Assembly (NCBI GenBank): GCA_947567595.1
Contig: CANOMQ010000023.1
Coordinates: 1-59,337 of the forward strand
Direction of reading: 5' to 3'
DNA from: an uncultured Lachnospiraceae bacterium
Lineage (GTDB): Bacteria; Bacillota; Clostridia; Lachnospirales; Lachnospiraceae
DNA length: 59,337 nucleotides
The translations under genes and the position numbers were made by a program. Each line of letters starts with the position of its first letter. The first letter of the stretch is position 1. Under the pieces are notes generated by a model that saw only the letters and a program-made list of their open reading frames with translations, was not told where the DNA came from and made no database searches. This document shows positions 1 through 59,337 of this stretch, piece by piece.

Positions 1-37
1 TTTCTTTGATGTATAATGAGTTTATCGTACGGATCAC
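1..37 (-). CDS. possible N-terminus of a divergent gene (partial)
   Basis: On the minus strand a GTG at 37-35 opens a frame that runs off the left edge (12 codons, reading MIRTINSLYIKE). An AAAGGA lies only about 4 nt upstream, and a TATAAT-like hexamer is at 72-67. Too little sequence to identify; the short spacing to the ribosome binding site makes it doubtful. Confidence 0.2.
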   Translation of the reverse strand, partial: MIRTINSLYIKE

Positions 38-131
38 CTTTCCTTTGTAATGGTTGTCGTAAACTTATTATACAACAGGAAGCCCCGTACGATATTTTTT
101 TATTTAAAAACTTGTAAAGTGGTGATGAAAT

Positions 132-155
132 AAAAAAGCCAGCAATAATGCTGAC
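132..155 (-). terminator. minus-strand intrinsic terminator with no obvious gene
   Basis: Read on the minus strand, GTCAGCA (155-149) pairs with TGCTGGC (144-138) and is followed by six T. No coding gene feeds it from the right, so it may end a small RNA or be a relic of a lost gene. Confidence 0.45.
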
Positions 156-323
156 TTGCTGAAAAATGATATATGGTTAACTCTCAAAGATATATGGTGC
201 TAAATCCTAAAGACGGGAAACACATTTGCAGGTGGTAAAACTTTTTTTAAGCTTCTTTTTTCCCTTTTTTACAAAACGACCATAAAATTCATGTGTAATA
301 CGACAAAAATAGGGCATGAATAC

Positions 324-351
324 TTGTTTTTCAAGCGTAAATTGTTATAAT
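324..351 (+). promoter_or_regulatory. sigma-A type promoter of the CHASE2 operon
   Basis: TTGTTT at 324-329 and TATAAT at 346-351 are separated by 16 nt and lie about 50 nt upstream of the GTG start of the cyclase gene. Confidence 0.55.
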
Positions 352-401
352 AATAATGAGAATATGTAATTTTTTACAATTATCAGAGGGCAGGATAAAA
401 A

Positions 402-2204
402 GTGGCTGAAAAACAAAAACTGCGGATTGCCCTGACTGCGCTGCTGATTGCGGTGGTGACCGGATTGCTTGCATGGGCGCGGGTGGGATATTCCATAGAT
501 GTCATGGTCTCGGACGCATTATGCCAGCGGGCGTCCGTAGCCAACAAAAATATTTACATCATCGCAATTGATGATAAAACGCTGGAGCAATACGGCTCGA
601 TTACGTCGTGGAGCAGGCAGCGCTCGGCGGATTTGGTGCGTCTTTTGAATGAAAATGCGCAGACAAAGCCGGCAGTGCTTGTATTCGACGTTATTTTTAG
701 TGAGAAGGGCGACGAAAGCGGCGACGCGGCATTCGCAAAAGCCTGCGGTGAGGCGGGAAACGTCGTGACGGCAATGTCGTATCGCTTTAAGGAACAGCCG
801 GAATATGACGAAAACGGCAGAATGACGCTCAACCAGTACCATGTGGACGGTGTCATCATGCCCTATGAGGCACTGCGGGAAACCACGAAGCAGGGATACG
901 CCAACACCTTGGTCGGCGCGGACGGCTACGTGCGGCGCGCGATGGCATACATAGACGACGCAAACGGGCAGCGCAATTACAGCCTTGCGTCGCAGGCGTG
1001 CCAGTTGTATCAGGAAAGCCGCGGCGCGCAGGTGGAATTTCCGGCGCTGGATAAAAACAATCAGTTTCTGTTCTCATATTCGGGAAAAACAGGCTGCTAC
1101 AGTACCATATCAATGGCAGACGTGATGGACGGCACGGTCAATCCGGCAATCTTTGCGGACGGCATTGTGTTTGTGGGCGCGTACGCGGTGGGAATGCAGG
1201 ACTCCTATATACCGGCGATTTCGCACGGGACGCAGATGTATGGGGTGGAGATACAGGCAAATATCGTGGAGGCACTCTTGGAGGGGAAGACACAGCAGCA
1301 GCTTCCGACTGGTGTTTTCGCAGCTTTGGCGGCAGTGCTTGCGGCGGCATTTTACCTTGCGATACGGCAGATGAAGATTGTCCCCGCGACCATTCTGACA
1401 GTGGTCTTGGCGGTGGCGGCAGGTCCGGTTTTTGCGGTGGTGCTCTATGCGAGAGGATATGTAACACCTGTTATTCTACTTCCCGTTGCATTTGCCCTGA
1501 TTTATGCCGTTCACTTAATCTACGGCTATGTGCAGGAGGTCATGCGGCGGCAGAAGGTTGTCAACGTGTTTAAGCAGTACGTTGCGCCGCAGGTTGTGGA
1601 TAAAATCAGCAAGGATAAGGACTTTGAGCTGGTATTGGGCGGTGAGAACCGTCACATTGCCTGCCTGTTTGTGGATATCCGCGGTTTTACGACCATGTCG
1701 GAAAGCCTCAAGCCGGAGGAGGTTGTGGAAATCCTGAATGAATATTTAAGCTTAACGACAAATTCCATCTTCCAAAACGGCGGCACGCTCGACAAATTTG
1801 TGGGCGACGCCACGATGGCGGTGTTTAACGCGCCGTTTGATTTGGAGGATTATATTTATAAAGCAGTCTGCACGGCGCGCGACATGAAGGCGGGTGCGGA
1901 CGCGATTGCCGAGAAATTTGAAAAGCGTTTTGGGAAAAGCGTCGGCTTTGGTATCGGTGTCAACTGCGGCAATGCGGTTGTTGGCAACATCGGCTGCGAT
2001 TTCCGAATGGACTATACGGCAATCGGCGATACCGTCAATACGGCGGCGCGCTTGGAGAGCAACGCCAAGCGGGGACAGATTTTAATCAGCGGCGAGGTCT
2101 ATGAGGCGGTAAAAGACCGGGTGGAGGTCACACCGATTGGGGAAATCCCGCTCAAGGGCAAATCGCAGGGCGTATTTGTATATCAGTTAGATGAGGTAAG
2201 ATAG
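402..2204 (+). CDS. CHASE2-domain class III adenylate cyclase
   Basis: A membrane sensor-cyclase of 600 residues that should make cAMP from ATP. One N-terminal membrane segment (about 7-26) is followed by an extracytoplasmic CHASE2 sensor (about 30-300), three membrane helices (about 305-377) and a C-terminal cyclase domain (about 415-597). The metal-binding motif FVDIRGFT (near 423) and DKFVGDA (near 465) give both catalytic aspartates. Lys in DKF and Asp in DYTAIGD (near 538) are the adenine-selecting pair, and NTAARLE supplies the transition-state Asn and Arg. The domain therefore looks fully active and ATP-specific. The start is GTG at 402, with AGAGGG about 11 nt upstream. It is the first gene of a five-gene operon with a FecR-domain protein; CHASE2 cyclases and FecR domains are found together elsewhere, which suggests an envelope-sensing cassette. 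No cAMP-binding regulator is visible in the window. Confidence 0.9.
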   Translation: MAEKQKLRIALTALLIAVVTGLLAWARVGYSIDVMVSDALCQRASVANKNIYIIAIDDKTLEQYGSITSWSRQRSADLVRLLNENAQTKPAVLVFDVIFSEKGDESGDAAFAKACGEAGNVVTAMSYRFKEQPEYDENGRMTLNQYHVDGVIMPYEALRETTKQGYANTLVGADGYVRRAMAYIDDANGQRNYSLASQACQLYQESRGAQVEFPALDKNNQFLFSYSGKTGCYSTISMADVMDGTVNPAIFADGIVFVGAYAVGMQDSYIPAISHGTQMYGVEIQANIVEALLEGKTQQQLPTGVFAALAAVLAAAFYLAIRQMKIVPATILTVVLAVAAGPVFAVVLYARGYVTPVILLPVAFALIYAVHLIYGYVQEVMRRQKVVNVFKQYVAPQVVDKISKDKDFELVLGGENRHIACLFVDIRGFTTMSESLKPEEVVEILNEYLSLTTNSIFQNGGTLDKFVGDATMAVFNAPFDLEDYIYKAVCTARDMKAGADAIAEKFEKRFGKSVGFGIGVNCGNAVVGNIGCDFRMDYTAIGDTVNTAARLESNAKRGQILISGEVYEAVKDRVEVTPIGEIPLKGKSQGVFVYQLDEVR

Positions 2205-2228
2205 GTGAAAGGAGCATGACTTGCGAAG

Positions 2229-3014
2229 ATGGAGCAGCTACATATCATTCCGGACAGAAACCGGATAACGGAAACGCTGGAGCTGGCGGAGCAGTATCAC
2301 ACCGCCTTTGAATATAATGATTTTTTTAACCCGAATGTGCTCGACGACGAGAAAACAATTGACAGCTTGATTTCGTTTTACCTGCGGCAGCCGCACGACC
2401 GGACGCATGACACCATGCACGGCGCGTTTTTGGACATTACCATACACAGCGAGGATTCACTTATCCGCAAGGTGTGCGAGCACAGGATACGGCAGTCGAT
2501 GGAGATTGCGCGCGATTTGGAACTGCGGGGCGTGGTGTTCCACACGGGCAGGCTGCACGGATTTCGGGATAAGCAGTATTTGAACAACTGGCTTGATGTC
2601 AACGAGGCGTTCTTTGGCGGACTGCTGCAGGAGTACCCGAAACAGCAGATTTTCATGGAAAATATGTTCGATGAGGCGCCCGACATTTTAGCGCAGCTTG
2701 CAAAACGACTGGAGCATGAGCCGCGGTTTGGCGTCTGCCTTGACTATGCGCATGCGGCAGTCACGGACGTTGCGTGTGAGGAATGGGTGGAAGCACTTGC
2801 GCCGTATATCCGTCACATGCACATCAATGACAACGACCGGGTGAACGATTTGCACCAGGAGATTGGGACGGGAAAGCTTGACTGGGGCGCGTTTGATAAG
2901 GAGCTGCGCAGGTTTTCGGTGCAGGCAAGCGTTCTGATAGAGATGAAGGATTTGGAGCGGCAGAGGCGTTCCATCGAATATTTAAAGGAAAACAGGTTCT
3001 ATCCCTTCCTATAA
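2229..3014 (+). CDS. sugar phosphate isomerase/epimerase-like TIM barrel protein
   Basis: A 261-residue protein of the xylose isomerase-like / AP endonuclease 2 TIM-barrel superfamily. Likely metal ligands appear in the expected order: His in MHGAF, His in VVFHTG, Glu in FMENMF, Asp and His in LDYAHA, His in HMHINDND and a late Glu in LIEMKD. Members include sugar epimerases and endonuclease IV-like enzymes, so the substrate cannot be read from sequence. It starts 24 nt after the cyclase stop; AAAGGAG lies 14 nt upstream of the ATG, rather far. Its role between a cyclase and an HD-GYP protein is unclear. Confidence 0.75.
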   Translation: MEQLHIIPDRNRITETLELAEQYHTAFEYNDFFNPNVLDDEKTIDSLISFYLRQPHDRTHDTMHGAFLDITIHSEDSLIRKVCEHRIRQSMEIARDLELRGVVFHTGRLHGFRDKQYLNNWLDVNEAFFGGLLQEYPKQQIFMENMFDEAPDILAQLAKRLEHEPRFGVCLDYAHAAVTDVACEEWVEALAPYIRHMHINDNDRVNDLHQEIGTGKLDWGAFDKELRRFSVQASVLIEMKDLERQRRSIEYLKENRFYPFL

Positions 3015-3047
3015 ATTAAAAATTTTCGCGGAAAGGCACGAATATTT

Positions 3048-4544
3048 ATGCAGATTAAGACAGAGGAAAAAATAAAACCGACGAATGCGGAATTAAAGAG
3101 AATACTGAACATTGGAATTAAACTGTCCACGGAGAAAAACAGGGATCATCTGCTGGCGTTTATTTTGGAAAGCGGAATGGACATCACGCATTGCGACGCG
3201 AGCACCCTTTATCTGTTTGAGGAGGGCAAGCTGCATTTTAAGATTATGAAAACGCTCTCCCAAAACATCAGCCGCGGCGTGGACGGTGAGCCGATTGACA
3301 ATATGCCGCCCGTTCCGATGACAGAGAGAAACGTATGTTCTTATGCCGCGCTCCATCGGGAAATCATCAACATTCCCGATGTGTACAATGACACCCGTTT
3401 TGATTTTTCGGGGCCAAAAAAATACGACGCACTCACAGGGTACCACACACAGTCGCTGCTCGTTATTCCGATTGAGAATAATGAAGAGGAGCTGATTGGC
3501 GTTTTGCAGCTTTTGAATGCAATGGACGAGAACGGGACGGTGATACCGTTTGACGCGGAATATGAGATTATTATCCGCTCGCTTGGCGCACAGGCGGCGA
3601 TTGAAATGACCAACCTCAAATATGTGCAGGAGGTGAAGCGGCAGTTGCGCTCATTTGTGGAAGCAATGTCAACCGCAATCGACGAGCGCACGCCCTACAA
3701 CGGCTCCCACACAAGAAAGGTGGCGGAGTACGCCGGATTGATTGCGGATTATATCAATAAACAGCACATGGCGGGGGAATGTGAGGAGTGCTTTGACGAA
3801 AACCGCAAGGATAAGCTTGAGCTTGCGGCGCTTTTACATGACATCGGAAAAATGGTCGTGCCGCTGTCGATTATGAACCGCGCGACGCGGCTTGACAGGG
3901 AGCTTGGAACGGTGGAAACGCGGTTTCGGCTGATTGAGGCGTACTACACGATTGACCATATGAAGGGCAAGCTTGACGAGGCGGAATATAAAGAGCGGAT
4001 TGATTATCTGCGTGCGAGCATGGATTTTATTCACAGGATTGATGGCAAGGGGGTTTTGGACGACGCGGATTATGAGCGCGTGCAGGAGCTTGCGCAGCAC
4101 GTCTACACGGGCGACGCGGGCGAGACGCTTTCGTATCTGACCAAGCGGGAGCGGGACCGTTTGAGCATTCGGAAGGGGACGCTTACGGAGGACGACCGCA
4201 GGCAGATGGAGTACCATGTGGTGATGACGGAGAAAATTTTAGGCAAGGTTTGGTTTAACAAGAACTATGAAGATATACCAAGATGGGCGGCGTCCCATCA
4301 TGAAATGCTCGACGGCTCGGGCTATCCAAGACATCTGAAGGCGGAGGACTTGGAGTTAGAGACAAGAATGATTACGGTGGCGGACGTCTACGACGCGCTT
4401 ACGGCAAGAGACCGCCCCTATAAAAAGCCTGTTTCGCAGGAAAAGGCGCTTGGCATTTTGAAAGGCATGGCGGACGAGGGCAAGCTGGATAGCCGTCTGG
4501 TGGACTATCTGGCAGCGGCAGTTCGTGAAAAAAATGACAATTAG
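3048..4544 (+). CDS. GAF and HD-GYP domain phosphodiesterase
   Basis: A 498-residue soluble signalling protein with an N-terminal GAF domain (about 20-165) and a C-terminal HD-GYP domain (about 205-470). The HD dyad is in LLHDIGKM (near 264), and the HHExxxGxGYP signature is in HHEMLDGSGYP (near 417), so metal and phosphodiesterase residues are present. An insertion of roughly 130 residues separates the two motifs, longer than in minimal HD-GYP proteins. HD-GYP domains hydrolyse c-di-GMP or related cyclic dinucleotides. Its place in the CHASE2 cyclase operon suggests coupling of cyclic nucleotide signals, but this is inference. It starts at ATG 3048 with GGAAAGG upstream, 33 nt after the previous gene. 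Confidence 0.88.
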   Translation: MQIKTEEKIKPTNAELKRILNIGIKLSTEKNRDHLLAFILESGMDITHCDASTLYLFEEGKLHFKIMKTLSQNISRGVDGEPIDNMPPVPMTERNVCSYAALHREIINIPDVYNDTRFDFSGPKKYDALTGYHTQSLLVIPIENNEEELIGVLQLLNAMDENGTVIPFDAEYEIIIRSLGAQAAIEMTNLKYVQEVKRQLRSFVEAMSTAIDERTPYNGSHTRKVAEYAGLIADYINKQHMAGECEECFDENRKDKLELAALLHDIGKMVVPLSIMNRATRLDRELGTVETRFRLIEAYYTIDHMKGKLDEAEYKERIDYLRASMDFIHRIDGKGVLDDADYERVQELAQHVYTGDAGETLSYLTKRERDRLSIRKGTLTEDDRRQMEYHVVMTEKILGKVWFNKNYEDIPRWAASHHEMLDGSGYPRHLKAEDLELETRMITVADVYDALTARDRPYKKPVSQEKALGILKGMADEGKLDSRLVDYLAAAVREKNDN

Positions 4545-4608
4545 AATTCGCGGGCAGCTTGCGGCGACGCAAATCCGTGGATTTTGAAGGGAGAGGAGTC
4601 GTGAAAAC

Positions 4609-5868
4609 ATGACAAAGAAAACGGGAGTTGTTGTTTGCGCGGTTTTGGCGGCGGTGGTGGCTGTCGCGGTAGGCTGCGTGGCTTTGCTGGGAGGAAAGGA
4701 CGAGGCATACCGCTCCATCATGGTGTATCAGGTCAACGGCAGCGCGACGATTACGCGGGCAAATGTGGGGGACATGGCGGCGTATGAAAACCTGATGTTA
4801 CGTTCCGGGGACAGCGTTGCGGTGGCGTCGGAGAGTACAATGCGCTTAAAGCTTGACGATGACAAGTATCTCTTGGCGGAGCAGGGGACGAAGATGGACA
4901 TTATCGCGGAGGGCGATGATGAGAACGGACGGACTTGCATTGATTTGAAGGAAGGCTCGGTTACGAGTGAAATTCAGAACAAGCTTGGCCCAAACGCTTC
5001 CTATGAAGTGAATACGCCCAACTCCATCATGGCTGTGCGCGGGACGATTTTCCGCGTGGAGGTCGCGCTGGGTGCGGACGGGAAGCCGGAGACGAAGCTG
5101 ACGGTATTTCAGGGAATCGTAAGCTCGAGGGCGGTTTTGCCGGACGGGACGGTTTTGGACGAGGAGGTTTTGGTCGAAGCCGGAGAAGAGCTGATTATTG
5201 ATGAAACATCAATCGCTTCCGCACAGATGGAAGGCGTGACCGAGATTGACTATGACAGCCTGCCGGAGGTTATGCAGGAGTACATAGAGGAACTTGGTAT
5301 AGAAGGGCTTGGCATAGAAGGGATTGGTATTGAAAATCCGAATGGTGCGCAGAATGCAGGCGAAGATGAGGCAGAAAAGAAGGCTGCGAATGTAGATACA
5401 CAGGCAAACGCGGCAGGCGAACAGCCGCAGGCACAGGAAGGAACGCAGCCTGACGAAGGGCGGGAGAACGGACAGCAGCAGCCACAGGAGGGAGCACCGC
5501 AGGAGAGCGCGGTCAATGAACCGGATTTGACACAGCAACAGCAGCCACAGGAGGGAACACCGCAGGAGAGCGCGGTGCAGGAGCCGCAGAGCACACCGCC
5601 CAAGGACACACCGCCTAAGCCGCAAAGTCCGGCACCGAGTACAGGGGACTCCTCACAGGGTTCTTCGGGAGGCGGCGGAAGCAAGTCAAAGACGCAGTAT
5701 TGCACGGTGACATTCCAGTATAATGGAAGCACGTTTGGTACGCAGAAGGTGAAAAAGGGCAGCAAGGCGACGCAGCCGAAGCTAAGCCCGACTCAGAATG
5801 GTGCGTGGGATTATGACTTCTCAAAGAAAGTAAACAAAAATATAACCGTTCAGTGGGTTGAACAATAA
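4609..5868 (+). CDS. membrane-anchored FecR-domain protein with C-terminal repeat
   Basis: A 419-residue protein with one N-terminal membrane segment (about 7-29) and a FecR domain (about 45-190; note NTPNSIMAVRGTIFRVEV, characteristic of the family). A Pro/Gln/Glu-rich, low-complexity stretch follows (about 235-355). A short C-terminal module (about 363-419) resembles the Listeria-Bacteroides surface repeat (TVTFQYNGS ... NITVQWVEQ). FecR domains outside iron transport are commonly paired with CHASE2 sensors, fitting the operon. The linker has internal repeats (IEGLGIEGIGIE and a 21-codon tandem unit). The protein probably lies on the outer face of the membrane with an extended stalk. Confidence 0.82.
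   Translation: MTKKTGVVVCAVLAAVVAVAVGCVALLGGKDEAYRSIMVYQVNGSATITRANVGDMAAYENLMLRSGDSVAVASESTMRLKLDDDKYLLAEQGTKMDIIAEGDDENGRTCIDLKEGSVTSEIQNKLGPNASYEVNTPNSIMAVRGTIFRVEVALGADGKPETKLTVFQGIVSSRAVLPDGTVLDEEVLVEAGEELIIDETSIASAQMEGVTEIDYDSLPEVMQEYIEELGIEGLGIEGIGIENPNGAQNAGEDEAEKKAANVDTQANAAGEQPQAQEGTQPDEGRENGQQQPQEGAPQESAVNEPDLTQQQQPQEGTPQESAVQEPQSTPPKDTPPKPQSPAPSTGDSSQGSSGGGGSKSKTQYCTVTFQYNGSTFGTQKVKKGSKATQPKLSPTQNGAWDYDFSKKVNKNITVQWVEQ
5473..5576 (+). repeat. 41-nt repeat, period 63 nt, inside the FecR-protein gene
   Basis: Two copies (5473-5513 and 5536-5576) differ at only two bases and encode the PQEG-PQESAV linker. A 25-nt part of the second copy (5561-5585) recurs exactly in the next gene at 6062-6086. 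Confidence 0.75.
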
Positions 5869-5931
5869 TGCAGCTTGCAGGACGGGTTATCGGATAACGT
5901 TTATAGTATGGAAAAGAGAGGAATGAAATCA

Positions 5932-8283
5932 ATGCATAGAAAAGTAAAAGGACTATTATCAATGCTATTGGTGTGCGTGATGGTGACTGCGACAGTCAGC
6001 CCGGTGTCGGCGGACGAACTGCCTGCACAGAGCGAGACGCTTTCGCCGGAACAGCCTGCCGCGCAGGAGAGCGCGGTGCAGGAGCCACAGACGGCTGTTG
6101 ATTCGGACGCGGATTTGCAGGAACCACATGCGCCGGGACAGCAGGCTACGGAAACCGTTACGGTTGCGGAAGCAGAGACGGTTGCCAAGCCTGATACGCA
6201 GATACCACCGCAGACAGGGACGGAACCTGTAATGGAAGAAGCATTGCAGGAAGCGCAGACACCGTTGCAGACGGAAAGCGTGCCGGGGGAAGCTGTGGAG
6301 GAAACGGCGCAGGTGAATGGTTCGGGTGGACTGACACCGGAAGATTTGTATGATAATCTGACAGAGGAGCAGATTAAATTTAATGTTTATACGGGTACAA
6401 AGCCGATAGAGGAAATGGAGTCAGATGCGGATATTCTTTCAAAGCTGAATTTTATGGCTGATGGTGTTGTGCCGGACTCTGCGAATCTGGACGCACAGGC
6501 AGGAAAGATTATAGCGGCAATTTTGGACGGCAGACAAGGAGACGACAGATTTTATGCCCTTTCCAGTTGGAAGCTTTGGTCTGTGGATAGTGATGGGAAA
6601 CCACAGTTTCCCGCGATTGCGAAGCACTCTTCGCTCAGCAGGGTAGCGACAAATGATAATTTCATTCAATCGGCTTATATGGAATATAATGTAACAGGAA
6701 CAGACCCTATAGTTATCTGCAAAAACCCCATTCTTGAACCGATTTGGTCTTGCTTGGAATTTATAATCCATGTATATGACCAAAACGGCGTGGATACAGG
6801 ATTGACCATAACAGTCACCGCAGAAAACTATAACGATGCAGTACAGGTGGCATTTCCGGCGACAGTGGAGGCAGGCAGTTGGAAGCTTTTCTACGACGGT
6901 TCGGAATATACACTCAACAACCCGAGTGAGATTTGGACGAATACAACGAACGGTATTGGCACAATCGGACGCAGCTTTGACGCAGCGAAGGCAAAATTAC
7001 AGGCATTTCCGTCTGCTTTACAGGAAGGGAATGCAGACTTCAGGCAGCCTGACTGGTATTTCGGGCAGCAGCCTGCAGCGCCGCAGGTCAGCTCCGAAAC
7101 AAACGGAATAGATAACATTACCTACTACTATAAGGCAGAAGGAGCGGACGACAGCACATATACGGCAGAAATTCCAACCGCGGTGGGACGCTATACGGCA
7201 AAAGCAGTATTTGCGGCGACCGGAATTTATAAAGAAGTGGTAAAGATTGCAGATTTCAGCATTTTACCCGCAGAACCGGAAGTCAGGTACGAAATTTCCG
7301 GTCTGCAAGGTACAGAAGGCTGGTATAGAAGTGCAGTAACCATCAGCGCAAAGGCAGGTTATCAGGTGCGCCTTTCGGAGACGGACGCATGGGCGGAAGC
7401 TGTCACGGTTGCACAGAGCGGTAATGTGATACTTTATGTAAAAGCCGCCGACGGAACGGAATATCCCGCAGAACAGAAGCAGTTCCTTATTGATGATAAG
7501 ACTCCTGAAATTGTCGGATTGGTTAATGCCGAAATTGTCGGACTGGTTAATGGCATGACTTATTACGGCGACATACCAGTGGCAGTGACCGATGATTTCC
7601 TGATAAAGGTTACGGTAAATGATATAGAGCAGTCAATTGTTGACAATCATGCAGACTTTGTGCTCAAGCCGTCCGAGAAGGCATATATCATAAAGGCAGA
7701 CGACATGGCAGGCAACTGGGTGGAAGCAGTTGTGTTTGTGAAGGAAGAACCGTCAACAGAACCACCATCAACGGAAGAACCGACGGAGCCATCGACAGAA
7801 CAGCCGTCCGAACCGTCAACAGAGCCATCGACAGAGGAACCGACAGAACCGATAGAACCGCCAACAGAGGCACCGGACAAAACAGCCCCGGTTATCAGCG
7901 GCATAGAAAACAAGGGGACATACTACGGTACGCAGAATGTAACCGTAATGGACGAAAACCTCCGCGCCGTCACCGTAAACGGCAAGAGCATAGCCGTAAC
8001 GGATAACCGCGCAGAAGTTACCCTCACTCCCACCTATGACGAATACCAGTTTGGTATCATTGCGGAGGACGCGGCAGGCAATAAAACAGAGTACACCGTA
8101 GAAGTATGGGAAAAATGGGTACTTGACGGAATTGTGGAAAACGGCAAGAAAAAGCTGCGCCGTGAGAGAAGCTACAAGCTTGGCAGCGGAAAATGGACTG
8201 TTGCAGGCGACAGCACCGTTTATCAGGGCGGCAGGACATTTTATGTAAACAGCAGCGGAACCTACGATTTTAAAAAGAAATAA
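5932..8283 (+). CDS. large secreted Ig-like repeat protein with Thr/Glu/Pro-rich linker
   Basis: A 783-residue secreted protein. The start at ATG 5932 is chosen because GAGAGG sits 10 nt upstream and it opens a standard signal peptide (MHRKVKGLLSMLLVCVMVT, cleavage after VSPVSA). Upstream in-frame ATGs at 5908 and 5923 are poorly placed. After a Gln/Glu/Ala-rich linker (about 30-130) comes a region of unknown fold. Two related modules, NGMTYYGDIPVAVTDD and NKGTYYGTQNVTVMDE (about 535-600 and 652-725), look like bacterial Ig-like domains and are separated by a PSTEEPTEPSTE-type spacer (about 603-648). No LPxTG sorting signal is present. It ends the CHASE2/FecR operon, so it may be the extracellular partner of that sensing cassette. 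It shares an exact 25-nt stretch with the FecR gene. Confidence 0.75.
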   Translation: MHRKVKGLLSMLLVCVMVTATVSPVSADELPAQSETLSPEQPAAQESAVQEPQTAVDSDADLQEPHAPGQQATETVTVAEAETVAKPDTQIPPQTGTEPVMEEALQEAQTPLQTESVPGEAVEETAQVNGSGGLTPEDLYDNLTEEQIKFNVYTGTKPIEEMESDADILSKLNFMADGVVPDSANLDAQAGKIIAAILDGRQGDDRFYALSSWKLWSVDSDGKPQFPAIAKHSSLSRVATNDNFIQSAYMEYNVTGTDPIVICKNPILEPIWSCLEFIIHVYDQNGVDTGLTITVTAENYNDAVQVAFPATVEAGSWKLFYDGSEYTLNNPSEIWTNTTNGIGTIGRSFDAAKAKLQAFPSALQEGNADFRQPDWYFGQQPAAPQVSSETNGIDNITYYYKAEGADDSTYTAEIPTAVGRYTAKAVFAATGIYKEVVKIADFSILPAEPEVRYEISGLQGTEGWYRSAVTISAKAGYQVRLSETDAWAEAVTVAQSGNVILYVKAADGTEYPAEQKQFLIDDKTPEIVGLVNAEIVGLVNGMTYYGDIPVAVTDDFLIKVTVNDIEQSIVDNHADFVLKPSEKAYIIKADDMAGNWVEAVVFVKEEPSTEPPSTEEPTEPSTEQPSEPSTEPSTEEPTEPIEPPTEAPDKTAPVISGIENKGTYYGTQNVTVMDENLRAVTVNGKSIAVTDNRAEVTLTPTYDEYQFGIIAEDAAGNKTEYTVEVWEKWVLDGIVENGKKKLRRERSYKLGSGKWTVAGDSTVYQGGRTFYVNSSGTYDFKKK

Positions 8284-8291
8284 AAGAATAA

Positions 8292-8325
8292 AAAAATCCC
8301 CATCTGTTCTCGGGTGGGGATTTTT
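8292..8325 (+). terminator. intrinsic terminator of the CHASE2-FecR operon
   Basis: AAAAATCCCCA (8292-8302) pairs with TGGGGATTTTT (8315-8325) around a 12-nt loop. It lies just after the last stop codon of the operon and looks bidirectional. Confidence 0.85.
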
Positions 8326-8603
8326 GCGCATTTTTTTACACGTTTTTCGGTATACAAATCGAATATTAGGGTGTAAAATAGAATAGACAAAGTAAATAAG
8401 AACACGGAAAGGATGTGTAGGATTGTATGGACAGTTGTGACAGTTACGGTCAGCGAATTATGGGTGAATACACGGAACAAGGGTGTTCTTTTTATGGAAA
8501 AAAACGAACGCTCTAGCGCGGTCTTGCGCGTTGTGGTAAAAACGGAAAGCTTGTGATATTCGCCCTTGATACGATTATATTATAATAAAGGGGCGATTTT
8601 TTT
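8326..8603. other. intergenic region upstream of mgtE
   Basis: The gap between the operon terminator and mgtE contains a possible small ORF (8427-8516) and a TATAAT at 8581-8586 with no good -35 at standard spacing. Nothing resembling an M-box magnesium riboswitch fold could be recognised by eye. Confidence 0.4.
8427..8516 (+). CDS. possible small protein of 29 residues upstream of mgtE
   Basis: An ATG at 8427 opens a 29-codon frame ending at TAG 8514-8516, with two cysteines and a basic tail (ending YGKKRTL). A GGAAAGGA about 12 nt or more upstream is weakly placed. It is not recognised as a known family, and chance occurrence is possible. Confidence 0.25.
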   Translation: MDSCDSYGQRIMGEYTEQGCSFYGKKRTL

Positions 8604-9998
8604 ATGGAAAACGAAATCTTGAACGAACCAAACTATGTGCAGGAGCTGGTGGCGCTTTTACGCAGTGAAAACACCGCAAAAAAGATAGCGGAAGAGCTGA
8701 CAAATTACCACGACAACGACATTGCAAGCGCACTGGACGAACTAAACGGGGGCGAGCGCGCCGTGCTTTACCATATTTTGGGCGTGGAGCGCGTATCGGA
8801 GATTTTTGCCTATCTCGACGACCCGCAGAAATACATCGGCGAACTGGAGCTTGAGCTTGCGGCGGACATTATCGAAAATATGGACGCCGACGACGCGGTA
8901 GACGTGCTCGAGGAAATGGACGATGAGATTGCCAATCAGCTCATCGAACTGATTGACGAGGAGTCAAAGGAGGACATCAACCTAATCCGTTCCTATGAGG
9001 AGGACGAAATCGGCAGCCGCATGACGACCAATTTCATTGAAATTGAGCGCAGCCTGACCATCAAACAGGCAATGCGCTCCCTGATTGCGCAGGCGGAGGA
9101 TAACGACAACATCACCACGATTTTTGTCAAGGATGATGACGAGACCTTTTATGGTGCGATTGATTTGAAGGATCTGATCGTGGCGCGCAATTACGTTGAC
9201 TTGGAAACGCTTATTACCCAGTCGTTCCCTTATGTGCGCGACCATGAGACCGTGGAGGACTGTATTGAGCGCTTAAAGGACTACGCGGAGGACTCCATTC
9301 CGGTTCTTGACGATAAAAATAACCTGCTTGGCGTCATCACCGCGCAGGACATTGTGGAGGCAGTCGATGACGAAATGGGCGAGGACTACGCAAGGCTTGC
9401 CGCAATGACGGAGGAAGCGGAACTCGAGGAGCCGCTTATGGAAAGCATCAAAAAAAGGCTGCCGTGGCTGATTGTGCTTTTGGCGCTCAGCATGTGCGTC
9501 TCAACCGTCACAAGCCTGTTTGAGCCGGTCATCGCGCAGCTTGCGATTATCGTAAGCTTCCAGTCCGTAATCCTTGGAATGTCGGGAAACGTCGGAACGC
9601 AGTCGCTTGCCGTAACCATCAGGCTTTTGATGGACGAAAACCTTGAGGCAGGGCAGAAGTTCACAATGATTTTCAGGGAAATGCGTATCGGCTTTTCGAA
9701 CGGACTGATTTTGGGAACGCTTTCCTTTTTGTTTATCGGAATGTACCTGTGCGTTGTGCGGGAAAACACGCCGCAGTTTGCCTTTGCAATATCGCTCTGT
9801 GCAGGCGCCGCGCTGTTGATTGCAATGACCATTTCAAGCATTGTAGGAACATCCGTTCCGATATTTTTCAAAAAAATACACGTTGATCCCGCAGTCGCGT
9901 CCGGCCCGTTGATTACGACAGTCAATGACTTAATCGGCGTTGTGACCTATTACGGCGTAGCGTGGCTTTTGCTGATAAACCTGCTCGGCTTGGGATAA
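8604..9998 (+). CDS. mgtE: MgtE family magnesium transporter
   Basis: A 464-residue Mg2+ channel/transporter. The N-terminal superhelical domain (about 10-130; acidic stretches such as ENMDADDAVDVLEEMDDE) is followed by tandem CBS domains (about 135-257). Five membrane helices (about 283-460) carry the conserved pore motif GNVGTQS. In the family, the cytosolic acidic and CBS parts bind Mg2+ and close the pore when internal Mg2+ is high. The length matches the family. It starts at ATG 8604 with AAAGGGG about 10 nt upstream. It is a single gene followed by spoVT with its own leader. Confidence 0.93.
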   Translation: MENEILNEPNYVQELVALLRSENTAKKIAEELTNYHDNDIASALDELNGGERAVLYHILGVERVSEIFAYLDDPQKYIGELELELAADIIENMDADDAVDVLEEMDDEIANQLIELIDEESKEDINLIRSYEEDEIGSRMTTNFIEIERSLTIKQAMRSLIAQAEDNDNITTIFVKDDDETFYGAIDLKDLIVARNYVDLETLITQSFPYVRDHETVEDCIERLKDYAEDSIPVLDDKNNLLGVITAQDIVEAVDDEMGEDYARLAAMTEEAELEEPLMESIKKRLPWLIVLLALSMCVSTVTSLFEPVIAQLAIIVSFQSVILGMSGNVGTQSLAVTIRLLMDENLEAGQKFTMIFREMRIGFSNGLILGTLSFLFIGMYLCVVRENTPQFAFAISLCAGAALLIAMTISSIVGTSVPIFFKKIHVDPAVASGPLITTVNDLIGVVTYYGVAWLLLINLLGLG

Positions 9999-10127
9999 GA
10001 CCAAATATCACGCATAAAAATCCATTATATACAAATACTAGCAATACGGTAAAACAGGGTGCCGTAACAAATTGCTGTTTTACTATGAACAACAGAAATA
10101 ACTAGATTTGAAATGGAGGAAATACCG

Positions 10128-10676
10128 GTGAAGGCTACGGGAATAGTGCGCAGAATTGATGATTTGGGACGCGTTGTGATACCAAAGGAAATAAGAAGGA
10201 CACTGAGGATAAGGGAATCAGATCCGTTGGAAATTTTTACCGACCACGAGGGCTCGATTATCCTGAGAAAATATTCTCCGGTAGGAGAGATGGGAAACTT
10301 TGCAAAGCAGTATGCGGAAAGCCTTTCGCAGGTGACAGGGCACTTGGCGCTGATTGCAGACCGTGACCAGTTTATTGCGGCAGCAGGCGGAGGCAGCAAG
10401 CAAATTCTCGGGAAATCCGTGAGCAAGGCACTTGAGGAAAAAATGAATTCACGCGAGGTCGTGTGCAGTTCTCGGAACGATAAGGACTATATCGCAGTCA
10501 TGGATGATGAGGTGGAGGAATACCAGCACGAGGTCATTATCCCAATCATCACGCAGGGCGACATCATGGGCGCGGTGGTACTGCTGTCCGCAAATGAAGA
10601 GGACAAAATGAATGAAGTGGAAATGAAGCTGGCATTGTCTGCGGCAGGGTTTTTGAGCAAGCAGATGGAGCAGTAG
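10128..10676 (+). CDS. spoVT: stage V sporulation protein T, AbrB-family regulator
   Basis: A 182-residue regulator of forespore gene expression. The N-terminal AbrB/SpoVT swapped-hairpin DNA-binding domain (about 1-50) contains RRIDDLGRVVIPKEIRRT, nearly identical to known SpoVT. The C-terminal part (about 58-178) is the GAF-like domain of the family. The start is set at GTG 10128 (MKATGIVRR...) because GGAGGA lies 8 nt upstream and known SpoVT proteins begin there; an upstream ATG at 10113 overlaps the ribosome binding site. It is followed by a strong terminator. Its presence marks an endospore former. Confidence 0.93.
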   Translation: MKATGIVRRIDDLGRVVIPKEIRRTLRIRESDPLEIFTDHEGSIILRKYSPVGEMGNFAKQYAESLSQVTGHLALIADRDQFIAAAGGGSKQILGKSVSKALEEKMNSREVVCSSRNDKDYIAVMDDEVEEYQHEVIIPIITQGDIMGAVVLLSANEEDKMNEVEMKLALSAAGFLSKQMEQ

Positions 10677-10686
10677 CGGAAAATAT

Positions 10687-10716
10687 AAAAAAAGTGACAC
10701 GCGTGTCACTTTTTTG
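10687..10716. terminator. bidirectional terminator between spoVT and the GGDEF gene
   Basis: A perfect 16-bp palindrome GTGACACGCGTGTCAC (10694-10709) is flanked by seven A and six T. It can end both spoVT and the convergent GGDEF gene. Confidence 0.85.
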
Positions 10717-10731
10717 TTTCCAATTCTATAT

Positions 10732-12513
10732 TTATATCAGGTTATCCCGGATAAAAACGGCATTCATAACGCGGCACATATCGGCAAACAGCGTCATTGC
10801 AATTTTGGGAAATGCCGAGCTGCGGTCAAACACGTCCGCGGAAATCAGTCCCACAGCCTCGCCCTCCCGGTCACGCAGGATAAACTGCATAAAGCACGCA
10901 ACGCCCGTCTCGGAAAGGATTTTATGTACCTCCGGCGTCGAAAACTCCAGCGACTGGAGACTGCTTACCGCAAGCAGGTTGTTGGTAAACAGGTAAAGGT
11001 ATTTTAAATTTTTGAGCACGGACGGATCCGCCATCGGTACATCCGGCGCAAGTGTGTTCGTGTAAGCGGGAGCGCCGCTGTCGCTCAAAAATACCGACAC
11101 CCTGTTAATCGTCAGTACATGCGCAAAAAAGTCAAGAACTTCCTGAATCGAATCGACACCGTATACAATTAAGTCCGTGAGCATATTGTGCAGGGCATTG
11201 ATGTCTGTCTCCGAATAGAAGGTATTGGACACATTGATAATATCCTCATCATTCTGCACATTAAAATCACCATGAAGCTCTGGCTTATAAATAATGTACC
11301 TGTTTTTCCCTTTGACCTTTGCAAGATAAAGGGAACGGTCCGCGATTTTGAATAAATCATGGTACGTCGTGGAAAACGGCCCGATACCATAGCGCGCAAG
11401 ACCGATGGAACAGCTTAGCTTACGCTCCATCTGCTCCTGATACTGGATAGCCACGTTTGTCTTGATACAGCGCAGGACATTGCGAAATTCAAGCTCGTCA
11501 CTGAATTTTTCAAAAACGATAAAAAACTCATCGCCGCCGATACGTCCGGCGACACCGTTTGTCCCGACTGCGTTTTTAATCACCTGAGCGACCGCCTTGA
11601 TAACCTTGTCTCCGAACATATGTCCGAAATTATCATTTACGCTCTTAAAATCATCAATATCGATAATTGCCAGTGCAACGCGCTCCCGGTTTTTGCCTTT
11701 CAGGGCGTCCTCCGCATATTTCATAATCGCCTTTTTATTCAAAAGACCGGTGAGACTGTCAACGTAGGAGTCCTCCAAAATGGTGGTGTCTGCGTCGCCT
11801 GTGGACTCATGAATAATCGACCAAGTTCCGATTACAATGGAATCCCCGTTCTCATAGGTTTTTGGCTTAAAGCTCACACGGTAGCGCTCAAGCATGTTTG
11901 CATCGGAAATAATGCAGCCGTGGAAGGTGTAAGACTGGCTGGATTTTGCGTTGCAAAGCGAGAAACAGAAGGCGTTGAAGGTCTCCAAATCGTCCTGCGC
12001 AATGCGGTTTTCCTCAAGCATCTGCGTGCACCATTCATGGAAATTCTGGTCAAAAATTGTGACGTTCTGCTGCTGGTTTATATAGTACAGATGAAACTGC
12101 TTTGTGTCAGGATAATATGCAAAAACTGCCGTACCCGTCAGAGCGATGTAATCCCTTGCAGTCATAATCCGCCGATTAAGCTCATTTACACGGTTTTCCG
12201 AATTGCTGACATTCAAAAGCTTGATGTCGTAGGCATCACCCTCGCGCGAGAGTGAGACTGTGAGGATATAGCAGCACAGCTTACCGTCTACCGTGATATG
12301 AACGCACTCGTCGCAGGAAAGCCCGGGCGTTTCAAGGCATTTGGCGGTAGCGGCGGCAAGCTTTTTTTGATCATCCTCGGGCAGCATTTTGTATAAAGAG
12401 AAATAGCTTTCCGTTCCCATCAGGTTAAAAAGCTGTGGATTTCCGTCAAGAATATTGAGTGTCAGATCAAATCGCCCCGCCGCATAGGCGATGTCAAATT
12501 TCGTGTCTATCAA
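10732..12513 (-). CDS. GGDEF-domain diguanylate cyclase
   Basis: A 593-residue protein that should make c-di-GMP from two GTP. The intact active-site motif GRIGGDEFF is near residue 320, within a GGDEF domain (about 265-425). The N-terminal part (about 1-250) looks like one or two PAS-type sensor domains. The C-terminal part (about 430-593) may be a GAF-like domain. No membrane segment is evident. No RxxD inhibitory site is visible five residues before the motif, so product inhibition may be absent. The start is TTG 12513: GGAGGT lies 6 nt upstream, whereas the upstream ATG at 12531 lacks a ribosome binding site and overlaps this one. It is convergent with spoVT. Confidence 0.88.
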   Translation of the reverse strand: MIDTKFDIAYAAGRFDLTLNILDGNPQLFNLMGTESYFSLYKMLPEDDQKKLAAATAKCLETPGLSCDECVHITVDGKLCCYILTVSLSREGDAYDIKLLNVSNSENRVNELNRRIMTARDYIALTGTAVFAYYPDTKQFHLYYINQQQNVTIFDQNFHEWCTQMLEENRIAQDDLETFNAFCFSLCNAKSSQSYTFHGCIISDANMLERYRVSFKPKTYENGDSIVIGTWSIIHESTGDADTTILEDSYVDSLTGLLNKKAIMKYAEDALKGKNRERVALAIIDIDDFKSVNDNFGHMFGDKVIKAVAQVIKNAVGTNGVAGRIGGDEFFIVFEKFSDELEFRNVLRCIKTNVAIQYQEQMERKLSCSIGLARYGIGPFSTTYHDLFKIADRSLYLAKVKGKNRYIIYKPELHGDFNVQNDEDIINVSNTFYSETDINALHNMLTDLIVYGVDSIQEVLDFFAHVLTINRVSVFLSDSGAPAYTNTLAPDVPMADPSVLKNLKYLYLFTNNLLAVSSLQSLEFSTPEVHKILSETGVACFMQFILRDREGEAVGLISADVFDRSSAFPKIAMTLFADMCRVMNAVFIRDNLI

Positions 12514-12621
12514 TGGTGAACCTCCGTTCATATAGGAATAATAAAAAAAGTACCACTCTAATATTATCAATTTTTGTTGGAAAAGTAAAGAAGATAGCAG
12601 AATTTTATATACAGATGAAAC

Positions 12622-12666
12622 AAAAAAAGTGCCTTTTGTCAATCAAAATTAAGCAAAAGGCACTTT
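12622..12666 (-). terminator. terminator of the hemolysin III family gene
   Basis: On the minus strand a 13-bp stem (12666-12654 with 12638-12626) is followed by a run of T at 12628-12622. Confidence 0.85.
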
Positions 12667-12678
12667 CTAAAGAATTGT

Positions 12679-13320
12679 TTAAGCAACATAACAATACATA
12701 AAGATAAAGTGGCAGATACTTCCGCCCATCACGAAAAGGTGGAAGATTTCATGCGAGCCGAAATTTTTATGAAGCGTATTAAAAATTGGAAGCTTCAGGG
12801 CATAAATCACGCCGCCGATGGTGTAGATGATGCCGCCCGCAAGAAGCCAGCCAAACGCAGTGTGGGGAAGCGTGCTCCAAAGCGGCCCGAATACCAAAAG
12901 GCAAATCCAGCCCATTGCAATGTAGATTGCCGAAGAAAACCATTTCGGACAGGTAATCCAAACCATATTGACAAGCATTCCGGCAATGGCAACGCCCCAC
13001 ACAAGGGCAAGCAGGGAGTATCCCAAGCTTCCGCCAAGCACAATCAGGCAGACGGGTGTGTAGGAGCCTGCAATCAATACAAAAATCATCATATGGTCAA
13101 TCTTGCGGAATACGCTCAGGACTTTTCCTGTGACATTGACGCTGTGATATAAGGCACTCGCGCCATATAGTAAAATCATGCTGACCGCAAAAATCGCCAC
13201 GGCTGCGGTAGCCATACCGGTTGACGCCTTCATGATAAGCGGTGATGCGGCGACTGCCGCCATAAGGCAGGCGATAAAATGTGTCAGGGCACTGCCGGGT
13301 TCACGGATTGTTAATTGCAT
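12679..13320 (-). CDS. hemolysin III / PAQR family membrane protein
   Basis: A 213-residue, seven-helix integral membrane protein of the HlyIII/PAQR (YqfA) family. Conserved signatures are SALYHSV, RKIDHMMIFVLIAGSYTP and the C-terminal HEIFHLFVMGGSICHF, whose histidines form the metal site in the family. The biological role in bacteria is not settled; links to membrane lipid homeostasis have been proposed. The start is set at ATG 13320, 8 nt after GGAGG; ATG 13323 is equally possible. It has its own promoter (TTGACA-17-TAGTAT) with an inverted repeat just downstream, so it is probably repressed by an unidentified regulator. Confidence 0.88.
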   Translation of the reverse strand: MQLTIREPGSALTHFIACLMAAVAASPLIMKASTGMATAAVAIFAVSMILLYGASALYHSVNVTGKVLSVFRKIDHMMIFVLIAGSYTPVCLIVLGGSLGYSLLALVWGVAIAGMLVNMVWITCPKWFSSAIYIAMGWICLLVFGPLWSTLPHTAFGWLLAGGIIYTIGGVIYALKLPIFNTLHKNFGSHEIFHLFVMGGSICHFIFMYCYVA

Positions 13321-13378
13321 CATAAGCTCCTCCATTCTTCTTTCTGTTTGATAAGTTTGGTTTTTATAAACTTTACAT

Positions 13379-13395
13379 GTAGTATTGATTACTAC
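13379..13395. promoter_or_regulatory. inverted repeat, likely operator of the hemolysin III gene
   Basis: GTAGTA and TACTAC flank 5 nt, about 10-25 nt downstream of the predicted transcription start. The regulator is unknown. Confidence 0.45.
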
Positions 13396-13410
13396 GTACT
13401 ATTTATAATA

Positions 13411-13439
13411 ATACTACTCCTTATCATATTCAATGTCAA
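13411..13439 (-). promoter_or_regulatory. sigma-A promoter of the hemolysin III gene
   Basis: On the minus strand, consensus TTGACA (13439-13434) and TAGTAT (13416-13411) are separated by 17 nt. Confidence 0.65.
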
Positions 13440-13487
13440 TAAAAAGATGCAAAAAAACAAAAATATTTTAGCCAAACAAAAAGGACA

Positions 13488-14843
13488 TCACAAATAATGG
13501 TAATATTTCCCATGCTTCACAAAAAAGAAGATTGTGACAAACAGCGCAAGAAGCTCCGCCGCCGTAAGCGCAAGCCAAATCCCGTCCAGCCCGAGGACAA
13601 GCGGCAGGATAAGAACCGCCGCAACCTGAAACAGCAGCGTCCGCAGAAACGAAATCGCGGCAGACACTACACCGTTTCCAAGCGCCGTAAAAAAGGCGGG
13701 ACCAAAAATATTAATCCCTGAAACCAAAAACGACAGTGAAAACAGGCAAAGCCCCCGCCTTGTGAGTGCCGTAAGCTCCGCGTCATATCCGACGAAAATG
13801 CGCGCAAGCGGCTGTGCCGTCACAATGGCAATCACGGTCAGCAGGACATTCCAAAGCGAAATAAGACAAAGGCTTTTTTGGAATAATCCTTTTAACTCTG
13901 TATGGTTTCCCGCGCCATAATGGTAGCCGACCACCGGGGCGCTGCCGATGGAATAGCCGATAAAAATGGCGATAAAAATAAAGCTCACATACATTATCAC
14001 GCCATACGCCGCTATGCCGTCCTCACCGATATAGCGCATGAGCTGGAAGTTATACAGGATATTGACCAAGGACAGCGAGAGATTGGTCATCAGCTCCGAG
14101 GAGCCGTTGATGCACGTCTTTTTCATAATGTCCATGTTGATTTTTGTTTTTACCAGCTTAAGGAGACTTGTGTTTGGGCGGAAAAAATAAACCAAAGGCA
14201 CAAGCCCGCCGATTACCTGACTTGCCGCCGTGGCAGCGGCAGCGCCGACAACGCCCCAATGGAATACCGCGATAAAAACAAAATCAAGCGCCATGTTGGT
14301 GACGCCTGCGGCAACCGTCACGGCAAGACCAAGCTTCGGACGCTCCGCCGTGACCAAAAAGCTTTGGAAGACGTTTTGCAGCATAAAGGCGGTCTGCGCG
14401 CAGAGGATAATGCGCCCGTAAATCACACAGTAGTCAAGCATTTCGCCTTTGGCTCCGAACGCGGCGGAAACGGGACGCAGAATGATTAGCCCGATGACTG
14501 TCAGGACAATGCCGCACCCGATGACCGTATAGACCATCATCGAAAAGTATTCGTTTGCCTTATCCGGCTTGCCCTCGCCAAGCGCCTGCGAGACCACGGC
14601 ACTGCCGCCCGTGCCGAACATAAATCCGATTGCGCCCATAATCATTAAGAACGGCATAATCAGGTTGACCGCGGCGAACGGGGTTTTCCCGACATAATTG
14701 GACACAAACAGCCCGTCCACGACGCCATAGATGGAGGTGAAAATCATCATGACAATGGACGGAAAGACGAACCGCAGCAAGCGGGGGTAGGTAAAGTGGT
14801 CAGATAATTGGATTTTCGTTTTTGCTTTTATATTTGTTTTCAT
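13488..14843 (-). CDS. MATE family efflux transporter
   Basis: A 451-residue integral membrane protein with about 12 helices of the MATE family, which expels cationic drugs or metabolites using a Na+ or H+ gradient. Typical early features are VFPSIVMMIFTSIYGVVDG and a FGTGGSAVVSQALGEGK segment. The start is ATG 14843, with AAGGA about 8 nt upstream. It overlaps the end of the marR-like gene by 44 nt, implying a translationally coupled two-gene operon under the MarR operator. The substrate is unknown. Confidence 0.9.
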   Translation of the reverse strand: MKTNIKAKTKIQLSDHFTYPRLLRFVFPSIVMMIFTSIYGVVDGLFVSNYVGKTPFAAVNLIMPFLMIMGAIGFMFGTGGSAVVSQALGEGKPDKANEYFSMMVYTVIGCGIVLTVIGLIILRPVSAAFGAKGEMLDYCVIYGRIILCAQTAFMLQNVFQSFLVTAERPKLGLAVTVAAGVTNMALDFVFIAVFHWGVVGAAAATAASQVIGGLVPLVYFFRPNTSLLKLVKTKINMDIMKKTCINGSSELMTNLSLSLVNILYNFQLMRYIGEDGIAAYGVIMYVSFIFIAIFIGYSIGSAPVVGYHYGAGNHTELKGLFQKSLCLISLWNVLLTVIAIVTAQPLARIFVGYDAELTALTRRGLCLFSLSFLVSGINIFGPAFFTALGNGVVSAAISFLRTLLFQVAAVLILPLVLGLDGIWLALTAAELLALFVTIFFFVKHGKYYHYL

Positions 14844-15324
14844 AGTGATGTTCCTTTTCCTTATTGATGTCTGTTGTTTTACTTCGATATAATTCTTTTG
14901 TTTGTACACGCAGGCAGTCCAAGTATTTCTGCGTCAGCAAAAGCAGGGTATCCAGCTCGCTTTCCTGCATTTGGGAGCAGACCTTGTTTTCCGCGGCGAC
15001 AATGGGGGCGATTTTTTCTTCTGCAAAGCGTTCGCCCTTTGGCGTTAAGAAAATGTGCTGCTCGCGTCCCTTGCCGGATTTTAAGTAAAGGTATCCGTCT
15101 TTTTCGAGCTTGTGTATCGCGGAATGAATGGTCTGCTTGCTGGTAAACGCGTAATCGCAGATGTCCTTTTGGCAGCAGCCGTCGCCGAGGGCGATGATTG
15201 CGTAAAAAATGTCAAATACACTGTCGGATATGCCAAGCTGGACGCCGATTTCGTGGTAGACTTCGGAGATTGCCTTGTTCAGGCGGTTGTATTCGTTTTG
15301 CTTTTGGGAGAGGTGTAGTGTCAT
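14800..15324 (-). CDS. MarR family transcriptional regulator
   Basis: A 174-residue winged-helix repressor. The recognition region is CDYAFTSKQTIHSAIHKLEKDG and the wing follows (KSGKGREQHIFLTPKG). N- and C-terminal helices form the usual MarR dimer interface. The C-terminal 15 or so codons overlap the MATE transporter start. Two 16-bp near-palindromes at its own promoter (15375-15390 and 15402-15417) make autorepression and ligand-induced release of the transporter likely. Start ATG 15324. Confidence 0.9.
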   Translation of the reverse strand: MTLHLSQKQNEYNRLNKAISEVYHEIGVQLGISDSVFDIFYAIIALGDGCCQKDICDYAFTSKQTIHSAIHKLEKDGYLYLKSGKGREQHIFLTPKGERFAEEKIAPIVAAENKVCSQMQESELDTLLLLTQKYLDCLRVQTKELYRSKTTDINKEKEHHYENKYKSKNENPII

Positions 15325-15374
15325 GTTTCGGTGTCCTTTCTATATTAAATATGGTTGGTATATGGATAAAAACG

Positions 15375-15425
15375 AGTCTGATTTCGTACTTGTTATATTA
15401 TAGTCTGAAATCGGACTTGCGTCAA
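15375..15425 (-). promoter_or_regulatory. marR-MATE promoter with two operator-like palindromes
   Basis: On the minus strand TTGACG (15425-15420) and TATAAT (15402-15397) are 17 nt apart. Two 16-bp near-palindromes of the form AGTCTGA-NN-TCGNACT occur at 15402-15417 (between the promoter boxes) and 15375-15390 (around +1), with centres 27 bp apart. Confidence 0.7.
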
Positions 15426-15534
15426 GCATAAAATGATGTATGGTTTCAATGAAATTTTAAATGTCTAAGAATAAGGAACCGATATATAACATGATACAGA
15501 GATGGAAACGCCTGACTTTTTGGAGAGGGTACGT

Positions 15535-15770
15535 ATGAAGCTATATGAGAAAAATCAATACAGTGTCTGTCATTTCGCTTGCAATAACGGTGTTTTGCAT
15601 TTTGGGCGGAGAGCGCCTTTTACGACTGGTATTTGGAACAGTTGACGTATCCGTTATGGAAAAAGCGGTTGTTTACTTGGATTGGAATGTTTGCTGACTG
15701 GATTGTCCGGGCAGTTGTGTTTACGGTGAGGTTTGTGAATGGGAAGTGGATTCATTACAAGATGTTCTAA
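15535..15770 (+). pseudogene. frameshifted small ORF of unknown function
   Basis: A GGAGAGG precedes ATG 15535. From ATG 15545 a frame begins MRKINTVSVISLAIT and then stops, while an adjacent frame continues FYDWYLEQLTYPLWKK to WIHYKMF and TAA at 15768. Joined by one frameshift these would make a basic, aromatic-rich small protein of about 75 residues. It is not recognised as a family. Confidence 0.3.
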
Positions 15771-15789
15771 AACCGCACAAAAAATTCAG

Positions 15790-15818
15790 TTTTCAAAAGA
15801 GAATGCCTGATGTATAAT
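15790..15818 (+). promoter_or_regulatory. probable promoter of the SWIM-MoxR operon
   Basis: TTTTCA (15790-15795), 17 nt, then TATAAT (15813-15818) preceded by TG. The -35 is weak and the -10 is perfect. The leader to the first start codon is about 170 nt. Confidence 0.5.
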
Positions 15819-15877
15819 AAAAGCAGCGAAGGTATGCTAAAAAGCCGGGTGCAACTGATTATTGTCTATTATTATTG

Positions 15878-15926
15878 AAAGAGTCCGTTTCTGCTATATA
15901 TAATATAGCAGAGTTAGGCTCTTTTT
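15878..15926 (+). terminator. terminator-like hairpin in the SWIM operon leader
   Basis: CTGCTATAT (15891-15899) pairs perfectly with ATATAGCAG (15903-15911). An outer stem of AAAGAG-TCC with GG-CTCTTT ends in a T run at 15922-15926. It sits between promoter and first gene, so it could act as an attenuator. Confidence 0.5.
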
Positions 15927-15997
15927 ATGAATTTATGACTTTACAATTTTTTGTAACGTATAACCAAACTGGCGAAAAAAACGAAAGGAGTATAAAA

Positions 15998-17476
15998 ATG
16001 AGAGAAGTAACAGAGCAGCAGATTTTGGCATTGTCACCCAATGCGGCGGCAGCCTCCAATGGCAAAAAAATATCCCAAAAAGGCGGATTTGTCAAGCTTG
16101 AACGGTCAAAGGATGATACGCTATACATAGGAGAGTGTACCGGAAGCGGCAAAAACAATTATATTACATCGGCAGATTACATAGATGAAGCCAATCCGGT
16201 GTTTCGCTGTTCCTGTCCCAGCAGACAGTTTCCGTGTAAGCACAGTCTGGGACTGATGTATGAAATGCTTGCGAAAAAGGAATTTAGCATCTGTGAGATT
16301 CCGGAAGATATCCGGAAAAAGCGCGAAAAAAAGCAGGCGAGGGATCATAAAGCAAATGAGGCTGAAAAACAGGAAAGCGAGATGACCGAGGAGGAACGGG
16401 CAAAGGCGGAAAAGAAAAAGGCATCCGCAGCAAAATCAGCAAAAAATGCAAAAGTAAAGAAATTAAAGTCACAGTTGGAAGGGCTGGATTTAGTAGAAAA
16501 GGTCGTCAATGACCTGATGTCGGCAGGGTTGGGAACAATTGGCGGAGCCTCGCTCAAAACCTACCAGCAGCTTGCAAAACAGATGGGTGATTATTACCTT
16601 CCGGGACCGCAAAGACTCTGTAACCAGCTTTTAATAGAGATAACCGCATTCCAGAAGGATAATGACGAATCCCACTATGATGCGGCAATCAGTGTCCTTG
16701 AAAAGCTGTGGACATTAATCCGGAAATCACGCCAGTATATTCATGAAAAGCTTGAAAAGGAAGATGTAACGCTGGATGATACCGTGTTGTACGAGGAACT
16801 TGGCGGTATCTGGAAGCTGTCAGAACTTGAAGATCTGGGTAAGCGTAAACAGAATGCAAACCTGATGCAGTTGTCATTTTGGGTGACGTATGACGAGGCG
16901 AGAAAAGAGTATATAGACACAGGCTGCTGGGCTGATTTGGACAATGGGGAAATCTTCATGAATTATAATTACCGCCCGCTCAAATCATTAAAATATGTCA
17001 AACAGGAGGACAGTATCTTTGGCGTTGCAAAAGTGCCAAGTGCAGTATTCTATCCGGGAGACGGAAATGTGAGAGTCAGATGGGATGGTGCCCAGATACG
17101 TGAATATGAAAAAGAAGATTACGACGCCATTTTTCAATATGCCATAACTTCTGTCAAACAAGAAGCAAAGCCTGTCAAGAATTTCCTCAAAAATGCAATG
17201 ACCCAGCCCATGCTGATAAAACTGATTGCATTTAACAAGATTGGAAAATCAGAGGAAGGTTTCGTGCTGGTAGATAAAAATAATGATACAATTCTTATGG
17301 GAAATATGCCGGACATGGAGGATACGACCGTACGCCTCTCCATGCTGCCAGACAGCGCGCTGCTGGAGAATCAGGTGCTTTTGGGAGCCTTTTATTATGA
17401 TAAAAACAGCCGTAGACTTTTGGTACAGCCACTTAGCATTATCACACATGATGCAGTGGTACGTTTGTTATATTGA
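15998..17476 (+). CDS. SWIM zinc-finger protein of a MoxR-VWA operon (YehQ-like)
   Basis: A 492-residue protein. The SWIM zinc finger is RCSCPSRQFPCKH (near residues 70-83), with the CxCx(n)CxH ligands intact. A Lys/Glu/Ala-rich, probably coiled-coil linker follows (about 102-160). The remaining 330 residues have no motif I can name. The start is ATG 15998 with AAAGGAG 8 nt upstream, although the frame is open further upstream. In E. coli a SWIM protein (YehQ) is encoded with a MoxR ATPase, a VWA protein and a DUF5682 protein, the same set found here. SWIM fingers bind DNA or protein. It is the first gene of the operon. Confidence 0.75.
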   Translation: MREVTEQQILALSPNAAAASNGKKISQKGGFVKLERSKDDTLYIGECTGSGKNNYITSADYIDEANPVFRCSCPSRQFPCKHSLGLMYEMLAKKEFSICEIPEDIRKKREKKQARDHKANEAEKQESEMTEEERAKAEKKKASAAKSAKNAKVKKLKSQLEGLDLVEKVVNDLMSAGLGTIGGASLKTYQQLAKQMGDYYLPGPQRLCNQLLIEITAFQKDNDESHYDAAISVLEKLWTLIRKSRQYIHEKLEKEDVTLDDTVLYEELGGIWKLSELEDLGKRKQNANLMQLSFWVTYDEARKEYIDTGCWADLDNGEIFMNYNYRPLKSLKYVKQEDSIFGVAKVPSAVFYPGDGNVRVRWDGAQIREYEKEDYDAIFQYAITSVKQEAKPVKNFLKNAMTQPMLIKLIAFNKIGKSEEGFVLVDKNNDTILMGNMPDMEDTTVRLSMLPDSALLENQVLLGAFYYDKNSRRLLVQPLSIITHDAVVRLLY

Positions 17477-17494
17477 TAGGGGGAGGATTGCTAT

Positions 17495-19462
17495 ATGAAC
17501 ACAGAATCAATTTATGAATTACGGGACCGGCTTCGCGCGGCGTGCATTGCAGGAACAAATCTTTTATCAGAGGATTTCAGGCTGAGACGTGCTTTTGAAG
17601 CATTTAAGCCGCTGGAATCCGCTTCGCCTGTTTTTGCAAAGGTGGGGGAACTGACAGAAAAACTTTTATCGCCGGATTGTCAAAATCAGCAGTCTGCGCT
17701 GCTTGACGCAATCACGCTGGCAGATGCTGTCATCTGTACACTTGGAGCAGTTGATGTAAAGGGAGAAGTTGCGACAGCAGGAAACATTTATGCAGAAGAA
17801 AGTGCGGGCAGTTTCATTGTCAATGCGCCTTACTCCACATTGAAGGAATTGCTGGAAGCTTTGACAACATCAGGCGGCGGGCATTATGGATATGTATGTG
17901 ATACACATGAGAACCACCCTGAACTTTTCCGGGATTACCGCGTAAAATATGCATTGGTGCAGGCACTGGGCACCTCCTATGCAGAACTTGCAGATAAGGT
18001 GGAAGAATGGATGATGGAAGACCATGATAAAACAATTCTTCCGCTTTTATATAAAGATTTCGATCCGGCTGGAAAAAAGGAGATGGTACGCCGCATAAAG
18101 GTTATAGATGCACTTGCCGGCGCCAAGGCAAATGACTTTTATATTAAGATGCTTGATACGGCGCAGAAGGACGTGCGTCTGGAATTGATCAATGCACTCC
18201 GCCATGAGCCGAAAAATGTGCCGCTGCTTTTGGAACTGTCAAAAACAGAAAAAGGAAAAAATAAAGATAAGGTCTTTGAACTGCTTGCGGATATAAAAGA
18301 TGAGAACGTGTATGAATATTTTAAGACGCTGGCAGAGAAAAAAACGGAAACAGTCCTGAAATACCTGAAAAATACAACTGTGGATTGGTCATCGGAGTTG
18401 GTGGCAAACGCCTGTAACATGGTGACTGAAAAAATTGATATGATTGACAGTGCCGCAGACGAAGAAATAATAAAAATATCAGACACTTTGCAAAGTCTTG
18501 TCAGAACAATTTTCGGAAAGGGAGGGGCAGATATCTGCGAATGCTACCGCAGGCTGCTTTCGAAAAAAGAAAAAATAAACCAATTGTTGAAAAAAACGTG
18601 GAAGAAACCAAAGAATGATTATGAATATGATGTCTTTCAACGCGGTGTGCTGAATCCGGGCAGATATACATACGACACAAAAGGGGCGGATATCGAAACG
18701 GCTTTGGGAAAAGTGCTCCATCATTCACTGATAGCAAATCCTGATATGGATTTACAGGCGCTTGCTATGGAACTGTATCAGAATAAAAATGCGAAGGAAA
18801 CAAATATAAAATTCCTTGCGGCTGCCATAACTGTAAAATTTTCAAATGATGAGGACTGTATCAAATGGCTTGAGGAACAAGTCACGGAAAAGATACTGCT
18901 TGTGCCAAAGTTTTCGCAAGAACGTATGAAAGCAGTAATGGAAGCCGCAGCCTATGTCAGATGGGATGAAAAAGAGCATGGTTATGAATTTTGGGGAACA
19001 AATGCAGATATTTATTATCCGGATTGCAGGATTATAAAAAGGCCAATAAAGCTTTCCTATGCGGCAAAAATCATGGAATGGCTGAAAAAACATGCATCAG
19101 AGAGAGTTGATGATATTCTGGCACAATGGGTCGTATTGGATGATAAGGATATGTGCCAAGAGATGGGAGAATATTTTTACAAAAAGGCACTAGCCATCGC
19201 AGATAACCGCGCTTATATGGAATACATGAAAGCATGTGGCTGGACAGTTTGCAAGGATTTGGGTGTTAAACGTGTAAAAGAGAAACCGGATATCTTATCA
19301 TGGTCTTTGTACAGCTGGCTTACCCTGCTGCCGGGGGATAAAGGGGCAGTTATGGAAGAGATGAGGACAATCTGTGATATGGTTAAGAGCGGTAAATTAA
19401 AAGCGCAAAGGCTAAAAATTGAGGACTTGGAGAGAAGCATGGCTGACTGGAACGGGAAGTAA
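17495..19462 (+). CDS. HEAT-like alpha-solenoid protein of a MoxR-VWA operon
   Basis: A 655-residue, almost entirely helical protein. Repeating helical pairs such as IKVIDALAGAKANDFYIKML and VRLELINALRHEPKNVPLLL indicate HEAT-type repeats (about 150-300). Later parts are Lys-rich helices without a nameable domain. It has no catalytic motif, signal peptide or membrane segment. It starts 18 nt after the SWIM gene, with AGGGGGAGG upstream, and is followed by the MoxR ATPase. By position it may be a scaffold or client-recognition part of the AAA+ machine. Confidence 0.6.
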   Translation: MNTESIYELRDRLRAACIAGTNLLSEDFRLRRAFEAFKPLESASPVFAKVGELTEKLLSPDCQNQQSALLDAITLADAVICTLGAVDVKGEVATAGNIYAEESAGSFIVNAPYSTLKELLEALTTSGGGHYGYVCDTHENHPELFRDYRVKYALVQALGTSYAELADKVEEWMMEDHDKTILPLLYKDFDPAGKKEMVRRIKVIDALAGAKANDFYIKMLDTAQKDVRLELINALRHEPKNVPLLLELSKTEKGKNKDKVFELLADIKDENVYEYFKTLAEKKTETVLKYLKNTTVDWSSELVANACNMVTEKIDMIDSAADEEIIKISDTLQSLVRTIFGKGGADICECYRRLLSKKEKINQLLKKTWKKPKNDYEYDVFQRGVLNPGRYTYDTKGADIETALGKVLHHSLIANPDMDLQALAMELYQNKNAKETNIKFLAAAITVKFSNDEDCIKWLEEQVTEKILLVPKFSQERMKAVMEAAAYVRWDEKEHGYEFWGTNADIYYPDCRIIKRPIKLSYAAKIMEWLKKHASERVDDILAQWVVLDDKDMCQEMGEYFYKKALAIADNRAYMEYMKACGWTVCKDLGVKRVKEKPDILSWSLYSWLTLLPGDKGAVMEEMRTICDMVKSGKLKAQRLKIEDLERSMADWNGK

Positions 19463-19498
19463 AAGTACAAAAATATTTTTGTTAGGAGAAATGATGAA

Positions 19499-20581
19499 AT
19501 GAGTGAAGAAATATTAAGATTACCTGCTGAAAAACTGTTTCAAAAAGAAATTGATGCGTTGATTGCGGCTGAAAAAAATCCGGTTCCAACCGGATGGAGA
19601 ATGTCGCCACAGTCTGTAAAGACATATATTTGCGGAGGAACGGTTGGAAAGACAGAGATAACGCCCAAATACATAGGCCATGAGCGTCTTGTGGAAATTG
19701 CGATATCAACGCTTGTGACCGACAGGGCATTATTGCTTATCGGCGAGCCGGGAACGGCAAAAAGCTGGCTTTCCGAGCATCTGACAGCAGCCATTAATGG
19801 TGATTCCACAAAGGTAATACAGGGAACGGCGGGAACGACGGAGGAACAGATTAAATATTCGTGGAACTATGCGATGCTGATTGCACAGGGGCCGTCGCAT
19901 GAGGCAATGCTGAAAAGTCCTGTATTTAACGCGATGGAGACGGGAACGATTGCACGTATCGAGGAGATTTCGCGCTGTGCTTCGGAGGTACAGGACGCAT
20001 TGATTTCCATTTTGTCAGAAAAGCGAATCTCTGTTCCGGAACTTGCAGTTGAAGTTGCGGCGAAAAAGGGATTTTCAGTGATTGCGACTGCAAATACAAG
20101 GGACAAAGGCGTCAATGAAATGTCTGCCGCGCTGAAGCGACGCTTTAATATCGTAGTGCTTCCGGCACCGGCGGATTTGGATTCCGAGATGGAGATTGTC
20201 AGAACAAGAGTGACACAATTGTCAGAAAATCTTGACCTCAATGCCAAGCAGCCTGCCGATGATGTGGTCGAAAAAGTATGTACGATTTTTCGGGAACTTC
20301 GCTGCGGGGAGACACTCGACCGCGCGCAGAAGGTAAAAGGGACTTCCGGTGTCCTTTCTACTGCGGAGGCAATTTCGCTTTTGTGCAACAGTATGGCGCT
20401 GGCTGGGAGTTTTGGAAACGGTACGGTTGCAAACGAGGATTTGGCGGCTGCCTTACAGGGTGCTGTCATCAAGGATGAGGACAAAGACGCGGTTGCATGG
20501 AAAGAGTATCTGGAAAATGTCATGAAAAAGCGGGGCTCCGAATGGCTTGGACTGTATAAGGCATGCAAAGAACTTGTGTAA
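19499..20581 (+). CDS. MoxR family AAA+ ATPase (YehL-like)
   Basis: A 360-residue ATPase. Walker A is GEPGTAKS (near 81-88). The Walker B region reads ARIEEISRCASEVQDALIS (near 150), sensor 1 is IATANTRDKG, and the arginine-finger segment is ALKRRFN. The GTIARIEEISR form is that of the YehL-type branch of the MoxR family. MoxR ATPases act as chaperones that insert cofactors or remodel complexes together with a VWA-domain partner, which is encoded two genes downstream. The gap to the upstream gene is 36 nt and the downstream gene follows after 16 nt. Confidence 0.88.
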   Translation: MSEEILRLPAEKLFQKEIDALIAAEKNPVPTGWRMSPQSVKTYICGGTVGKTEITPKYIGHERLVEIAISTLVTDRALLLIGEPGTAKSWLSEHLTAAINGDSTKVIQGTAGTTEEQIKYSWNYAMLIAQGPSHEAMLKSPVFNAMETGTIARIEEISRCASEVQDALISILSEKRISVPELAVEVAAKKGFSVIATANTRDKGVNEMSAALKRRFNIVVLPAPADLDSEMEIVRTRVTQLSENLDLNAKQPADDVVEKVCTIFRELRCGETLDRAQKVKGTSGVLSTAEAISLLCNSMALAGSFGNGTVANEDLAAALQGAVIKDEDKDAVAWKEYLENVMKKRGSEWLGLYKACKELV

Positions 20582-20597
20582 AACATGGAGGTTTCGT

Positions 20598-22850
20598 ATG
20601 ATGAATCAGCCAAATTTTTTCGGAATAAGGCACTTATCGCCTGCCGGAGCATATTATCTGCGAAGTTTTCTTGACGAAAAGAATCCCGCACTCGTACTGG
20701 TTGAGGGACCAAGCGATTTTAACGATATGCTTTCCGATATGGTACGGGAGGAGACAAAGCCGCCAATTGCGGTGCTTGCATATACAAAAGAGACACCTGT
20801 GCGAACCATACTGTATCCTTTTGCAGAGTATTCACCGGAATATCAGGCAATTCAGTGGTGCCATGAAAAACAGGTGGAATGTCGTTTTATTGACATGCCT
20901 TCGACAGCTTTTTTGGCGGAACGTGATTGTGACATGCCGGATACCGATGGGGAAGAAGACAGAGTCAGTGTCTATGAACAGCTTGACAAAAAAAGTGGTG
21001 AGGACGGGCATGATACGTTCTGGGAGCGTGTTCTGGAACAGGCAGGCAGCATGGATGCCTATCATCTGGGTGCAAACAGCTTCGGCGCCAATGTCAGAAG
21101 TCTTACGGAGGGAACGGAAAAGGACTGGCCGGAAACAATACTGCGCGAGGCATATATGCGCCAGCAGATCAAAAATGCCGTGGATTCCGGTGTCGAACCG
21201 GAGACCATTGTTGTGGTGACAGGTTCATACCATGTGGAGGGATTGAAAAACTGGCAGGAGCAGGATGAGGATTTGACCCGGATTCCAAGAGCGGAAGCGA
21301 ATCATACACTGATGCCATACTCCTACTATCGACTTTCCACAAGAGCGGGGTACGGTGCCGGCAACAAGGCGCCTGCTTATTATGCGCTTTTGTGGGAAGG
21401 ATTAAACAGGGGAGAGCCGATGTATGCCGCATACAGCTATCTCATCAAGCTTGCGGCATACCAGCGTGATAAAGGGAACCCTGTTTCGTCGGCATCTGTG
21501 ATAGAGGCGGTCCGGCTTGCGGGGGCACTGGCACAGCTTCGGGGCGGAACCGTTGCATCGCTGAGGGATTTGCGGGACGCGGCCCTGACCTGTATCGGTG
21601 AGGGAAATGTGTCAAATATTATCCTGGCAACAGCGGACACAGAGATTGGAACAGCAATCGGTGCGCTTCCTGACGGGGTGAGCCGAACAAGTATTCAGGA
21701 GGATTTTTATAGAAATCTGAATGATTTAAAACTGGAAAAATACCGCGATATCACCGCGCAGGATTTACAGCTTGACCTACGCGAAAACAGGCGTGTAAAA
21801 TCGGAAAAATCAGCGTTTCTGGATTTATACCGTTCGTTTTTTCTGCACAGGCTGCGAGTGCTAGGGGTAAGCTTTGCCCAGTATCAGACAGTAAATCAGG
21901 ATAATGCGACATGGTCGGAGCACTGGATTGTGCGTTGGACACCGGAGGCGGAAATCGAGCTTGTGGAGTCGGCTCTTAAGGGAGATACCGTTGACGGTGC
22001 AGCTTCCTTTGCCATGAAAGAACGGGTGAAGGATGCAGCAAAGATGGGGGATATTGCGCTTGTCATAGAGGATGCATGCTGCTGTGGAATGGAAAAAGCC
22101 GTCGGTTATGCGACCGCGGCGCTGCAAAAGATGGCTGTGGATGCAGCCTCTGTTGAAGATTTGGCACAGACGGCGCAAAGGCTTTCCGTCGTGGTACAGT
22201 ATGGAAACATCAGGCGGATTGACGCCAAATCGTTAGAGCCGATATTACAGCAGCTTTTTTATAGGGCATGTCTGATTCTTGAGGGAGCCTGTGTGTGCGA
22301 TGATGCTGCAAGTAAGGGAATTGTCACAGCGATAGAGCAGTTAAACAGCGCGGAACTGGCTCATGACTTCCTAAATCATGAGGAATGGATAAAAACCCTT
22401 GAAAATATCGCAAGAAGGGATGACTTGAACACAAAATTATCGGGCTTTGCGGCGGCGATTCTTTTAGAGCGCGGCAATCTGAGTACACAACAGTTACGGA
22501 CAGAAGTGTCAAGACGTCTTTCCAAAGGTGTTCCGGCGGATTTGGGCGCCGGATGGTTTGAAGGTCTTGCCATGAAAAACAGGTATGCCCTGATTGCAAG
22601 ACTGTCACTATGGGAGAGCCTGAATGCGTACCTTATGACACTGGATGATGAGGAATTTAAGAGGGCGCTTGTTTATCTGCGGCGTGCATTTGCAGACTTT
22701 ACTGCTGCGGAAAAGGACGAGATTGCAGAAAACCTTGGAGAGATACTCGGATTGAACGGACAGGAAGTCAGTGAAGTGGTAAATGCCGCACTTGATGAGA
22801 GTTCACAGCAGATAATTGAAGGTCTTGAGGATTTTGATTTTGATATGTGA
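20598..22850 (+). CDS. DUF5682 family protein (YehM-like)
   Basis: A 750-residue protein. The N-terminal part (FFGIRHLSPAGAYYLRSFLDE, ALVLVEGPSDF, VTGSYHVEGL) matches DUF5682 as I recall it, reminiscent of TraB/ChaN-type folds with conserved His and Glu residues. The C-terminal half is helical. The start is ATG 20598 with GGAGG 6 nt upstream; ATG 20601 is also possible. The family is found next to MoxR and VWA genes, as here. The biochemical function is unknown. It is longer than its neighbours and has no membrane segment. Confidence 0.75.
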   Translation: MMNQPNFFGIRHLSPAGAYYLRSFLDEKNPALVLVEGPSDFNDMLSDMVREETKPPIAVLAYTKETPVRTILYPFAEYSPEYQAIQWCHEKQVECRFIDMPSTAFLAERDCDMPDTDGEEDRVSVYEQLDKKSGEDGHDTFWERVLEQAGSMDAYHLGANSFGANVRSLTEGTEKDWPETILREAYMRQQIKNAVDSGVEPETIVVVTGSYHVEGLKNWQEQDEDLTRIPRAEANHTLMPYSYYRLSTRAGYGAGNKAPAYYALLWEGLNRGEPMYAAYSYLIKLAAYQRDKGNPVSSASVIEAVRLAGALAQLRGGTVASLRDLRDAALTCIGEGNVSNIILATADTEIGTAIGALPDGVSRTSIQEDFYRNLNDLKLEKYRDITAQDLQLDLRENRRVKSEKSAFLDLYRSFFLHRLRVLGVSFAQYQTVNQDNATWSEHWIVRWTPEAEIELVESALKGDTVDGAASFAMKERVKDAAKMGDIALVIEDACCCGMEKAVGYATAALQKMAVDAASVEDLAQTAQRLSVVVQYGNIRRIDAKSLEPILQQLFYRACLILEGACVCDDAASKGIVTAIEQLNSAELAHDFLNHEEWIKTLENIARRDDLNTKLSGFAAAILLERGNLSTQQLRTEVSRRLSKGVPADLGAGWFEGLAMKNRYALIARLSLWESLNAYLMTLDDEEFKRALVYLRRAFADFTAAEKDEIAENLGEILGLNGQEVSEVVNAALDESSQQIIEGLEDFDFDM

Positions 22851-22881
22851 TACATTATTTTTATAAGGATGGGGGATTTGC

Positions 22882-24060
22882 ATGGAAATAAAAGAACAAA
22901 TCAGCAGATGGCGCCTGATTTTAGGACAGGAGAGTGAGAATCGCTTTTCGGGAATGACAGATTTGTCGCTAACGCAGGAACAGGATTTGATGGATCAGGC
23001 ACTGGCTTCCATATATAACCGGACGGAGCTTGGCGGATTTGGAAACGGAAAACAAGCCGCGCGAGGCGCCGGTAAAGGGCCGTCTAATCCTCAGATTACC
23101 CGTTGGCTTGGTGATGTGAGAACCCTTTTTGACAAGGAGCTTGTGACTGTTATCCAAAATGATGCGGTGACGCGCTGTGGGTTAAAACAGTTATTGTTTG
23201 AGCCAGAACTTTTGGAACATATGGAGCCAAATATTGGTCTTGCATCCACAATCCTGATGCTGAAAGACCAGATTCCAAAGCGCTCCAAGGAAAGTGTCCG
23301 CGAATTTATCAAAAAGATTGTGGAGGAAATCAACCATCTTTTGGAACAGGATATTCGACGTGCTGTAACTGCTGCGGTCAACAAGAGAAAGCATTCACCA
23401 ATTCCGTCAGCATCGGCGATAGATTACAAAATGACGATAAGCCGCAATTTAAAGCACTATGATCCGGAACTTGGGACAATTGTGCCGGAACATTTCTTCT
23501 TTTTTGACCGTACAAGCACAACAGCGGCAAATAAGTGGAGTATCATATTAGATATTGACCAAAGCGGTTCGATGGGGGAATCTGTTATTTATTCGTCAAT
23601 TATCAGTTGCATCCTTGCAAGCATGTCAAGCGTCAAGACGCGGATTGTGGCATTTGATACCAACATTGTAGACCTGACGGAAAAGAGCGATGACCCGGTA
23701 GACCTGTTGTTTGGTTTTCAGTTAGGCGGAGGTACGGATATCAATAAATCCATTGCCTACTGTGAACAATTTATTGAGAATCCGGCAAAGACCTTGTTTT
23801 TCCTGATATCGGATTTGGAGGAAGGCGGAAACAGGGCAGGGATGCTAAGACGTATTGCGGATATGAAGGAATCCGGTGTGACGGTAATCAGTCTGCTTGC
23901 GATTGCTGACGGCGGGAAACCCTACTATGATGCGCAGATGGCACAAAAACTTGCAGGGCTTGGCATTCCATGCTTTGCGTGCAATCCGCAGCTTTTGCCG
24001 ACACTGCTTGAGAAAGCGTTAAAAGGTCAGGATTTGTCCAAGTTTGAGAAGATGAAATGA
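22882..24060 (+). CDS. VWA domain protein, CoxE-like (YehP-like)
   Basis: A 392-residue protein with a helical N-terminal part and a C-terminal von Willebrand A domain (about 215-380). The MIDAS metal site is intact: DQSGSMGES near 224, GGTDI near 283 and SDLEEGG near 311. VWA proteins of this type bind a MoxR ATPase and deliver the substrate. GGATGGGGGA lies upstream of the ATG at 22882. Its stop overlaps the possible start of the next gene (ATG 24057), indicating coupling. Confidence 0.85.
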   Translation: MEIKEQISRWRLILGQESENRFSGMTDLSLTQEQDLMDQALASIYNRTELGGFGNGKQAARGAGKGPSNPQITRWLGDVRTLFDKELVTVIQNDAVTRCGLKQLLFEPELLEHMEPNIGLASTILMLKDQIPKRSKESVREFIKKIVEEINHLLEQDIRRAVTAAVNKRKHSPIPSASAIDYKMTISRNLKHYDPELGTIVPEHFFFFDRTSTTAANKWSIILDIDQSGSMGESVIYSSIISCILASMSSVKTRIVAFDTNIVDLTEKSDDPVDLLFGFQLGGGTDINKSIAYCEQFIENPAKTLFFLISDLEEGGNRAGMLRRIADMKESGVTVISLLAIADGGKPYYDAQMAQKLAGLGIPCFACNPQLLPTLLEKALKGQDLSKFEKMK

Positions 24061-24142
24061 TTAGTGCAGTTGACCCGGGATGGATAAACAGGTTAAAGCC
24101 GACAAGTGAAGAAAATTTAAGATTATTAAAAAATATTCCGGC

Positions 24143-24478
24143 ATGGATAAAGATTTTCCTGAAGATATTAATCCCTTTAATTTAGATTTTTTAACGGATT
24201 ACTTGGGAATGCGGTATATGATTCTTCTTGGTCAACAAGGAGAGGTGTATCACGGAGAATGGGATGAAACAGATTATGATGAAACAAATTATATGAGCCC
24301 ATCATTTGAATATTTTTTATTTCAATGTGCTGTTCTTAAATATGAAGGAATGTTTTACAAAGAAAGTATATATTTTGGTTCAAGCCTCCTTTCTTTTGAG
24401 GAGTCAGCAGGCAAAAGACAAAATGATACATTAGAATCTATTATGCAGACTTTTGTAGGAAAATATAATTTAGAGTGA
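24143..24478 (+). CDS. hypothetical protein, probably frameshifted at its 5' end
   Basis: As it stands this is a 111-residue acidic protein (MDKDFPEDINPF... to VGKYNLE) without a good ribosome binding site. A second frame starts at ATG 24057, overlaps the VWA stop, reads MISAVDPGWINRLKPTSEEN and stops at 24183. Adding one A to the six-A tract at 24128-24133 would join the two frames into one protein of about 140 residues that begins in perfect ATGA coupling to the VWA gene. The intact form was therefore probably the sixth gene of the MoxR operon. The family is not recognised. Confidence 0.5.
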   Translation: MDKDFPEDINPFNLDFLTDYLGMRYMILLGQQGEVYHGEWDETDYDETNYMSPSFEYFLFQCAVLKYEGMFYKESIYFGSSLLSFEESAGKRQNDTLESIMQTFVGKYNLE

Positions 24479-24697
24479 CGGCGAAGCTTGTGAACCGCAT
24501 GAAACCGAAGCTTGCAATCCCGAAGAAACTGTACCCTGATGCGGATGGGAAGGCAGCGGACAGGCTGTTAAGATAATGAAAGGCATTCTCAGGGCTGCGC
24601 ATATTATGAAGAGGCGCTGGCTGATGACGGCATGAAAACCATCTACAGATATGGGATTGCATGTTATAAGAAACGCTGTCAGGTGGTTTCGGGATAA
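24475..24697 (+). pseudogene. remnant of a small gene or genes
   Basis: Two short frames, VTAKLVNRMKPKLAIPKK... (stop at 24576) and HSQGCAYYEEALADDGMK... (stop at 24697), look like pieces of decayed proteins. The second recalls a TPR or Sel1-like helical repeat. There is no ribosome binding site for either. Confidence 0.3.
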
Positions 24698-24795
24698 TAT
24701 TAACGTTTATCAGGATTGTATACGTTATATTTTTGACAGAACCTGAAATAATATATTAAGAATTTGTGTTTTTAATATATATGGAGGGAACGGTA

Positions 24796-25068
24796 ATGGA
24801 AACAATCCTTTGCATAGATACCCCGGTACAGATGATTTCATGCACGGATACGAATGGAAAAATAACACCAATACGGTTCCGCTTCCGTGACAGGAACGGG
24901 GAGCTTGTCACAATCAACATCGACAAAATCATCTCCACCGATCAGGAACACGGCTCGCTCGGGGCGAATTTCATCTGCACGGCAGCGCTGTACGGCACGC
25001 AGCGGACGTTCCGCCTGCGGTACAATTATTATGCCCATGAGTGGCGTATGGCGGGCATTGGCTGTTAA
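24796..25068 (+). CDS. conserved hypothetical protein beside the Y-polymerase cassette
   Basis: A 90-residue protein starting at ATG 24796 (GGAGGGA 6 nt upstream). It is predicted mostly beta, with the sequence RFRFRDRNGELVTINIDKII in the middle and a C-terminal Trp-Arg-Met segment. It is not recognised, although small proteins of this kind accompany YolD/Y-polymerase genes in Clostridia. Its stop overlaps the stop of the convergent YolD-like gene by 4 nt. An upstream TTGACA (24733-24738) lacks a good -10 at normal spacing. Confidence 0.55.
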   Translation: METILCIDTPVQMISCTDTNGKITPIRFRFRDRNGELVTINIDKIISTDQEHGSLGANFICTAALYGTQRTFRLRYNYYAHEWRMAGIGC

Positions 25069-25490
25069 TATTCAACGTTGTCAAAAAGCGGGCTTTCAAT
25101 TTCACGGATATCCTCCATCGGGATAACGGTTCCGTTTTCCATGATGACCTCATGTCTGGTTTCCTCCATTTTCCTGACCGCCCCTGTCACGGTGAGGTAT
25201 GCGCCGCCGCCTTTTTTTGCGTCGGGAACAAAATAAGTGATGCATGCCTGCGGCTCCTGTAAAAGATGCTCCCGAATGAACTGTAACCGTGCATCCAGCT
25301 CCTCCTTCCTGCTTTCGTCCAGCTCCGTCCTGTCATCCGTCAGCCGCTGCGTTTCCATGACAGCCGCGTCATGCCCGGTCAGTGCGGAAAAGGGCATGAA
25401 CTGCGCCGCCCTGTCCAAGGCAGGCATTTTTGGATGCCTTGTGGATTCGTGGTGTGGCAGGTTAATAATATCATCATAATTTCCCATCAT
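25065..25490 (-). CDS. YolD-like family protein
   Basis: A 141-residue YolD-like protein. The signature RAAQFMPFSALTGHDAAV (about 27-44) is typical, followed by a helical segment and a C-terminal beta part. YolD-like genes are normally paired with UvrX/DinB-type Y-family polymerases, as here. The start ATG 25490 overlaps the polymerase stop (ATGA), so translation is coupled. The role is presumed accessory to translesion synthesis; no activity is established. Confidence 0.8.
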   Translation of the reverse strand: MMGNYDDIINLPHHESTRHPKMPALDRAAQFMPFSALTGHDAAVMETQRLTDDRTELDESRKEELDARLQFIREHLLQEPQACITYFVPDAKKGGGAYLTVTGAVRKMEETRHEVIMENGTVIPMEDIREIESPLFDNVEY

Positions 25491-27031
25491 GCCCTGTGTC
25501 CTCCGATTTGTTTATTCCGCTCCGTTCCCGTCGCGCCTTCCTCAAGACTGATTCCTTTCAGTATAGCATTCTTCCCGAATTTGCGTTTCACGGATAAGAC
25601 GGCTTCCTGCAGTGCGCGTTCCTTTTTCAGCCTTTCCTCATCCTCCCTTTTCTGCTTTTCCAGCGCCCCGTAATCGGTAAACAGATCCATTTGCACAAAA
25701 TCCCCCTGTTTTTCTGCACGGACGGCGTTCTCATCAGTCAGGTGGTTTACCGTCACGGTAATCCGCCGTACCAGCAGGTTTTTGTCAATGATACGGTCAT
25801 AGAGCGCCATAACTGCATCCATAATCAGCTTTGTGGAGGAAGAAGGCTCCTCAAGATTGGTTGTCCCATGGGAGTGCTTTGGGATTTTCCGCCCGTAACG
25901 GTCGGTGGTGACCTCGCCCCTGTACCGGCTGGCGGTTTCCGGATTGGACAGGTTTTCGGTGTCATATCCGATGGTAAGCACGAGCTGGTTCGTGACAAGC
26001 CGTTTTTCGACCATGCCAAGCACGAGCTGGTCTGTCATTTCCTTAACAATGACCCTTGCCTTTTCATGGTCATAAGGATACTGGAGCACCTGACCGGAAC
26101 AGAGGCTGTTTGTCTCAGGCTTGTACTGTTTAATCAGGTCAATCGTGGTCGGCTCCCATCCCCATGCGTGGTCAATCAGAAGCTCCGCATTGACACCGAA
26201 CAGCTTGTAAAGAAGGTCTTCGTTATAGTAGTTCTGGTCATTTCCAATGGAACACCTTGCCACGTCGCCCATCGTGTACATTCCGTGTTCCGCAAGCTTT
26301 TTGGCATATCCGCGCCCGACCCGCCAGAAGTCCGTGATGGGCTTATGGTCCCACAAAAGCTTCCTGTATTTCATTTCGTCAAGCTCCGCAATCCGCACGC
26401 CGTTTTGGTCAGGCTCGACGTGCTTTGCCACAATGTCCATTGCGACCTTGCACAGATACAGGTTCGTCCCGACGCCTGCGGTGGCAGTGATGCCTGTCCG
26501 GGCAAGGATGTCCTGAATGATTTTCGCGGCAAGCTCCCTTGCGGAGAGGGCATAGGTTTTCAGGTACGCGGTCACGTCCATGAACACTTCGTCGATGGAA
26601 TAGACATGGATGTCCTCGGGGGCGATATACTGGAGGTAAATTTCATAAATTTTCGTGCTGTATTCAATATAGTATGCCATGCGGGGCGGTGCAATGATAT
26701 AGGACAGTGACAATTCGGGGCGCTCCCGCAGCTCGCTGTCAAGGCAGGATTCCCCCGCAAACTGGTGGCTGGGTATTTTCCTTTTCCGCTGGGCATTGAC
26801 CTCCCTGACCTTCTCGACCACCTCAAACAGCCTTGCCCGTCCCGGTATGCCGTATGACTTTAGGGACGGGGAGACCGCAAGGCAGATGGTCTTTTCCGTC
26901 CTTGAGGCGTCCGCGACCACGAGGTTTGTGTTCATCGGATCGAGCTGCCTTTCGATGCACTCGACGGAGGCGTAGAAGGATTTCAGGTCGATTGCGATAT
27001 AAATATGGTTGTTTTCCACGTTTTTTGGCAT
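25487..27031 (-). CDS. Y-family DNA polymerase (DinB/UvrX type)
   Basis: A translesion DNA polymerase of about 514 residues. The catalytic aspartates are in AIDLKSFYASVE (near residue 14) and SIDEVFMDVT (near 143). The helix-hairpin-helix thumb region, a little-finger domain and a charged C-terminal tail follow. The start is uncertain: ATG 27031 is close to the conserved domain; ATG 27046 and longer in-frame starts up to 27184 are possible and none has a clear ribosome binding site. It is translationally coupled to the YolD-like gene. I saw no clear LexA/DinR box (GAAC-N4-GTTC) upstream. Confidence 0.85.
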   Translation of the reverse strand: MPKNVENNHIYIAIDLKSFYASVECIERQLDPMNTNLVVADASRTEKTICLAVSPSLKSYGIPGRARLFEVVEKVREVNAQRKRKIPSHQFAGESCLDSELRERPELSLSYIIAPPRMAYYIEYSTKIYEIYLQYIAPEDIHVYSIDEVFMDVTAYLKTYALSARELAAKIIQDILARTGITATAGVGTNLYLCKVAMDIVAKHVEPDQNGVRIAELDEMKYRKLLWDHKPITDFWRVGRGYAKKLAEHGMYTMGDVARCSIGNDQNYYNEDLLYKLFGVNAELLIDHAWGWEPTTIDLIKQYKPETNSLCSGQVLQYPYDHEKARVIVKEMTDQLVLGMVEKRLVTNQLVLTIGYDTENLSNPETASRYRGEVTTDRYGRKIPKHSHGTTNLEEPSSSTKLIMDAVMALYDRIIDKNLLVRRITVTVNHLTDENAVRAEKQGDFVQMDLFTDYGALEKQKREDEERLKKERALQEAVLSVKRKFGKNAILKGISLEEGATGTERNKQIGGHRA

Positions 27032-27161
27032 CCTTTCTGGTTTCATCAATGAATGTTCCGCCTTATCATTCCCTGTTTTTATCATTTTAATCTTACCATA
27101 GCGGGGAAGACATTGCCATTGTAAATATGCTTTTTGTTTGGGAATCATAAAGCAAAACCAC

Positions 27162-27208
27162 AAAAAAACAAGTAGGCATAACATTTATCAGCCGTCATGC
27201 CTACTTGT
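27162..27208 (-). terminator. terminator of spoIIID
   Basis: On the minus strand an 11-bp perfect stem (27207-27197 with 27179-27169) is followed by a run of seven T at 27168-27162. Confidence 0.85.
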
Positions 27209-27226
27209 AGAGCCCCTGTCCCTGTC

Positions 27227-27478
27227 CTATGCCCGATGCAGATACTTCTCGCGGGTAGCAAGTCCGCCTCTGATATGCCGCTCCGATTTATTGACATCAA
27301 GCACGGCGCGCGCCTGCTTTGCAAGCGTGGGGTTGACCTGCATCAGACGCGAGGTGACGTCCTTATGTACCGTTGATTTCGAAACGCCGAACGCTTTTGC
27401 AGTCTGCCTCACAGTCGTGTTATTATCAATAATATACATAGCAATATTGATGGCTCGTTCCTCAATATAATCCTTCAT
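27227..27478 (-). CDS. spoIIID: sporulation regulator SpoIIID
   Basis: An 83-residue mother-cell transcription factor. The helix-turn-helix TVRQTAKAFGVSKSTVHKDV and the C-terminal basic helix SERHIRGGLATREKYL match SpoIIID closely. The start ATG 27478 is chosen by homology (MKDYIEERA...). An in-frame ATG at 27517 would add 13 residues, and the best ribosome binding site (AAAGGAG) lies between the two, about 15 nt before the chosen ATG. It is monocistronic with its own terminator. Confidence 0.92.
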   Translation of the reverse strand: MKDYIEERAINIAMYIIDNNTTVRQTAKAFGVSKSTVHKDVTSRLMQVNPTLAKQARAVLDVNKSERHIRGGLATREKYLHRA

Positions 27479-27701
27479 GATTTGGAAAAGGTTCTCCTTT
27501 TTTGACGCTTTGTACATTCTATGAAGGGGGTGGGGGAATTATGAAAAGAAAGTAGCGTAACAATTCTCTGTCAATGTATGAAAACATATCCTTTTTTCTT
27601 TACAAGCGGTTGGGACTTCGGATATACTAAAATTAATTAGTGAGGCAAGTGGTGTTTTTACGGTTTGGGATTTTGGGGATAAGAAAAGAGAGGGCGTTTT
27701 T

Positions 27702-28175
27702 ATGGATTATAAGCCGTTGCCGGTTGGTGTTGATAATTTTGAACATTTAATAACAAGAGGCTATTATTTTATTGACAAAACATGGTTCATAAAAGAATTG
27801 CTGGGTAAAAAAGGAAGTGTCAATTTATTCACGCGCCCGCGCCGTTTTGGCAAGACGCTGAATATGAGTATGCTCCAATATTTTTTTGAAGATATGCGAA
27901 CAGATAATGGTGAAAAAAAAGATAATGCGTATCTGTTTGAAAACATGAAAATCATGGAGGCGGGGGAGGAATACCTTGCGCACATGGGGAGTTATCCGGT
28001 GATAAATCTGACACTAAAGGACGCAAAACAGCCGGATTTTAAGCTTGCGTATGCGGCAATCAAACGGCAGATTGGGAATGAGTATCTGCGCCACAAATTT
28101 ATTTTGCAAGAGGAACGCTTATCAGAAGAAAAAAAGGACTGCTGCGTCATGTTCCGGGAGACGGCGGCGAAATGA
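27702..28175 (+). pseudogene. 3'-truncated AAA-ATPase-like protein (AAA_34/DUF1703 family)
   Basis: The 157-residue frame contains the family N-terminus (PVGVDNFEHLI, YYFIDKTWFIKELL) and Walker A TRPRRFGKTLNMSM (near 47). Family members are usually above 500 residues and end in a PD-(D/E)XK-like nuclease domain, all of which is missing. The last codons (CCVMFRETAAK) are out of family context, and the stop overlaps the start of the DUF1848 gene (ATGA). The gene was probably cut by a deletion that placed it against its neighbour. Confidence 0.7.
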
Positions 28176-29113
28176 TACTAAGTGCAAGCCGCAGGACGGA
28201 CATTCCAAACTACTATTCCGACTGGTTCCTGAATAGAATAAAACAAGGCTGCGTATATGCCCGCAACCCGATGAACCCGCGTCAGGTCAGCAAAATTCCT
28301 CTCTCCCCCGACGTTGTGGACTGTATCGTGTTTTGGACAAAAAACCCAAGACCAATGCTGACCAAGTTAGATGCCCTTTCCGGTTATGCCTATTACTTCT
28401 GGTTCACACTGACATGCTACGGTACGGATATTGAGCAAAATGTGCCCGACAAGCACCGTGAGATAATCCCGACCTTTCAGGAATTATCCAAAAAAATCAG
28501 CGCAGAACGGGTGATTTGGCGCTATGACCCGATTTTATTCACAAACCAATACACACCTGAATACCACATAAACGCGTTCGCCCAAATCGCAGAAAAACTG
28601 CGTGGATACACCCAAAAATGCGTGATAAGCTTCGTTGACATTTACACAAAAAACCAAAGAGCCATGCAAAAATTACAAGTTTATGATTTAGCACCACCCG
28701 CCCAAACCGCGTTTGCTACAACCATTGCCCAAATCGCGCGCGACAACGGTATGCAGATGGCAAGCTGTGCGGAGGCGGTGGACTTGTCCGCATGCGGTAT
28801 CGTGCACAACTGCTGTATTGATAAAGAATTGATTGCGCAGATTACAGGCTGCACAATCCGCGCGGACAAGGACAAAAATCAACGAAAGGAATGCGGCTGT
28901 ATCGAGAGCATTGACATAGGCACCTACAACACCTGCCAAAACGCCTGCCGATACTGCTACGCAAACCACAGTCCCCGAAGCGTCACGCAAAGCTGTCAGA
29001 CGTATGATGAAAATTCCCCGGTTTTGTGCGGGCAAATTACTGCCGAGGACAAGATTACCGAGCGGTTTGTAAAGTCCTTCAAAGAACGGCAGATGACAAT
29101 TTGGGACATATAG
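28172..29113 (+). CDS. DUF1848 family protein
   Basis: A 313-residue protein beginning MILSASRRTDIPNYYSDW, the usual DUF1848 N-terminus. Its C-terminus carries a cysteine cluster, CGCIESIDIGTYNTCQNACR followed by YCYAN (about 241-266), likely binding an Fe-S cluster or zinc. The fold resembles parts of radical SAM proteins. The function is unknown. GGAGACGG lies 6-7 nt before the ATG, inside the truncated ATPase frame. Confidence 0.82.
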   Translation: MILSASRRTDIPNYYSDWFLNRIKQGCVYARNPMNPRQVSKIPLSPDVVDCIVFWTKNPRPMLTKLDALSGYAYYFWFTLTCYGTDIEQNVPDKHREIIPTFQELSKKISAERVIWRYDPILFTNQYTPEYHINAFAQIAEKLRGYTQKCVISFVDIYTKNQRAMQKLQVYDLAPPAQTAFATTIAQIARDNGMQMASCAEAVDLSACGIVHNCCIDKELIAQITGCTIRADKDKNQRKECGCIESIDIGTYNTCQNACRYCYANHSPRSVTQSCQTYDENSPVLCGQITAEDKITERFVKSFKERQMTIWDI

Positions 29114-29155
29114 ATATAGAAGATAGAACGTTAGAAACAGGAGGAACAAACGGCG

Positions 29156-29878
29156 ATGTATCAGTTTGAAAAACTGGATAAAAAACTGCTCGGCGAGCAG
29201 ATTGAGGACGAGCTGATGAATTATATTTTGCAGGAGCCGGTCGAGGTCGGGCAGCGGATACCGAACGAATTTGAGCTTGCGGAGAAATTCGGCGTCGGAC
29301 GAAGCACAATCCGTGAGGCGGTCAAGGCGCTGGTATCGAAGGGGATACTGGAGGTCAAGCGCGGCTCGGGCACATATGTCGTCAGCACGGCAACGTCGGA
29401 CGAGGACCCGCTCGGACTGTCCAAACTGCAGGATAAATACAAGCTGGCGCTGGAGTTGTTTGACGTGCGGCTTATGCTGGAGCCGGACATCGCGGCGCTT
29501 GCGGCGGAGAACGCGACGCAGGAGGAGCTTGTGCAGCTTAAAAAACTTTGTGACGAGACGGAGCAGATGTATCTTGGCGGAAAAAACCACATTCCAAAGG
29601 ACATCGAATTTCATACCTGCATTGCGAAATGCAGTAAAAACCGTGTTGTGGAGACGCTTATCCCACTGATTAACAGGGCGGTTCTGACGTTTGCAAACCT
29701 GACGCACCGCACGCTCATGCAGGAAACAATTGAGACGCACCGTGCGATTGTCGAGGCGATTACGGACAGGGACCCGGTGGGGGCGCGATGTGCAATGATG
29801 ATGCACCTGACATATAATCGTCAGACGTTAATCCGCAAAAATAAGGAGCATGAGAGAAAAAGCGCGGAAAAGAAGTAA
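29156..29878 (+). CDS. GntR/FadR family regulator with FCD domain
   Basis: A 240-residue regulator. The N-terminal winged helix (about 12-76) contains NEFELAEKFGVGRSTIREAV and the wing RGSGTYVV. The C-terminal FCD ligand domain (about 95-225) has the metal-ligand Asp and His residues (DVRLMLEPDIA, EFHTCIAKC, THRAIVEAI). FCD regulators bind sugar acids or organic acids. It lies immediately upstream of a GntP permease and a sugar-acid dehydratase. The repeated palindrome ACATCAGATGT in the promoter region of those genes is the likely operator. It is followed by its own terminator. Confidence 0.9.
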   Translation: MYQFEKLDKKLLGEQIEDELMNYILQEPVEVGQRIPNEFELAEKFGVGRSTIREAVKALVSKGILEVKRGSGTYVVSTATSDEDPLGLSKLQDKYKLALELFDVRLMLEPDIAALAAENATQEELVQLKKLCDETEQMYLGGKNHIPKDIEFHTCIAKCSKNRVVETLIPLINRAVLTFANLTHRTLMQETIETHRAIVEAITDRDPVGARCAMMMHLTYNRQTLIRKNKEHERKSAEKK

Positions 29879-29919
29879 AAGGAACGCGAAAAAAACAAAG
29901 GCACATGGTGGAAATGCAC

Positions 29920-29959
29920 AAAAGAAGGAGGATAAAACAGCAAATCCCCTTCTTTTTTT
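29920..29959 (+). terminator. terminator after the GntR-family gene
   Basis: AAAAGAAGG (29920-29928) pairs with CCTTCTTTT (29948-29956), followed by further T. Confidence 0.75.
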
Positions 29960-29986
29960 GTACGTATTTCCGAAAAAGAAAGAAAA

Positions 29987-29997
29987 ACATCAGATGT
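29987..29997. promoter_or_regulatory. operator-like palindrome 1 (ACATCAGATGT)
   Basis: A perfect 11-bp palindrome ending 1 nt before the -35 box of the gntP promoter. An identical copy lies at 30090-30100. It is the candidate binding site for the adjacent GntR/FadR regulator. Confidence 0.55.
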
Positions 29998-29998
29998 A

Positions 29999-30027
29999 TT
30001 GACACAAATCCACAAATAAGATAGTAT
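29999..30027 (+). promoter_or_regulatory. promoter of the gntP-dehydratase operon
   Basis: TTGACA (29999-30004) and TAGTAT (30022-30027) are separated by 17 nt. The leader to the gntP start is about 185 nt. A TATAAT at 30111-30116 could mark a second start, but it lacks a -35. Confidence 0.65.
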
Positions 30028-30089
30028 TTTAGATACAAAACATAATACGTCATATGAATAAAATAGAAAGCGAGGTGAATTTGATACAT

Positions 30090-30100
30090 ACATCAGATGT
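30090..30100. promoter_or_regulatory. operator-like palindrome 2 (ACATCAGATGT)
   Basis: Second exact copy of the 11-bp palindrome, 103 bp downstream of the first. The spacing is close to ten helical turns, which would allow looping. Confidence 0.55.
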
Positions 30101-30140
30101 TTGTGACGTGTATAATTGGGCGGCTATTGAAGGAAAATAA

Positions 30141-30198
30141 TGTGAAGAGATTTTTTGTGGTGAAACGGGTTTCACCTAAGAAAATCTATAGCTTCACA
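30141..30198 (+). promoter_or_regulatory. 58-nt imperfect hairpin with LacI-type palindrome in the gntP leader
   Basis: Three nested stems: TGTGAAG with CTTCACA (30141-30147 and 30192-30198), AGATTTT with AAAATCT (30148-30154 and 30181-30187), and GGTGAAAC with GTTTCACC (30159-30166 and 30169-30176). There is no T run, so it is not a terminator. The inner palindrome resembles LacI/CcpA-type operators, with one central mismatch to the cre consensus. Confidence 0.55.
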
Positions 30199-30219
30199 TA
30201 AGAAAGAGAGGGTAAATCT

Positions 30220-31578
30220 ATGAGTTCAGAAACAGTTGCATTAAATCCGACAAGACTTGTCATTGCGGCGATTATCGGCTTGGTGATTTTGCTTGTTCTG
30301 ATTATTAAGTTTAAAATCCAAGCGATGATTTCGATTTTAATCGGAGCAATTTCGATTGGACTGATTGCGGGAATGCCGGCGGCAGACATCGTGACGGCGG
30401 TCAACGACGGTATCGGCAACACGCTAAAGGGCATTGCGCTGCTGGTCGGCTTAGGTTCAATGTTCGGCGCGATTTTGGAAATATCGGGCGGCGCGCAGAC
30501 GCTCGCGGTCACGATGGTAAAATGGTTTGGCGACAAAAAGGCGGCGTGGGCGCTCGGCATTACGGGCTTGGTCATCGCAATGCCCGTGTTCTTCGACGCA
30601 GGTCTGATTATTTTAATCCCGCTTGCCTTTTCACTTGCAAAACGGACAAAACGCTCTTCCCTGTTTTACGCAATTCCGTTGCTTGCAGGGCTTGCCGTAG
30701 GACACGCGTTTATTCCGCCTACGCCGGGACCAATCCTTGTGGCAACCATGCTCAACGTTGATTTGGGCTGGGTGATTTTGGTCGGCATTTTCTGCGGAAC
30801 ATGCGCGATGATTGTTGCGGGACCGATTTGGGGCGCAGTCTGCGGTAAAAAGTATCAAATTCCGGTGCCGGAGCATGTGGCAAATCAAGCGGATTTTGAC
30901 GAGTCAAAGCTGCCGAACTTTTGGGCGATTGTCGGCATTATCCTGATACCGCTTGTGCTGATTATCTTGGATTCGGTGACGGGCGTTGTGCCTGCCTTGA
31001 GCGGATTGCAGCCGGTTTTCGGATTTTTGGGCGAGCCGTTTGTGGCACTTCTGATTGCGACGGTGGCGGCAATGCTGATTTTGGGAATTGGTCATGGCTA
31101 CAGTACGGCGGAGCTGGAAAAGGTGATGACGAAATCGCTTGAGCCGACGGGCTTAATCCTGCTTGTAACGGCTTGCGGCGGTGTGCTGCGCTACGTATTG
31201 CAGTATTCGGGGCTTGGCGACGTGATTGGAAGCGCGGTTTCTTCAATGTCACTGCCGATTGTGGTGCTTGCCTTTATCGTGGCGGCGCTGGTGCGTATCT
31301 GTGTGGGCTCTTCGACGGTGGCAATGACGATGGCAGCAGGCATTATCGCGGCAATTCCGGGCATTGCGGAGCTTTCGCCCTTGTATCTTGCCTGCACGAC
31401 GGCGGCGGTTGCGGGCGGCGCGACAGTCTGCTCACACTTTAACGACTCAGGCTTTTGGCTTGTGAAATCGCTTGTCGGCATGGACGAAAAAACGACCTTG
31501 AAAACGTGGACGATTATGGAAACGCTTGTCGGCGGAACGGGATTTATCGTGGCATTAATTATTTCGTTCTTTGCTTGA
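30220..31578 (+). CDS. GntP family gluconate/sugar-acid permease
   Basis: A 452-residue integral membrane permease with about 12-14 helices. Family motifs include AMPVFFDAGLIILIPLAF and GHAFIPPTPGPILVA. GntP proteins import gluconate or related sugar acids with H+. The gene lies between a GntR/FadR regulator and an IlvD/Edd-type dehydratase, so the substrate is probably a sugar acid fed to the dehydratase. Start ATG 30220 with GAGAGGG upstream. Confidence 0.9.
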   Translation: MSSETVALNPTRLVIAAIIGLVILLVLIIKFKIQAMISILIGAISIGLIAGMPAADIVTAVNDGIGNTLKGIALLVGLGSMFGAILEISGGAQTLAVTMVKWFGDKKAAWALGITGLVIAMPVFFDAGLIILIPLAFSLAKRTKRSSLFYAIPLLAGLAVGHAFIPPTPGPILVATMLNVDLGWVILVGIFCGTCAMIVAGPIWGAVCGKKYQIPVPEHVANQADFDESKLPNFWAIVGIILIPLVLIILDSVTGVVPALSGLQPVFGFLGEPFVALLIATVAAMLILGIGHGYSTAELEKVMTKSLEPTGLILLVTACGGVLRYVLQYSGLGDVIGSAVSSMSLPIVVLAFIVAALVRICVGSSTVAMTMAAGIIAAIPGIAELSPLYLACTTAAVAGGATVCSHFNDSGFWLVKSLVGMDEKTTLKTWTIMETLVGGTGFIVALIISFFA

Positions 31579-31632
31579 TTAACGTAGGGATTATTTGATA
31601 CGATATGATATATGGAAAGGAAGGATTTGCAT

Positions 31633-33387
31633 ATGAGCAATTTGAGAAGTCAGGAAATGCGTAAGGTTGCGCCGGAACTGGACCCGCTGCGGATTGGCAC
31701 GGGCTGGACGCCGGAGGATTTGGCAAAGCCGCAGGTGATTATCGAGAGCACCTACGGCGACAGCCACCCGGGGAGCGGGCATTTGAATGTGCTGGTGGAA
31801 GAGGTGAAGAAGGGCATTGCCGAGGCAGGCGGTTTTGGCGCGCGGTACTTCTGCACGGATATTTGCGACGGGGAAAGCCAAGGAACGGACGGCATTAATT
31901 TCAGCCTTGTCAGCCGGGAAATGATTGCCAACATGATTGAAATCCACGCAAACGCAACGCCGTTTGACGCGGGTGTGTATCTTTCAAGCTGCGACAAGGG
32001 ACTTCCCGCAAATCTGATGGGACTGGCGCGCGTGAACATTCCGGCGATTGTCGTGTCGGGCGGTACGATGAACGCGGGCCCCGACATGCTGACACTGGAA
32101 CAGCTTGGAATGTACAGCGCGAAGTTTCATCGCGGCGAGATTGACGAGGAAAAGCTCAACTGGGCAAAGCACAACGCCTGTCCGAGCTGCGGCGCGTGTT
32201 CGTTTATCGGAACGGCGTCCACCATGCAGATTATGGCGGAGGCGCTTGGTCTTGCGCTGCCCGGCAGTGCGCTCATGCCTGCGACAAGCCCGGATTTGAA
32301 AACATTTGCAAGGGAGGCAGGCAGACGCGCGGTGGAGCTGGCGCAGTCGGACAATATGCGCCCGAGCGACATTGTGACGATGGACAGCTTTGAAAACGCG
32401 ATTTTGGTTCATGCGGCAGTTTCGGGAAGCACGAACTGTCTGCTGCACATTCCGGCAATCGCACATGAGTTCGGAATTGAGGTTACGGGCGACACGTTTG
32501 ACCGTCTGCACCGTGGCGCGAAGTATCTTTTAGATGTGCGTCCGGCGGGGCGCTGGCCGGCGGAGTGCTTCTACTATGCGGGCGGTGTTCCGGCGATTAT
32601 GGAGGAAATCAAAGACGTGCTGCATTTGGACGTGATGACGGTTACGGGAAAAACGCTTGGTGAAAATTTGGAGGAATTGAAACGAAACGGTTTTTATGAG
32701 CGGTGTGACAAATGGCTGCAGGAGTTTAACAAGCGTTATGGCTGCGCGCTCACAAAGGAGGACATTATCCGCCCGCGTGACAAGGCGATTGGAAACGACG
32801 GAAGCATTGCGATTTTGCGTGGAAACCTTGCGCCGGAGGGTGCGGTCATCAAGCATACGGCGTGCCCGAAAGAGATGTTTCGTGCGGTATTGCGTGCAAG
32901 ACCGTTTGACAGCGAGGAGGAGTGTTTGGATGCGGTGTTAAAGCACAAGGTTGAGAAGGGCGACGCGGTGTTTATCCGCTATGAAGGTCCAAAGGGCAGC
33001 GGAATGCCGGAGATGTTCTACACGTCGGAGGCAATCAGCAGCGACAAGGAGCTTGGCAGGAGCATTGCGCTGATTACGGACGGGCGGTTCTCGGGCGCGT
33101 CCACCGGCCCGGTGATTGGGCATTGCAGCCCGGAGGCGGCAGACGGCGGACCGATTGCGCTTGTCGAGGAAGGCGATTTGATTGAGATTGACGTGGAGGC
33201 GCGCAAGCTGAACATTATCGGCATTCAGGGCGAGCGCAAGTCGCCGGAGGAGATTGATAAAATTTTGGCAAAACGTAGGGAGAACTGGAAACCGCGCGAG
33301 ATACGGTATCAGAGAGGCGCGCTGCGGCTGTTCAGCGAACACGCGGTGAGCCCGATGAAGGGTGCGTATTTGGCGTATGAGGATTAA
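31633..33387 (+). CDS. IlvD/Edd family sugar-acid dehydratase (YjhG/YagF-like)
   Basis: A 584-residue dehydratase of the IlvD/Edd family, whose members dehydrate dihydroxy acids with an Fe-S cluster and Mg2+. Cluster and metal residues are visible in ICDGESQG, SSCDKGLP (near 119) and CPSCGACSFIGTASTMQ (near 182). The CPSCGAC form and the length are closer to the xylonate-type dehydratases YjhG/YagF than to biosynthetic IlvD. Co-transcription with a GntP permease and no other branched-chain gene also argues for sugar-acid catabolism. The start ATG 31633 has AAGGAAGGA 7 nt upstream. No KDG kinase or aldolase is nearby, so the pathway must be completed elsewhere. Confidence 0.85.
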   Translation: MSNLRSQEMRKVAPELDPLRIGTGWTPEDLAKPQVIIESTYGDSHPGSGHLNVLVEEVKKGIAEAGGFGARYFCTDICDGESQGTDGINFSLVSREMIANMIEIHANATPFDAGVYLSSCDKGLPANLMGLARVNIPAIVVSGGTMNAGPDMLTLEQLGMYSAKFHRGEIDEEKLNWAKHNACPSCGACSFIGTASTMQIMAEALGLALPGSALMPATSPDLKTFAREAGRRAVELAQSDNMRPSDIVTMDSFENAILVHAAVSGSTNCLLHIPAIAHEFGIEVTGDTFDRLHRGAKYLLDVRPAGRWPAECFYYAGGVPAIMEEIKDVLHLDVMTVTGKTLGENLEELKRNGFYERCDKWLQEFNKRYGCALTKEDIIRPRDKAIGNDGSIAILRGNLAPEGAVIKHTACPKEMFRAVLRARPFDSEEECLDAVLKHKVEKGDAVFIRYEGPKGSGMPEMFYTSEAISSDKELGRSIALITDGRFSGASTGPVIGHCSPEAADGGPIALVEEGDLIEIDVEARKLNIIGIQGERKSPEEIDKILAKRRENWKPREIRYQRGALRLFSEHAVSPMKGAYLAYED

Positions 33388-33408
33388 GCTGGCGGTATGA
33401 GTTTGGGG

Positions 33409-33452
33409 AGCCTGTAAGGTCTGCGGGGGAGCGGAACTTGCAGGCTTCTTCT
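33409..33452 (+). terminator. terminator of the gntP-dehydratase operon
   Basis: AGCCTGTAAG (33409-33418) pairs with CTTGCAGGCT (33437-33446) with one G-U pair, followed by TTCTTCT. The palindromic repeat element begins at the next base. Confidence 0.7.
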
Positions 33453-33515
33453 ATGTACACGGACGCGGAAAGGAAATATGCAGCTAAAGCTGCCCGCGTC
33501 CGGCGCGGCGAGTAG
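33453..33515 (+). repeat. terminator-associated palindromic repeat, copy 1
   Basis: A CGGACGCGG / CCGCGTCCG stem (33460-33468 with 33494-33502) encloses a GCAGC-TAAA-GCTGC hairpin (33480-33484, 33489-33493). Read from its first base it is an open frame of 20 codons, MYTDAERKYAAKAARVRRGE, with TAG at 33513. It begins directly after a terminator T tract. Confidence 0.8.
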
Positions 33516-33650
33516 GGAAGTATTCAACAATCAGATATTTTCTTGTGGGGAAATGGGCATTATGATATGATAATTGTAAATATGGCTGTTTATATGAATG
33601 ATATAAGGAAGGATGTGTTTGGGGCTATACTATGATTGGAGGAGACAGAA

Positions 33651-34583
33651 ATGACAATTGAGGAAATAGTGCGTGGAGAATCAAAAAATGTTGAGTTTAA
33701 GGTGAGACTGCCAAAAGACTCTGCAAATTATATAAAAACAATTGTCGCATTTGCAAATACGCAAGGTGGTCAACTGGTTATAGGGGTATATGATAAGACG
33801 CGTAAGGTTGTCGGCGTGGATAATGAATTTGCATTTCAGATGATGGACAGCATTGCGAATGCTGTTGCAGATTCCTGCGAGCCTCAGATTGTGCCGAACA
33901 TAGAATTGCAAACAATTGAAAAGCGCACTGTTATTGTAGTAACTGTTACTCCGGAACCAAACAGACCATATTATCTAAAATCTAAGGGAAAAGAGAAGGG
34001 AACGTTTATTCGACTTGGCGGCACTTCCAGACCGGCAAGTGCTGAAAAAATAAAAGAGTTGGAAATGGAGGGCGCCCGTGTTTCATGGGACGAACTGACC
34101 TGCATCGGATATGAAGTACTTGCAAATGTTTTTAATCAGATGGGCTTTGTGGAGGCATGGGGAACCGGGATACGAAGGATAAAGGAAGCAGCGGCAAGTT
34201 ATGGGCTTGCAAGCCCTGAAATTTTGATTTTTGATGATATGTTCCGAGTCAATCTTTATCGAAACAATCTATCGAAGGAGCATTTAAAAAAGCTTGGAGA
34301 AAGTTCGGAGAAGGTTCGGGAAAAGTTCGGAGAAGGTTCGGAGAAAGTTCGGGAAAAGTTCGGAGAAAGTGTAGAAAGAACTGTTGCCGGGCGGAGCGAA
34401 ACGCAGAAAAAATTATTGGAACTGATACGGCAAAATAACAGCGTATCGGCAAAGGCAATGTCACAAGTGTTAGTTATTTCCACACGGGCTGTTGAGAAAA
34501 ATATAAAGAGCTTAAAAGAGCAGGGGATATTGATACGTCACGGTTCGCCTAGAAATGGATATTGGGAAATTGTTGATGAATAG
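33651..34583 (+). CDS. AlbA_2 (Schlafen-type) ATP-binding protein with internal deletion
   Basis: A 310-residue protein. The N-terminal AlbA_2 domain (about 5-120; ESKNVEFKVRLPKDS, IVAFANTQGGQLVIGV, GTFIRLGGTSRPAS) is intact. Family members are generally about 450-500 residues; here SWDELTCIGYEV runs straight into LANVFNQMGFVEAWGTGIRR, skipping the usual middle of about 150 residues while keeping frame. The C-terminal winged helix is present (QNNSVSAKAMSQVLVISTRA). Before it lies a tandem 11-residue repeat EKVREKFGEGS. The start ATG 33651 follows GGAGGAG. The family is implicated in transcription or nucleic acid processing; this copy may not be functional. Confidence 0.7.
   Translation: MTIEEIVRGESKNVEFKVRLPKDSANYIKTIVAFANTQGGQLVIGVYDKTRKVVGVDNEFAFQMMDSIANAVADSCEPQIVPNIELQTIEKRTVIVVTVTPEPNRPYYLKSKGKEKGTFIRLGGTSRPASAEKIKELEMEGARVSWDELTCIGYEVLANVFNQMGFVEAWGTGIRRIKEAAASYGLASPEILIFDDMFRVNLYRNNLSKEHLKKLGESSEKVREKFGEGSEKVREKFGESVERTVAGRSETQKKLLELIRQNNSVSAKAMSQVLVISTRAVEKNIKSLKEQGILIRHGSPRNGYWEIVDE
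34299..34364 (+). repeat. 33-nt tandem repeat, two units, in the AlbA_2 gene
   Basis: Units 34299-34331 and 34332-34364 differ at only two bases and encode E(S/G)SEKVREKFG. Longer arrays of this charged helix occur in related proteins. Confidence 0.75.
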
Positions 34584-34625
34584 AACTGTCGGAACCGTGG
34601 CGGCGGGGGCGTGTCGGAAAGTAAT

Positions 34626-34721
34626 ATGTCACATTTGCGCAGAGGCGTGCAGGCGCTGAATGATGGAAAAGGTGTTGAACATGATATGATTGAGGTAGAT
34701 GATGAAGAAGATTTGGTTTGA
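34626..34721 (+). pseudogene. 31-codon remnant, antitoxin-like C-terminus
   Basis: ATG 34626 to TGA 34721 encodes MSHLRRGVQALNDGKGVEHD plus an acidic tail. The pattern resembles the C-terminal end of small antitoxin proteins. The frame is open back to the AlbA_2 stop and lacks a ribosome binding site, so it is probably a relic. Confidence 0.3.
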
Positions 34722-34741
34722 TGAGGCATGGAGGGATTACA

Positions 34742-35248
34742 ATGGAAAACAAAATGCACTACATAACCCAATACCACTCCCCGCTCGGTGACATTCTGCT
34801 CGCCGCCGACGAACGTGGATTAATAGGCTTATGGTTCGAAGGGCAGAAGTATTACGCCAACGGACTTGCCCCCAATCCTGTAAAACAAACCACTCCAATC
34901 CTCACACAGACAAAGCAATGGCTCGACCAGTACTTCGCAGGACAGCTCCCCTTGTCAATGCCCCCAATTCACATGACAGGCACCCCTTTTCAGCTCACAG
35001 TATGGGAAATCCTGCAAACAATCCCCTACGGAAAAACCACCACCTACAAGGAAATCGCAAAAACAATCGCCGCACAAAAAGGACTACCGCATATGTCCGC
35101 GCAGGCAGTCGGCGGCGCAGTGGGGCACAACAAAATTTCTATTCTAATCCCCTGCCACAGGGTGGTCGGCACAAACGGCAGCCTGACAGGATACGCGGGC
35201 GGAATTGACAAAAAATTAAAACTGCTGACACTGGAAAGAGCGGAATAA
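34742..35248 (+). CDS. ogt: methylated-DNA-[protein]-cysteine S-methyltransferase
   Basis: A 168-residue suicidal DNA repair protein that removes alkyl groups from O6-alkylguanine. The acceptor cysteine is in PCHRVVG (near 137), preceded by the DNA-binding helix AQAVGGAVGHNKI, with FQLTVWEILQTIPYGKTTTY earlier. The length fits the Ogt branch without an AdaA domain. The start ATG 34742 has GGAGGG 6 nt upstream. It is followed by a strong terminator. Confidence 0.92.
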   Translation: MENKMHYITQYHSPLGDILLAADERGLIGLWFEGQKYYANGLAPNPVKQTTPILTQTKQWLDQYFAGQLPLSMPPIHMTGTPFQLTVWEILQTIPYGKTTTYKEIAKTIAAQKGLPHMSAQAVGGAVGHNKISILIPCHRVVGTNGSLTGYAGGIDKKLKLLTLERAE

Positions 35249-35264
35249 TAACAATACGCAGATT

Positions 35265-35290
35265 GCCACCTCATAATAGGTGGCTTTTTT
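35265..35290 (+). terminator. terminator of ogt
   Basis: GCCACCT (35265-35271) pairs with AGGTGGC (35278-35284), followed by six T. Confidence 0.88.
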
Positions 35291-35325
35291 GCTGCCCTAA
35301 TTTTCCATCCCCGAAAAATACCCCA

Positions 35326-35354
35326 TTGACAGAACTCCAATCTTCGTTTATACT
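35326..35354 (+). promoter_or_regulatory. sigma-A promoter of the nifS-iscU operon
   Basis: Consensus TTGACA (35326-35331), 17 nt, TATACT (35349-35354). It lies just upstream of the motif shared with the cysK promoter. Confidence 0.75.
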
Positions 35355-35360
35355 ATATTT

Positions 35361-35393
35361 CATATAAAACATATATAAAAACTAGGAATTAAA
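35361..35393 (+). promoter_or_regulatory. sulfur-gene operator candidate, nifS copy
   Basis: A 33-nt stretch starting CATATAAAACATAT and ending AACTAGGAATTAAA. It starts 6 nt after the -10 box and aligns without gaps to 39606-39638 upstream of cysK, with only 7 differences. The position suits a repressor site; the AACTAGG core recalls operators of Rrf2-family regulators (CymR/IscR type). Confidence 0.6.
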
Positions 35394-35429
35394 TAGAAAG
35401 AACTCCCAACCCAAAAATGGAGGATTACC

Positions 35430-36611
35430 ATGAACAGACAAATATACCTAGACAATGCCGCAACCACAAAAATAAACGAGGAAGTCCTAAACGCAATGCT
35501 CCCCCACTTCACCCAAACCTACGCCAACCCCTCCGCAATCTACACCTTCGCAGGCGAGGCAAAAAAAGCGGTGGACACGGCAAGAACCCAAACCGCCGCC
35601 CTCATCAATGCCGCCCCGGAGGAACTCTATTTCACAAGCGGCGGCACCGAGTCCGACAACTGGGCAATCAAAGCCGTCGCCGAGGCATACCGCGAAAAAG
35701 GCAGGCACATCATCACGACCAAAATTGAGCACCACGCCGTCCTGCACACCTGCCAGTATTTGGAAAAACAAGGCTGCGAGGTCACATACCTAGACGTGGA
35801 CGAAACCGGAGCAATCTCCCTAGACGCGCTCCAATCCGCAATCCGCCCCGACACCGTCCTCATATCCGTCATGACAGCCAATAACGAAATCGGCACCATC
35901 GAACCGATTGCCCAAATCGGCGCCATCGCGCACGAGCACGGTGTGCTGTTCCACACCGACGCGGTGCAGGCATACGGGCACCTTGCGCTCGACGTGGAGG
36001 CAATGCACATCGACCTGCTGTCCGCAAGCGCGCACAAGCTCAACGGACCAAAAGGCGTGGGGTTTCTCTACGTCAGAAAAGGCATCAAGCTCCCTCCGCT
36101 TTTACACGGCGGCGCACAGGAGCGTAACCGACGCGCCGGAACGCTCAATGTGGCAGGCATTGCGGGATTTGGGAAAGCCGCAGAGCTTGCGGCGGCGCAT
36201 ATGGAGGAAAAGGCTGCGAGGGAAACAGCGCTCAGAGACCATCTGATAACGCGTATTTTATCAGAAATACCATACTGCCGTCTAAACGGACACCCGACAG
36301 ACCGCCTTTCGAACAACGCGAATTTCTGCTTCCGCTTTATCGAGGGCGAATCACTGCTGATTTTGCTCGACCAGCTTGGCATTTGCGCCTCGAGCGGTTC
36401 GGCGTGCACATCGGGTGCACTGGAACCGTCGCACGTACTGCTTGCAATCGGACTGCCGCACGAAATCGCGCACGGTTCGCTCAGACTAACCCTATCGGAC
36501 GAAACAACGCAGGAAGAACTCGACTTCGTCGTGGACGAGCTGAAAAAAATCGTAGACCGTTTGCGCGTTATGTCACCCTTATATGAGGATTTTATGAAGA
36601 ATGGAAGGTAG
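35430..36611 (+). CDS. nifS: cysteine desulfurase, NifS/IscS class
   Basis: A 393-residue PLP enzyme that takes sulfur from cysteine for Fe-S cluster assembly. The PLP lysine is in SASAHKLNGPKG (near 204), with the active-site loop cysteine in SSGSACTSG (near 325). The N-terminus YLDNAATTKI and the IEHHAVLHTC histidine are also typical. The length fits NifS/IscS. GGAGG lies 6 nt before ATG 35430. It overlaps the upstream region of iscU and is followed by patB-like and cysK genes, forming a sulfur cluster. A putative sulfur-responsive operator lies upstream. Confidence 0.93.
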   Translation: MNRQIYLDNAATTKINEEVLNAMLPHFTQTYANPSAIYTFAGEAKKAVDTARTQTAALINAAPEELYFTSGGTESDNWAIKAVAEAYREKGRHIITTKIEHHAVLHTCQYLEKQGCEVTYLDVDETGAISLDALQSAIRPDTVLISVMTANNEIGTIEPIAQIGAIAHEHGVLFHTDAVQAYGHLALDVEAMHIDLLSASAHKLNGPKGVGFLYVRKGIKLPPLLHGGAQERNRRAGTLNVAGIAGFGKAAELAAAHMEEKAARETALRDHLITRILSEIPYCRLNGHPTDRLSNNANFCFRFIEGESLLILLDQLGICASSGSACTSGALEPSHVLLAIGLPHEIAHGSLRLTLSDETTQEELDFVVDELKKIVDRLRVMSPLYEDFMKNGR

Positions 36612-36618
36612 AACAGCC

Positions 36619-37047
36619 ATGTATAGTGAAAAAGTAATGGACCATTTCAATAACCCAAGAAACGTCGGCGAGCTTGAAAACGCGAGCGGCATCGGAACTG
36701 TCGGAAACGCAAAATGCGGCGACATTATGCGGATTTATTTGGACATTGACGAACAGGGCGTGATACAGGACGCAAAATTTAAGACGTTTGGCTGCGGGGC
36801 GGCGGTGGCGACAAGCAGCATGGCGACGGAGCTTGTAAAAGGCAAAACCGTGCAGGACGCGCTCACCGTCACAAACAAGGCAGTCATGGAGGCATTGGAC
36901 GGACTGCCGCCAGTCAAGGTGCACTGCTCCCTTCTCGCGGAGGAGGCAATCCACGCCGCATTATGGGATTATGCAAAAAAGCACCACATCGAAATCGCTG
37001 GACTCAAACCGCCCGTGGAGGACATTGAACAGAGAAAAGACGCATAA
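36619..37047 (+). CDS. iscU: Fe-S cluster scaffold protein IscU/NifU-N
   Basis: A 142-residue scaffold for nascent Fe-S clusters. The three ligand cysteines are in NAKCGD (near 34), FGCGAA (near 59) and HCSLLA (near 102). The N-terminus MYSEKVMDHFNNPRNVG is typical. The start ATG 36619 is chosen over ATG 36601 because it matches the family start and lies 7 nt past the nifS stop, with GGAAGG about 10 nt upstream. It receives sulfur from the upstream desulfurase. Confidence 0.92.
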   Translation: MYSEKVMDHFNNPRNVGELENASGIGTVGNAKCGDIMRIYLDIDEQGVIQDAKFKTFGCGAAVATSSMATELVKGKTVQDALTVTNKAVMEALDGLPPVKVHCSLLAEEAIHAALWDYAKKHHIEIAGLKPPVEDIEQRKDA

Positions 37048-37129
37048 AAACATGTAAAAATAAATCAAATACACACAGAAAACGGAGAAAAAGCAAATGT
37101 TTCGCAGCATAGAAAGCGGGGAATGAACA

Positions 37130-38584
37130 ATGGCGGAAAGAAACCTTGATTTTGACAGCGTGATTGACAGAAGGAACACGGACTGTCTGAAATATGATTT
37201 TGCAAAGCAGTACGGACTGCCAGAGGATGTACTGCCGTTCTGGGTGGCGGACATGGATTTTAAAGCCTCCTCTTATATTGAGGACGCATTGGTTGCACGG
37301 GCACGGCACGGTGTGTTCGGCTACAGTGACTGCGGTGCGCACTATTTTGAAGCCGTGCGCGGCTGGCTCAAGCGCCACCACAACTGGGAGCCGCAGGAGG
37401 CGTGGCTTGTCAAGACGCCCGGCATTGTCTTTGCGCTTGCAATGGCAGTCAAGGCGTACACGCAACAAGGCGATGGCGTGTTAATCCAGTCTCCGGTCTA
37501 TTATCCATTTTCGGAAGTGATTACGGACAATGGCAGAAGGGTTGTGAGCAGTAACCTCTATCTCGGCGAGGACAACCGCTACCACATGGACTTTGCGGAT
37601 TTTGAACAAAAAATCGTGGACGAGCAAATCAAACTATGCTTCTTATGTAACCCACACAATCCGGTCGGGCGCGTATGGACAAAAGAGGAGCTGACAACGT
37701 TTGGCGACATTTGCGTGAAACATAATGTCCTTGTTGTAAGCGACGAAATCCATCACGATTTTATATGGTCGGGCACGCACACGGTCTTTGCAGGTATCAA
37801 AAAGGAATATGAGGCAATCAGCATAACCTGCACTTCTCCCAGCAAGACCTTTAACATCGCGGGAATGCAGATTTCCAATATTTTTATCCCCGACAATGCA
37901 CTGCGGCGCAGATTTCGACATGAACTAGGCGCGGCAGGGACAAGCCAGTTAAGCGTAATGGGGCTGGTGTCGTGCGAGGCGGCATATCGGGACGGCGAGG
38001 AGTGGTATCAGGCAATGTGCGCCTACGTCAAGGAAAACCTTGCGTTTGCAAGACAGTACGTAGCGCAAAACCTTGCGGGCGTGACGATGATAGAGCCGGA
38101 GGGAACATACCTGATATGGCTTGATTTTCGCGGCTCACTCTATCACGCGTCATTCGTGCCGGGACCGGAGTTCAATGCGCTGGTAAAAAGCTGGTATTTG
38201 GACGGACTGGACTCCGAAGATTTTATTATGGGAGACGTCTATTTTGATGAGGACAGCCAGTCCTACGTCGTAGGCGCGTCCGGCGTGCTCAAGGGCGCAA
38301 ACGGTGCAGTGCGCGGCGTTGCGGCGGCAGATGTCTATTTGGACTCCATTTCGCACATCGTCAGCAATATCCAAATCGAGGACACAGGCGGCATTTTTTT
38401 GGTTGACACACGCACGGACACGATTATCGGACATAAGGACGCTGCGGTTGTCGGGAAAAAGCTGAGTGAGCAGACCGGTCAAGGAGCTAAGCCAAGTGGC
38501 AACCCGCATTGCGCAGGGCGATTTAAATCAGGAAATCCGCTACAAATCAAGGGACGAGCTGGGCGTGCTTGCGCACAATTTTAA
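37130..38584 (+). pseudogene. patB/malY-type C-S lyase fused to a chemoreceptor Cache domain
   Basis: Residues 1-334 are a MalY/PatB family PLP enzyme (cystathionine beta-lyase type): PFWVADMDF, CNPHNPVGRVWTKEEL, SDEIHHDFIW and the PLP lysine in SPSKTFNIAGMQ. After EGTYLIWLDFR the last 55-60 residues of the small domain are absent. The frame instead continues as the second half of a dCache sensor domain (FMGDVYFDE-like segment, GVAAADVYLDSISHIVS, GHKDAAVVGKKL). The tail beyond 38465 is out of frame with the receptor and meaningless. A deletion has joined two unrelated genes. Loss of the C-terminal substrate-binding part makes lyase activity unlikely. It starts 82 nt after iscU; AAAGCGGGGAA lies upstream. 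Confidence 0.75.
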
Positions 38585-39515
38585 CCAAGTAACGCTCAGG
38601 CTGCGTGATTACATTGCCTATATTGATGAAGTGTCCGAGACCTTGCTGGAGATTGCAAAAGGAAATTTGGCATTTCAGTTGAAAAATGAGTATACGGGCG
38701 AATTTGCAAAAATTAAGGAATCACTCAACGAGATTGCAACCGAACTCAACATGACCATTGGGCAGATGAACGCTGCTTCAAGAGATGTCGCAGGCGGTGC
38801 GGCGCAGATTTCCGACGGTGCGGTGAGTCTGTCGCAGGGCTCGACGGAGCAGGATGCGGAGATTGAGTCATTGGCGGGATATATCGAAAAATCGACACAG
38901 GGCGTACAGAACATCGCACTGGGTGCACAGAAGGCGAGCAGTCTTTCACAGGAGGTTCGGGAAGGGCTTTTGGACAGCAATGCAAAAATGCAGAACATGA
39001 CGCAGGTTATCCAAAAAATCAGCGAGCGTTCCAATGCCATTCATAAAATTGTAAAGACCATAGACGATATTGCGTTTCAGACCAATATCCTTGCGCTGAA
39101 CGCGGCAGTGGAGGCTGCGCGGGCAGGCGAGGAAGGAAAGGGCTTTGCGGTGGTCGCAGAGGAGGTGCGGACACTGGCAGGAAAATCCGCCGAGGCGGCA
39201 AAGGAGACTACGGAGTTGCTTGGCGAGACAATCAGCGCGATGGACGAGGGCGTTGGCGCTGCCGACGAAACCGCGCAATCCATGCTGTCCGCGGCAGGAC
39301 TTGCTGAGGAAATGAATACATTAATCGGCGGCATTGCCGACTACACCGCGCAGCAGGCTGTCATTTCTGAGGAAATCAGCCACGGGATTGACCAGATTGC
39401 GGTTGTGGTTCAGAAGAATGTGAGCACAGCGGAGTCCAGTGCGGCGGCAAGCGAGGAGCTGTCTGCGCAGGCTGCTTCGTTGAAGGATTTGGTAGCGAAA
39501 TTCCGGCTGCGGTAA
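38466..39515 (+). pseudogene. 3' part of a methyl-accepting chemotaxis protein gene
   Basis: The 349-codon frame begins inside a HAMP domain ([18 protein letters not shown]), continues through a second HAMP-like linker and contains the full signalling domain with the conserved tip [22 protein letters not shown] followed by [10 protein letters not shown]. The sensor half is in the overlapping frame of the preceding fusion. The membrane helix that normally joins Cache and HAMP is missing and the frames differ, so at least two deletions occurred. A GTG at 38466 could start a soluble fragment, but no good ribosome binding site is seen. Confidence 0.75.
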
Positions 39516-39558
39516 AAAGAGTCGCGATAAAAAGAATGAAATTTATTCAAAAAAACAC

Positions 39559-39587
39559 TTGACAAAAGGAATGACGGCGCGTATAAT
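39559..39587 (+). promoter_or_regulatory. consensus sigma-A promoter of cysK
   Basis: TTGACA (39559-39564), 17 nt, TATAAT (39582-39587): both hexamers and the spacing are perfect. The leader to the cysK start is about 400 nt. Confidence 0.9.
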
Positions 39588-39605
39588 CAAGGACATAAAG
39601 CAAAA

Positions 39606-39638
39606 CCTATAAAACATATCAGATAACTAGGGATTGAA
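39606..39638 (+). promoter_or_regulatory. sulfur-gene operator candidate, cysK copy
   Basis: CCTATAAAACATAT ... AACTAGGGATTGAA aligns without gaps to 35361-35393 upstream of nifS (26 of 33 identical). It lies 18 nt after the -10 box. It overlaps a weak hairpin (GGGA with TCCC). Confidence 0.6.
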
Positions 39639-39668
39639 AACTCCCCTTATCGGAAAGGAGCAAATGCT

Positions 39669-39767
39669 ATGAACGGAAATCATGTTAAAACAGCAAGAAC
39701 AAACGCAAACAAAATGATGTGCTGCTGTCAGACCGTATGGAATATGGTTTTCTTTTCATATGCATAG
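39669..39767 (+). CDS. cysteine-run leader peptide of cysK (32 residues)
   Basis: ATG 39669 to TAG 39767 encodes MNGNHVKTARTNANKMMCCC followed by QTVWNMVFFSYA. AAGGAG lies 8 nt upstream, an excellent ribosome binding site. Codons 18-20 are TGC-TGC-TGT (39720-39728), three consecutive Cys codons in front of a cysteine synthase gene. The intrinsic terminator begins 29 nt after the stop. This is the arrangement of amino-acid attenuation: low charged tRNA-Cys would stall ribosomes at the run. The sequence TCATATGCAT occurs at the end of the ORF (39756-39765) and again in the terminator stem-loop (39805-39814); because it contains self-complementary CATATG and ATGCAT, the two could pair in an alternative fold. 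Confidence 0.75.
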   Translation: MNGNHVKTARTNANKMMCCCQTVWNMVFFSYA

Positions 39768-39796
39768 CGCACACCGGATAGTCAGTATGTTTTTGC

Positions 39797-39833
39797 GGCG
39801 GTTGTCATATGCATTGGACAGCCGCCTTTTCTT
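39797..39833 (+). terminator. intrinsic terminator / attenuator upstream of cysK
   Basis: GGCGGTTGTC (39797-39806) pairs with GACAGCCGCC (39817-39826), with one G-U pair, followed by TTTTCTT. It separates the leader peptide from cysK. Confidence 0.8.
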
Positions 39834-39894
39834 ATGCACACGGACGCGGAAAGGAAATATGCAGCTAAAGCTGCCCGCGTCCGGCGCGCGAGTA
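39834..39894 (+). repeat. terminator-associated palindromic repeat, copy 2
   Basis: Nearly identical to copy 1 (33453-33515), differing by one substitution near the start and a one-base deletion near the end. It begins directly after the attenuator T tract. The deletion shifts the open frame, so the copy-1 peptide would not end at the same place. Confidence 0.8.
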
Positions 39895-39919
39895 GTGGAG
39901 AGGGACATTCCCCTACTCG
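39889..39919 (+). promoter_or_regulatory. hairpin between repeat copy 2 and cysK
   Basis: CGAGTAG (39889-39895) pairs with CTACTCG (39913-39919), with an inner GGGA-CAT-TCCC. There is no T run. It lies about 75 nt before the cysK start. Confidence 0.45.
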
Positions 39920-39993
39920 ATTGCACAGGGGCGCAGGAGGAAATAGGAAACAATAACAAATTATAAAAAATGATTAGCAGGGAGGAAACAAAC

Positions 39994-40929
39994 ATGAGCA
40001 AAGTAAAAGAAAGCGCACTGGAATTAATCGGAGGAACTCCGATTTTGAAGCTGAACGGATACGCAAAGAAGGCAGGTATTACAGAGGTAGCAATTCTCGC
40101 AAAGCTGGAATACCTAAACCCCGCAGGCTCCGTCAAAGACCGTGTAGCAAAGGCAATGATTGAGGACGCGGAACAAAAGGGCATTTTAAAAGAAGGCGCG
40201 ACAATCATCGAGCCGACAAGCGGCAACACAGGAATCGGACTTGCAGCAGTTGCGGCGGCAAAAGGATACCGCACGATTTTAACACTTCCCGAAACCATGA
40301 GTGTAGAACGCAGAAACCTCTTAAAGGCATACGGCGCCGAGCTTGTGTTGACGGAGGGTGCAAAGGGTATGAAGGGCGCGATTGCGAAAGCAGAAGAATT
40401 GAAGAATGAAATTGAGGGCGCGGTCATTTTGGGGCAGTTTGATAACCCCGCAAATCCTGCGGTGCACAAAGCGACAACAGGCCCGGAAATTTGGGAGCAG
40501 ACCGACGGAACAGTTGACATCTTCGTTGCAGGCGTCGGCACAGGCGGAACTGTAACAGGCGTTGGCGAATATTTAAAGGAAAAAAATCCGAACATTAAAA
40601 TCGTGGCAGTGGAACCGGCAACCAGCCCCGTTCTCTCAAAGGGAACTGCGGGCGCTCACAAAATTCAGGGTATCGGCGCGGGCTTTGTGCCAAAGGTATT
40701 GAATACGCAGGTGTATGACGAAATCATCACCATTGAAAACGAGGACGCGTTTGCAGAAGGAAAAGCGTTCGCAGTAAGCGAGGGCATTTTGGTCGGCATT
40801 TCTTCGGGCGCAGCGCTGAAGGCAGCGTCAATTCTTGCGCAAAGACCGGAGAACAAGGGCAAAACAATCGTAGCGTTACTGCCGGATTCGGGCGACCGTT
40901 ATTTGTCAACGCCGCTGTTTGCGGATTAA
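39994..40929 (+). CDS. cysK: cysteine synthase (O-acetylserine sulfhydrylase)
   Basis: A 311-residue PLP enzyme that makes cysteine from O-acetylserine and sulfide. The PLP lysine is in NPAGSVKDR (near 47), the phosphate loop is [12 protein letters not shown], the substrate loop is [11 protein letters not shown], and the C-terminal [11 protein letters not shown] and [13 protein letters not shown] are typical. The start ATG 39994 has GGAGG 8 nt upstream. It is probably controlled at two levels: an operator shared with nifS and a Cys-codon attenuator. It is followed by a DUF2292 gene and a terminator. Confidence 0.95.
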
Positions 40930-40963
40930 GAAAAAGCGCGGATACTAAGGCAGGTGAATGCAT

Positions 40964-41122
40964 ATGAAACAGGCGCAAGGCGGTTCTGATTATCAAAAGA
41001 CACATTTAGAGACCGTGGACGAAATGATACGCAATACCCGGTTTGGCAGCGTTACCATTATCGTACAGGACGGCAAGGTAGTACAGATTGAAAAACCGGA
41101 AAAATATCGCATAAAAGACTGA
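40964..41122 (+). CDS. DUF2292 (YezD-like) small protein
   Basis: A 52-residue protein. The C-terminal half (TRFGSVTIIVQDGKVVQIEK) is the DUF2292 core, a small beta unit. Such proteins are often encoded beside cysteine and sulfur assimilation genes, as here 34 nt after cysK. The start ATG 40964 is preceded by AGGTGA; ATG 40958 in the same frame overlaps that site. The function is unknown; it is probably co-transcribed with cysK. Confidence 0.75.
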   Translation: MKQAQGGSDYQKTHLETVDEMIRNTRFGSVTIIVQDGKVVQIEKPEKYRIKD

Positions 41123-41128
41123 CCGGAC

Positions 41129-41183
41129 AACCGGAGGTTTTGCAGGGCATGATTGATTCCTATTGAAAAATCTCCGGTTTTTT
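41129..41183 (+). terminator. terminator of the cysK-DUF2292 operon
   Basis: AACCGGAG (41129-41136) pairs with CTCCGGTT (41172-41179) and is followed by T to 41183. A degenerate repeat copy starts at the next base. Confidence 0.8.
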
Positions 41184-41219
41184 ATGCACACGGACACCTA
41201 AGCTGCATACGGACGTAGA
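41184..41219 (+). repeat. terminator-associated palindromic repeat, degenerate copy 3
   Basis: It starts ATGCACACGGAC exactly as copy 2, again straight after a terminator T tract. The rest is shortened (CTAAGCTGC core and CGGACGTAG end). Confidence 0.6.
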
Positions 41220-41258
41220 ATATGTTATTTAGAATGTAATAGGGAGTGTGAGAAACAA

Positions 41259-41933
41259 ATGGTATCCTACGAGGAAATGAAGCAAACCTTTGCGGCACTG
41301 GTCTGCATTGACGCACCGTCCCTTCATGAGCGCACGATGGCGCAGCAGCTTAAGGCAATGTTTGCAAAAGTCAGCGTGACGCTTTCTGAGGACGACAGCG
41401 CAGCCGCAACTGGCTCTGACACAGGAAACCCTTATGGCTATGTCAGGGGCGGCGGCAAAAAGCCCCCGGTTTTACTGGCGGCGCACATGGATACGGTTTC
41501 GCCCGTGCACGGCAAAAAGGCAATTTTTGCGGCGGACGGAACCGTTAGAAGTGACGGAACAACAGTTCTAGGTGCGGACGATTTGGCAGGCGTTTCGGAG
41601 ATTTACCATGCGATAAAATATCTGCGGGAAAACCATATCGCGCACCGCGATGTGGAGCTGCTGTTTACGGTGGGCGAAGAACTATACTGTAAGGGTGCCA
41701 AGGCATTTGACTATGATAAAATAAAATCAAAACAAGCGTATGTTTTGGACTTGAGCGGAAGAATCGGAGACGCCGCCTATGCGGCTCCGAGCATTCTTTC
41801 GTTTTGTGTTACCATAAACGGACAGGCGGCGCACGCAGGCTTTTGCCCCGAGGAGGGAAGAAACCGATGTAATGACCGGCAATGGGCGGTGCAGACAGGT
41901 GTTGTCAACAAAGTGCTTGAGGAAGAGGAATGA
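41259..41933 (+). pseudogene. 3'-truncated M20 family (PepT-like) peptidase
   Basis: The 224-residue frame keeps the metal-binding half of an M20 zinc peptidase: LLAAHMDTVSP (His-Asp), TVLGADDLAGVS and the catalytic FTVGEELYCKGA. Family members run about 370-410 residues. After GQAAHAGFCPEEG the frame enters unrelated sequence (RNRCNDRQWAVQTG...) and stops, so the dimerisation part and the last metal ligand are lost. The frame ends against the remnant of another gene at 41930. This suggests a deletion across both genes. Confidence 0.75.
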
Positions 41934-42331
41934 TGGACTGGATAGAAAAACATAAGAATGCCGTATTGGCAGCGCTTTGCCTGTTACTGCTGGTATTTGC
42001 GGGGTTAGCTGCTTCTAATGGGTATCGAAGGCTGCCGCCGTTTCACAAGAAAACAATCACCATCGGCGTCTTTTCCGACAGCTATTGGGAGGTGTAAAAC
42101 GGCTATTCGTACCGGATTTTGGAGGACGCAATCGACGTGTTTGAAAAGTAGCCCCCCGACGTGGCGTCTTTTCCCGACCGTTTTTATACGTCCGCGTCCG
42201 CATACGGGCAGTATGACGATACGCAGTATTCCCTGCCCGATGAATGCGCCCCGAAGCTGATGTTTGTCAACAAGATGATTTTGGACAGGGAGCAGCTCAA
42301 ATATCCGCATGGAGTTGATTATTTGGAATAG
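41930..42331 (+). pseudogene. extracellular solute-binding protein remnant
   Basis: A frame starting MMDWIEKHKNAVLAALCLLL has a membrane/signal segment and then TITIGVFSDSYWEV, typical of ABC-transporter solute-binding lipoproteins. It is broken by TAA at 42095 and TAG at 42149 and ends at 42331, far short of the usual 400 or more residues. Downstream pieces (KLMFVNKMILDREQL) remain in frame. Confidence 0.65.
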
Positions 42332-42409
42332 GAAGCTGAACCAAATGCTAAAAGAGAAAAAAATGACGAGTGACGGGAGAAAGAAAGCTTCATCATGCTG
42401 CATTTTTTA

Positions 42410-42438
42410 TTGTCGTTCGGACATAATTATGCTATAAT
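42410..42438 (+). promoter_or_regulatory. promoter of the Phd/RelE-type toxin-antitoxin pair
   Basis: TTGTCG (42410-42415), 17 nt, TATAAT (42433-42438). Confidence 0.6.
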
Positions 42439-42464
42439 TGTGTCAAAGAAGGGGGTGAATCATT

Positions 42465-42728
42465 ATGCCACTGATTATTCCGATTAAGGATTTACGCAAT
42501 ACAACCGAGATTTCGAATATCGCACACAAGGCACAGGAGCCTATTTTTATTACCAAGAACGGATATAGCGATTTGGTTGTGATGAGTAGTGAATTATACG
42601 ATAAATTTGCAAGAATAAACCGTATCGACCAAGCAATCTTCGAATCCGAGCAGGAAATTGCAGACGGAGCAGAAGCAGTTGACGTAGAAAGCGTTTTTGC
42701 AGAATTGGAGAAAAAACATTTTGGATAA
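42465..42728 (+). CDS. Phd/YefM-type antitoxin
   Basis: An 87-residue antitoxin. The N-terminal Phd/YefM DNA-binding fold (IPIKDLRNTTEISNIAHKAQ, PIFITKNGYSDLVVMSSELY) is followed by an acidic C-terminal tail that should wrap the toxin. A strong ribosome binding site (GGGGGTGA) precedes ATG 42465. It overlaps the toxin gene by 8 nt, the usual coupling, and is likely autoregulated. Confidence 0.88.
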   Translation: MPLIIPIKDLRNTTEISNIAHKAQEPIFITKNGYSDLVVMSSELYDKFARINRIDQAIFESEQEIADGAEAVDVESVFAELEKKHFG

Positions 42729-43023
42729 ATACAAGGTAAAAGTCAACCCTAGTGCAATCCGTGAATTAGACCACATTTACGAATATATCGCAAATGAGAA
42801 ACTGGCTCCTGAAAATGCCAAAGGACAGCTTGACAGAATTAAGAAGTCTATTTTAAGCCTAGACACATTTCCACAGTCCCATCAAGAGCGAACCGAGGGC
42901 AGATATGCGGAGAAAGGCTACCATCAGTTATTGATTGATAATTATATCGTCATTTTCCGCATTGATGAACCATGCAAAACAGTTTATGTAGTAACGATAC
43001 AGTATCAAGGACGAAATCTATAA
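42721..43023 (+). CDS. RelE/ParE family toxin
   Basis: A toxin of 100 residues (DKYKVKVNPSAIRELDHIYE, SHQERTEGRYAEKGYHQLLI, IVIFRIDE) with the ParE/RelE fold. Family members either cut mRNA at the ribosome or poison gyrase; this cannot be decided here. The start is set at TTG 42721 because GGAG lies 10 nt upstream and it fits the overlap; an in-frame ATG at 42697 is possible. The frame is intact, so the pair should be functional. Confidence 0.85.
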   Translation: MDKYKVKVNPSAIRELDHIYEYIANEKLAPENAKGQLDRIKKSILSLDTFPQSHQERTEGRYAEKGYHQLLIDNYIVIFRIDEPCKTVYVVTIQYQGRNL

Positions 43024-43027
43024 AAAA

Positions 43028-43215
43028 GTGACAAATGTCATTGCGGAGCAGGGCTTGCTGGAAAGAACAGCCGTAATCGGGGGAATGAACCTTCCGCTTG
43101 CACTGAGCACGGTTTTGATGAAGGACACAATGGAAACAAAGGAGTTTGGTCAGACGTGTACAAGATTCTGGCATACAAGACGGTTGCGCAGAACATGGCG
43201 GGAAATATAAAATAG
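43028..43215 (+). pseudogene. remnant of a PTS mannose-type EIIA gene
   Basis: Out of context after the toxin, the frame VTNVIAEQGLLERTAVIGGM then NLPLALSTVLMKD matches the C-terminal half of EIIA-Man domains. It is followed by a shifted frame (DVYKILAYKTVAQN). The N-terminal phospho-histidine part is missing. Confidence 0.45.
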
Positions 43216-43244
43216 TATTTTAGATTTGCATAACCTTTTGATAT

Positions 43245-44399
43245 GTGATATACTTTGCAACACTGCTTACAAAGCTGGCGGAAAAAAACAGGACGATTGT
43301 ATCCCTGGATAATCCGACAGTGCGTGGCTTGGCAAAAGAGGATCCGGAGCTTTTTTTGCAGCGATATAAGCCGCCTGTATTGATTGATGAGGTTCAATAT
43401 GCGCCGGAGCTGTTTATTTATATCAAAATGTATGTGGATAAGCATAAGAATAACGGGGATTTCTGGCTGACAGGTTCGCAGACATTTCAGATGATGGAAA
43501 ATATAACCGAGTCGCTTGCCGGGAGAGTTGGGATTGTGCGTTTAAACGGTCTGTCAAATGCGGAGATACAGCAGACCTTCCATAAGGAATTTGTTGTTGA
43601 TATGGAGCAGCTTATCAAGCGTAGGGAGTCGAGTAAGGCAATGGATGCGACGGAAATATTTCATAGGATTTATATGGGTTCTATGCCGAGGCTATATGAA
43701 AATACGGAGGTTGACCTTGAACAATATTATGAGTCTTATATCGAAACTTATATTACAAGGGATATCAAGGCTCTTACAAGGGTCTCGGATGAGCTGCTGT
43801 TTTTGAATTTTGTCCGTGCGGTTGCGGCAAGGACTGCGTCGAATGTGAATTTTGCGGAGCTTGCCGATGAGGTGGGCATCTCTGCGCCTACTGCCAAACA
43901 ATGGTTGTCATTGTTGGTGACGTCAGGGCTTGTTTTGCTCATACAGCCATTTTCCAACAATGCACTTCACCGTATTATCAAGACATCCAGAATGTATTTT
44001 ATGGATACCGGGCTCTGCGCATATCTTACAGGGTGGAACGCACCAAAAGCCTTGGAATGCGGGGCGATGAACGGGGCATTTTTTGAAACATGGGTGGTGA
44101 CGGAGATTTATAAAAGCTATACCAATGTGGGGAAAAATCCGCCGTTGTATTTTTACCGTGACAGTAATAACAAGGAAATTGACCTGTTGCTCTATCAAAA
44201 CGGTACATTGTATCCCGTGGAGATAAAGAAGGCGGCACAGCCAAAGAATGCTACAAAGAATTTTGCGGTGCTGAAAAAGTTTGCAGATGAGCAAAATGGT
44301 CAAAAGGCATTCGCTGGAAATGGAGCGGTAATTTGTCTTGCTTCGGATGTGATTCCGATTGATAGGATGAATTGTTATGTTCCGGCGTGGGTGGTTTGA
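43245..44399 (+). pseudogene. 5'-truncated AAA_14/DUF4143 ATPase
   Basis: The 384-residue frame begins within the AAA_14 domain: the segment before KLAEKNRTIVSLDNPTVRG, which carries Walker A (GPRQVGKT in relatives), is absent. The remainder is intact: Walker B PVLIDEVQYAPEL (near 45), LTGSQTFQMM, the DUF4143 winged-helix part and a C-terminal PD-(D/E)XK-like segment EIDLLLYQNGTLYPVEIKKA. It could start only at GTG 43245, without a ribosome binding site. Without Walker A it should not hydrolyse ATP. Confidence 0.7.
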
Positions 44400-44413
44400 A
44401 AAAGGGATATTTT

Positions 44414-44449
44414 AAATACCGCAGGAAGCAATTTTCCTACGGTATTTTT
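44414..44449 (+). terminator. terminator after the AAA_14 remnant
   Basis: AAATACCG (44414-44421) pairs with CGGTATTT (44440-44447), with an inner AGGAA-TTCCT, followed by T. Confidence 0.75.
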
Positions 44450-44481
44450 GATAAATTTTGATAAATATTTAATTTAATGGT

Positions 44482-44745
44482 TTATAATTCTCCGGGGTAT
44501 TCACAAACATATATCCAGTCAGTTTCCCAAGTATCAGTGGAAGCATTGTAAAGTCGCTTATATAATTTCCCGTTTTCGGTCTTATATAACCATCTTTTTA
44601 TATCAGATTTAGGGGTGACTGTGTTACCATATTGTTCCACAGCACAGATCTGATTCGAAGCGGCTGCGGTAAATGTGGGCTGCAGAGAACACACAGATAA
44701 AGTTAGTGCAAACGCCGCGATTGAAATAATCCTTTTAATTTTCAT
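44482..44745 (-). CDS. small secreted protein of a BlaI-M56 operon
   Basis: An 87-residue protein with a clear signal peptide (MKIKRIISIAAFALTLSVCS, cleavage likely after TFTAAA) and a mature part of about 58 residues rich in Trp, Tyr and Lys (RWLYKTENGKLYKRLYNAST, ending CEYPGEL). It has two mature cysteines. Its first 11 nt overlap the end of the M56 peptidase gene, so it is co-translated. Similar small secreted proteins with an R/KxYKxxNGxLYKRLY pattern occur in Lachnospiraceae; the function is unknown. It may be substrate, modulator or output of the M56 peptidase. Confidence 0.7.
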   Translation of the reverse strand: MKIKRIISIAAFALTLSVCSLQPTFTAAASNQICAVEQYGNTVTPKSDIKRWLYKTENGKLYKRLYNASTDTWETDWIYVCEYPGEL

Positions 44746-45919
44746 GAATTAGTTCTCCTTTTTTATTATATATTTTTATCCCATTGGGATAACCTTCTAA
44801 CGAGTCAATTGTTTCAGTATATATGCCATTAATATATACTTCATAATGGGAAGCATCATCTTGAATAAGATATGTTGTGTCTTCATTAGGAATAAGTATT
44901 GCTTCCTCAACAAATTGCGGGCGACGATAATCAGCTTCTAAAATAAACAAATAGGACGTCATATAAACGGCTGTTATAAGAACTATCAGCGTAATACCCA
45001 TACAAATCTTTTTCGACACTGCAAAATCCTGCAACAGTATAACCAACCGTCTCTTAAAATCCTTATCCTGCGACTGCACTAAGAAACACGACTCCTTTTT
45101 AAGAAAATCAAACATTGGCTGTGAAGTCTGCTTTAAAGAGTTCTTTTTCATATACAGTAAGCATTCCGCATATGTGTCCGTAATATCCTCGTCGCTATGT
45201 GTGATAATCTCATCAATATGCATTTCCAACAATGTATTTGCCTGATTATACAATATGTTAAATGCAGGATTCCACCAATACACAATGGAAAAGAACCGTA
45301 TAATACTTTTTATCAGAAAGTCATGCTGAAAATAGTGCATTGCCTCATGATAAAGAATATAATACATCTGCTCTTCCGAAACGGATAAGCCATTTGGCAG
45401 AATGATGTATGGATTTTTCAGACCATAAATAACAGGAATATTCATGCTTGGCAACTCTACTATGCGGAAATTATTGTTCCGGTTGTGCTGCATACAGATA
45501 GCATCTAAAATTGTTTTGTATCTTATGTCTTTTGTTTGGTCATGACCATACTTTATGATATGGTCATAGGCACGACGGTATTGCATTATGTACCGGACAG
45601 CATTGAATATGACACCAATAATCCATATAATTTCAAAAACATTCCAAATAGAAAGTGCAACATTCAAAATCGGTATTTGAGGCTTTCGGATGAAGGCTAC
45701 TATTTTAGACATTATCGGAGGAAGAGGAACATTTGTAGTAAATGGCAGCTCAAACGGGAACACAAGCCGAATGACCACTAATCCAACGATAACACCCAAC
45801 AATTTGTAACCTGCGCAAGCCAGTGTATTATTACGAAGAAAAACAATAGCAATCAAACCAACAAGGATACTGCTAGCCAAAAGCGCCATAAGTACAGTCG
45901 AAAATGAAAAGTTCAACAT
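44735..45919 (-). CDS. BlaR1/MecR1-like M56 family membrane metallopeptidase
   Basis: A 394-residue protein with N-terminal membrane helices (about 5-30, 37-55, 90-110), a cytoplasmic zinc peptidase domain with the HExxH motif in YHEAMHYFQHD (near 190) and the downstream Glu (LLEMHIDEI), a further helix (about 305-327) and a short outer domain of about 65 residues. BlaR1 proteins sense a signal outside and cause cleavage of a BlaI-type repressor. Unlike BlaR1, no penicillin-binding sensor domain is present, so the signal is not expected to be a beta-lactam. It is encoded 29 nt after the BlaI-like gene. Confidence 0.88.
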   Translation of the reverse strand: MLNFSFSTVLMALLASSILVGLIAIVFLRNNTLACAGYKLLGVIVGLVVIRLVFPFELPFTTNVPLPPIMSKIVAFIRKPQIPILNVALSIWNVFEIIWIIGVIFNAVRYIMQYRRAYDHIIKYGHDQTKDIRYKTILDAICMQHNRNNNFRIVELPSMNIPVIYGLKNPYIILPNGLSVSEEQMYYILYHEAMHYFQHDFLIKSIIRFFSIVYWWNPAFNILYNQANTLLEMHIDEIITHSDEDITDTYAECLLYMKKNSLKQTSQPMFDFLKKESCFLVQSQDKDFKRRLVILLQDFAVSKKICMGITLIVLITAVYMTSYLFILEADYRRPQFVEEAILIPNEDTTYLIQDDASHYEVYINGIYTETIDSLEGYPNGIKIYNKKGELIHEN

Positions 45920-45948
45920 ATCATTTCGTCCCTTATATCTGTAGTAAA

Positions 45949-46359
45949 TTATTCTTTTTTAGCGTTCTTTTTCCCCTTATATTCCTGAAGTAACTGCTCC
46001 ATTTCCTGAATATCCTGTAAAGCCTTATCCGGATTGCTATCGGCTTGTACCATAGCACTGAATAGAGACTGACTGGACACCAACTTGCTAAAATGGAGAT
46101 AATCATCTACAAACATTTTCTGTATTATATCGGACGCAGATGCAGTCGGCTTAAACCGTCGGGAAAAAATGTTACCCTCCAACGTAATATCTGCAACCTC
46201 CACTAATTTTAATTTCATTAGTTTCCGAATCGAAGGCTGAACAATGTTTGCTGTCATATTCGGGTGGCGCTCGATAATCTGAGCGACATTCAATGGTTCT
46301 TCTGAATGAAGTATTGTTGAAAATATGTCATATTCTTTGGCATTTAAATATTTATTCAA
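45949..46359 (-). CDS. BlaI/MecI/CopY family repressor
   Basis: A 136-residue winged-helix repressor: NAKEYDIFSTILHSEEPLNV, the recognition part MTANIVQPSIRKLMKLKLVE and a C-terminal dimerisation helix bundle. The start TTG 46359 is chosen because GAAAGGA lies about 7 nt upstream; the frame is open to an ATG at 46410 that lacks a site. It heads an operon with the M56 peptidase and the secreted protein. A palindrome at the promoter is the likely binding site. Confidence 0.85.
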   Translation of the reverse strand: MNKYLNAKEYDIFSTILHSEEPLNVAQIIERHPNMTANIVQPSIRKLMKLKLVEVADITLEGNIFSRRFKPTASASDIIQKMFVDDYLHFSKLVSSQSLFSAMVQADSNPDKALQDIQEMEQLLQEYKGKKNAKKE

Positions 46360-46424
46360 GGTAAATATCCTTTCTATTATAAAATCAGGTTCGTTTAGTA
46401 GTATCAACAAAAAGTAAATTTTGC

Positions 46425-46474
46425 ATTCCGTATAGGAATATTCTCATTATATATCATTGTGTTAAAATAATCAA
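46425..46474 (-). promoter_or_regulatory. promoter and operator-like palindrome of the BlaI-M56 operon
   Basis: On the minus strand TTGATT (46474-46469), 17 nt, TATAAT (46451-46446). The palindrome ATTCC-GTATA-GGAAT (46425-46439) lies around +1. It differs from the TACA/TGTA boxes of classical BlaI. Confidence 0.65.
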
Positions 46475-46793
46475 TGTATAAAAACAGTAAAATGATATAT
46501 TTGTTAATAATGATATTATTATTTTATTAATTATAAATTATGAAAATAATCGAGAAATTATTTCTATAAAGATTGAAATTTTTAAAGGATTGAAAATTCC
46601 TGAAAAAGTATTTGAAGATTTACCCTGTCTTGATATAATTGAGATAAGATTGCGTTTGATATAAATAACAAATCGGTGTCTGTGATGCCCCTATTAATGC
46701 TGGTGTTCTAGTATTTCCTTCATCAGGAGGCATAACGAAAAGGGCAGTTTGGTTTGTGAGGATAAGATAAATTTATGTAAATTAGGAGTTATT
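46475..46793. other. AT-rich intergenic region before the acetyltransferase
   Basis: This stretch holds no recognisable gene. Short frames such as KIEIFKGLKIPEKVFEDLPC and APINAGVLVFPSSGGI suggest eroded coding sequence. No clear promoter for the downstream gene was found. Confidence 0.4.
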
Positions 46794-47591
46794 ATGTATA
46801 CTGTAAACGAACTGACAAAACAGCTTGCCAATATGGGATTGCATGGTACAGAAACCATTTTAATTCATTCTTCCATGAAAGCCATCGGCACTGTGGAGGG
46901 TGGTGCCGATACCGTGTTAGATGCGCTGACAGCATATTTTAAGAACGGGCTTTTGCTGTTTCCGACACATACATGGGGCACGATAAACGAACAAAATCCG
47001 GTCTACAATCCGGCAAAAGAACCTTCCTGCGTGGGGCTGCTGACAAATCTGTTTTTAAAAAGAAACGGCGTTGTGCGGTCGCTGCACCCGACGCACAGCC
47101 TTGCAGGCATCGGGGAGAATGCGGCAGGCTATTTGGCAGGAGAGGAAAACTGCAATACACCCTGCACGCCGGGTGGGTGCTATGACAGGCTGAGGGAGTG
47201 CGGCGGCAAAATCTTGTTGATTGGCGTGGGACATGCGCGCAATACGTTTATCCATAGCGTGGAAGAGGTTCTGAATGTGCCGAACAGACTGGCGGACATG
47301 CCTATGAAGCTTGCGGTTGTCATGCCTGATGGCAGCAGGAAAACGGTCTATATGCGAAAGCATTATAATCCGCAGCAGCCACATATTTCGGAGGATTTTG
47401 TAAAGCTGCATCAGGCATTTCTTGACTGTCAGGCGGCACGGGAGGTCGCGTTTGGGGACGCTGCGTGTCTGCTGTGTGATGCGAAACGGATTTTTGAAGT
47501 TGTGCGGCACGTGCTTGCGCCGAATCCGCAGTGCCTTGTTACGGAGCCGTCGATTGACTGTGCGCGGTGGAAGGAATTGTGTGATGCTTGA
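46794..47591 (+). CDS. AAC(3)-like aminoglycoside N-acetyltransferase family protein
   Basis: A 265-residue acetyl-CoA-dependent enzyme of the Antibiotic_NAT (AAC(3)/YokD) family. Motifs: ILIHSSMKAIG, LLFPTHTWG, RSLHPTHSLAGIG with the catalytic histidine, and LIGVGHARNTFIHSVEE. Some members acetylate the 3-amino group of aminoglycosides; many chromosomal Clostridia members have unknown substrates, so resistance should not be assumed. The start ATG 46794 follows TAGGAG by 5 nt. The codon use is not obviously foreign. Confidence 0.85.
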   Translation: MYTVNELTKQLANMGLHGTETILIHSSMKAIGTVEGGADTVLDALTAYFKNGLLLFPTHTWGTINEQNPVYNPAKEPSCVGLLTNLFLKRNGVVRSLHPTHSLAGIGENAAGYLAGEENCNTPCTPGGCYDRLRECGGKILLIGVGHARNTFIHSVEEVLNVPNRLADMPMKLAVVMPDGSRKTVYMRKHYNPQQPHISEDFVKLHQAFLDCQAAREVAFGDAACLLCDAKRIFEVVRHVLAPNPQCLVTEPSIDCARWKELCDA

Positions 47592-47642
47592 AATGATGAT
47601 GTTTGAGAAACTGTAAAAGCGGATTGACAAAGGAGGCTTGCA

Positions 47643-48086
47643 ATGAGTAAATATGATTTTTTTTGGAACACAATGGAACAATGCGACTGGTCAAAAGAGG
47701 GTGATGATGACAAGGTGCTGGCACCTGTTGTTCAATATTTGTCAAAACAGGACGATACCGCAATTTTTGAATTTGATGATTTAATGTCCGAACTGTTATA
47801 CCAGCTTGATACGGAAAAGCTTGCAGACCAATGCGAAAAAGAAGAACCATACATGAGTGACGATTCCTTTCTGTATTCAAGATGCGTTGCCTTGATAAAT
47901 GGTCCCGCATACTATGAAAAAGCCAAAGCCGGAAAAAAGAAAGAAATTTGGACAATGGAATTTGAGGCGCTTTTGTACGTTCCGCAAAGAGCATGGGCGA
48001 AAAAACACAAGAAAACAGAAGAAGACTATCCGCACATTGCACCGTTGAGTTATGAAACAGGCAGTAATATAGAGGGGTGGAGTTAG
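47643..48086 (+). CDS. DUF4240 domain-containing protein
   Basis: A 147-residue protein beginning MSKYDFFWNTMEQCDWSKEG, matching the DUF4240 N-terminus (short helical domain with conserved Trp and acidic residues, about 1-125). It has no membrane segment. AGGAGG lies upstream of ATG 47643. It overlaps the next gene by 10 nt. Members often lie near toxin or polymorphic-toxin immunity loci, but no such partner is seen here. Confidence 0.65.
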   Translation: MSKYDFFWNTMEQCDWSKEGDDDKVLAPVVQYLSKQDDTAIFEFDDLMSELLYQLDTEKLADQCEKEEPYMSDDSFLYSRCVALINGPAYYEKAKAGKKKEIWTMEFEALLYVPQRAWAKKHKKTEEDYPHIAPLSYETGSNIEGWS

Positions 48087-48451
48087 GGCTTGAAAGCGGA
48101 GCGTTATCCGATGAACATGTTGCGCAGATAAAAACTCTGGCGGAGGGAAATGTCGATTTCTTACCGGAAGACGCAACGTACCGTTTTCGGCTTTTTAACA
48201 AAATTTCCTTTTTGCATTCAAGCGTTGTGGAGGATCAATACTTAAAATTATGCGAGTTTTTGAAAGCGCTCATTTTTTTTCATGGTCTGTCTAAAAAAAC
48301 AATCGCAAAAATGGCAGGCGTGGAGAAAAAGGATATTGACAAAATTTTGTCAAACCCACCGAAAAAGGTTTCGGACGAAATCAAGTTTAAGGTTGCGGTT
48401 ACCGTTATGGCGCTGAGTTTTTACCTGAAAGACTGCGAGTCAAAACAATAA
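48077..48451 (+). CDS. hypothetical protein overlapping the DUF4240 gene
   Basis: A 124-residue helical protein starting at GTG 48077, 10 nt before the upstream stop. The segment LSKKTIAKMAGVEKKDIDKIL (about 83-103) looks like a helix-turn-helix. The N-terminus may be that of a longer protein of which only the C-terminal part remains. Not recognised. Confidence 0.5.
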   Translation: MELGLESGALSDEHVAQIKTLAEGNVDFLPEDATYRFRLFNKISFLHSSVVEDQYLKLCEFLKALIFFHGLSKKTIAKMAGVEKKDIDKILSNPPKKVSDEIKFKVAVTVMALSFYLKDCESKQ

Positions 48452-48454
48452 AAA

Positions 48455-48808
48455 TTAAAGTTTATCATTGTCTATGGCGTTCTGATAAAACGCAATCTTA
48501 TTTTCCAAATTGTGCAGATATTCTTCCCATTTCTGACACTGTTCTAAAACATATCCTTTGTGCCGCTGCAGTATTGCAAGGCGCTCCGGCATGGTTTCGG
48601 CACCCAAATACCGTAGCTGCGAATAATGCCGTATCTCTTGGAGCGGCATTCCCGTTTCTTTCAGGCGGCGGATAAATTTTATCCATTCAATGTCGCCTTC
48701 CGCGTACACGCGCCTCAAATGCGCATCACGTTCCACTTTCAGCAATCCCTTTTTTTCATAATACCGCAGAGTGCTTTCCGGTAAATGGATACATCGTCGA
48801 GTTCGCAT
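48455..48808 (-). pseudogene. N-terminally truncated MerR family regulator
   Basis: From LPESTLRYYEKKGLLKVERD the 117-residue frame is a MerR protein with the wing (RRVYAEGDIEWIKFIRRLKE) and a C-terminal dimerisation helix. The family N-terminus (first helix and turn before the LPxSTLRYYE helix) is replaced by MRTRRCIH. On the other strand, sequence continues directly as a carboxymuconolactone decarboxylase fragment. The two genes were probably divergent and lost their shared promoter region and 5' ends by deletion. Confidence 0.65.
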
Positions 48809-48915
48809 TCGGGGAAATCTATCCGCGCGCGGGCTTATCCTTGCAGGAACGGGAACTCATCACCACCACAAGCCTGCTGAACGCGCTCTTTACGGCAAAA
48901 GAGATTTTTGGCTAA
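48781..48915 (+). pseudogene. carboxymuconolactone decarboxylase-family remnant
   Basis: A 44-codon frame VEFAFGEIYPRAGLSLQERE followed by LITTTSLLNALFTAKEIFG and TAA matches a C-terminal or middle segment of CMD/AhpD-type proteins. No start or ribosome binding site remains. It overlaps the truncated merR on the other strand. Confidence 0.55.
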
Positions 48916-48920
48916 TCCAT

Positions 48921-48973
48921 AAAATGGGATTTTTTGTACATTTTCATCAAAATATGACAAAAAATCCCATTTT
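48921..48973. repeat. 17-bp perfect inverted repeat upstream of cstA
   Basis: Arms at 48921-48937 and 48957-48973 are exact reverse complements (core ATGGGATTTTTTGT) with a 19-nt spacer. It ends 4 nt before the cstA -35 box. It may be a terminator for upstream transcription or a regulator site. Confidence 0.75.
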
Positions 48974-48977
48974 CATA

Positions 48978-49005
48978 TTGCAATTTACCCAATACAGACT
49001 ATAAT
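48978..49005 (+). promoter_or_regulatory. promoter of cstA
   Basis: TTGCAA (48978-48983), 16 nt, TATAAT (49000-49005). Confidence 0.65.
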
Positions 49006-49062
49006 AAAAGTTGAAAACAAAATGACAATGGAAGACTGTCAATTATGAAGGAGGGGTTCAAT

Positions 49063-50562
49063 ATGTTAAGTTTTCTTTTGTGTCTGGCACTCTTAATCGG
49101 CGGCTATTTTATTTATGGAAAAGTTGTTGATAATACCTTCGGACCGGACGACCGTGAAACGCCTGCCGTGCGCATTAACGACGGGATTGACTACGTCGTA
49201 CTGCCGCAGTGGAAGCTGTTTCTTGTGCAGTTGCTCAACATCGCAGGTCTTGGCCCGATATTCGGCGCTCTGACAGGCGCGTTGTGGGGGCCGAACGTAT
49301 TTTTGTGGATCACGTTCGGAACGATTTTTGCCGGCGGCGTACACGACTATTTTTCCGGTATGCTTTCCGAGCGGAACGAGGGCGCTTCCATTTCCGAGAT
49401 TACGGGTATTTATCTTGGGGGCGGCATGAAAAACGTCATGCGTGTGTTCAGCGTAATCCTGTTGATTATGGTTGGTACCGTGTTTGCCGTAGGGCCTGCA
49501 GGACTGGTACAGCTTTTATTCAGCAATGCCGGATTTACCAACATTTTGTCAAGCAAGATGCTGTGGCTTATTGTGATTTTGATTTATTATTTTATCGCTA
49601 CATTTATTTCCGTGGACAAGGTTATCGGAAAGATTTATCCTATTTTTGGAATTTGCCTGATTTTTATGGCAGTCGGTGTTGCATTTGGTATCTTTACCAA
49701 TCCTGATTATGTCATTCCTGAAATTTGGAGTAATTTCCGCAATATGCACCCTGCCGCAATTCAAACACCAGTTTGGAGCTTTATGTTCATCACGGTTGCC
49801 TGCGGCGCAATCTCCGGCTTCCATGCAACGCAGTCGCCGCTTATGGCTAGATGTATGAAGTCCGAGCGTCAGGGACATATGGTATTCTACGGTGCAATGG
49901 TCAGCGAGGGTATCATCGCCTTGATTTGGGCGGCGGCTGGCTGTGCGATTTACGAAGGAGCTGATTTGATGGCAATGGGCGGCGGCTGTCCGGCAACCGT
50001 TTATGACATCTGTAAAAAGACGATGGGCTCTGTCGGTTTGATTTTAGCCATGCTTGGTGTTATCGCCTGCCCGATTACTTCCGGCGATACGGCGTTTCGT
50101 TCCGCGCGTCTTACGCTGGCGGACTGGTTTAAGCTGGATCAGAAATCATATGCGAACCGCCTCAAGCTCTGTATTCCTGTTTTGGGAGTCGGCGCTGTTT
50201 TAGGAATTGGTAATGCACTTGGCAAAATCGATTATAATATCATTTGGCGTTATTTTAGCTGGAGCAATCAGACGTTGGCAATGATTGTTTTGTGGACGGC
50301 AAGTATGTATCTGTTTTTGCAAAAGAAAAATTACTGGATCACCGCCGTGCCCGCAACGTTCATGAGCGCCGTTTCCAGCACTTATTTCCTGTTGGGAACG
50401 GAGTGTTTGGGACAGTTTTTGAACAAGTTCGAGATGGTTGACGGCAAAAAGACACTGGTGGCATATAACACGATTGTCGCGTATCCAATCGGCATTTTGT
50501 TCGCAGTGCTATTATTGTTTATCTTTATACGTGCGACCAAAAAACAAGCAGCAAAGGCATAA
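49063..50562 (+). CDS. cstA: CstA family peptide/pyruvate transporter (carbon starvation protein)
   Basis: A 499-residue integral membrane protein with about 13 helices. Typical segments: RINDGIDYVVLPQWKLFLVQ, NIAGLGPIFGALTGALWGP, CGAISGFHATQSPLMARCM and ACPITSGDTAFRSARL. CstA proteins take up peptides or pyruvate under nutrient limitation. At 499 residues it is the shorter, Clostridia-type form, compared with about 700 in E. coli. The start ATG 49063 is preferred because AGGAGGGG lies 6 nt upstream; an in-frame ATG at 49045 overlaps that site. It has its own promoter and terminator. Confidence 0.93.
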   Translation: MLSFLLCLALLIGGYFIYGKVVDNTFGPDDRETPAVRINDGIDYVVLPQWKLFLVQLLNIAGLGPIFGALTGALWGPNVFLWITFGTIFAGGVHDYFSGMLSERNEGASISEITGIYLGGGMKNVMRVFSVILLIMVGTVFAVGPAGLVQLLFSNAGFTNILSSKMLWLIVILIYYFIATFISVDKVIGKIYPIFGICLIFMAVGVAFGIFTNPDYVIPEIWSNFRNMHPAAIQTPVWSFMFITVACGAISGFHATQSPLMARCMKSERQGHMVFYGAMVSEGIIALIWAAAGCAIYEGADLMAMGGGCPATVYDICKKTMGSVGLILAMLGVIACPITSGDTAFRSARLTLADWFKLDQKSYANRLKLCIPVLGVGAVLGIGNALGKIDYNIIWRYFSWSNQTLAMIVLWTASMYLFLQKKNYWITAVPATFMSAVSSTYFLLGTECLGQFLNKFEMVDGKKTLVAYNTIVAYPIGILFAVLLLFIFIRATKKQAAKA

Positions 50563-50568
50563 TATTAT

Positions 50569-50613
50569 CTGCCAGCCGCTCCTTTCAACAGGCGACTGGC
50601 AGTTTTCATTTTT
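50569..50613 (+). terminator. terminator of cstA
   Basis: CTGCCAG (50569-50575) pairs with CTGGCAG (50596-50602), followed by TTTTCATTTTT. Confidence 0.75.
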
Positions 50614-50630
50614 AAGGAGTTCAATAGCTT

Positions 50631-51638
50631 ATGATTTTCAAACCCATACAACTCAGTCAAAAGAAATTAGAATTACAGGAGCTGTCTGCTGACAAAAAAA
50701 ACTGCAGGCATTTTGGCCCGTGCGGTGTCGGGAAAAAGGCATTGTACCTGAATAGCTTTTATATTGACCGCAGGTTCTATATTCCCTATTCTGCAATCAC
50801 GCGTGTATTTAAGCGCATTGCCATGAGTCAGGGCGGTTTTTCGCATAAAGGCATTTTTGCCACGATTCCCTATTTGGTTGTGGAATATGATAATGGCAAG
50901 GAAAAGCAATGTACGTTTAAATACGAAGAACATGTAGACCAGCTAATCGCATATCTCAAGCAGGAACGTTCTGATATCAAATATGTAAGCGCTGCGGTAG
51001 AAAAGCGCCTGAAAAAAAAGGAGCGCGAGCGTACTGCGCGAAAACAGGTGACACTGTCTGTACAGGCAAAGGAAAGTCTCGAAGTCCTTCATGATGCAAA
51101 GGCATATTTGGAACAAAAGCCAGAGCTTAGCCTTGAGCTTAGTTTATCGGCGCGGAAGAAACGTGTGTTTGTTTGCAGCAGTCCTAGTTACCGCTGGGTG
51201 GCGCTTGCCATTACGCTGTTGGGGCTTGTTTCGCTGCTTTATGGTATTTTTTCTATTGTCAGTCACAGGGGCTTTGCGATGTATTTTCTGTTGTTTGGCT
51301 TTGCTGCGATTTTTACGTTTGCAGGCTTGAGCGTTCTGCCGACTGCACGCAACAATAAAACGGCAGTCATGAAGCGCGCCCAAAACGCACAGGACGCCAT
51401 GCGCCGCTACCTTGAAAGCCAGCCGGACTTTCCGCTTCCCGCCTGTTACGCGCATCCTGTTGTTTTGGAGCGCATGTGCCGTGTGATTGAGGAAGGGCGC
51501 AGCAGCACGGTATCCGGCGCACTGGATGTCGTAAAACAGGATTTAAGGGCGCTAAACTCCAGTGTGGAGGTTGATGAGGAGGAGTATGAGGAAGTGGTTG
51601 CTGTTAAGGCAATGTTTTTGAATGAGGATTATCGATAA
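50631..51638 (+). CDS. conserved hypothetical protein with two membrane helices
   Basis: A 335-residue protein: an N-terminal beta-rich cytoplasmic part (about 1-115, PH-like: SFYIDRRFYIPYSAITRVFK), a charged coiled-coil stretch (about 118-175), two adjacent membrane helices (about 187-210 and 215-240) and a helical C-terminal part with an acidic end. AAGGAG lies upstream of ATG 50631. No family name can be given. It may be read through from cstA or from an unseen promoter. Confidence 0.65.
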   Translation: MIFKPIQLSQKKLELQELSADKKNCRHFGPCGVGKKALYLNSFYIDRRFYIPYSAITRVFKRIAMSQGGFSHKGIFATIPYLVVEYDNGKEKQCTFKYEEHVDQLIAYLKQERSDIKYVSAAVEKRLKKKERERTARKQVTLSVQAKESLEVLHDAKAYLEQKPELSLELSLSARKKRVFVCSSPSYRWVALAITLLGLVSLLYGIFSIVSHRGFAMYFLLFGFAAIFTFAGLSVLPTARNNKTAVMKRAQNAQDAMRRYLESQPDFPLPACYAHPVVLERMCRVIEEGRSSTVSGALDVVKQDLRALNSSVEVDEEEYEEVVAVKAMFLNEDYR

Positions 51639-51672
51639 TTGATGAAAAGAATTTATATTGCAAAGTAATGGA

Positions 51673-51698
51673 ACGCAAGCGTCGAGCTTGCGTTTTTT
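51673..51698 (+). terminator. terminator after the two-helix protein gene
   Basis: ACGCAAGC (51673-51680) pairs with GCTTGCGT (51686-51693), followed by a T run to 51698. Confidence 0.85.
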
Positions 51699-51922
51699 AT
51701 AAGGCGGTTCGCGGAGTGCGCCAACGTTTGCCTTACACAGGTGTCCAAATGAAATATGTCAGCATGATGCTGTCGAGGCGGCGATTACGCAATGCTCCAA
51801 TATGGAACCGCCTCTCATAAGATGCATTTTGCTTTATTCCTTGATGCAGCTTTGATGCATGATTTCGATAAAATGTAGAAGAATGCAAACGGGAGGAACG
51901 GGATAACGAAGAGGGGGAGAAC

Positions 51923-54367
51923 ATGAAAAGAAGGAAAAACAAATTATTCATTATAATAATTGTTACGCTAGTTCTGACTGCGTGTATCGTATGGCGGACG
52001 GCGTCACGGGAAAGCGCGCCGAATGCAGTTATAACAGAAGAAAACGCAGCCCCTATGACGGCGTTGGACGAGGCGGGAGAACGTATGGCAATCCCGAACG
52101 ACAGCGCGCCATACATCACCACGCCGACTGCCAAAATGAAAGAACCATATATAATGCCCGTTGACGCGGAATTAAAACAAACCGACAATACCCTGCGCTA
52201 CGGCGCCCTTTGCATCACACTCCTCGACGCAAAAGCCGCGCGCCAGCCCGCTCCCAAAACGGACGGCAAATCCGCATGCGTCATTGACCTAATCGGCGCG
52301 GAACAGATCAGGGACATGGACGGCTGCTACGGCACAAAAGGACCGTTGCCGCCGCGTCTTTGGCTTTCGTATTATAATGCGTCATACGAAAACAAATGGC
52401 AGCTTGCAAGCTTACTGCTTGACGTTCTGCCCGATGTTACCCTGCGTTTTTGTGACAAAACGGGCGACAATCTGCACTACCTGTTCACCTACAGCAAGCC
52501 TTACCAAAACGGCTACGTACTGGTGTGCGGCAGCGATGTTTGCATCGTTGAGGAGGTTTCGTCGGAGAGCGATTACAGCTTTGACGCGCTGCTTAGGGAC
52601 GGTCGGGTTCATTGGGATAGCAGCATACAGATGCTTGATACCAGAGACAGGAATACGGATTACATTGAAATCAGGAAATGGAAAACAGAGCAGGACGGTA
52701 CCCTGTTGGCGGCGCTGACCACCTATAAAGGCGAAATGGACAGACTTTCCCTTTATTGGGACGGCAGCTTTAAGGCTCCGTTTGTGGAATACGTTTTTGT
52801 GAAATATCCCACGGAAATCCAATTTGAGGACTACAATTTTGACGGGAACATGGACGCGATTTTGTTCCGTAGTGGAGAACCGACAGAAATATGGCTTTGG
52901 AACACAGACAAAAAAACATTTGAGGCAGCGCAGATGCCCGAAGAATTTCCAACCTTTTCTTGGGACTTCGAGCGCTATCCCGAAACAAAAACCATTTGGT
53001 CGTACGATACGGATTATGTGGTAAACGCCGACGGTGCGACTGACTGGAACCGATATGACAATATGGAAACGCTTTGGCAGTGGGAAGGGGCGACCCTGAC
53101 AAAAAAGCGCGAATGCACCGCGCAGGTGCGGGAGGAGGCGGTGCGGATTTGCGCCTATGCATATCATAATGAAGACAAAACTGTTTTGTACGATGAAATT
53201 GTCCCCATTGCGGAGTGGGAGCAAAACAGCGATGCGGTACAGGCGTGCTACCGCAAATTCTACGAGGGAGCCCTTTCGACAAAAAACGCGGGAAGGCTTC
53301 ATAAGGTAGACTACAAGGAGGAAGCCATTCCGCAGGGGCTTTTGGACAGCGTTTCAGAAGCCATACTGGAAAGTAAAGAAAACGTGCTTGTGGATACCCT
53401 TGGGATTGGCAAAGAATTAACAAAGGAAAAAGTCCTCGCCATTGCCAAGGATAATCTCTCCCTGCGCTATGATGTCGAATGTGCGGAAGCGGAGGGGGAT
53501 TACACAATGCTTTTGGTTGACGGGGACAACGACGGCATTTCGGATATTGTGGCGGAGATTTATTATGGCGGAACCGGCGGCTTTACGGAATACGTTTTTT
53601 ATCAGGGGCAGGAGGACGGCGCTTTTGAAAAGACGTGTACCTATTATTCCGTAAAAGAGACCTTTTCCTTTATCCGCTATGACGAAAAAAATTATTTATG
53701 CCGCAGGCTTTACGACTACGACACAAAGGAATACAGCGGCATCAGCCTTACATGCTATGTTGACGGTGTGCAGGCGGCGATATGGAATTTGATGCTTACG
53801 CCCAAATCGTATGATTATAAAATTACCGAATGCGTGTCAAAAAAGTACAGGACGCTCGCGGAGGAAACGTTGGAAAATGTTCGTGTGTACAAAGAAAAAA
53901 TGGACCGAAACGCCGACATTATCGGCAGCGCGGAGGAAAAACTGCCGCTTGAGAAGCACGAATACCGGTGTGATTTGAACAATGATGATGCCTTGGAGCA
54001 GTATGAGAAATCCGTTTGGACACCGAGCAATCTTGCGATGCGGGAATATATTAGCTTTTCCGGCAAGGATACGGGAACAGATGCCTCTAGGGACGCAATC
54101 CAAGCGGTTGAAGATGCAATCGAAACGGTAGAGGGATTGCCGTTTATGATGTGGGCGGATTTGTATGAAAACAAGACAATCGTTCAAGTCATTTCCCGAA
54201 CGGTTCAGGAGCATGAGGATAACGCGGGAAAACCGACAGGGCTTCATGATTTTGCAATTACGGCATTTTTAATAGAAGGAACACGCACACAGACCGTATA
54301 TAAAATAACCGCAGACGCAGTGTACACCATACGGCAGGAGTACGATAACAACACGATACAAAGATAG
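51923..54367 (+). CDS. large putative lipoprotein with FG-GAP/VCBS-like motifs
   Basis: An 814-residue exported protein. The N-terminus MKRRKNKLFIIIIVTLVLTA followed by Cys has a lipobox (LTAC), so it is probably a lipoprotein. Two Ca2+-loop-like motifs, DYNFDGNMDAILF (near 306) and LVDGDNDGISDIVAEIYYGG (near 527), recall FG-GAP/VCBS repeats of beta-propeller proteins. The rest is beta-rich and not recognised. GGGGGAG lies about 5 nt before ATG 51923. It is a single gene; its stop codon borders a structured sequence. Confidence 0.65.
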   Translation: MKRRKNKLFIIIIVTLVLTACIVWRTASRESAPNAVITEENAAPMTALDEAGERMAIPNDSAPYITTPTAKMKEPYIMPVDAELKQTDNTLRYGALCITLLDAKAARQPAPKTDGKSACVIDLIGAEQIRDMDGCYGTKGPLPPRLWLSYYNASYENKWQLASLLLDVLPDVTLRFCDKTGDNLHYLFTYSKPYQNGYVLVCGSDVCIVEEVSSESDYSFDALLRDGRVHWDSSIQMLDTRDRNTDYIEIRKWKTEQDGTLLAALTTYKGEMDRLSLYWDGSFKAPFVEYVFVKYPTEIQFEDYNFDGNMDAILFRSGEPTEIWLWNTDKKTFEAAQMPEEFPTFSWDFERYPETKTIWSYDTDYVVNADGATDWNRYDNMETLWQWEGATLTKKRECTAQVREEAVRICAYAYHNEDKTVLYDEIVPIAEWEQNSDAVQACYRKFYEGALSTKNAGRLHKVDYKEEAIPQGLLDSVSEAILESKENVLVDTLGIGKELTKEKVLAIAKDNLSLRYDVECAEAEGDYTMLLVDGDNDGISDIVAEIYYGGTGGFTEYVFYQGQEDGAFEKTCTYYSVKETFSFIRYDEKNYLCRRLYDYDTKEYSGISLTCYVDGVQAAIWNLMLTPKSYDYKITECVSKKYRTLAEETLENVRVYKEKMDRNADIIGSAEEKLPLEKHEYRCDLNNDDALEQYEKSVWTPSNLAMREYISFSGKDTGTDASRDAIQAVEDAIETVEGLPFMMWADLYENKTIVQVISRTVQEHEDNAGKPTGLHDFAITAFLIEGTRTQTVYKITADAVYTIRQEYDNNTIQR

Positions 54368-54449
54368 CGTGAGAAGAACTTCAAACTGCCTTTGGCAGTT
54401 TTCACTCAGCAGCAAGGGCTGCTTCGCGAAGAAGTTCTAAGTCTCACGC
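54367..54449 (+). ncRNA. three-way-junction RNA structure after the lipoprotein gene
   Basis: GCGTGAG and CTCACGC (54367-54373, 54443-54449) plus AGAACTTC and GAAGTTCT (54375-54382, 54431-54438) close a long stem. Inside are two hairpins, ACTGCC-TTT-GGCAGT and AGCAGC-AAGG-GCTGCT. No T run follows. It could be a 3'-end stabiliser, a mobile repeat or a small RNA. Confidence 0.45.
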
Positions 54450-54456
54450 CGAAACC

Positions 54457-54479
54457 GCCCGCGTCCTTTGCGGCGGTAG
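54457..54479 (+). repeat. possible degenerate copy 4 of the palindromic repeat (right half)
   Basis: GCCCGCGTCC-TTT-GCGGCG-GTAG aligns to the right half of copy 1 (GCCCGCGTCC-GGC-GCGGCG-A-GTAG). Short, so it could be chance. Confidence 0.35.
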
Positions 54480-54607
54480 AGCGGCTTGACACAAAACCTG
54501 TCATAGAGAAAGATGCAGTGCGTTACGGCAGTAACCGTATACCGCATTAACGCGGACGTGACGTATGGCGTTCAATGTGAAATTGGCACGCAGATGAATG
54601 AATAGGC

Positions 54608-54636
54608 AAAAAATTCCCCGGTTTTATGCCGGGGAA
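54608..54636 (-). terminator. terminator of the antiporter gene
   Basis: On the minus strand TTCCCCGG (54636-54629) pairs with CCGGGGAA (54621-54614), followed by six T (54613-54608). The stem overlaps the last codons of the antiporter and the stop codon lies in the loop. Confidence 0.8.
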
Positions 54637-55805
54637 ACTGTATCCTTGGAATATAAAATTTTCAAAATAATCGGCGTCAGAATCGACGAAACGATAATCA
54701 AAAAGATAACAGATGTAAAATACACCGGCGTCAGCAGTCCTGCTGAAAGTCCTTTCTGTGCCACAATCAGCGCAACCTCGCCGCGCGTCATCATACCCAC
54801 GCCAATCTTTAGCGAATCCAATCCGTTAAACCTGCAAAGCCGTGCCATCAGCCCACAGCCGATAATCTTTGAAATCAGTCCGACGGCAACAAACGCAAGT
54901 GAAAAGAGCAGGATACTCATATTCACGCTGTCCACATTTGTTTTCAGACCGATACTTGCAAAGAACACCGGACCAAACAGAATGTATGAACTGGTATCCA
55001 TTTTTTCCGCAATATACCCTGAGTCCCGAATCGAGCAAAGAATAATGCCCGCCACATAGGCGCCTGTAATATCCGCGATACCAAAATATTTCTCCGCAAT
55101 GTATGCCATCGCAAGACACAGCGCCAGTCCCGCAATCGGAATACGCCTTGTATGCGGATATTTGCTGTCCACAAACTGAAACACTTTATAACAGAGAAAA
55201 CCGACCACAATCGCAAACACGAAAAACAAAACCGTGTTGGTCAGCACTGCCATCGGTTTCGAATCCGGGCTTTTAAATCCAATCACAAAGGTCAGTACAA
55301 TAATACCAATCACATCGTCAATAATCGCCGCACTCAAAATCGTCGTGCCGACTTTTCCCTTTAGCTTCCCCATTTCCCTAAGCGACTCGACCGTAATGCT
55401 CACGGAAGTCGCAGTCAAAATCGTGCCGACAAAAACCGCCTTATAAAACTCTTCCGAGCCCCACGGTGCGAAGCCGTAAAACGCCATGTAAAGCAGCGCG
55501 CCGCACACCAGCGGGATAAATACGCCCGCACACGCAATCAACGCGGCAATCGGTCCCGTTTTTAATAAGTCCTTTAAATCCGTTTCCAATCCTGCCGAAA
55601 ACATCAGCAGAACCACGCCGATTTCAGCAAGCTGCACCAGGAAATCCGACTGCTCCACCCAACCCAAAATGCTCGGTCCAATCAGAAGTCCCGCGATAAT
55701 CTCGCCCACTACCTGCGGCGCCTTTAGCTTTCTCGCCAAAATACCGCAGGCTTTGGCGGCAATGATGATAATTGCCAAATTTTTAAACATGAAATACGAT
55801 TCCAT
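54624..55805 (-). CDS. CPA2 family cation:proton antiporter
   Basis: A 393-residue integral membrane antiporter with about 12-13 helices. Hallmarks: KAPQVVGEIIAGLLIGPSIL, MFSAGLETDL, the TATSVSITVESLREMG segment and the paired acidic residues in SAAIIDDVIGIIVL (Asp-Asp of electrogenic Na+/H+ antiporters). There is no C-terminal RCK/TrkA domain, unlike KefB. The start ATG 55805 has AAAGGAG about 12 nt upstream; upstream in-frame starts are less likely. Probably Na+ or K+ for H+ exchange; the ion is not decidable. Confidence 0.9.
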   Translation of the reverse strand: MESYFMFKNLAIIIIAAKACGILARKLKAPQVVGEIIAGLLIGPSILGWVEQSDFLVQLAEIGVVLLMFSAGLETDLKDLLKTGPIAALIACAGVFIPLVCGALLYMAFYGFAPWGSEEFYKAVFVGTILTATSVSITVESLREMGKLKGKVGTTILSAAIIDDVIGIIVLTFVIGFKSPDSKPMAVLTNTVLFFVFAIVVGFLCYKVFQFVDSKYPHTRRIPIAGLALCLAMAYIAEKYFGIADITGAYVAGIILCSIRDSGYIAEKMDTSSYILFGPVFFASIGLKTNVDSVNMSILLFSLAFVAVGLISKIIGCGLMARLCRFNGLDSLKIGVGMMTRGEVALIVAQKGLSAGLLTPVYFTSVIFLIIVSSILTPIILKILYSKDTVSPA

Positions 55806-56036
55806 TTTATCACACTGCTCCTTTCTCCGTGCGCGAGTTTGTGCTATAAGGCACAAACCTGCAACGTTGAAAATTTTAATTTTCAACGTTTCCCCTCACT
55901 CGTAATATTTTATGCATCGTATATCTCATATGCTTTTCACATTATAGTCTTTTGTTTTTCCAAAGTCAACATTTTGCGACAAGATATAGTAGGAAATGAG
56001 AATATGGTTAGAACTCACGTTTGCATAGCAAAATGC

Positions 56037-56065
56037 TTTACAAATGCTTTAATATAGAGTATACT
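56037..56065 (+). promoter_or_regulatory. promoter of the RelB-like antitoxin
   Basis: TTTACA (56037-56042), 17 nt, TATACT (56060-56065). Confidence 0.6.
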
Positions 56066-56094
56066 AATAATGTTATAAAGGGAGAGGTGATGTG

Positions 56095-56346
56095 ATGGCT
56101 CAAATCAGCTTGCGCATAGAGGACGATGTAAAGAAGAAGGCAGAACAGGCTTGTGCGGATATTGGAATGTCTTTATCTACGGCTATTAATATTTATCTAA
56201 AAAAACTGGGACGAGAGAAACGGATACCATTTGAAGTATCTGTCGACCCGTTTTATTCGCAGGAAAATATGACTAGACTTAGAGAGTCAGTAGCGCAAAT
56301 GGAGGCTACGGGCGGTACGGTACATGAGGTGGACGTTGATGATTAA
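56095..56346 (+). CDS. RelB/DinJ family antitoxin
   Basis: An 83-residue ribbon-helix-helix antitoxin: QISLRIEDDVKKKAEQACAD, then MSLSTAINIYLKKLGREKRIPFEV. The acidic C-terminal tail would bind a toxin. The start is ATG 56095 (GTG 56092 also possible) with GGAGAGG upstream. The toxin gene that follows in the normal overlapping position is broken by a stop codon, so this antitoxin is an orphan here. Confidence 0.85.
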   Translation: MAQISLRIEDDVKKKAEQACADIGMSLSTAINIYLKKLGREKRIPFEVSVDPFYSQENMTRLRESVAQMEATGGTVHEVDVDD

Positions 56347-56434
56347 GTCGTGGTCAGATGCCGCGTGGGAAGATTTTGAATATTGGACAAAATAGGATAA
56401 AAAGACACTAAAACGTATTTGGTTCTCATTATAG
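56339..56434 (+). pseudogene. YoeB/Txe-type toxin, inactivated
   Basis: ATG 56339 overlaps the antitoxin stop and opens MIKSWSDAAWEDFEYWTK, a typical YoeB/Txe N-terminus. TAG at 56393 replaces the expected Gln codon, and the frame then continues DKKTLKRIW before a second TAG at 56432. The catalytic C-terminal part is gone. Confidence 0.75.
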
Positions 56435-56516
56435 GGATAAGTGAAGGCGGCAGCAGCTTGGCATTAGAAAAGTATCATTTGCGAAGAAAGCGGAAACAGT
56501 GTACAATAGGATTATT

Positions 56517-56594
56517 AAAATAAAGAATGAATGTATTAATTAATAGAAGCATGAGATGTATTGAAATAATAATGAGTTCATTCTTTATTTTTTT
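56517..56594. terminator. 15-bp stem terminator between the toxin remnant and cas6
   Basis: Arms at 56517-56531 and 56577-56591 are exact reverse complements (core AATAAAGAATGAA) around a 45-nt loop, followed by T on the plus strand. It can act in both directions and isolates the cas operon. Confidence 0.7.
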
Positions 56595-56723
56595 ACAATA
56601 TAGAAATTATTCAAGTAATTAATTATTTTTTATAAAATTTCGCCTTGATTTTTTGCTCAAGGTGTAAAATCATAAATAATAAAGCGAAAATAAGTACCAA
56701 ACAAAGCAAAAGAGGAGGCAATT

Positions 56724-57419
56724 ATGAATATATATGAAATGATATGCCGTATTTACATACTACGAGACATACCGGTTCCGTTGATTTATGGTGAGTTAAA
56801 CAAATTCATCGACGGCTATTTGGCACAGAATGAACAGTTCGATGAATTTCATCATCGAAAATCGCTTAAGGGCTATAACTTCGACCTCCCAATCAAAATC
56901 GAAAAAGGCATGAAAGTCTATAAACACGACCAAATCTACCAATTCCGTATCCGCACGGCAGACAAAGAACTGCTGTCTTATCTAATGGACGGGCTTGCCG
57001 ATTACAGGACGGACGCAATCAAAGGTCTTACAAGAACCGTGAAGCAGATCCCGCAGAAACCGATTGCGATCGTATATTCCCTAACTCCGGTTGTATTAAA
57101 AAATGATAAAGGTTACTGGCGCGACTGCATGTCTTTTGAGGATTTTGAGAGAGAACTTACGTCGAGCCTGTGTCACCAGTACGAAGAATATACCGGCGAT
57201 AGAATAGCAGAAAACACCATGCTTTATCATCAGCTGGAACTCAAAAGCAAGTGCGCGGTAGGCGTTTCCTACAAGGGGATAACGCTGTTGGGCGATAAGC
57301 TGTCAATGCAGGTATCAGACGATGAAAATGCGCAGAAGGTGATGTATTTTGCTTTGGCAAACGGAATGGGAACGATGGGCGCCCGCGGGCTTGGGTTCTT
57401 AGGGTATCGGTTTGTTTAG
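56724..57419 (+). CDS. cas6: CRISPR-associated endoribonuclease Cas6
   Basis: A 231-residue Cas6 that should cut CRISPR precursor RNA within the repeats. The glycine-rich RAMP loop at the C-terminus is GMGTMGARGLGFLGYRF. A candidate catalytic histidine lies near residues 39-45 (DEFHHRKSLKGYNFDLPI). The length fits type I-B Cas6. GAGGAGG lies 6 nt before ATG 56724. It is the first gene of a cas operon; cas8b follows after 61 nt. The upstream region has an inverted repeat CCTTGA-N8-TCAAGG near 56643-56662. Confidence 0.88.
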   Translation: MNIYEMICRIYILRDIPVPLIYGELNKFIDGYLAQNEQFDEFHHRKSLKGYNFDLPIKIEKGMKVYKHDQIYQFRIRTADKELLSYLMDGLADYRTDAIKGLTRTVKQIPQKPIAIVYSLTPVVLKNDKGYWRDCMSFEDFERELTSSLCHQYEEYTGDRIAENTMLYHQLELKSKCAVGVSYKGITLLGDKLSMQVSDDENAQKVMYFALANGMGTMGARGLGFLGYRFV

Positions 57420-57480
57420 AGAACGAAATGATGTTATAAAAGGTTTACAAGGAAAATGGTTATAAGAATGGAGGGATACT

Positions 57481-59286
57481 GTGTTATACGATGCGATAGC
57501 AGTATTTGACAAGATGCTAAATGCGCAGGCGGATCGTCAGCGGGCACAGGAAACAGACGAAACCTGTACGGAGCTGGAGCGCAAAACAAAGCTTTTGGTC
57601 GATAATTACATTCCAAAAGATGGAACATATATTTTGGTTTATGTGGACAAGGATTTCCGGTGTGACGCACCGCTGGAAATCAAATTTGATAAAAAGAGCG
57701 GGGAACTGCAAGGCAAAACGGACAGTCGGTATCCATATATCCGGTATTTGGATTATAACAGCAAGCTAATTGAAATGAACAAGCCGATTGACGCAAAAAA
57801 GGTGATACATTCCAATCAAATGTATGCATTTTTCGTGAAAATGGACAGTATCGCTGAAAAGAAACTGACAGTTGATGTTGCCGAAGGCTATTATAAAACG
57901 TTATATGCTCCCGAGATTAAATATACAAAGCCGGCAGCAAGAAAGCTATACAGGCAGGCGGCGGCAGAGCTTGGCGAACCTGATCGTGAGGCGATTAAAA
58001 AAATAGAGGAATGGATAAAAGCATGGCTCAAAAATCCCGAACTGCTGACGATTGACTATTCGGGAAAGGACTATCTGAAATTGTTTTTTGTATATAACGA
58101 CGAAAAGAAGACAAAAGAACTGTATGAAAAAGAAAATAAACGATACGTCATTCCTAACATTTATAACAATAATGACTACAACGTAACGGCTGGCGGCACG
58201 ATTTTTGGAATGCCGAGCAATAATATGGGACTGAATGCAAAAAAGCCGTTTTTGGAAAACAAAAACCGAAAAACACCGGCGCCGTATCTGCTGAATATGG
58301 AACAGGTCATGCTGCAAAGCAGGTTTTTCGACTATCTGTGGGGACATGCCTGCAAAGGAAATGTGAACGTGTATGTTAATTTTGAAAACGAAGACATTAT
58401 TGCAATACCGGATAAAAGCAGGGATATTCCAAACATAAAAGACGGTTTGTATCTGAGGATTAAAAAGGGCAAAGAAGTTGAAATCGTGGACAGTGACGTA
58501 GTGATTGCACTCAGTCGGAATTTGTCGAAAACATTTTATTTTAAGGAAATTCTAAAGGGAATGAACGATGAGCCGTTGTACGGTGCGTGCACTGAAACGG
58601 TGCAGTTGGCAGCAGTGATAGACGAAGTGTTTTTTGATAAATTCCTAAGCTTTAACTATTTTACGGATCCTATGGATTTGCCGCAAATGGACGGAGGATT
58701 GAAATACTGTTTGCTTACGTATCGCAACAGAATCTTTACATGGATATATAAAGCGCCACAGTATCATATCAGACAAGTGATACAGGAAATGGGACTGAAG
58801 CTGATAAAAAATAAAATTGCACACGGTTATCTGATGCGTGCAGGAGTGCAGTTAAATTTATTGCTTTCGCTGGAAGATTATTTTAATGGAAATAAGGAAA
58901 AGGAGGAACTTATGGGAACGATTCAGGAAGATTTTCAGGCACATATTGATATGGCAAAGGAGGATTGGACATTTTCGGACAGCGAGTATTACTATGCGGT
59001 AGGGCAGCTTATCGGTTATTTCCTGTCCCTCTCAAAGTCGGCAAAAAAGCCATTCTCAATGGCGAACCAGTTTCTCAATGCGGACAGTGACAGCCTGATT
59101 AAAGAAAAGCTCAGTCAAATGTTTATCCGCTACGACCATGCGATTGATGCGGACAAAGATACACGTGCAAAAAATGTGATTAGTCACATTATGACATATG
59201 AACCGACGTGCAAAAAGGTCATGCAGAAAGAACTGATTGCGGGACTGACGGCAAACAGCGCATTTTACAGGAAAAAGGAACAATAA
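57481..59286 (+). CDS. cas8b: type I-B CRISPR-associated protein Cas8b (Csh1-like)
   Basis: A 601-residue large subunit of a type I-B Cascade complex, recognised from its position after cas6, its size and Csh1-like segments (PFLENKNRKTPAPYLLNMEQ, SLSKSAKKPFSMANQFLN). Family members recognise the PAM and the target strand. The start is GTG 57481, with GGAGGG 5 nt upstream. The C-terminal helical part (about 480-600) resembles the fused small-subunit-like region. Cas7, Cas5, Cas3 and the adaptation genes are expected downstream, outside the window. Confidence 0.8.
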   Translation: MLYDAIAVFDKMLNAQADRQRAQETDETCTELERKTKLLVDNYIPKDGTYILVYVDKDFRCDAPLEIKFDKKSGELQGKTDSRYPYIRYLDYNSKLIEMNKPIDAKKVIHSNQMYAFFVKMDSIAEKKLTVDVAEGYYKTLYAPEIKYTKPAARKLYRQAAAELGEPDREAIKKIEEWIKAWLKNPELLTIDYSGKDYLKLFFVYNDEKKTKELYEKENKRYVIPNIYNNNDYNVTAGGTIFGMPSNNMGLNAKKPFLENKNRKTPAPYLLNMEQVMLQSRFFDYLWGHACKGNVNVYVNFENEDIIAIPDKSRDIPNIKDGLYLRIKKGKEVEIVDSDVVIALSRNLSKTFYFKEILKGMNDEPLYGACTETVQLAAVIDEVFFDKFLSFNYFTDPMDLPQMDGGLKYCLLTYRNRIFTWIYKAPQYHIRQVIQEMGLKLIKNKIAHGYLMRAGVQLNLLLSLEDYFNGNKEKEELMGTIQEDFQAHIDMAKEDWTFSDSEYYYAVGQLIGYFLSLSKSAKKPFSMANQFLNADSDSLIKEKLSQMFIRYDHAIDADKDTRAKNVISHIMTYEPTCKKVMQKELIAGLTANSAFYRKKEQ

Positions 59287-59337
59287 AGGAGCTTCCTGTA
59301 TAATTCAAGTATAGGGAATTCCAAGAAAGAAGGTTGA

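Follow-up and report, generated by a model that had tools for sequence, protein, structure and literature searches.

A short ORF containing several cysteine codons in succession stands ahead of the cysteine synthase gene cysK in a 59,337-nucleotide stretch of Lachnospiraceae DNA (the window), and it most probably belongs to a ribosome-mediated transcription attenuator of the trp/his type that senses charged tRNA-Cys. On comparative sequence evidence we put the probability of this reading at about 0.86. Amino-acid attenuation ahead of cysK had been proposed in a first-pass annotation, and the proposal is supported by conserved runs of Cys codons, by covariation in an antiterminator and by the geometry of a translating ribosome relative to these elements. 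For cysteine, bacteria of this group had not been expected to rely on attenuation of this type.

The elements of the locus are collected in Table 1. The features that the first-pass annotation had described were recovered: a promoter called perfect, which agrees with the consensus throughout; a 32-codon ORF with a good ribosome-binding site and three Cys codons; an intrinsic terminator with an uninterrupted stem and a TTTTCTT tract; and a downstream gene that scores above the cysK cut-off. The locus thus has the short ORF, ribosome-binding site and Cys-codon run of an amino-acid attenuator, with an intrinsic terminator between the ORF and the structural gene. The terminator loop, at 10 nt, exceeds the 8-nt limit of a simple hairpin scan. 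No further promoter-like site was detected between the leader promoter and cysK in a scan of the window. Among the 26 short ORFs on both strands of the window (ATG-started, 10-60 codons, with a required ribosome-binding-site pattern), only the leader ORF contains three consecutive cysteines, a triplet that occurs seven times anywhere in the six frames. Since the leader ORF is unique in this respect and its Cys run is conserved in relatives, the run is more than chance would provide.

Table 1. Features of the cysK leader locus in the window and the second tRNA-Cys genes at related loci
Feature	Position	Strand	Basis
Sigma-70 promoter, TTGACA (39559-39564), 17-nt spacer, TATAAT (39582-39587)	39559..39587	+	12/12 consensus positions
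5'-UTR hairpin GATAA..GGGA/TCCCC..TTATC, 5' of the ribosome-binding site	39622..39651	+	fold
Ribosome-binding site AAAGGAG	39654..39660	+	8 nt ahead of ATG; conserved column block in alignment
Leader ORF, 32 codons, MNGNHVKTARTNANKMMCCCQTVWNMVFFSYA	39669..39767	+	translation and family alignment
Three Cys codons, putative Cys-tRNA sensor	39720..39728	+	sequence, conserved in relatives
Hairpin P1, 9 bp (39730-39738 with 39742-39750), immediately 3' of the Cys run	39730..39750	+	fold and covariation
Antiterminator 5' strand (AUGCAUA, GCA, ACCG), overlapping stop codon 39765-39767	39760..39776	+	fold and covariation
Antiterminator 3' strand, 39799-39805 (within terminator 5' arm) and 39808-39814 (terminator loop)	39799..39814	+	fold
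Intrinsic terminator, perfect 10-bp stem 39797-39806/39817-39826, then TTTTCTT 39827-39833	39797..39833	+	fold and covariation
cysK, cysteine synthase A; likely start 39994, ORF open from 39970	39994..40929	+	TIGR01139, 445 bits against a cut-off of 351
Small DUF2292 ORF 3' of cysK	40958..41122	+	PF10055
Second tRNA-Cys behind cysK	L111:3099-3169, L083:2935-3004, L131:3003-3072, L102:7180-7249, L104:4224-4293, L099:5958-6029		

We collected 32 leaders, including one from Roseburia inulinivorans DSM 16841, and the family so far comprises Lachnospiraceae and genomes of the window's family. When the leader was compared by blastn with 60 relatives, the matches listed were full-length in its own genome, G010, G031 and G006 (4/60), with one partial match in G003. 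The alignment of the four full-length leaders, at ~80% identity, preserves the Cys codons and the terminator together with the promoter, start and stop region. In G006 and G010 a spacer of ~600 nt containing a small ORF lies between the leader and cysK. Blast matches in at least 29 of the 60 genomes were rejected as a sign of leader conservation, as most cover only 39826-39945, a stretch between terminator and cysK that is a dispersed repeat of the genus with strong hairpins. This repeat has many copies per genome, with at least 63 first-look blastn candidates in the window's own genome and at least 111 in G007, and a second, partial copy in the window (33452-33515) is 97% identical. When the regions ahead of 30 cysK loci were scanned, the leader turned up only in G000, G006 and G010, G031 being outside that set and L030 beginning too near a contig end to judge. 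Two cysK loci, L028 and L047, carry ORFs with two adjacent Cys.

A profile of the leader peptide matched 16 of 397 family genomes; the real leaders were those of the window's genome and of three others, which belong to three other genera and each precede cysK. Within its own genus the leader is far from universal, having been found in 6 of 38 genomes, counted from profile matches with a fetched locus. In an order-wide sample of 392 genomes the profile gave 12 matches, real only in the window's genome and in G352, and among 62 genomes of the genus of G352, a set that includes G756 (the same sequence as R. inulinivorans), eight matched and five had leaders, one of them two. The search beyond the order was made solely by a pattern scan of 84,980 species genomes. 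It returned 16 loci, which partly overlap the leaders from the other searches, and all 16 have a promoter, a Cys-run ORF with a ribosome-binding site, a terminator and a downstream gene (cysK in 13, a MetN-type ATPase in two, a family-3 solute-binding protein in one). By label, 11 are Lachnospiraceae, three Roseburia, one Clostridium sp. (L099) and one Clostridiaceae (L105); L105 is part of G394, itself in the window's family. Two hosts are in culture, R. inulinivorans DSM 16841 and Lachnospiraceae bacterium 3-1.

A covariance model of P1 and the terminator (R1), built from 20 sequences, matched 15 of the 397 family genomes, 13 of them with a Cys leader. Twelve of the family matches were absent from the model, and ten of these (L144-L146, L148-L153, L155) have an ORF with at least two Cys codons, situated just 5' of or inside the matched stretch, with a ribosome-binding site recognized by script in six and by eye in four (weak in L153). 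Because R1 contains only the last two Cys codons, those further upstream provide independent support. The other two matches are a decayed copy lacking Cys codons (L147) and one that looks like chance (L154). In the 62-genome genus R1 matched eight genomes, yielding four leaders, three chance-like matches and an uncertain one (L160), which was left uncounted as its Cys-rich frame is without a clear start or a cysteine gene. Also uncounted, for want of leader context, were L058-L081, L085-L096, L113, L114, L116-L123, L135-L137, L154 and L161-L163. The decayed L147 stands outside the 32 leaders and L004 within them, and L107, a near copy of L102, was omitted from alignments and counts. A regular expression for the promoter, TTGAC(A/T)-17-TANNNT, finds it in the same position in 17/19 leaders; L098 and L115 are unmatched, L098 having TTGACT-17-TATAAT by eye.

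The gene downstream is cysK in 21 of the 32 leaders (named from translation outside the window), metN/metQ-like in four and a family-3 binding protein gene in two (L138 is one such case), with single cases of a family-5 binding protein, a cystathionine gamma-lyase-like gene, a cysE-like gene, an ABC ATPase fragment and a cysK remnant. The ten new R1 leaders contribute five cysK, two metQ-/metN-like genes, the family-5 binding protein, the ATPase fragment and the remnant. In G003 and G002 the leaders precede MetN-, MetI- and MetQ-like genes instead of cysK, and the NCBIfam models for the three proteins match strongly in G003, all under their curated cut-offs. A divergent leader in G352 precedes a cystathionine gamma-lyase-like gene (552.6 bits, cut-off 594) and a cysK-like gene, and L133 is followed by a serine acetyltransferase-like gene (TIGR01172, 91 bits, cut-off 211) whose ORF ends early. 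The locus of the cysK remnant, L155 (G222:C19), has an intact-looking leader with four Cys in a row, followed by the short remnant and a DUF2292 ORF. These associations link the predicted attenuator to genes of cysteine supply. Since homologous leaders precede cysK, cysE-like, uptake and transsulfuration genes, the MetN/MetQ-like and solute-binding transporters of unknown substrate are marked as likely cysteine-supply genes as well.

The comparison that the first-pass annotation had suggested, for Cys codons conserved with synonymous drift, came out in its favor: the run varies in length and drifts between TGT and TGC but is kept in many genera of the family. At least three Cys are present in 30 of the 32 leaders, which have a median of 31.5 codons and contain 157 Cys among 1036 residues (107 TGT, 50 TGC). 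The longest run is three in twelve leaders, four in nine, five in four, two in four, one in two and six in one; G010 (L002) has Cys-Phe-Cys, with the middle Cys replaced by Phe, and L146 has only two Cys. L004 (G006) has lost its stop to a deletion 3' of the Cys run and its frame continues through the terminator, with cysK still downstream, and the decayed L147 (G399) has lost the 5' half of P1 along with its Cys codons and likewise still precedes cysK. Outside the Cys codons the peptide drifts and in some leaders is truncated or out of frame.

This pattern bears on the possibility that the nascent peptide itself, with its C-terminus QTV..NTVYFSYA, arrests the ribosome in the manner of TnaC or the Erm leaders, sensing cysteine or another ligand. 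The F and S residues are invariant across 14 aligned peptides, and the retention of YFSYA in L115, with synonymous third-position changes, and of VYFSYA in L148 is a mild argument for such arrest. However, L133, L134 and L138 have lost the C-terminal part or carry it out of frame and yet retain the RNA hairpins and Cys codons; loss of the C-terminus while the RNA stays alike argues for ribosomal reading of the Cys codons rather than arrest by the peptide. Moreover, the motif is missing in nine of the ten leaders first found by the RNA model (L148 being the exception), and the conserved codons of the C-terminus lie partly within P1 and the antiterminator strand, an overlap that can explain much of their conservation. 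Across the leader family we found no in-frame arrest peptide to be conserved, and we give this explanation a small chance of being correct.

The RNA elements expected of a tRNA-Cys-sensing attenuator were examined in an alignment of 19 leaders against 500 shuffles, a control in which relatedness is ignored. P1 and the terminator together have 93.2% of cells paired and 10 cells changed on both sides, values that none of the 500 shuffles reached; the covariation score was equaled in 0/500, the number of changed pairs in 12/500 and the number of pair types in 97/500, and sliding the helices by 1-3 columns left at most 54.7% paired. For the antiterminator, which was drawn from folds of the same 19 sequences on which it was tested, 79.6% of cells are paired and 33 changed on both sides (0/500 shuffles as high), the covariation score was matched by 1/500, changed pairs by 32/500 and pair types by 384/500, and slid versions reached at most 45.1%. 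An antiterminator mutually exclusive with the terminator is thus conserved by covariation, with three of five measures attained by no more than 1/500 shuffles. Its outer helix shows swaps from A-U to G-C (L104, L112), G-C to A-U (L098) and C-G to U-A (L112), and its inner helix is group-specific, pairing either UACCUG with CAGGUG or CCGGCUU with AAGCUGG. In L134, which had no part in defining the helix, CAUUAUGAUACC can pair with GGUACCAUAAUG at 11 of 12 positions, and L115 has no clear antiterminator.

In the window, the outer helix joins AUGCAUA (39760-39766) to UAUGCAU (39808-39814), and the inner pairs join GCA (39769-39771) to UGU (39803-39805) and ACCG (39773-39776) to CGGU (39799-39802). 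The first-pass annotation had pointed to TCATATGCAT, present both at the end of the leader ORF (39756-39765) and in the terminator (39805-39814), as a possible alternative pairing; this repeat corresponds to the outer helix of the conserved antiterminator and is the predicted core of the switch. The folding energy of the window's antiterminator is not significant alone (z -0.84, 19% of shuffles as good; 57% in a second run with the segment cut into the strand). In the 19 leaders the energy lies below the shuffled mean in every case (mean z -1.28), and antiterminator pairing lies above the shuffled mean in 29 of 32 (18/19 of the first set, 11/13 of the others) and under 5% in 7/32, totals that include L149 although a downstream hairpin was taken as its terminator. 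Energies give a weak signal for the family overall. The case for the antiterminator rests on covariation and geometry.

Leaders of other genera carry a shorter 5'-UTR hairpin, CCUAU/AUAGG, just 5' of the ribosome-binding site, with 92.6% of cells paired and four changed on both sides; in the window's clade a larger hairpin (Table 1) takes its place (alignment columns 87-103). The conservation and slight covariation of this hairpin would suit an undescribed riboswitch or a protein-binding leader, for instance one on which a CymR-like or thiol-sensing regulator acts, with the Cys codons incidental. No Rfam family was matched, however, and variation of Cys-run length within a kept frame is unexpected on this account, whose prospects we judge to be slim. 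That the ORF simply encodes a small Cys-rich metal- or redox-binding protein, followed by an ordinary terminator and without regulating cysK, is barely credible, for despite its own strong promoter and terminator the peptide diverges apart from Cys, an alternative pairing with the terminator is conserved, cysK follows 21/32 copies while most of the other downstream genes fit cysteine supply, and the window has no other promoter-like site ahead of cysK.

The Rfam searches covered the whole window at the gathering threshold (no match), positions 39500-40000 at E up to 5 (no match), 20 cysK loci (only a tRNA) and, at E up to 0.1, 12 leader loci (nothing but tRNAs and two sub-cut-off matches, none at the leader). 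With no covariance-model match at the locus, a T-box (RF00230) or riboswitch at the leader was rejected. Elsewhere in the window's genome the Rfam model found six T-boxes at E up to 0.001, three of them over the cut-off, and these precede trpE, metG, pheS, thrS, tyrS and ileS, as read from the downstream frames. Since none of the six precedes a cysteine gene, the organism seems to employ T-boxes for amino acids other than cysteine, which it would sense through a translated leader. Farther 5' in the window, at 35430-37047, are ORFs that we take from their translations to be a cysteine desulfurase and IscU, followed by a PatB-type C-S lyase ahead of the leader. Within 37130-39515 the lyase ORF follows its family only as far as residue 335 and then runs into other sequence, and methyl-accepting chemotaxis proteins, minus their N-terminal part, are matched by an overlapping ORF (38466-39515). 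The region has the appearance of two genes joined by fusion or deletion, or of an assembly join.

At six leader loci an odd second tRNA-Cys lies behind cysK (Table 1), with anticodon GCA, acceptor GATGCTG, no encoded CCA and A or G as discriminator. A stretch similar to it lies behind the cysE-like gene at L133:2655-2720. No second tRNA-Cys was detected after cysK in the window, L022, L023, L106, L109, L110 or L112. Relatives of this tRNA (L196-L211) were found in 16 of the 397 family genomes, and in this search the window's genome had no such gene. Of 13 that could be placed, 11 have a cysK-like ORF as neighbor, one has a metK-like ORF and one (L211) has neither; a radical-SAM gene is often next, L207 differs from the others in its anticodon loop, and G394 has an ordinary tRNA-Cys elsewhere as well. 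We consider it unlikely that a dedicated tRNA-Cys, produced at the cysteine locus itself, serves to read or tune the attenuator.

The position of a ribosome on the leader was considered with its front edge taken 12 nt beyond the first base of the A-site codon. With this footprint, any Cys codon in the A site leaves the antiterminator strand free in 19/19 leaders, and the stop codon in the A site places at least 6 of 8 nt of that strand under the ribosome in 17/19, the exceptions being L106 (3/8 nt covered) and L004 (0/8). A stalled ribosome would free the antiterminator strand and a terminating one would mask it, as attenuation demands. The Cys codons, P1, the antiterminator, the terminator and their geometry are conserved in the predicted leaders, and from them we infer translation of the ORF, stalling and pausing of the polymerase, together with how the locus would respond in direction and size. 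In the attenuator so envisaged, a ribosome would begin the leader ORF close behind RNA polymerase. With ample Cys-tRNA it would pass the Cys codons and reach the stop at 39765, covering the antiterminator 5' strand, so that the terminator hairpin (39797-39826) would form and cysK be off. With Cys-tRNA scarce it would stall at the Cys codons with its front edge near 39732-39738, and the free strand would pair with the terminator 5' arm and loop, allowing read-through into cysK. P1 does not overlap the antiterminator and so would not itself block antitermination; a pausing role is what we infer for it, in which it probably keeps ribosome and polymerase in step, like the trp pause hairpin.

Leader-peptide attenuation is a classic mechanism. 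In the trp leader, hairpin 1:2 overlaps the antiterminator strand, whereas P1 of the Cys leader has no such overlap. A T-box binds the tRNA itself and needs no translation; the Cys leader locus, in contrast, has no T-box match. The poly-Cys ORFs of Actinobacteria are reportedly called leaderless in the title of Canestrari 2020. With the trp and his attenuators and the His leaders through which such attenuation occurs in Firmicutes, the Cys leader shares an end-product codon run, an antiterminator, an intrinsic terminator and biosynthetic genes (PMC2965389, PMC9413887), the amino acid here being Cys. With the poly-Cys leaders of Actinobacteria and mycobacteria it shares Cys runs in short ORFs 5' of cysteine operons (PMC1262725), but those of Mycobacterium are described there as having no conserved terminator hairpins, unlike the Lachnospiraceae leader with its intrinsic terminator, and the actinobacterial ORFs are ascribed to translation attenuation in PMC13236596. 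The uORFC-8-2 motif ahead of cysS in Rhodobacterales likewise has tandem Cys codons, two stems and a terminator; it is alpha-proteobacterial, has two Cys codons and precedes cysS only (PMC8632094), whereas the Lachnospiraceae leaders stand before genes of synthesis and uptake.

The first-pass annotation had named T-boxes or CymR as the usual control of cysteine genes in Firmicutes, and for the T-box this holds in Clostridium perfringens, where a Cys T-box controls cysK-cysE (PMC2940859); the gene, the signal (tRNA-Cys charging) and the expected outcome are the same as proposed here. The same source notes that a T-box is missing ahead of cysK in some clostridia, where control by other means is possible (PMC2940859), and the Cys leader is a candidate mechanism of this sort from a related family. 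A search of Rfam and of literature lying outside most subscription papers and bioRxiv preprints found no description of a Cys-codon leader in Lachnospiraceae. The kind of mechanism is itself known; what would be new is a Cys-codon attenuator with terminator and antiterminator across the cysteine-supply genes of Lachnospiraceae, which would offer a testable cysteine regulon in gut bacteria (Roseburia and relatives), run by translation-coupled transcription attenuation where T-box or CymR control would be assumed.
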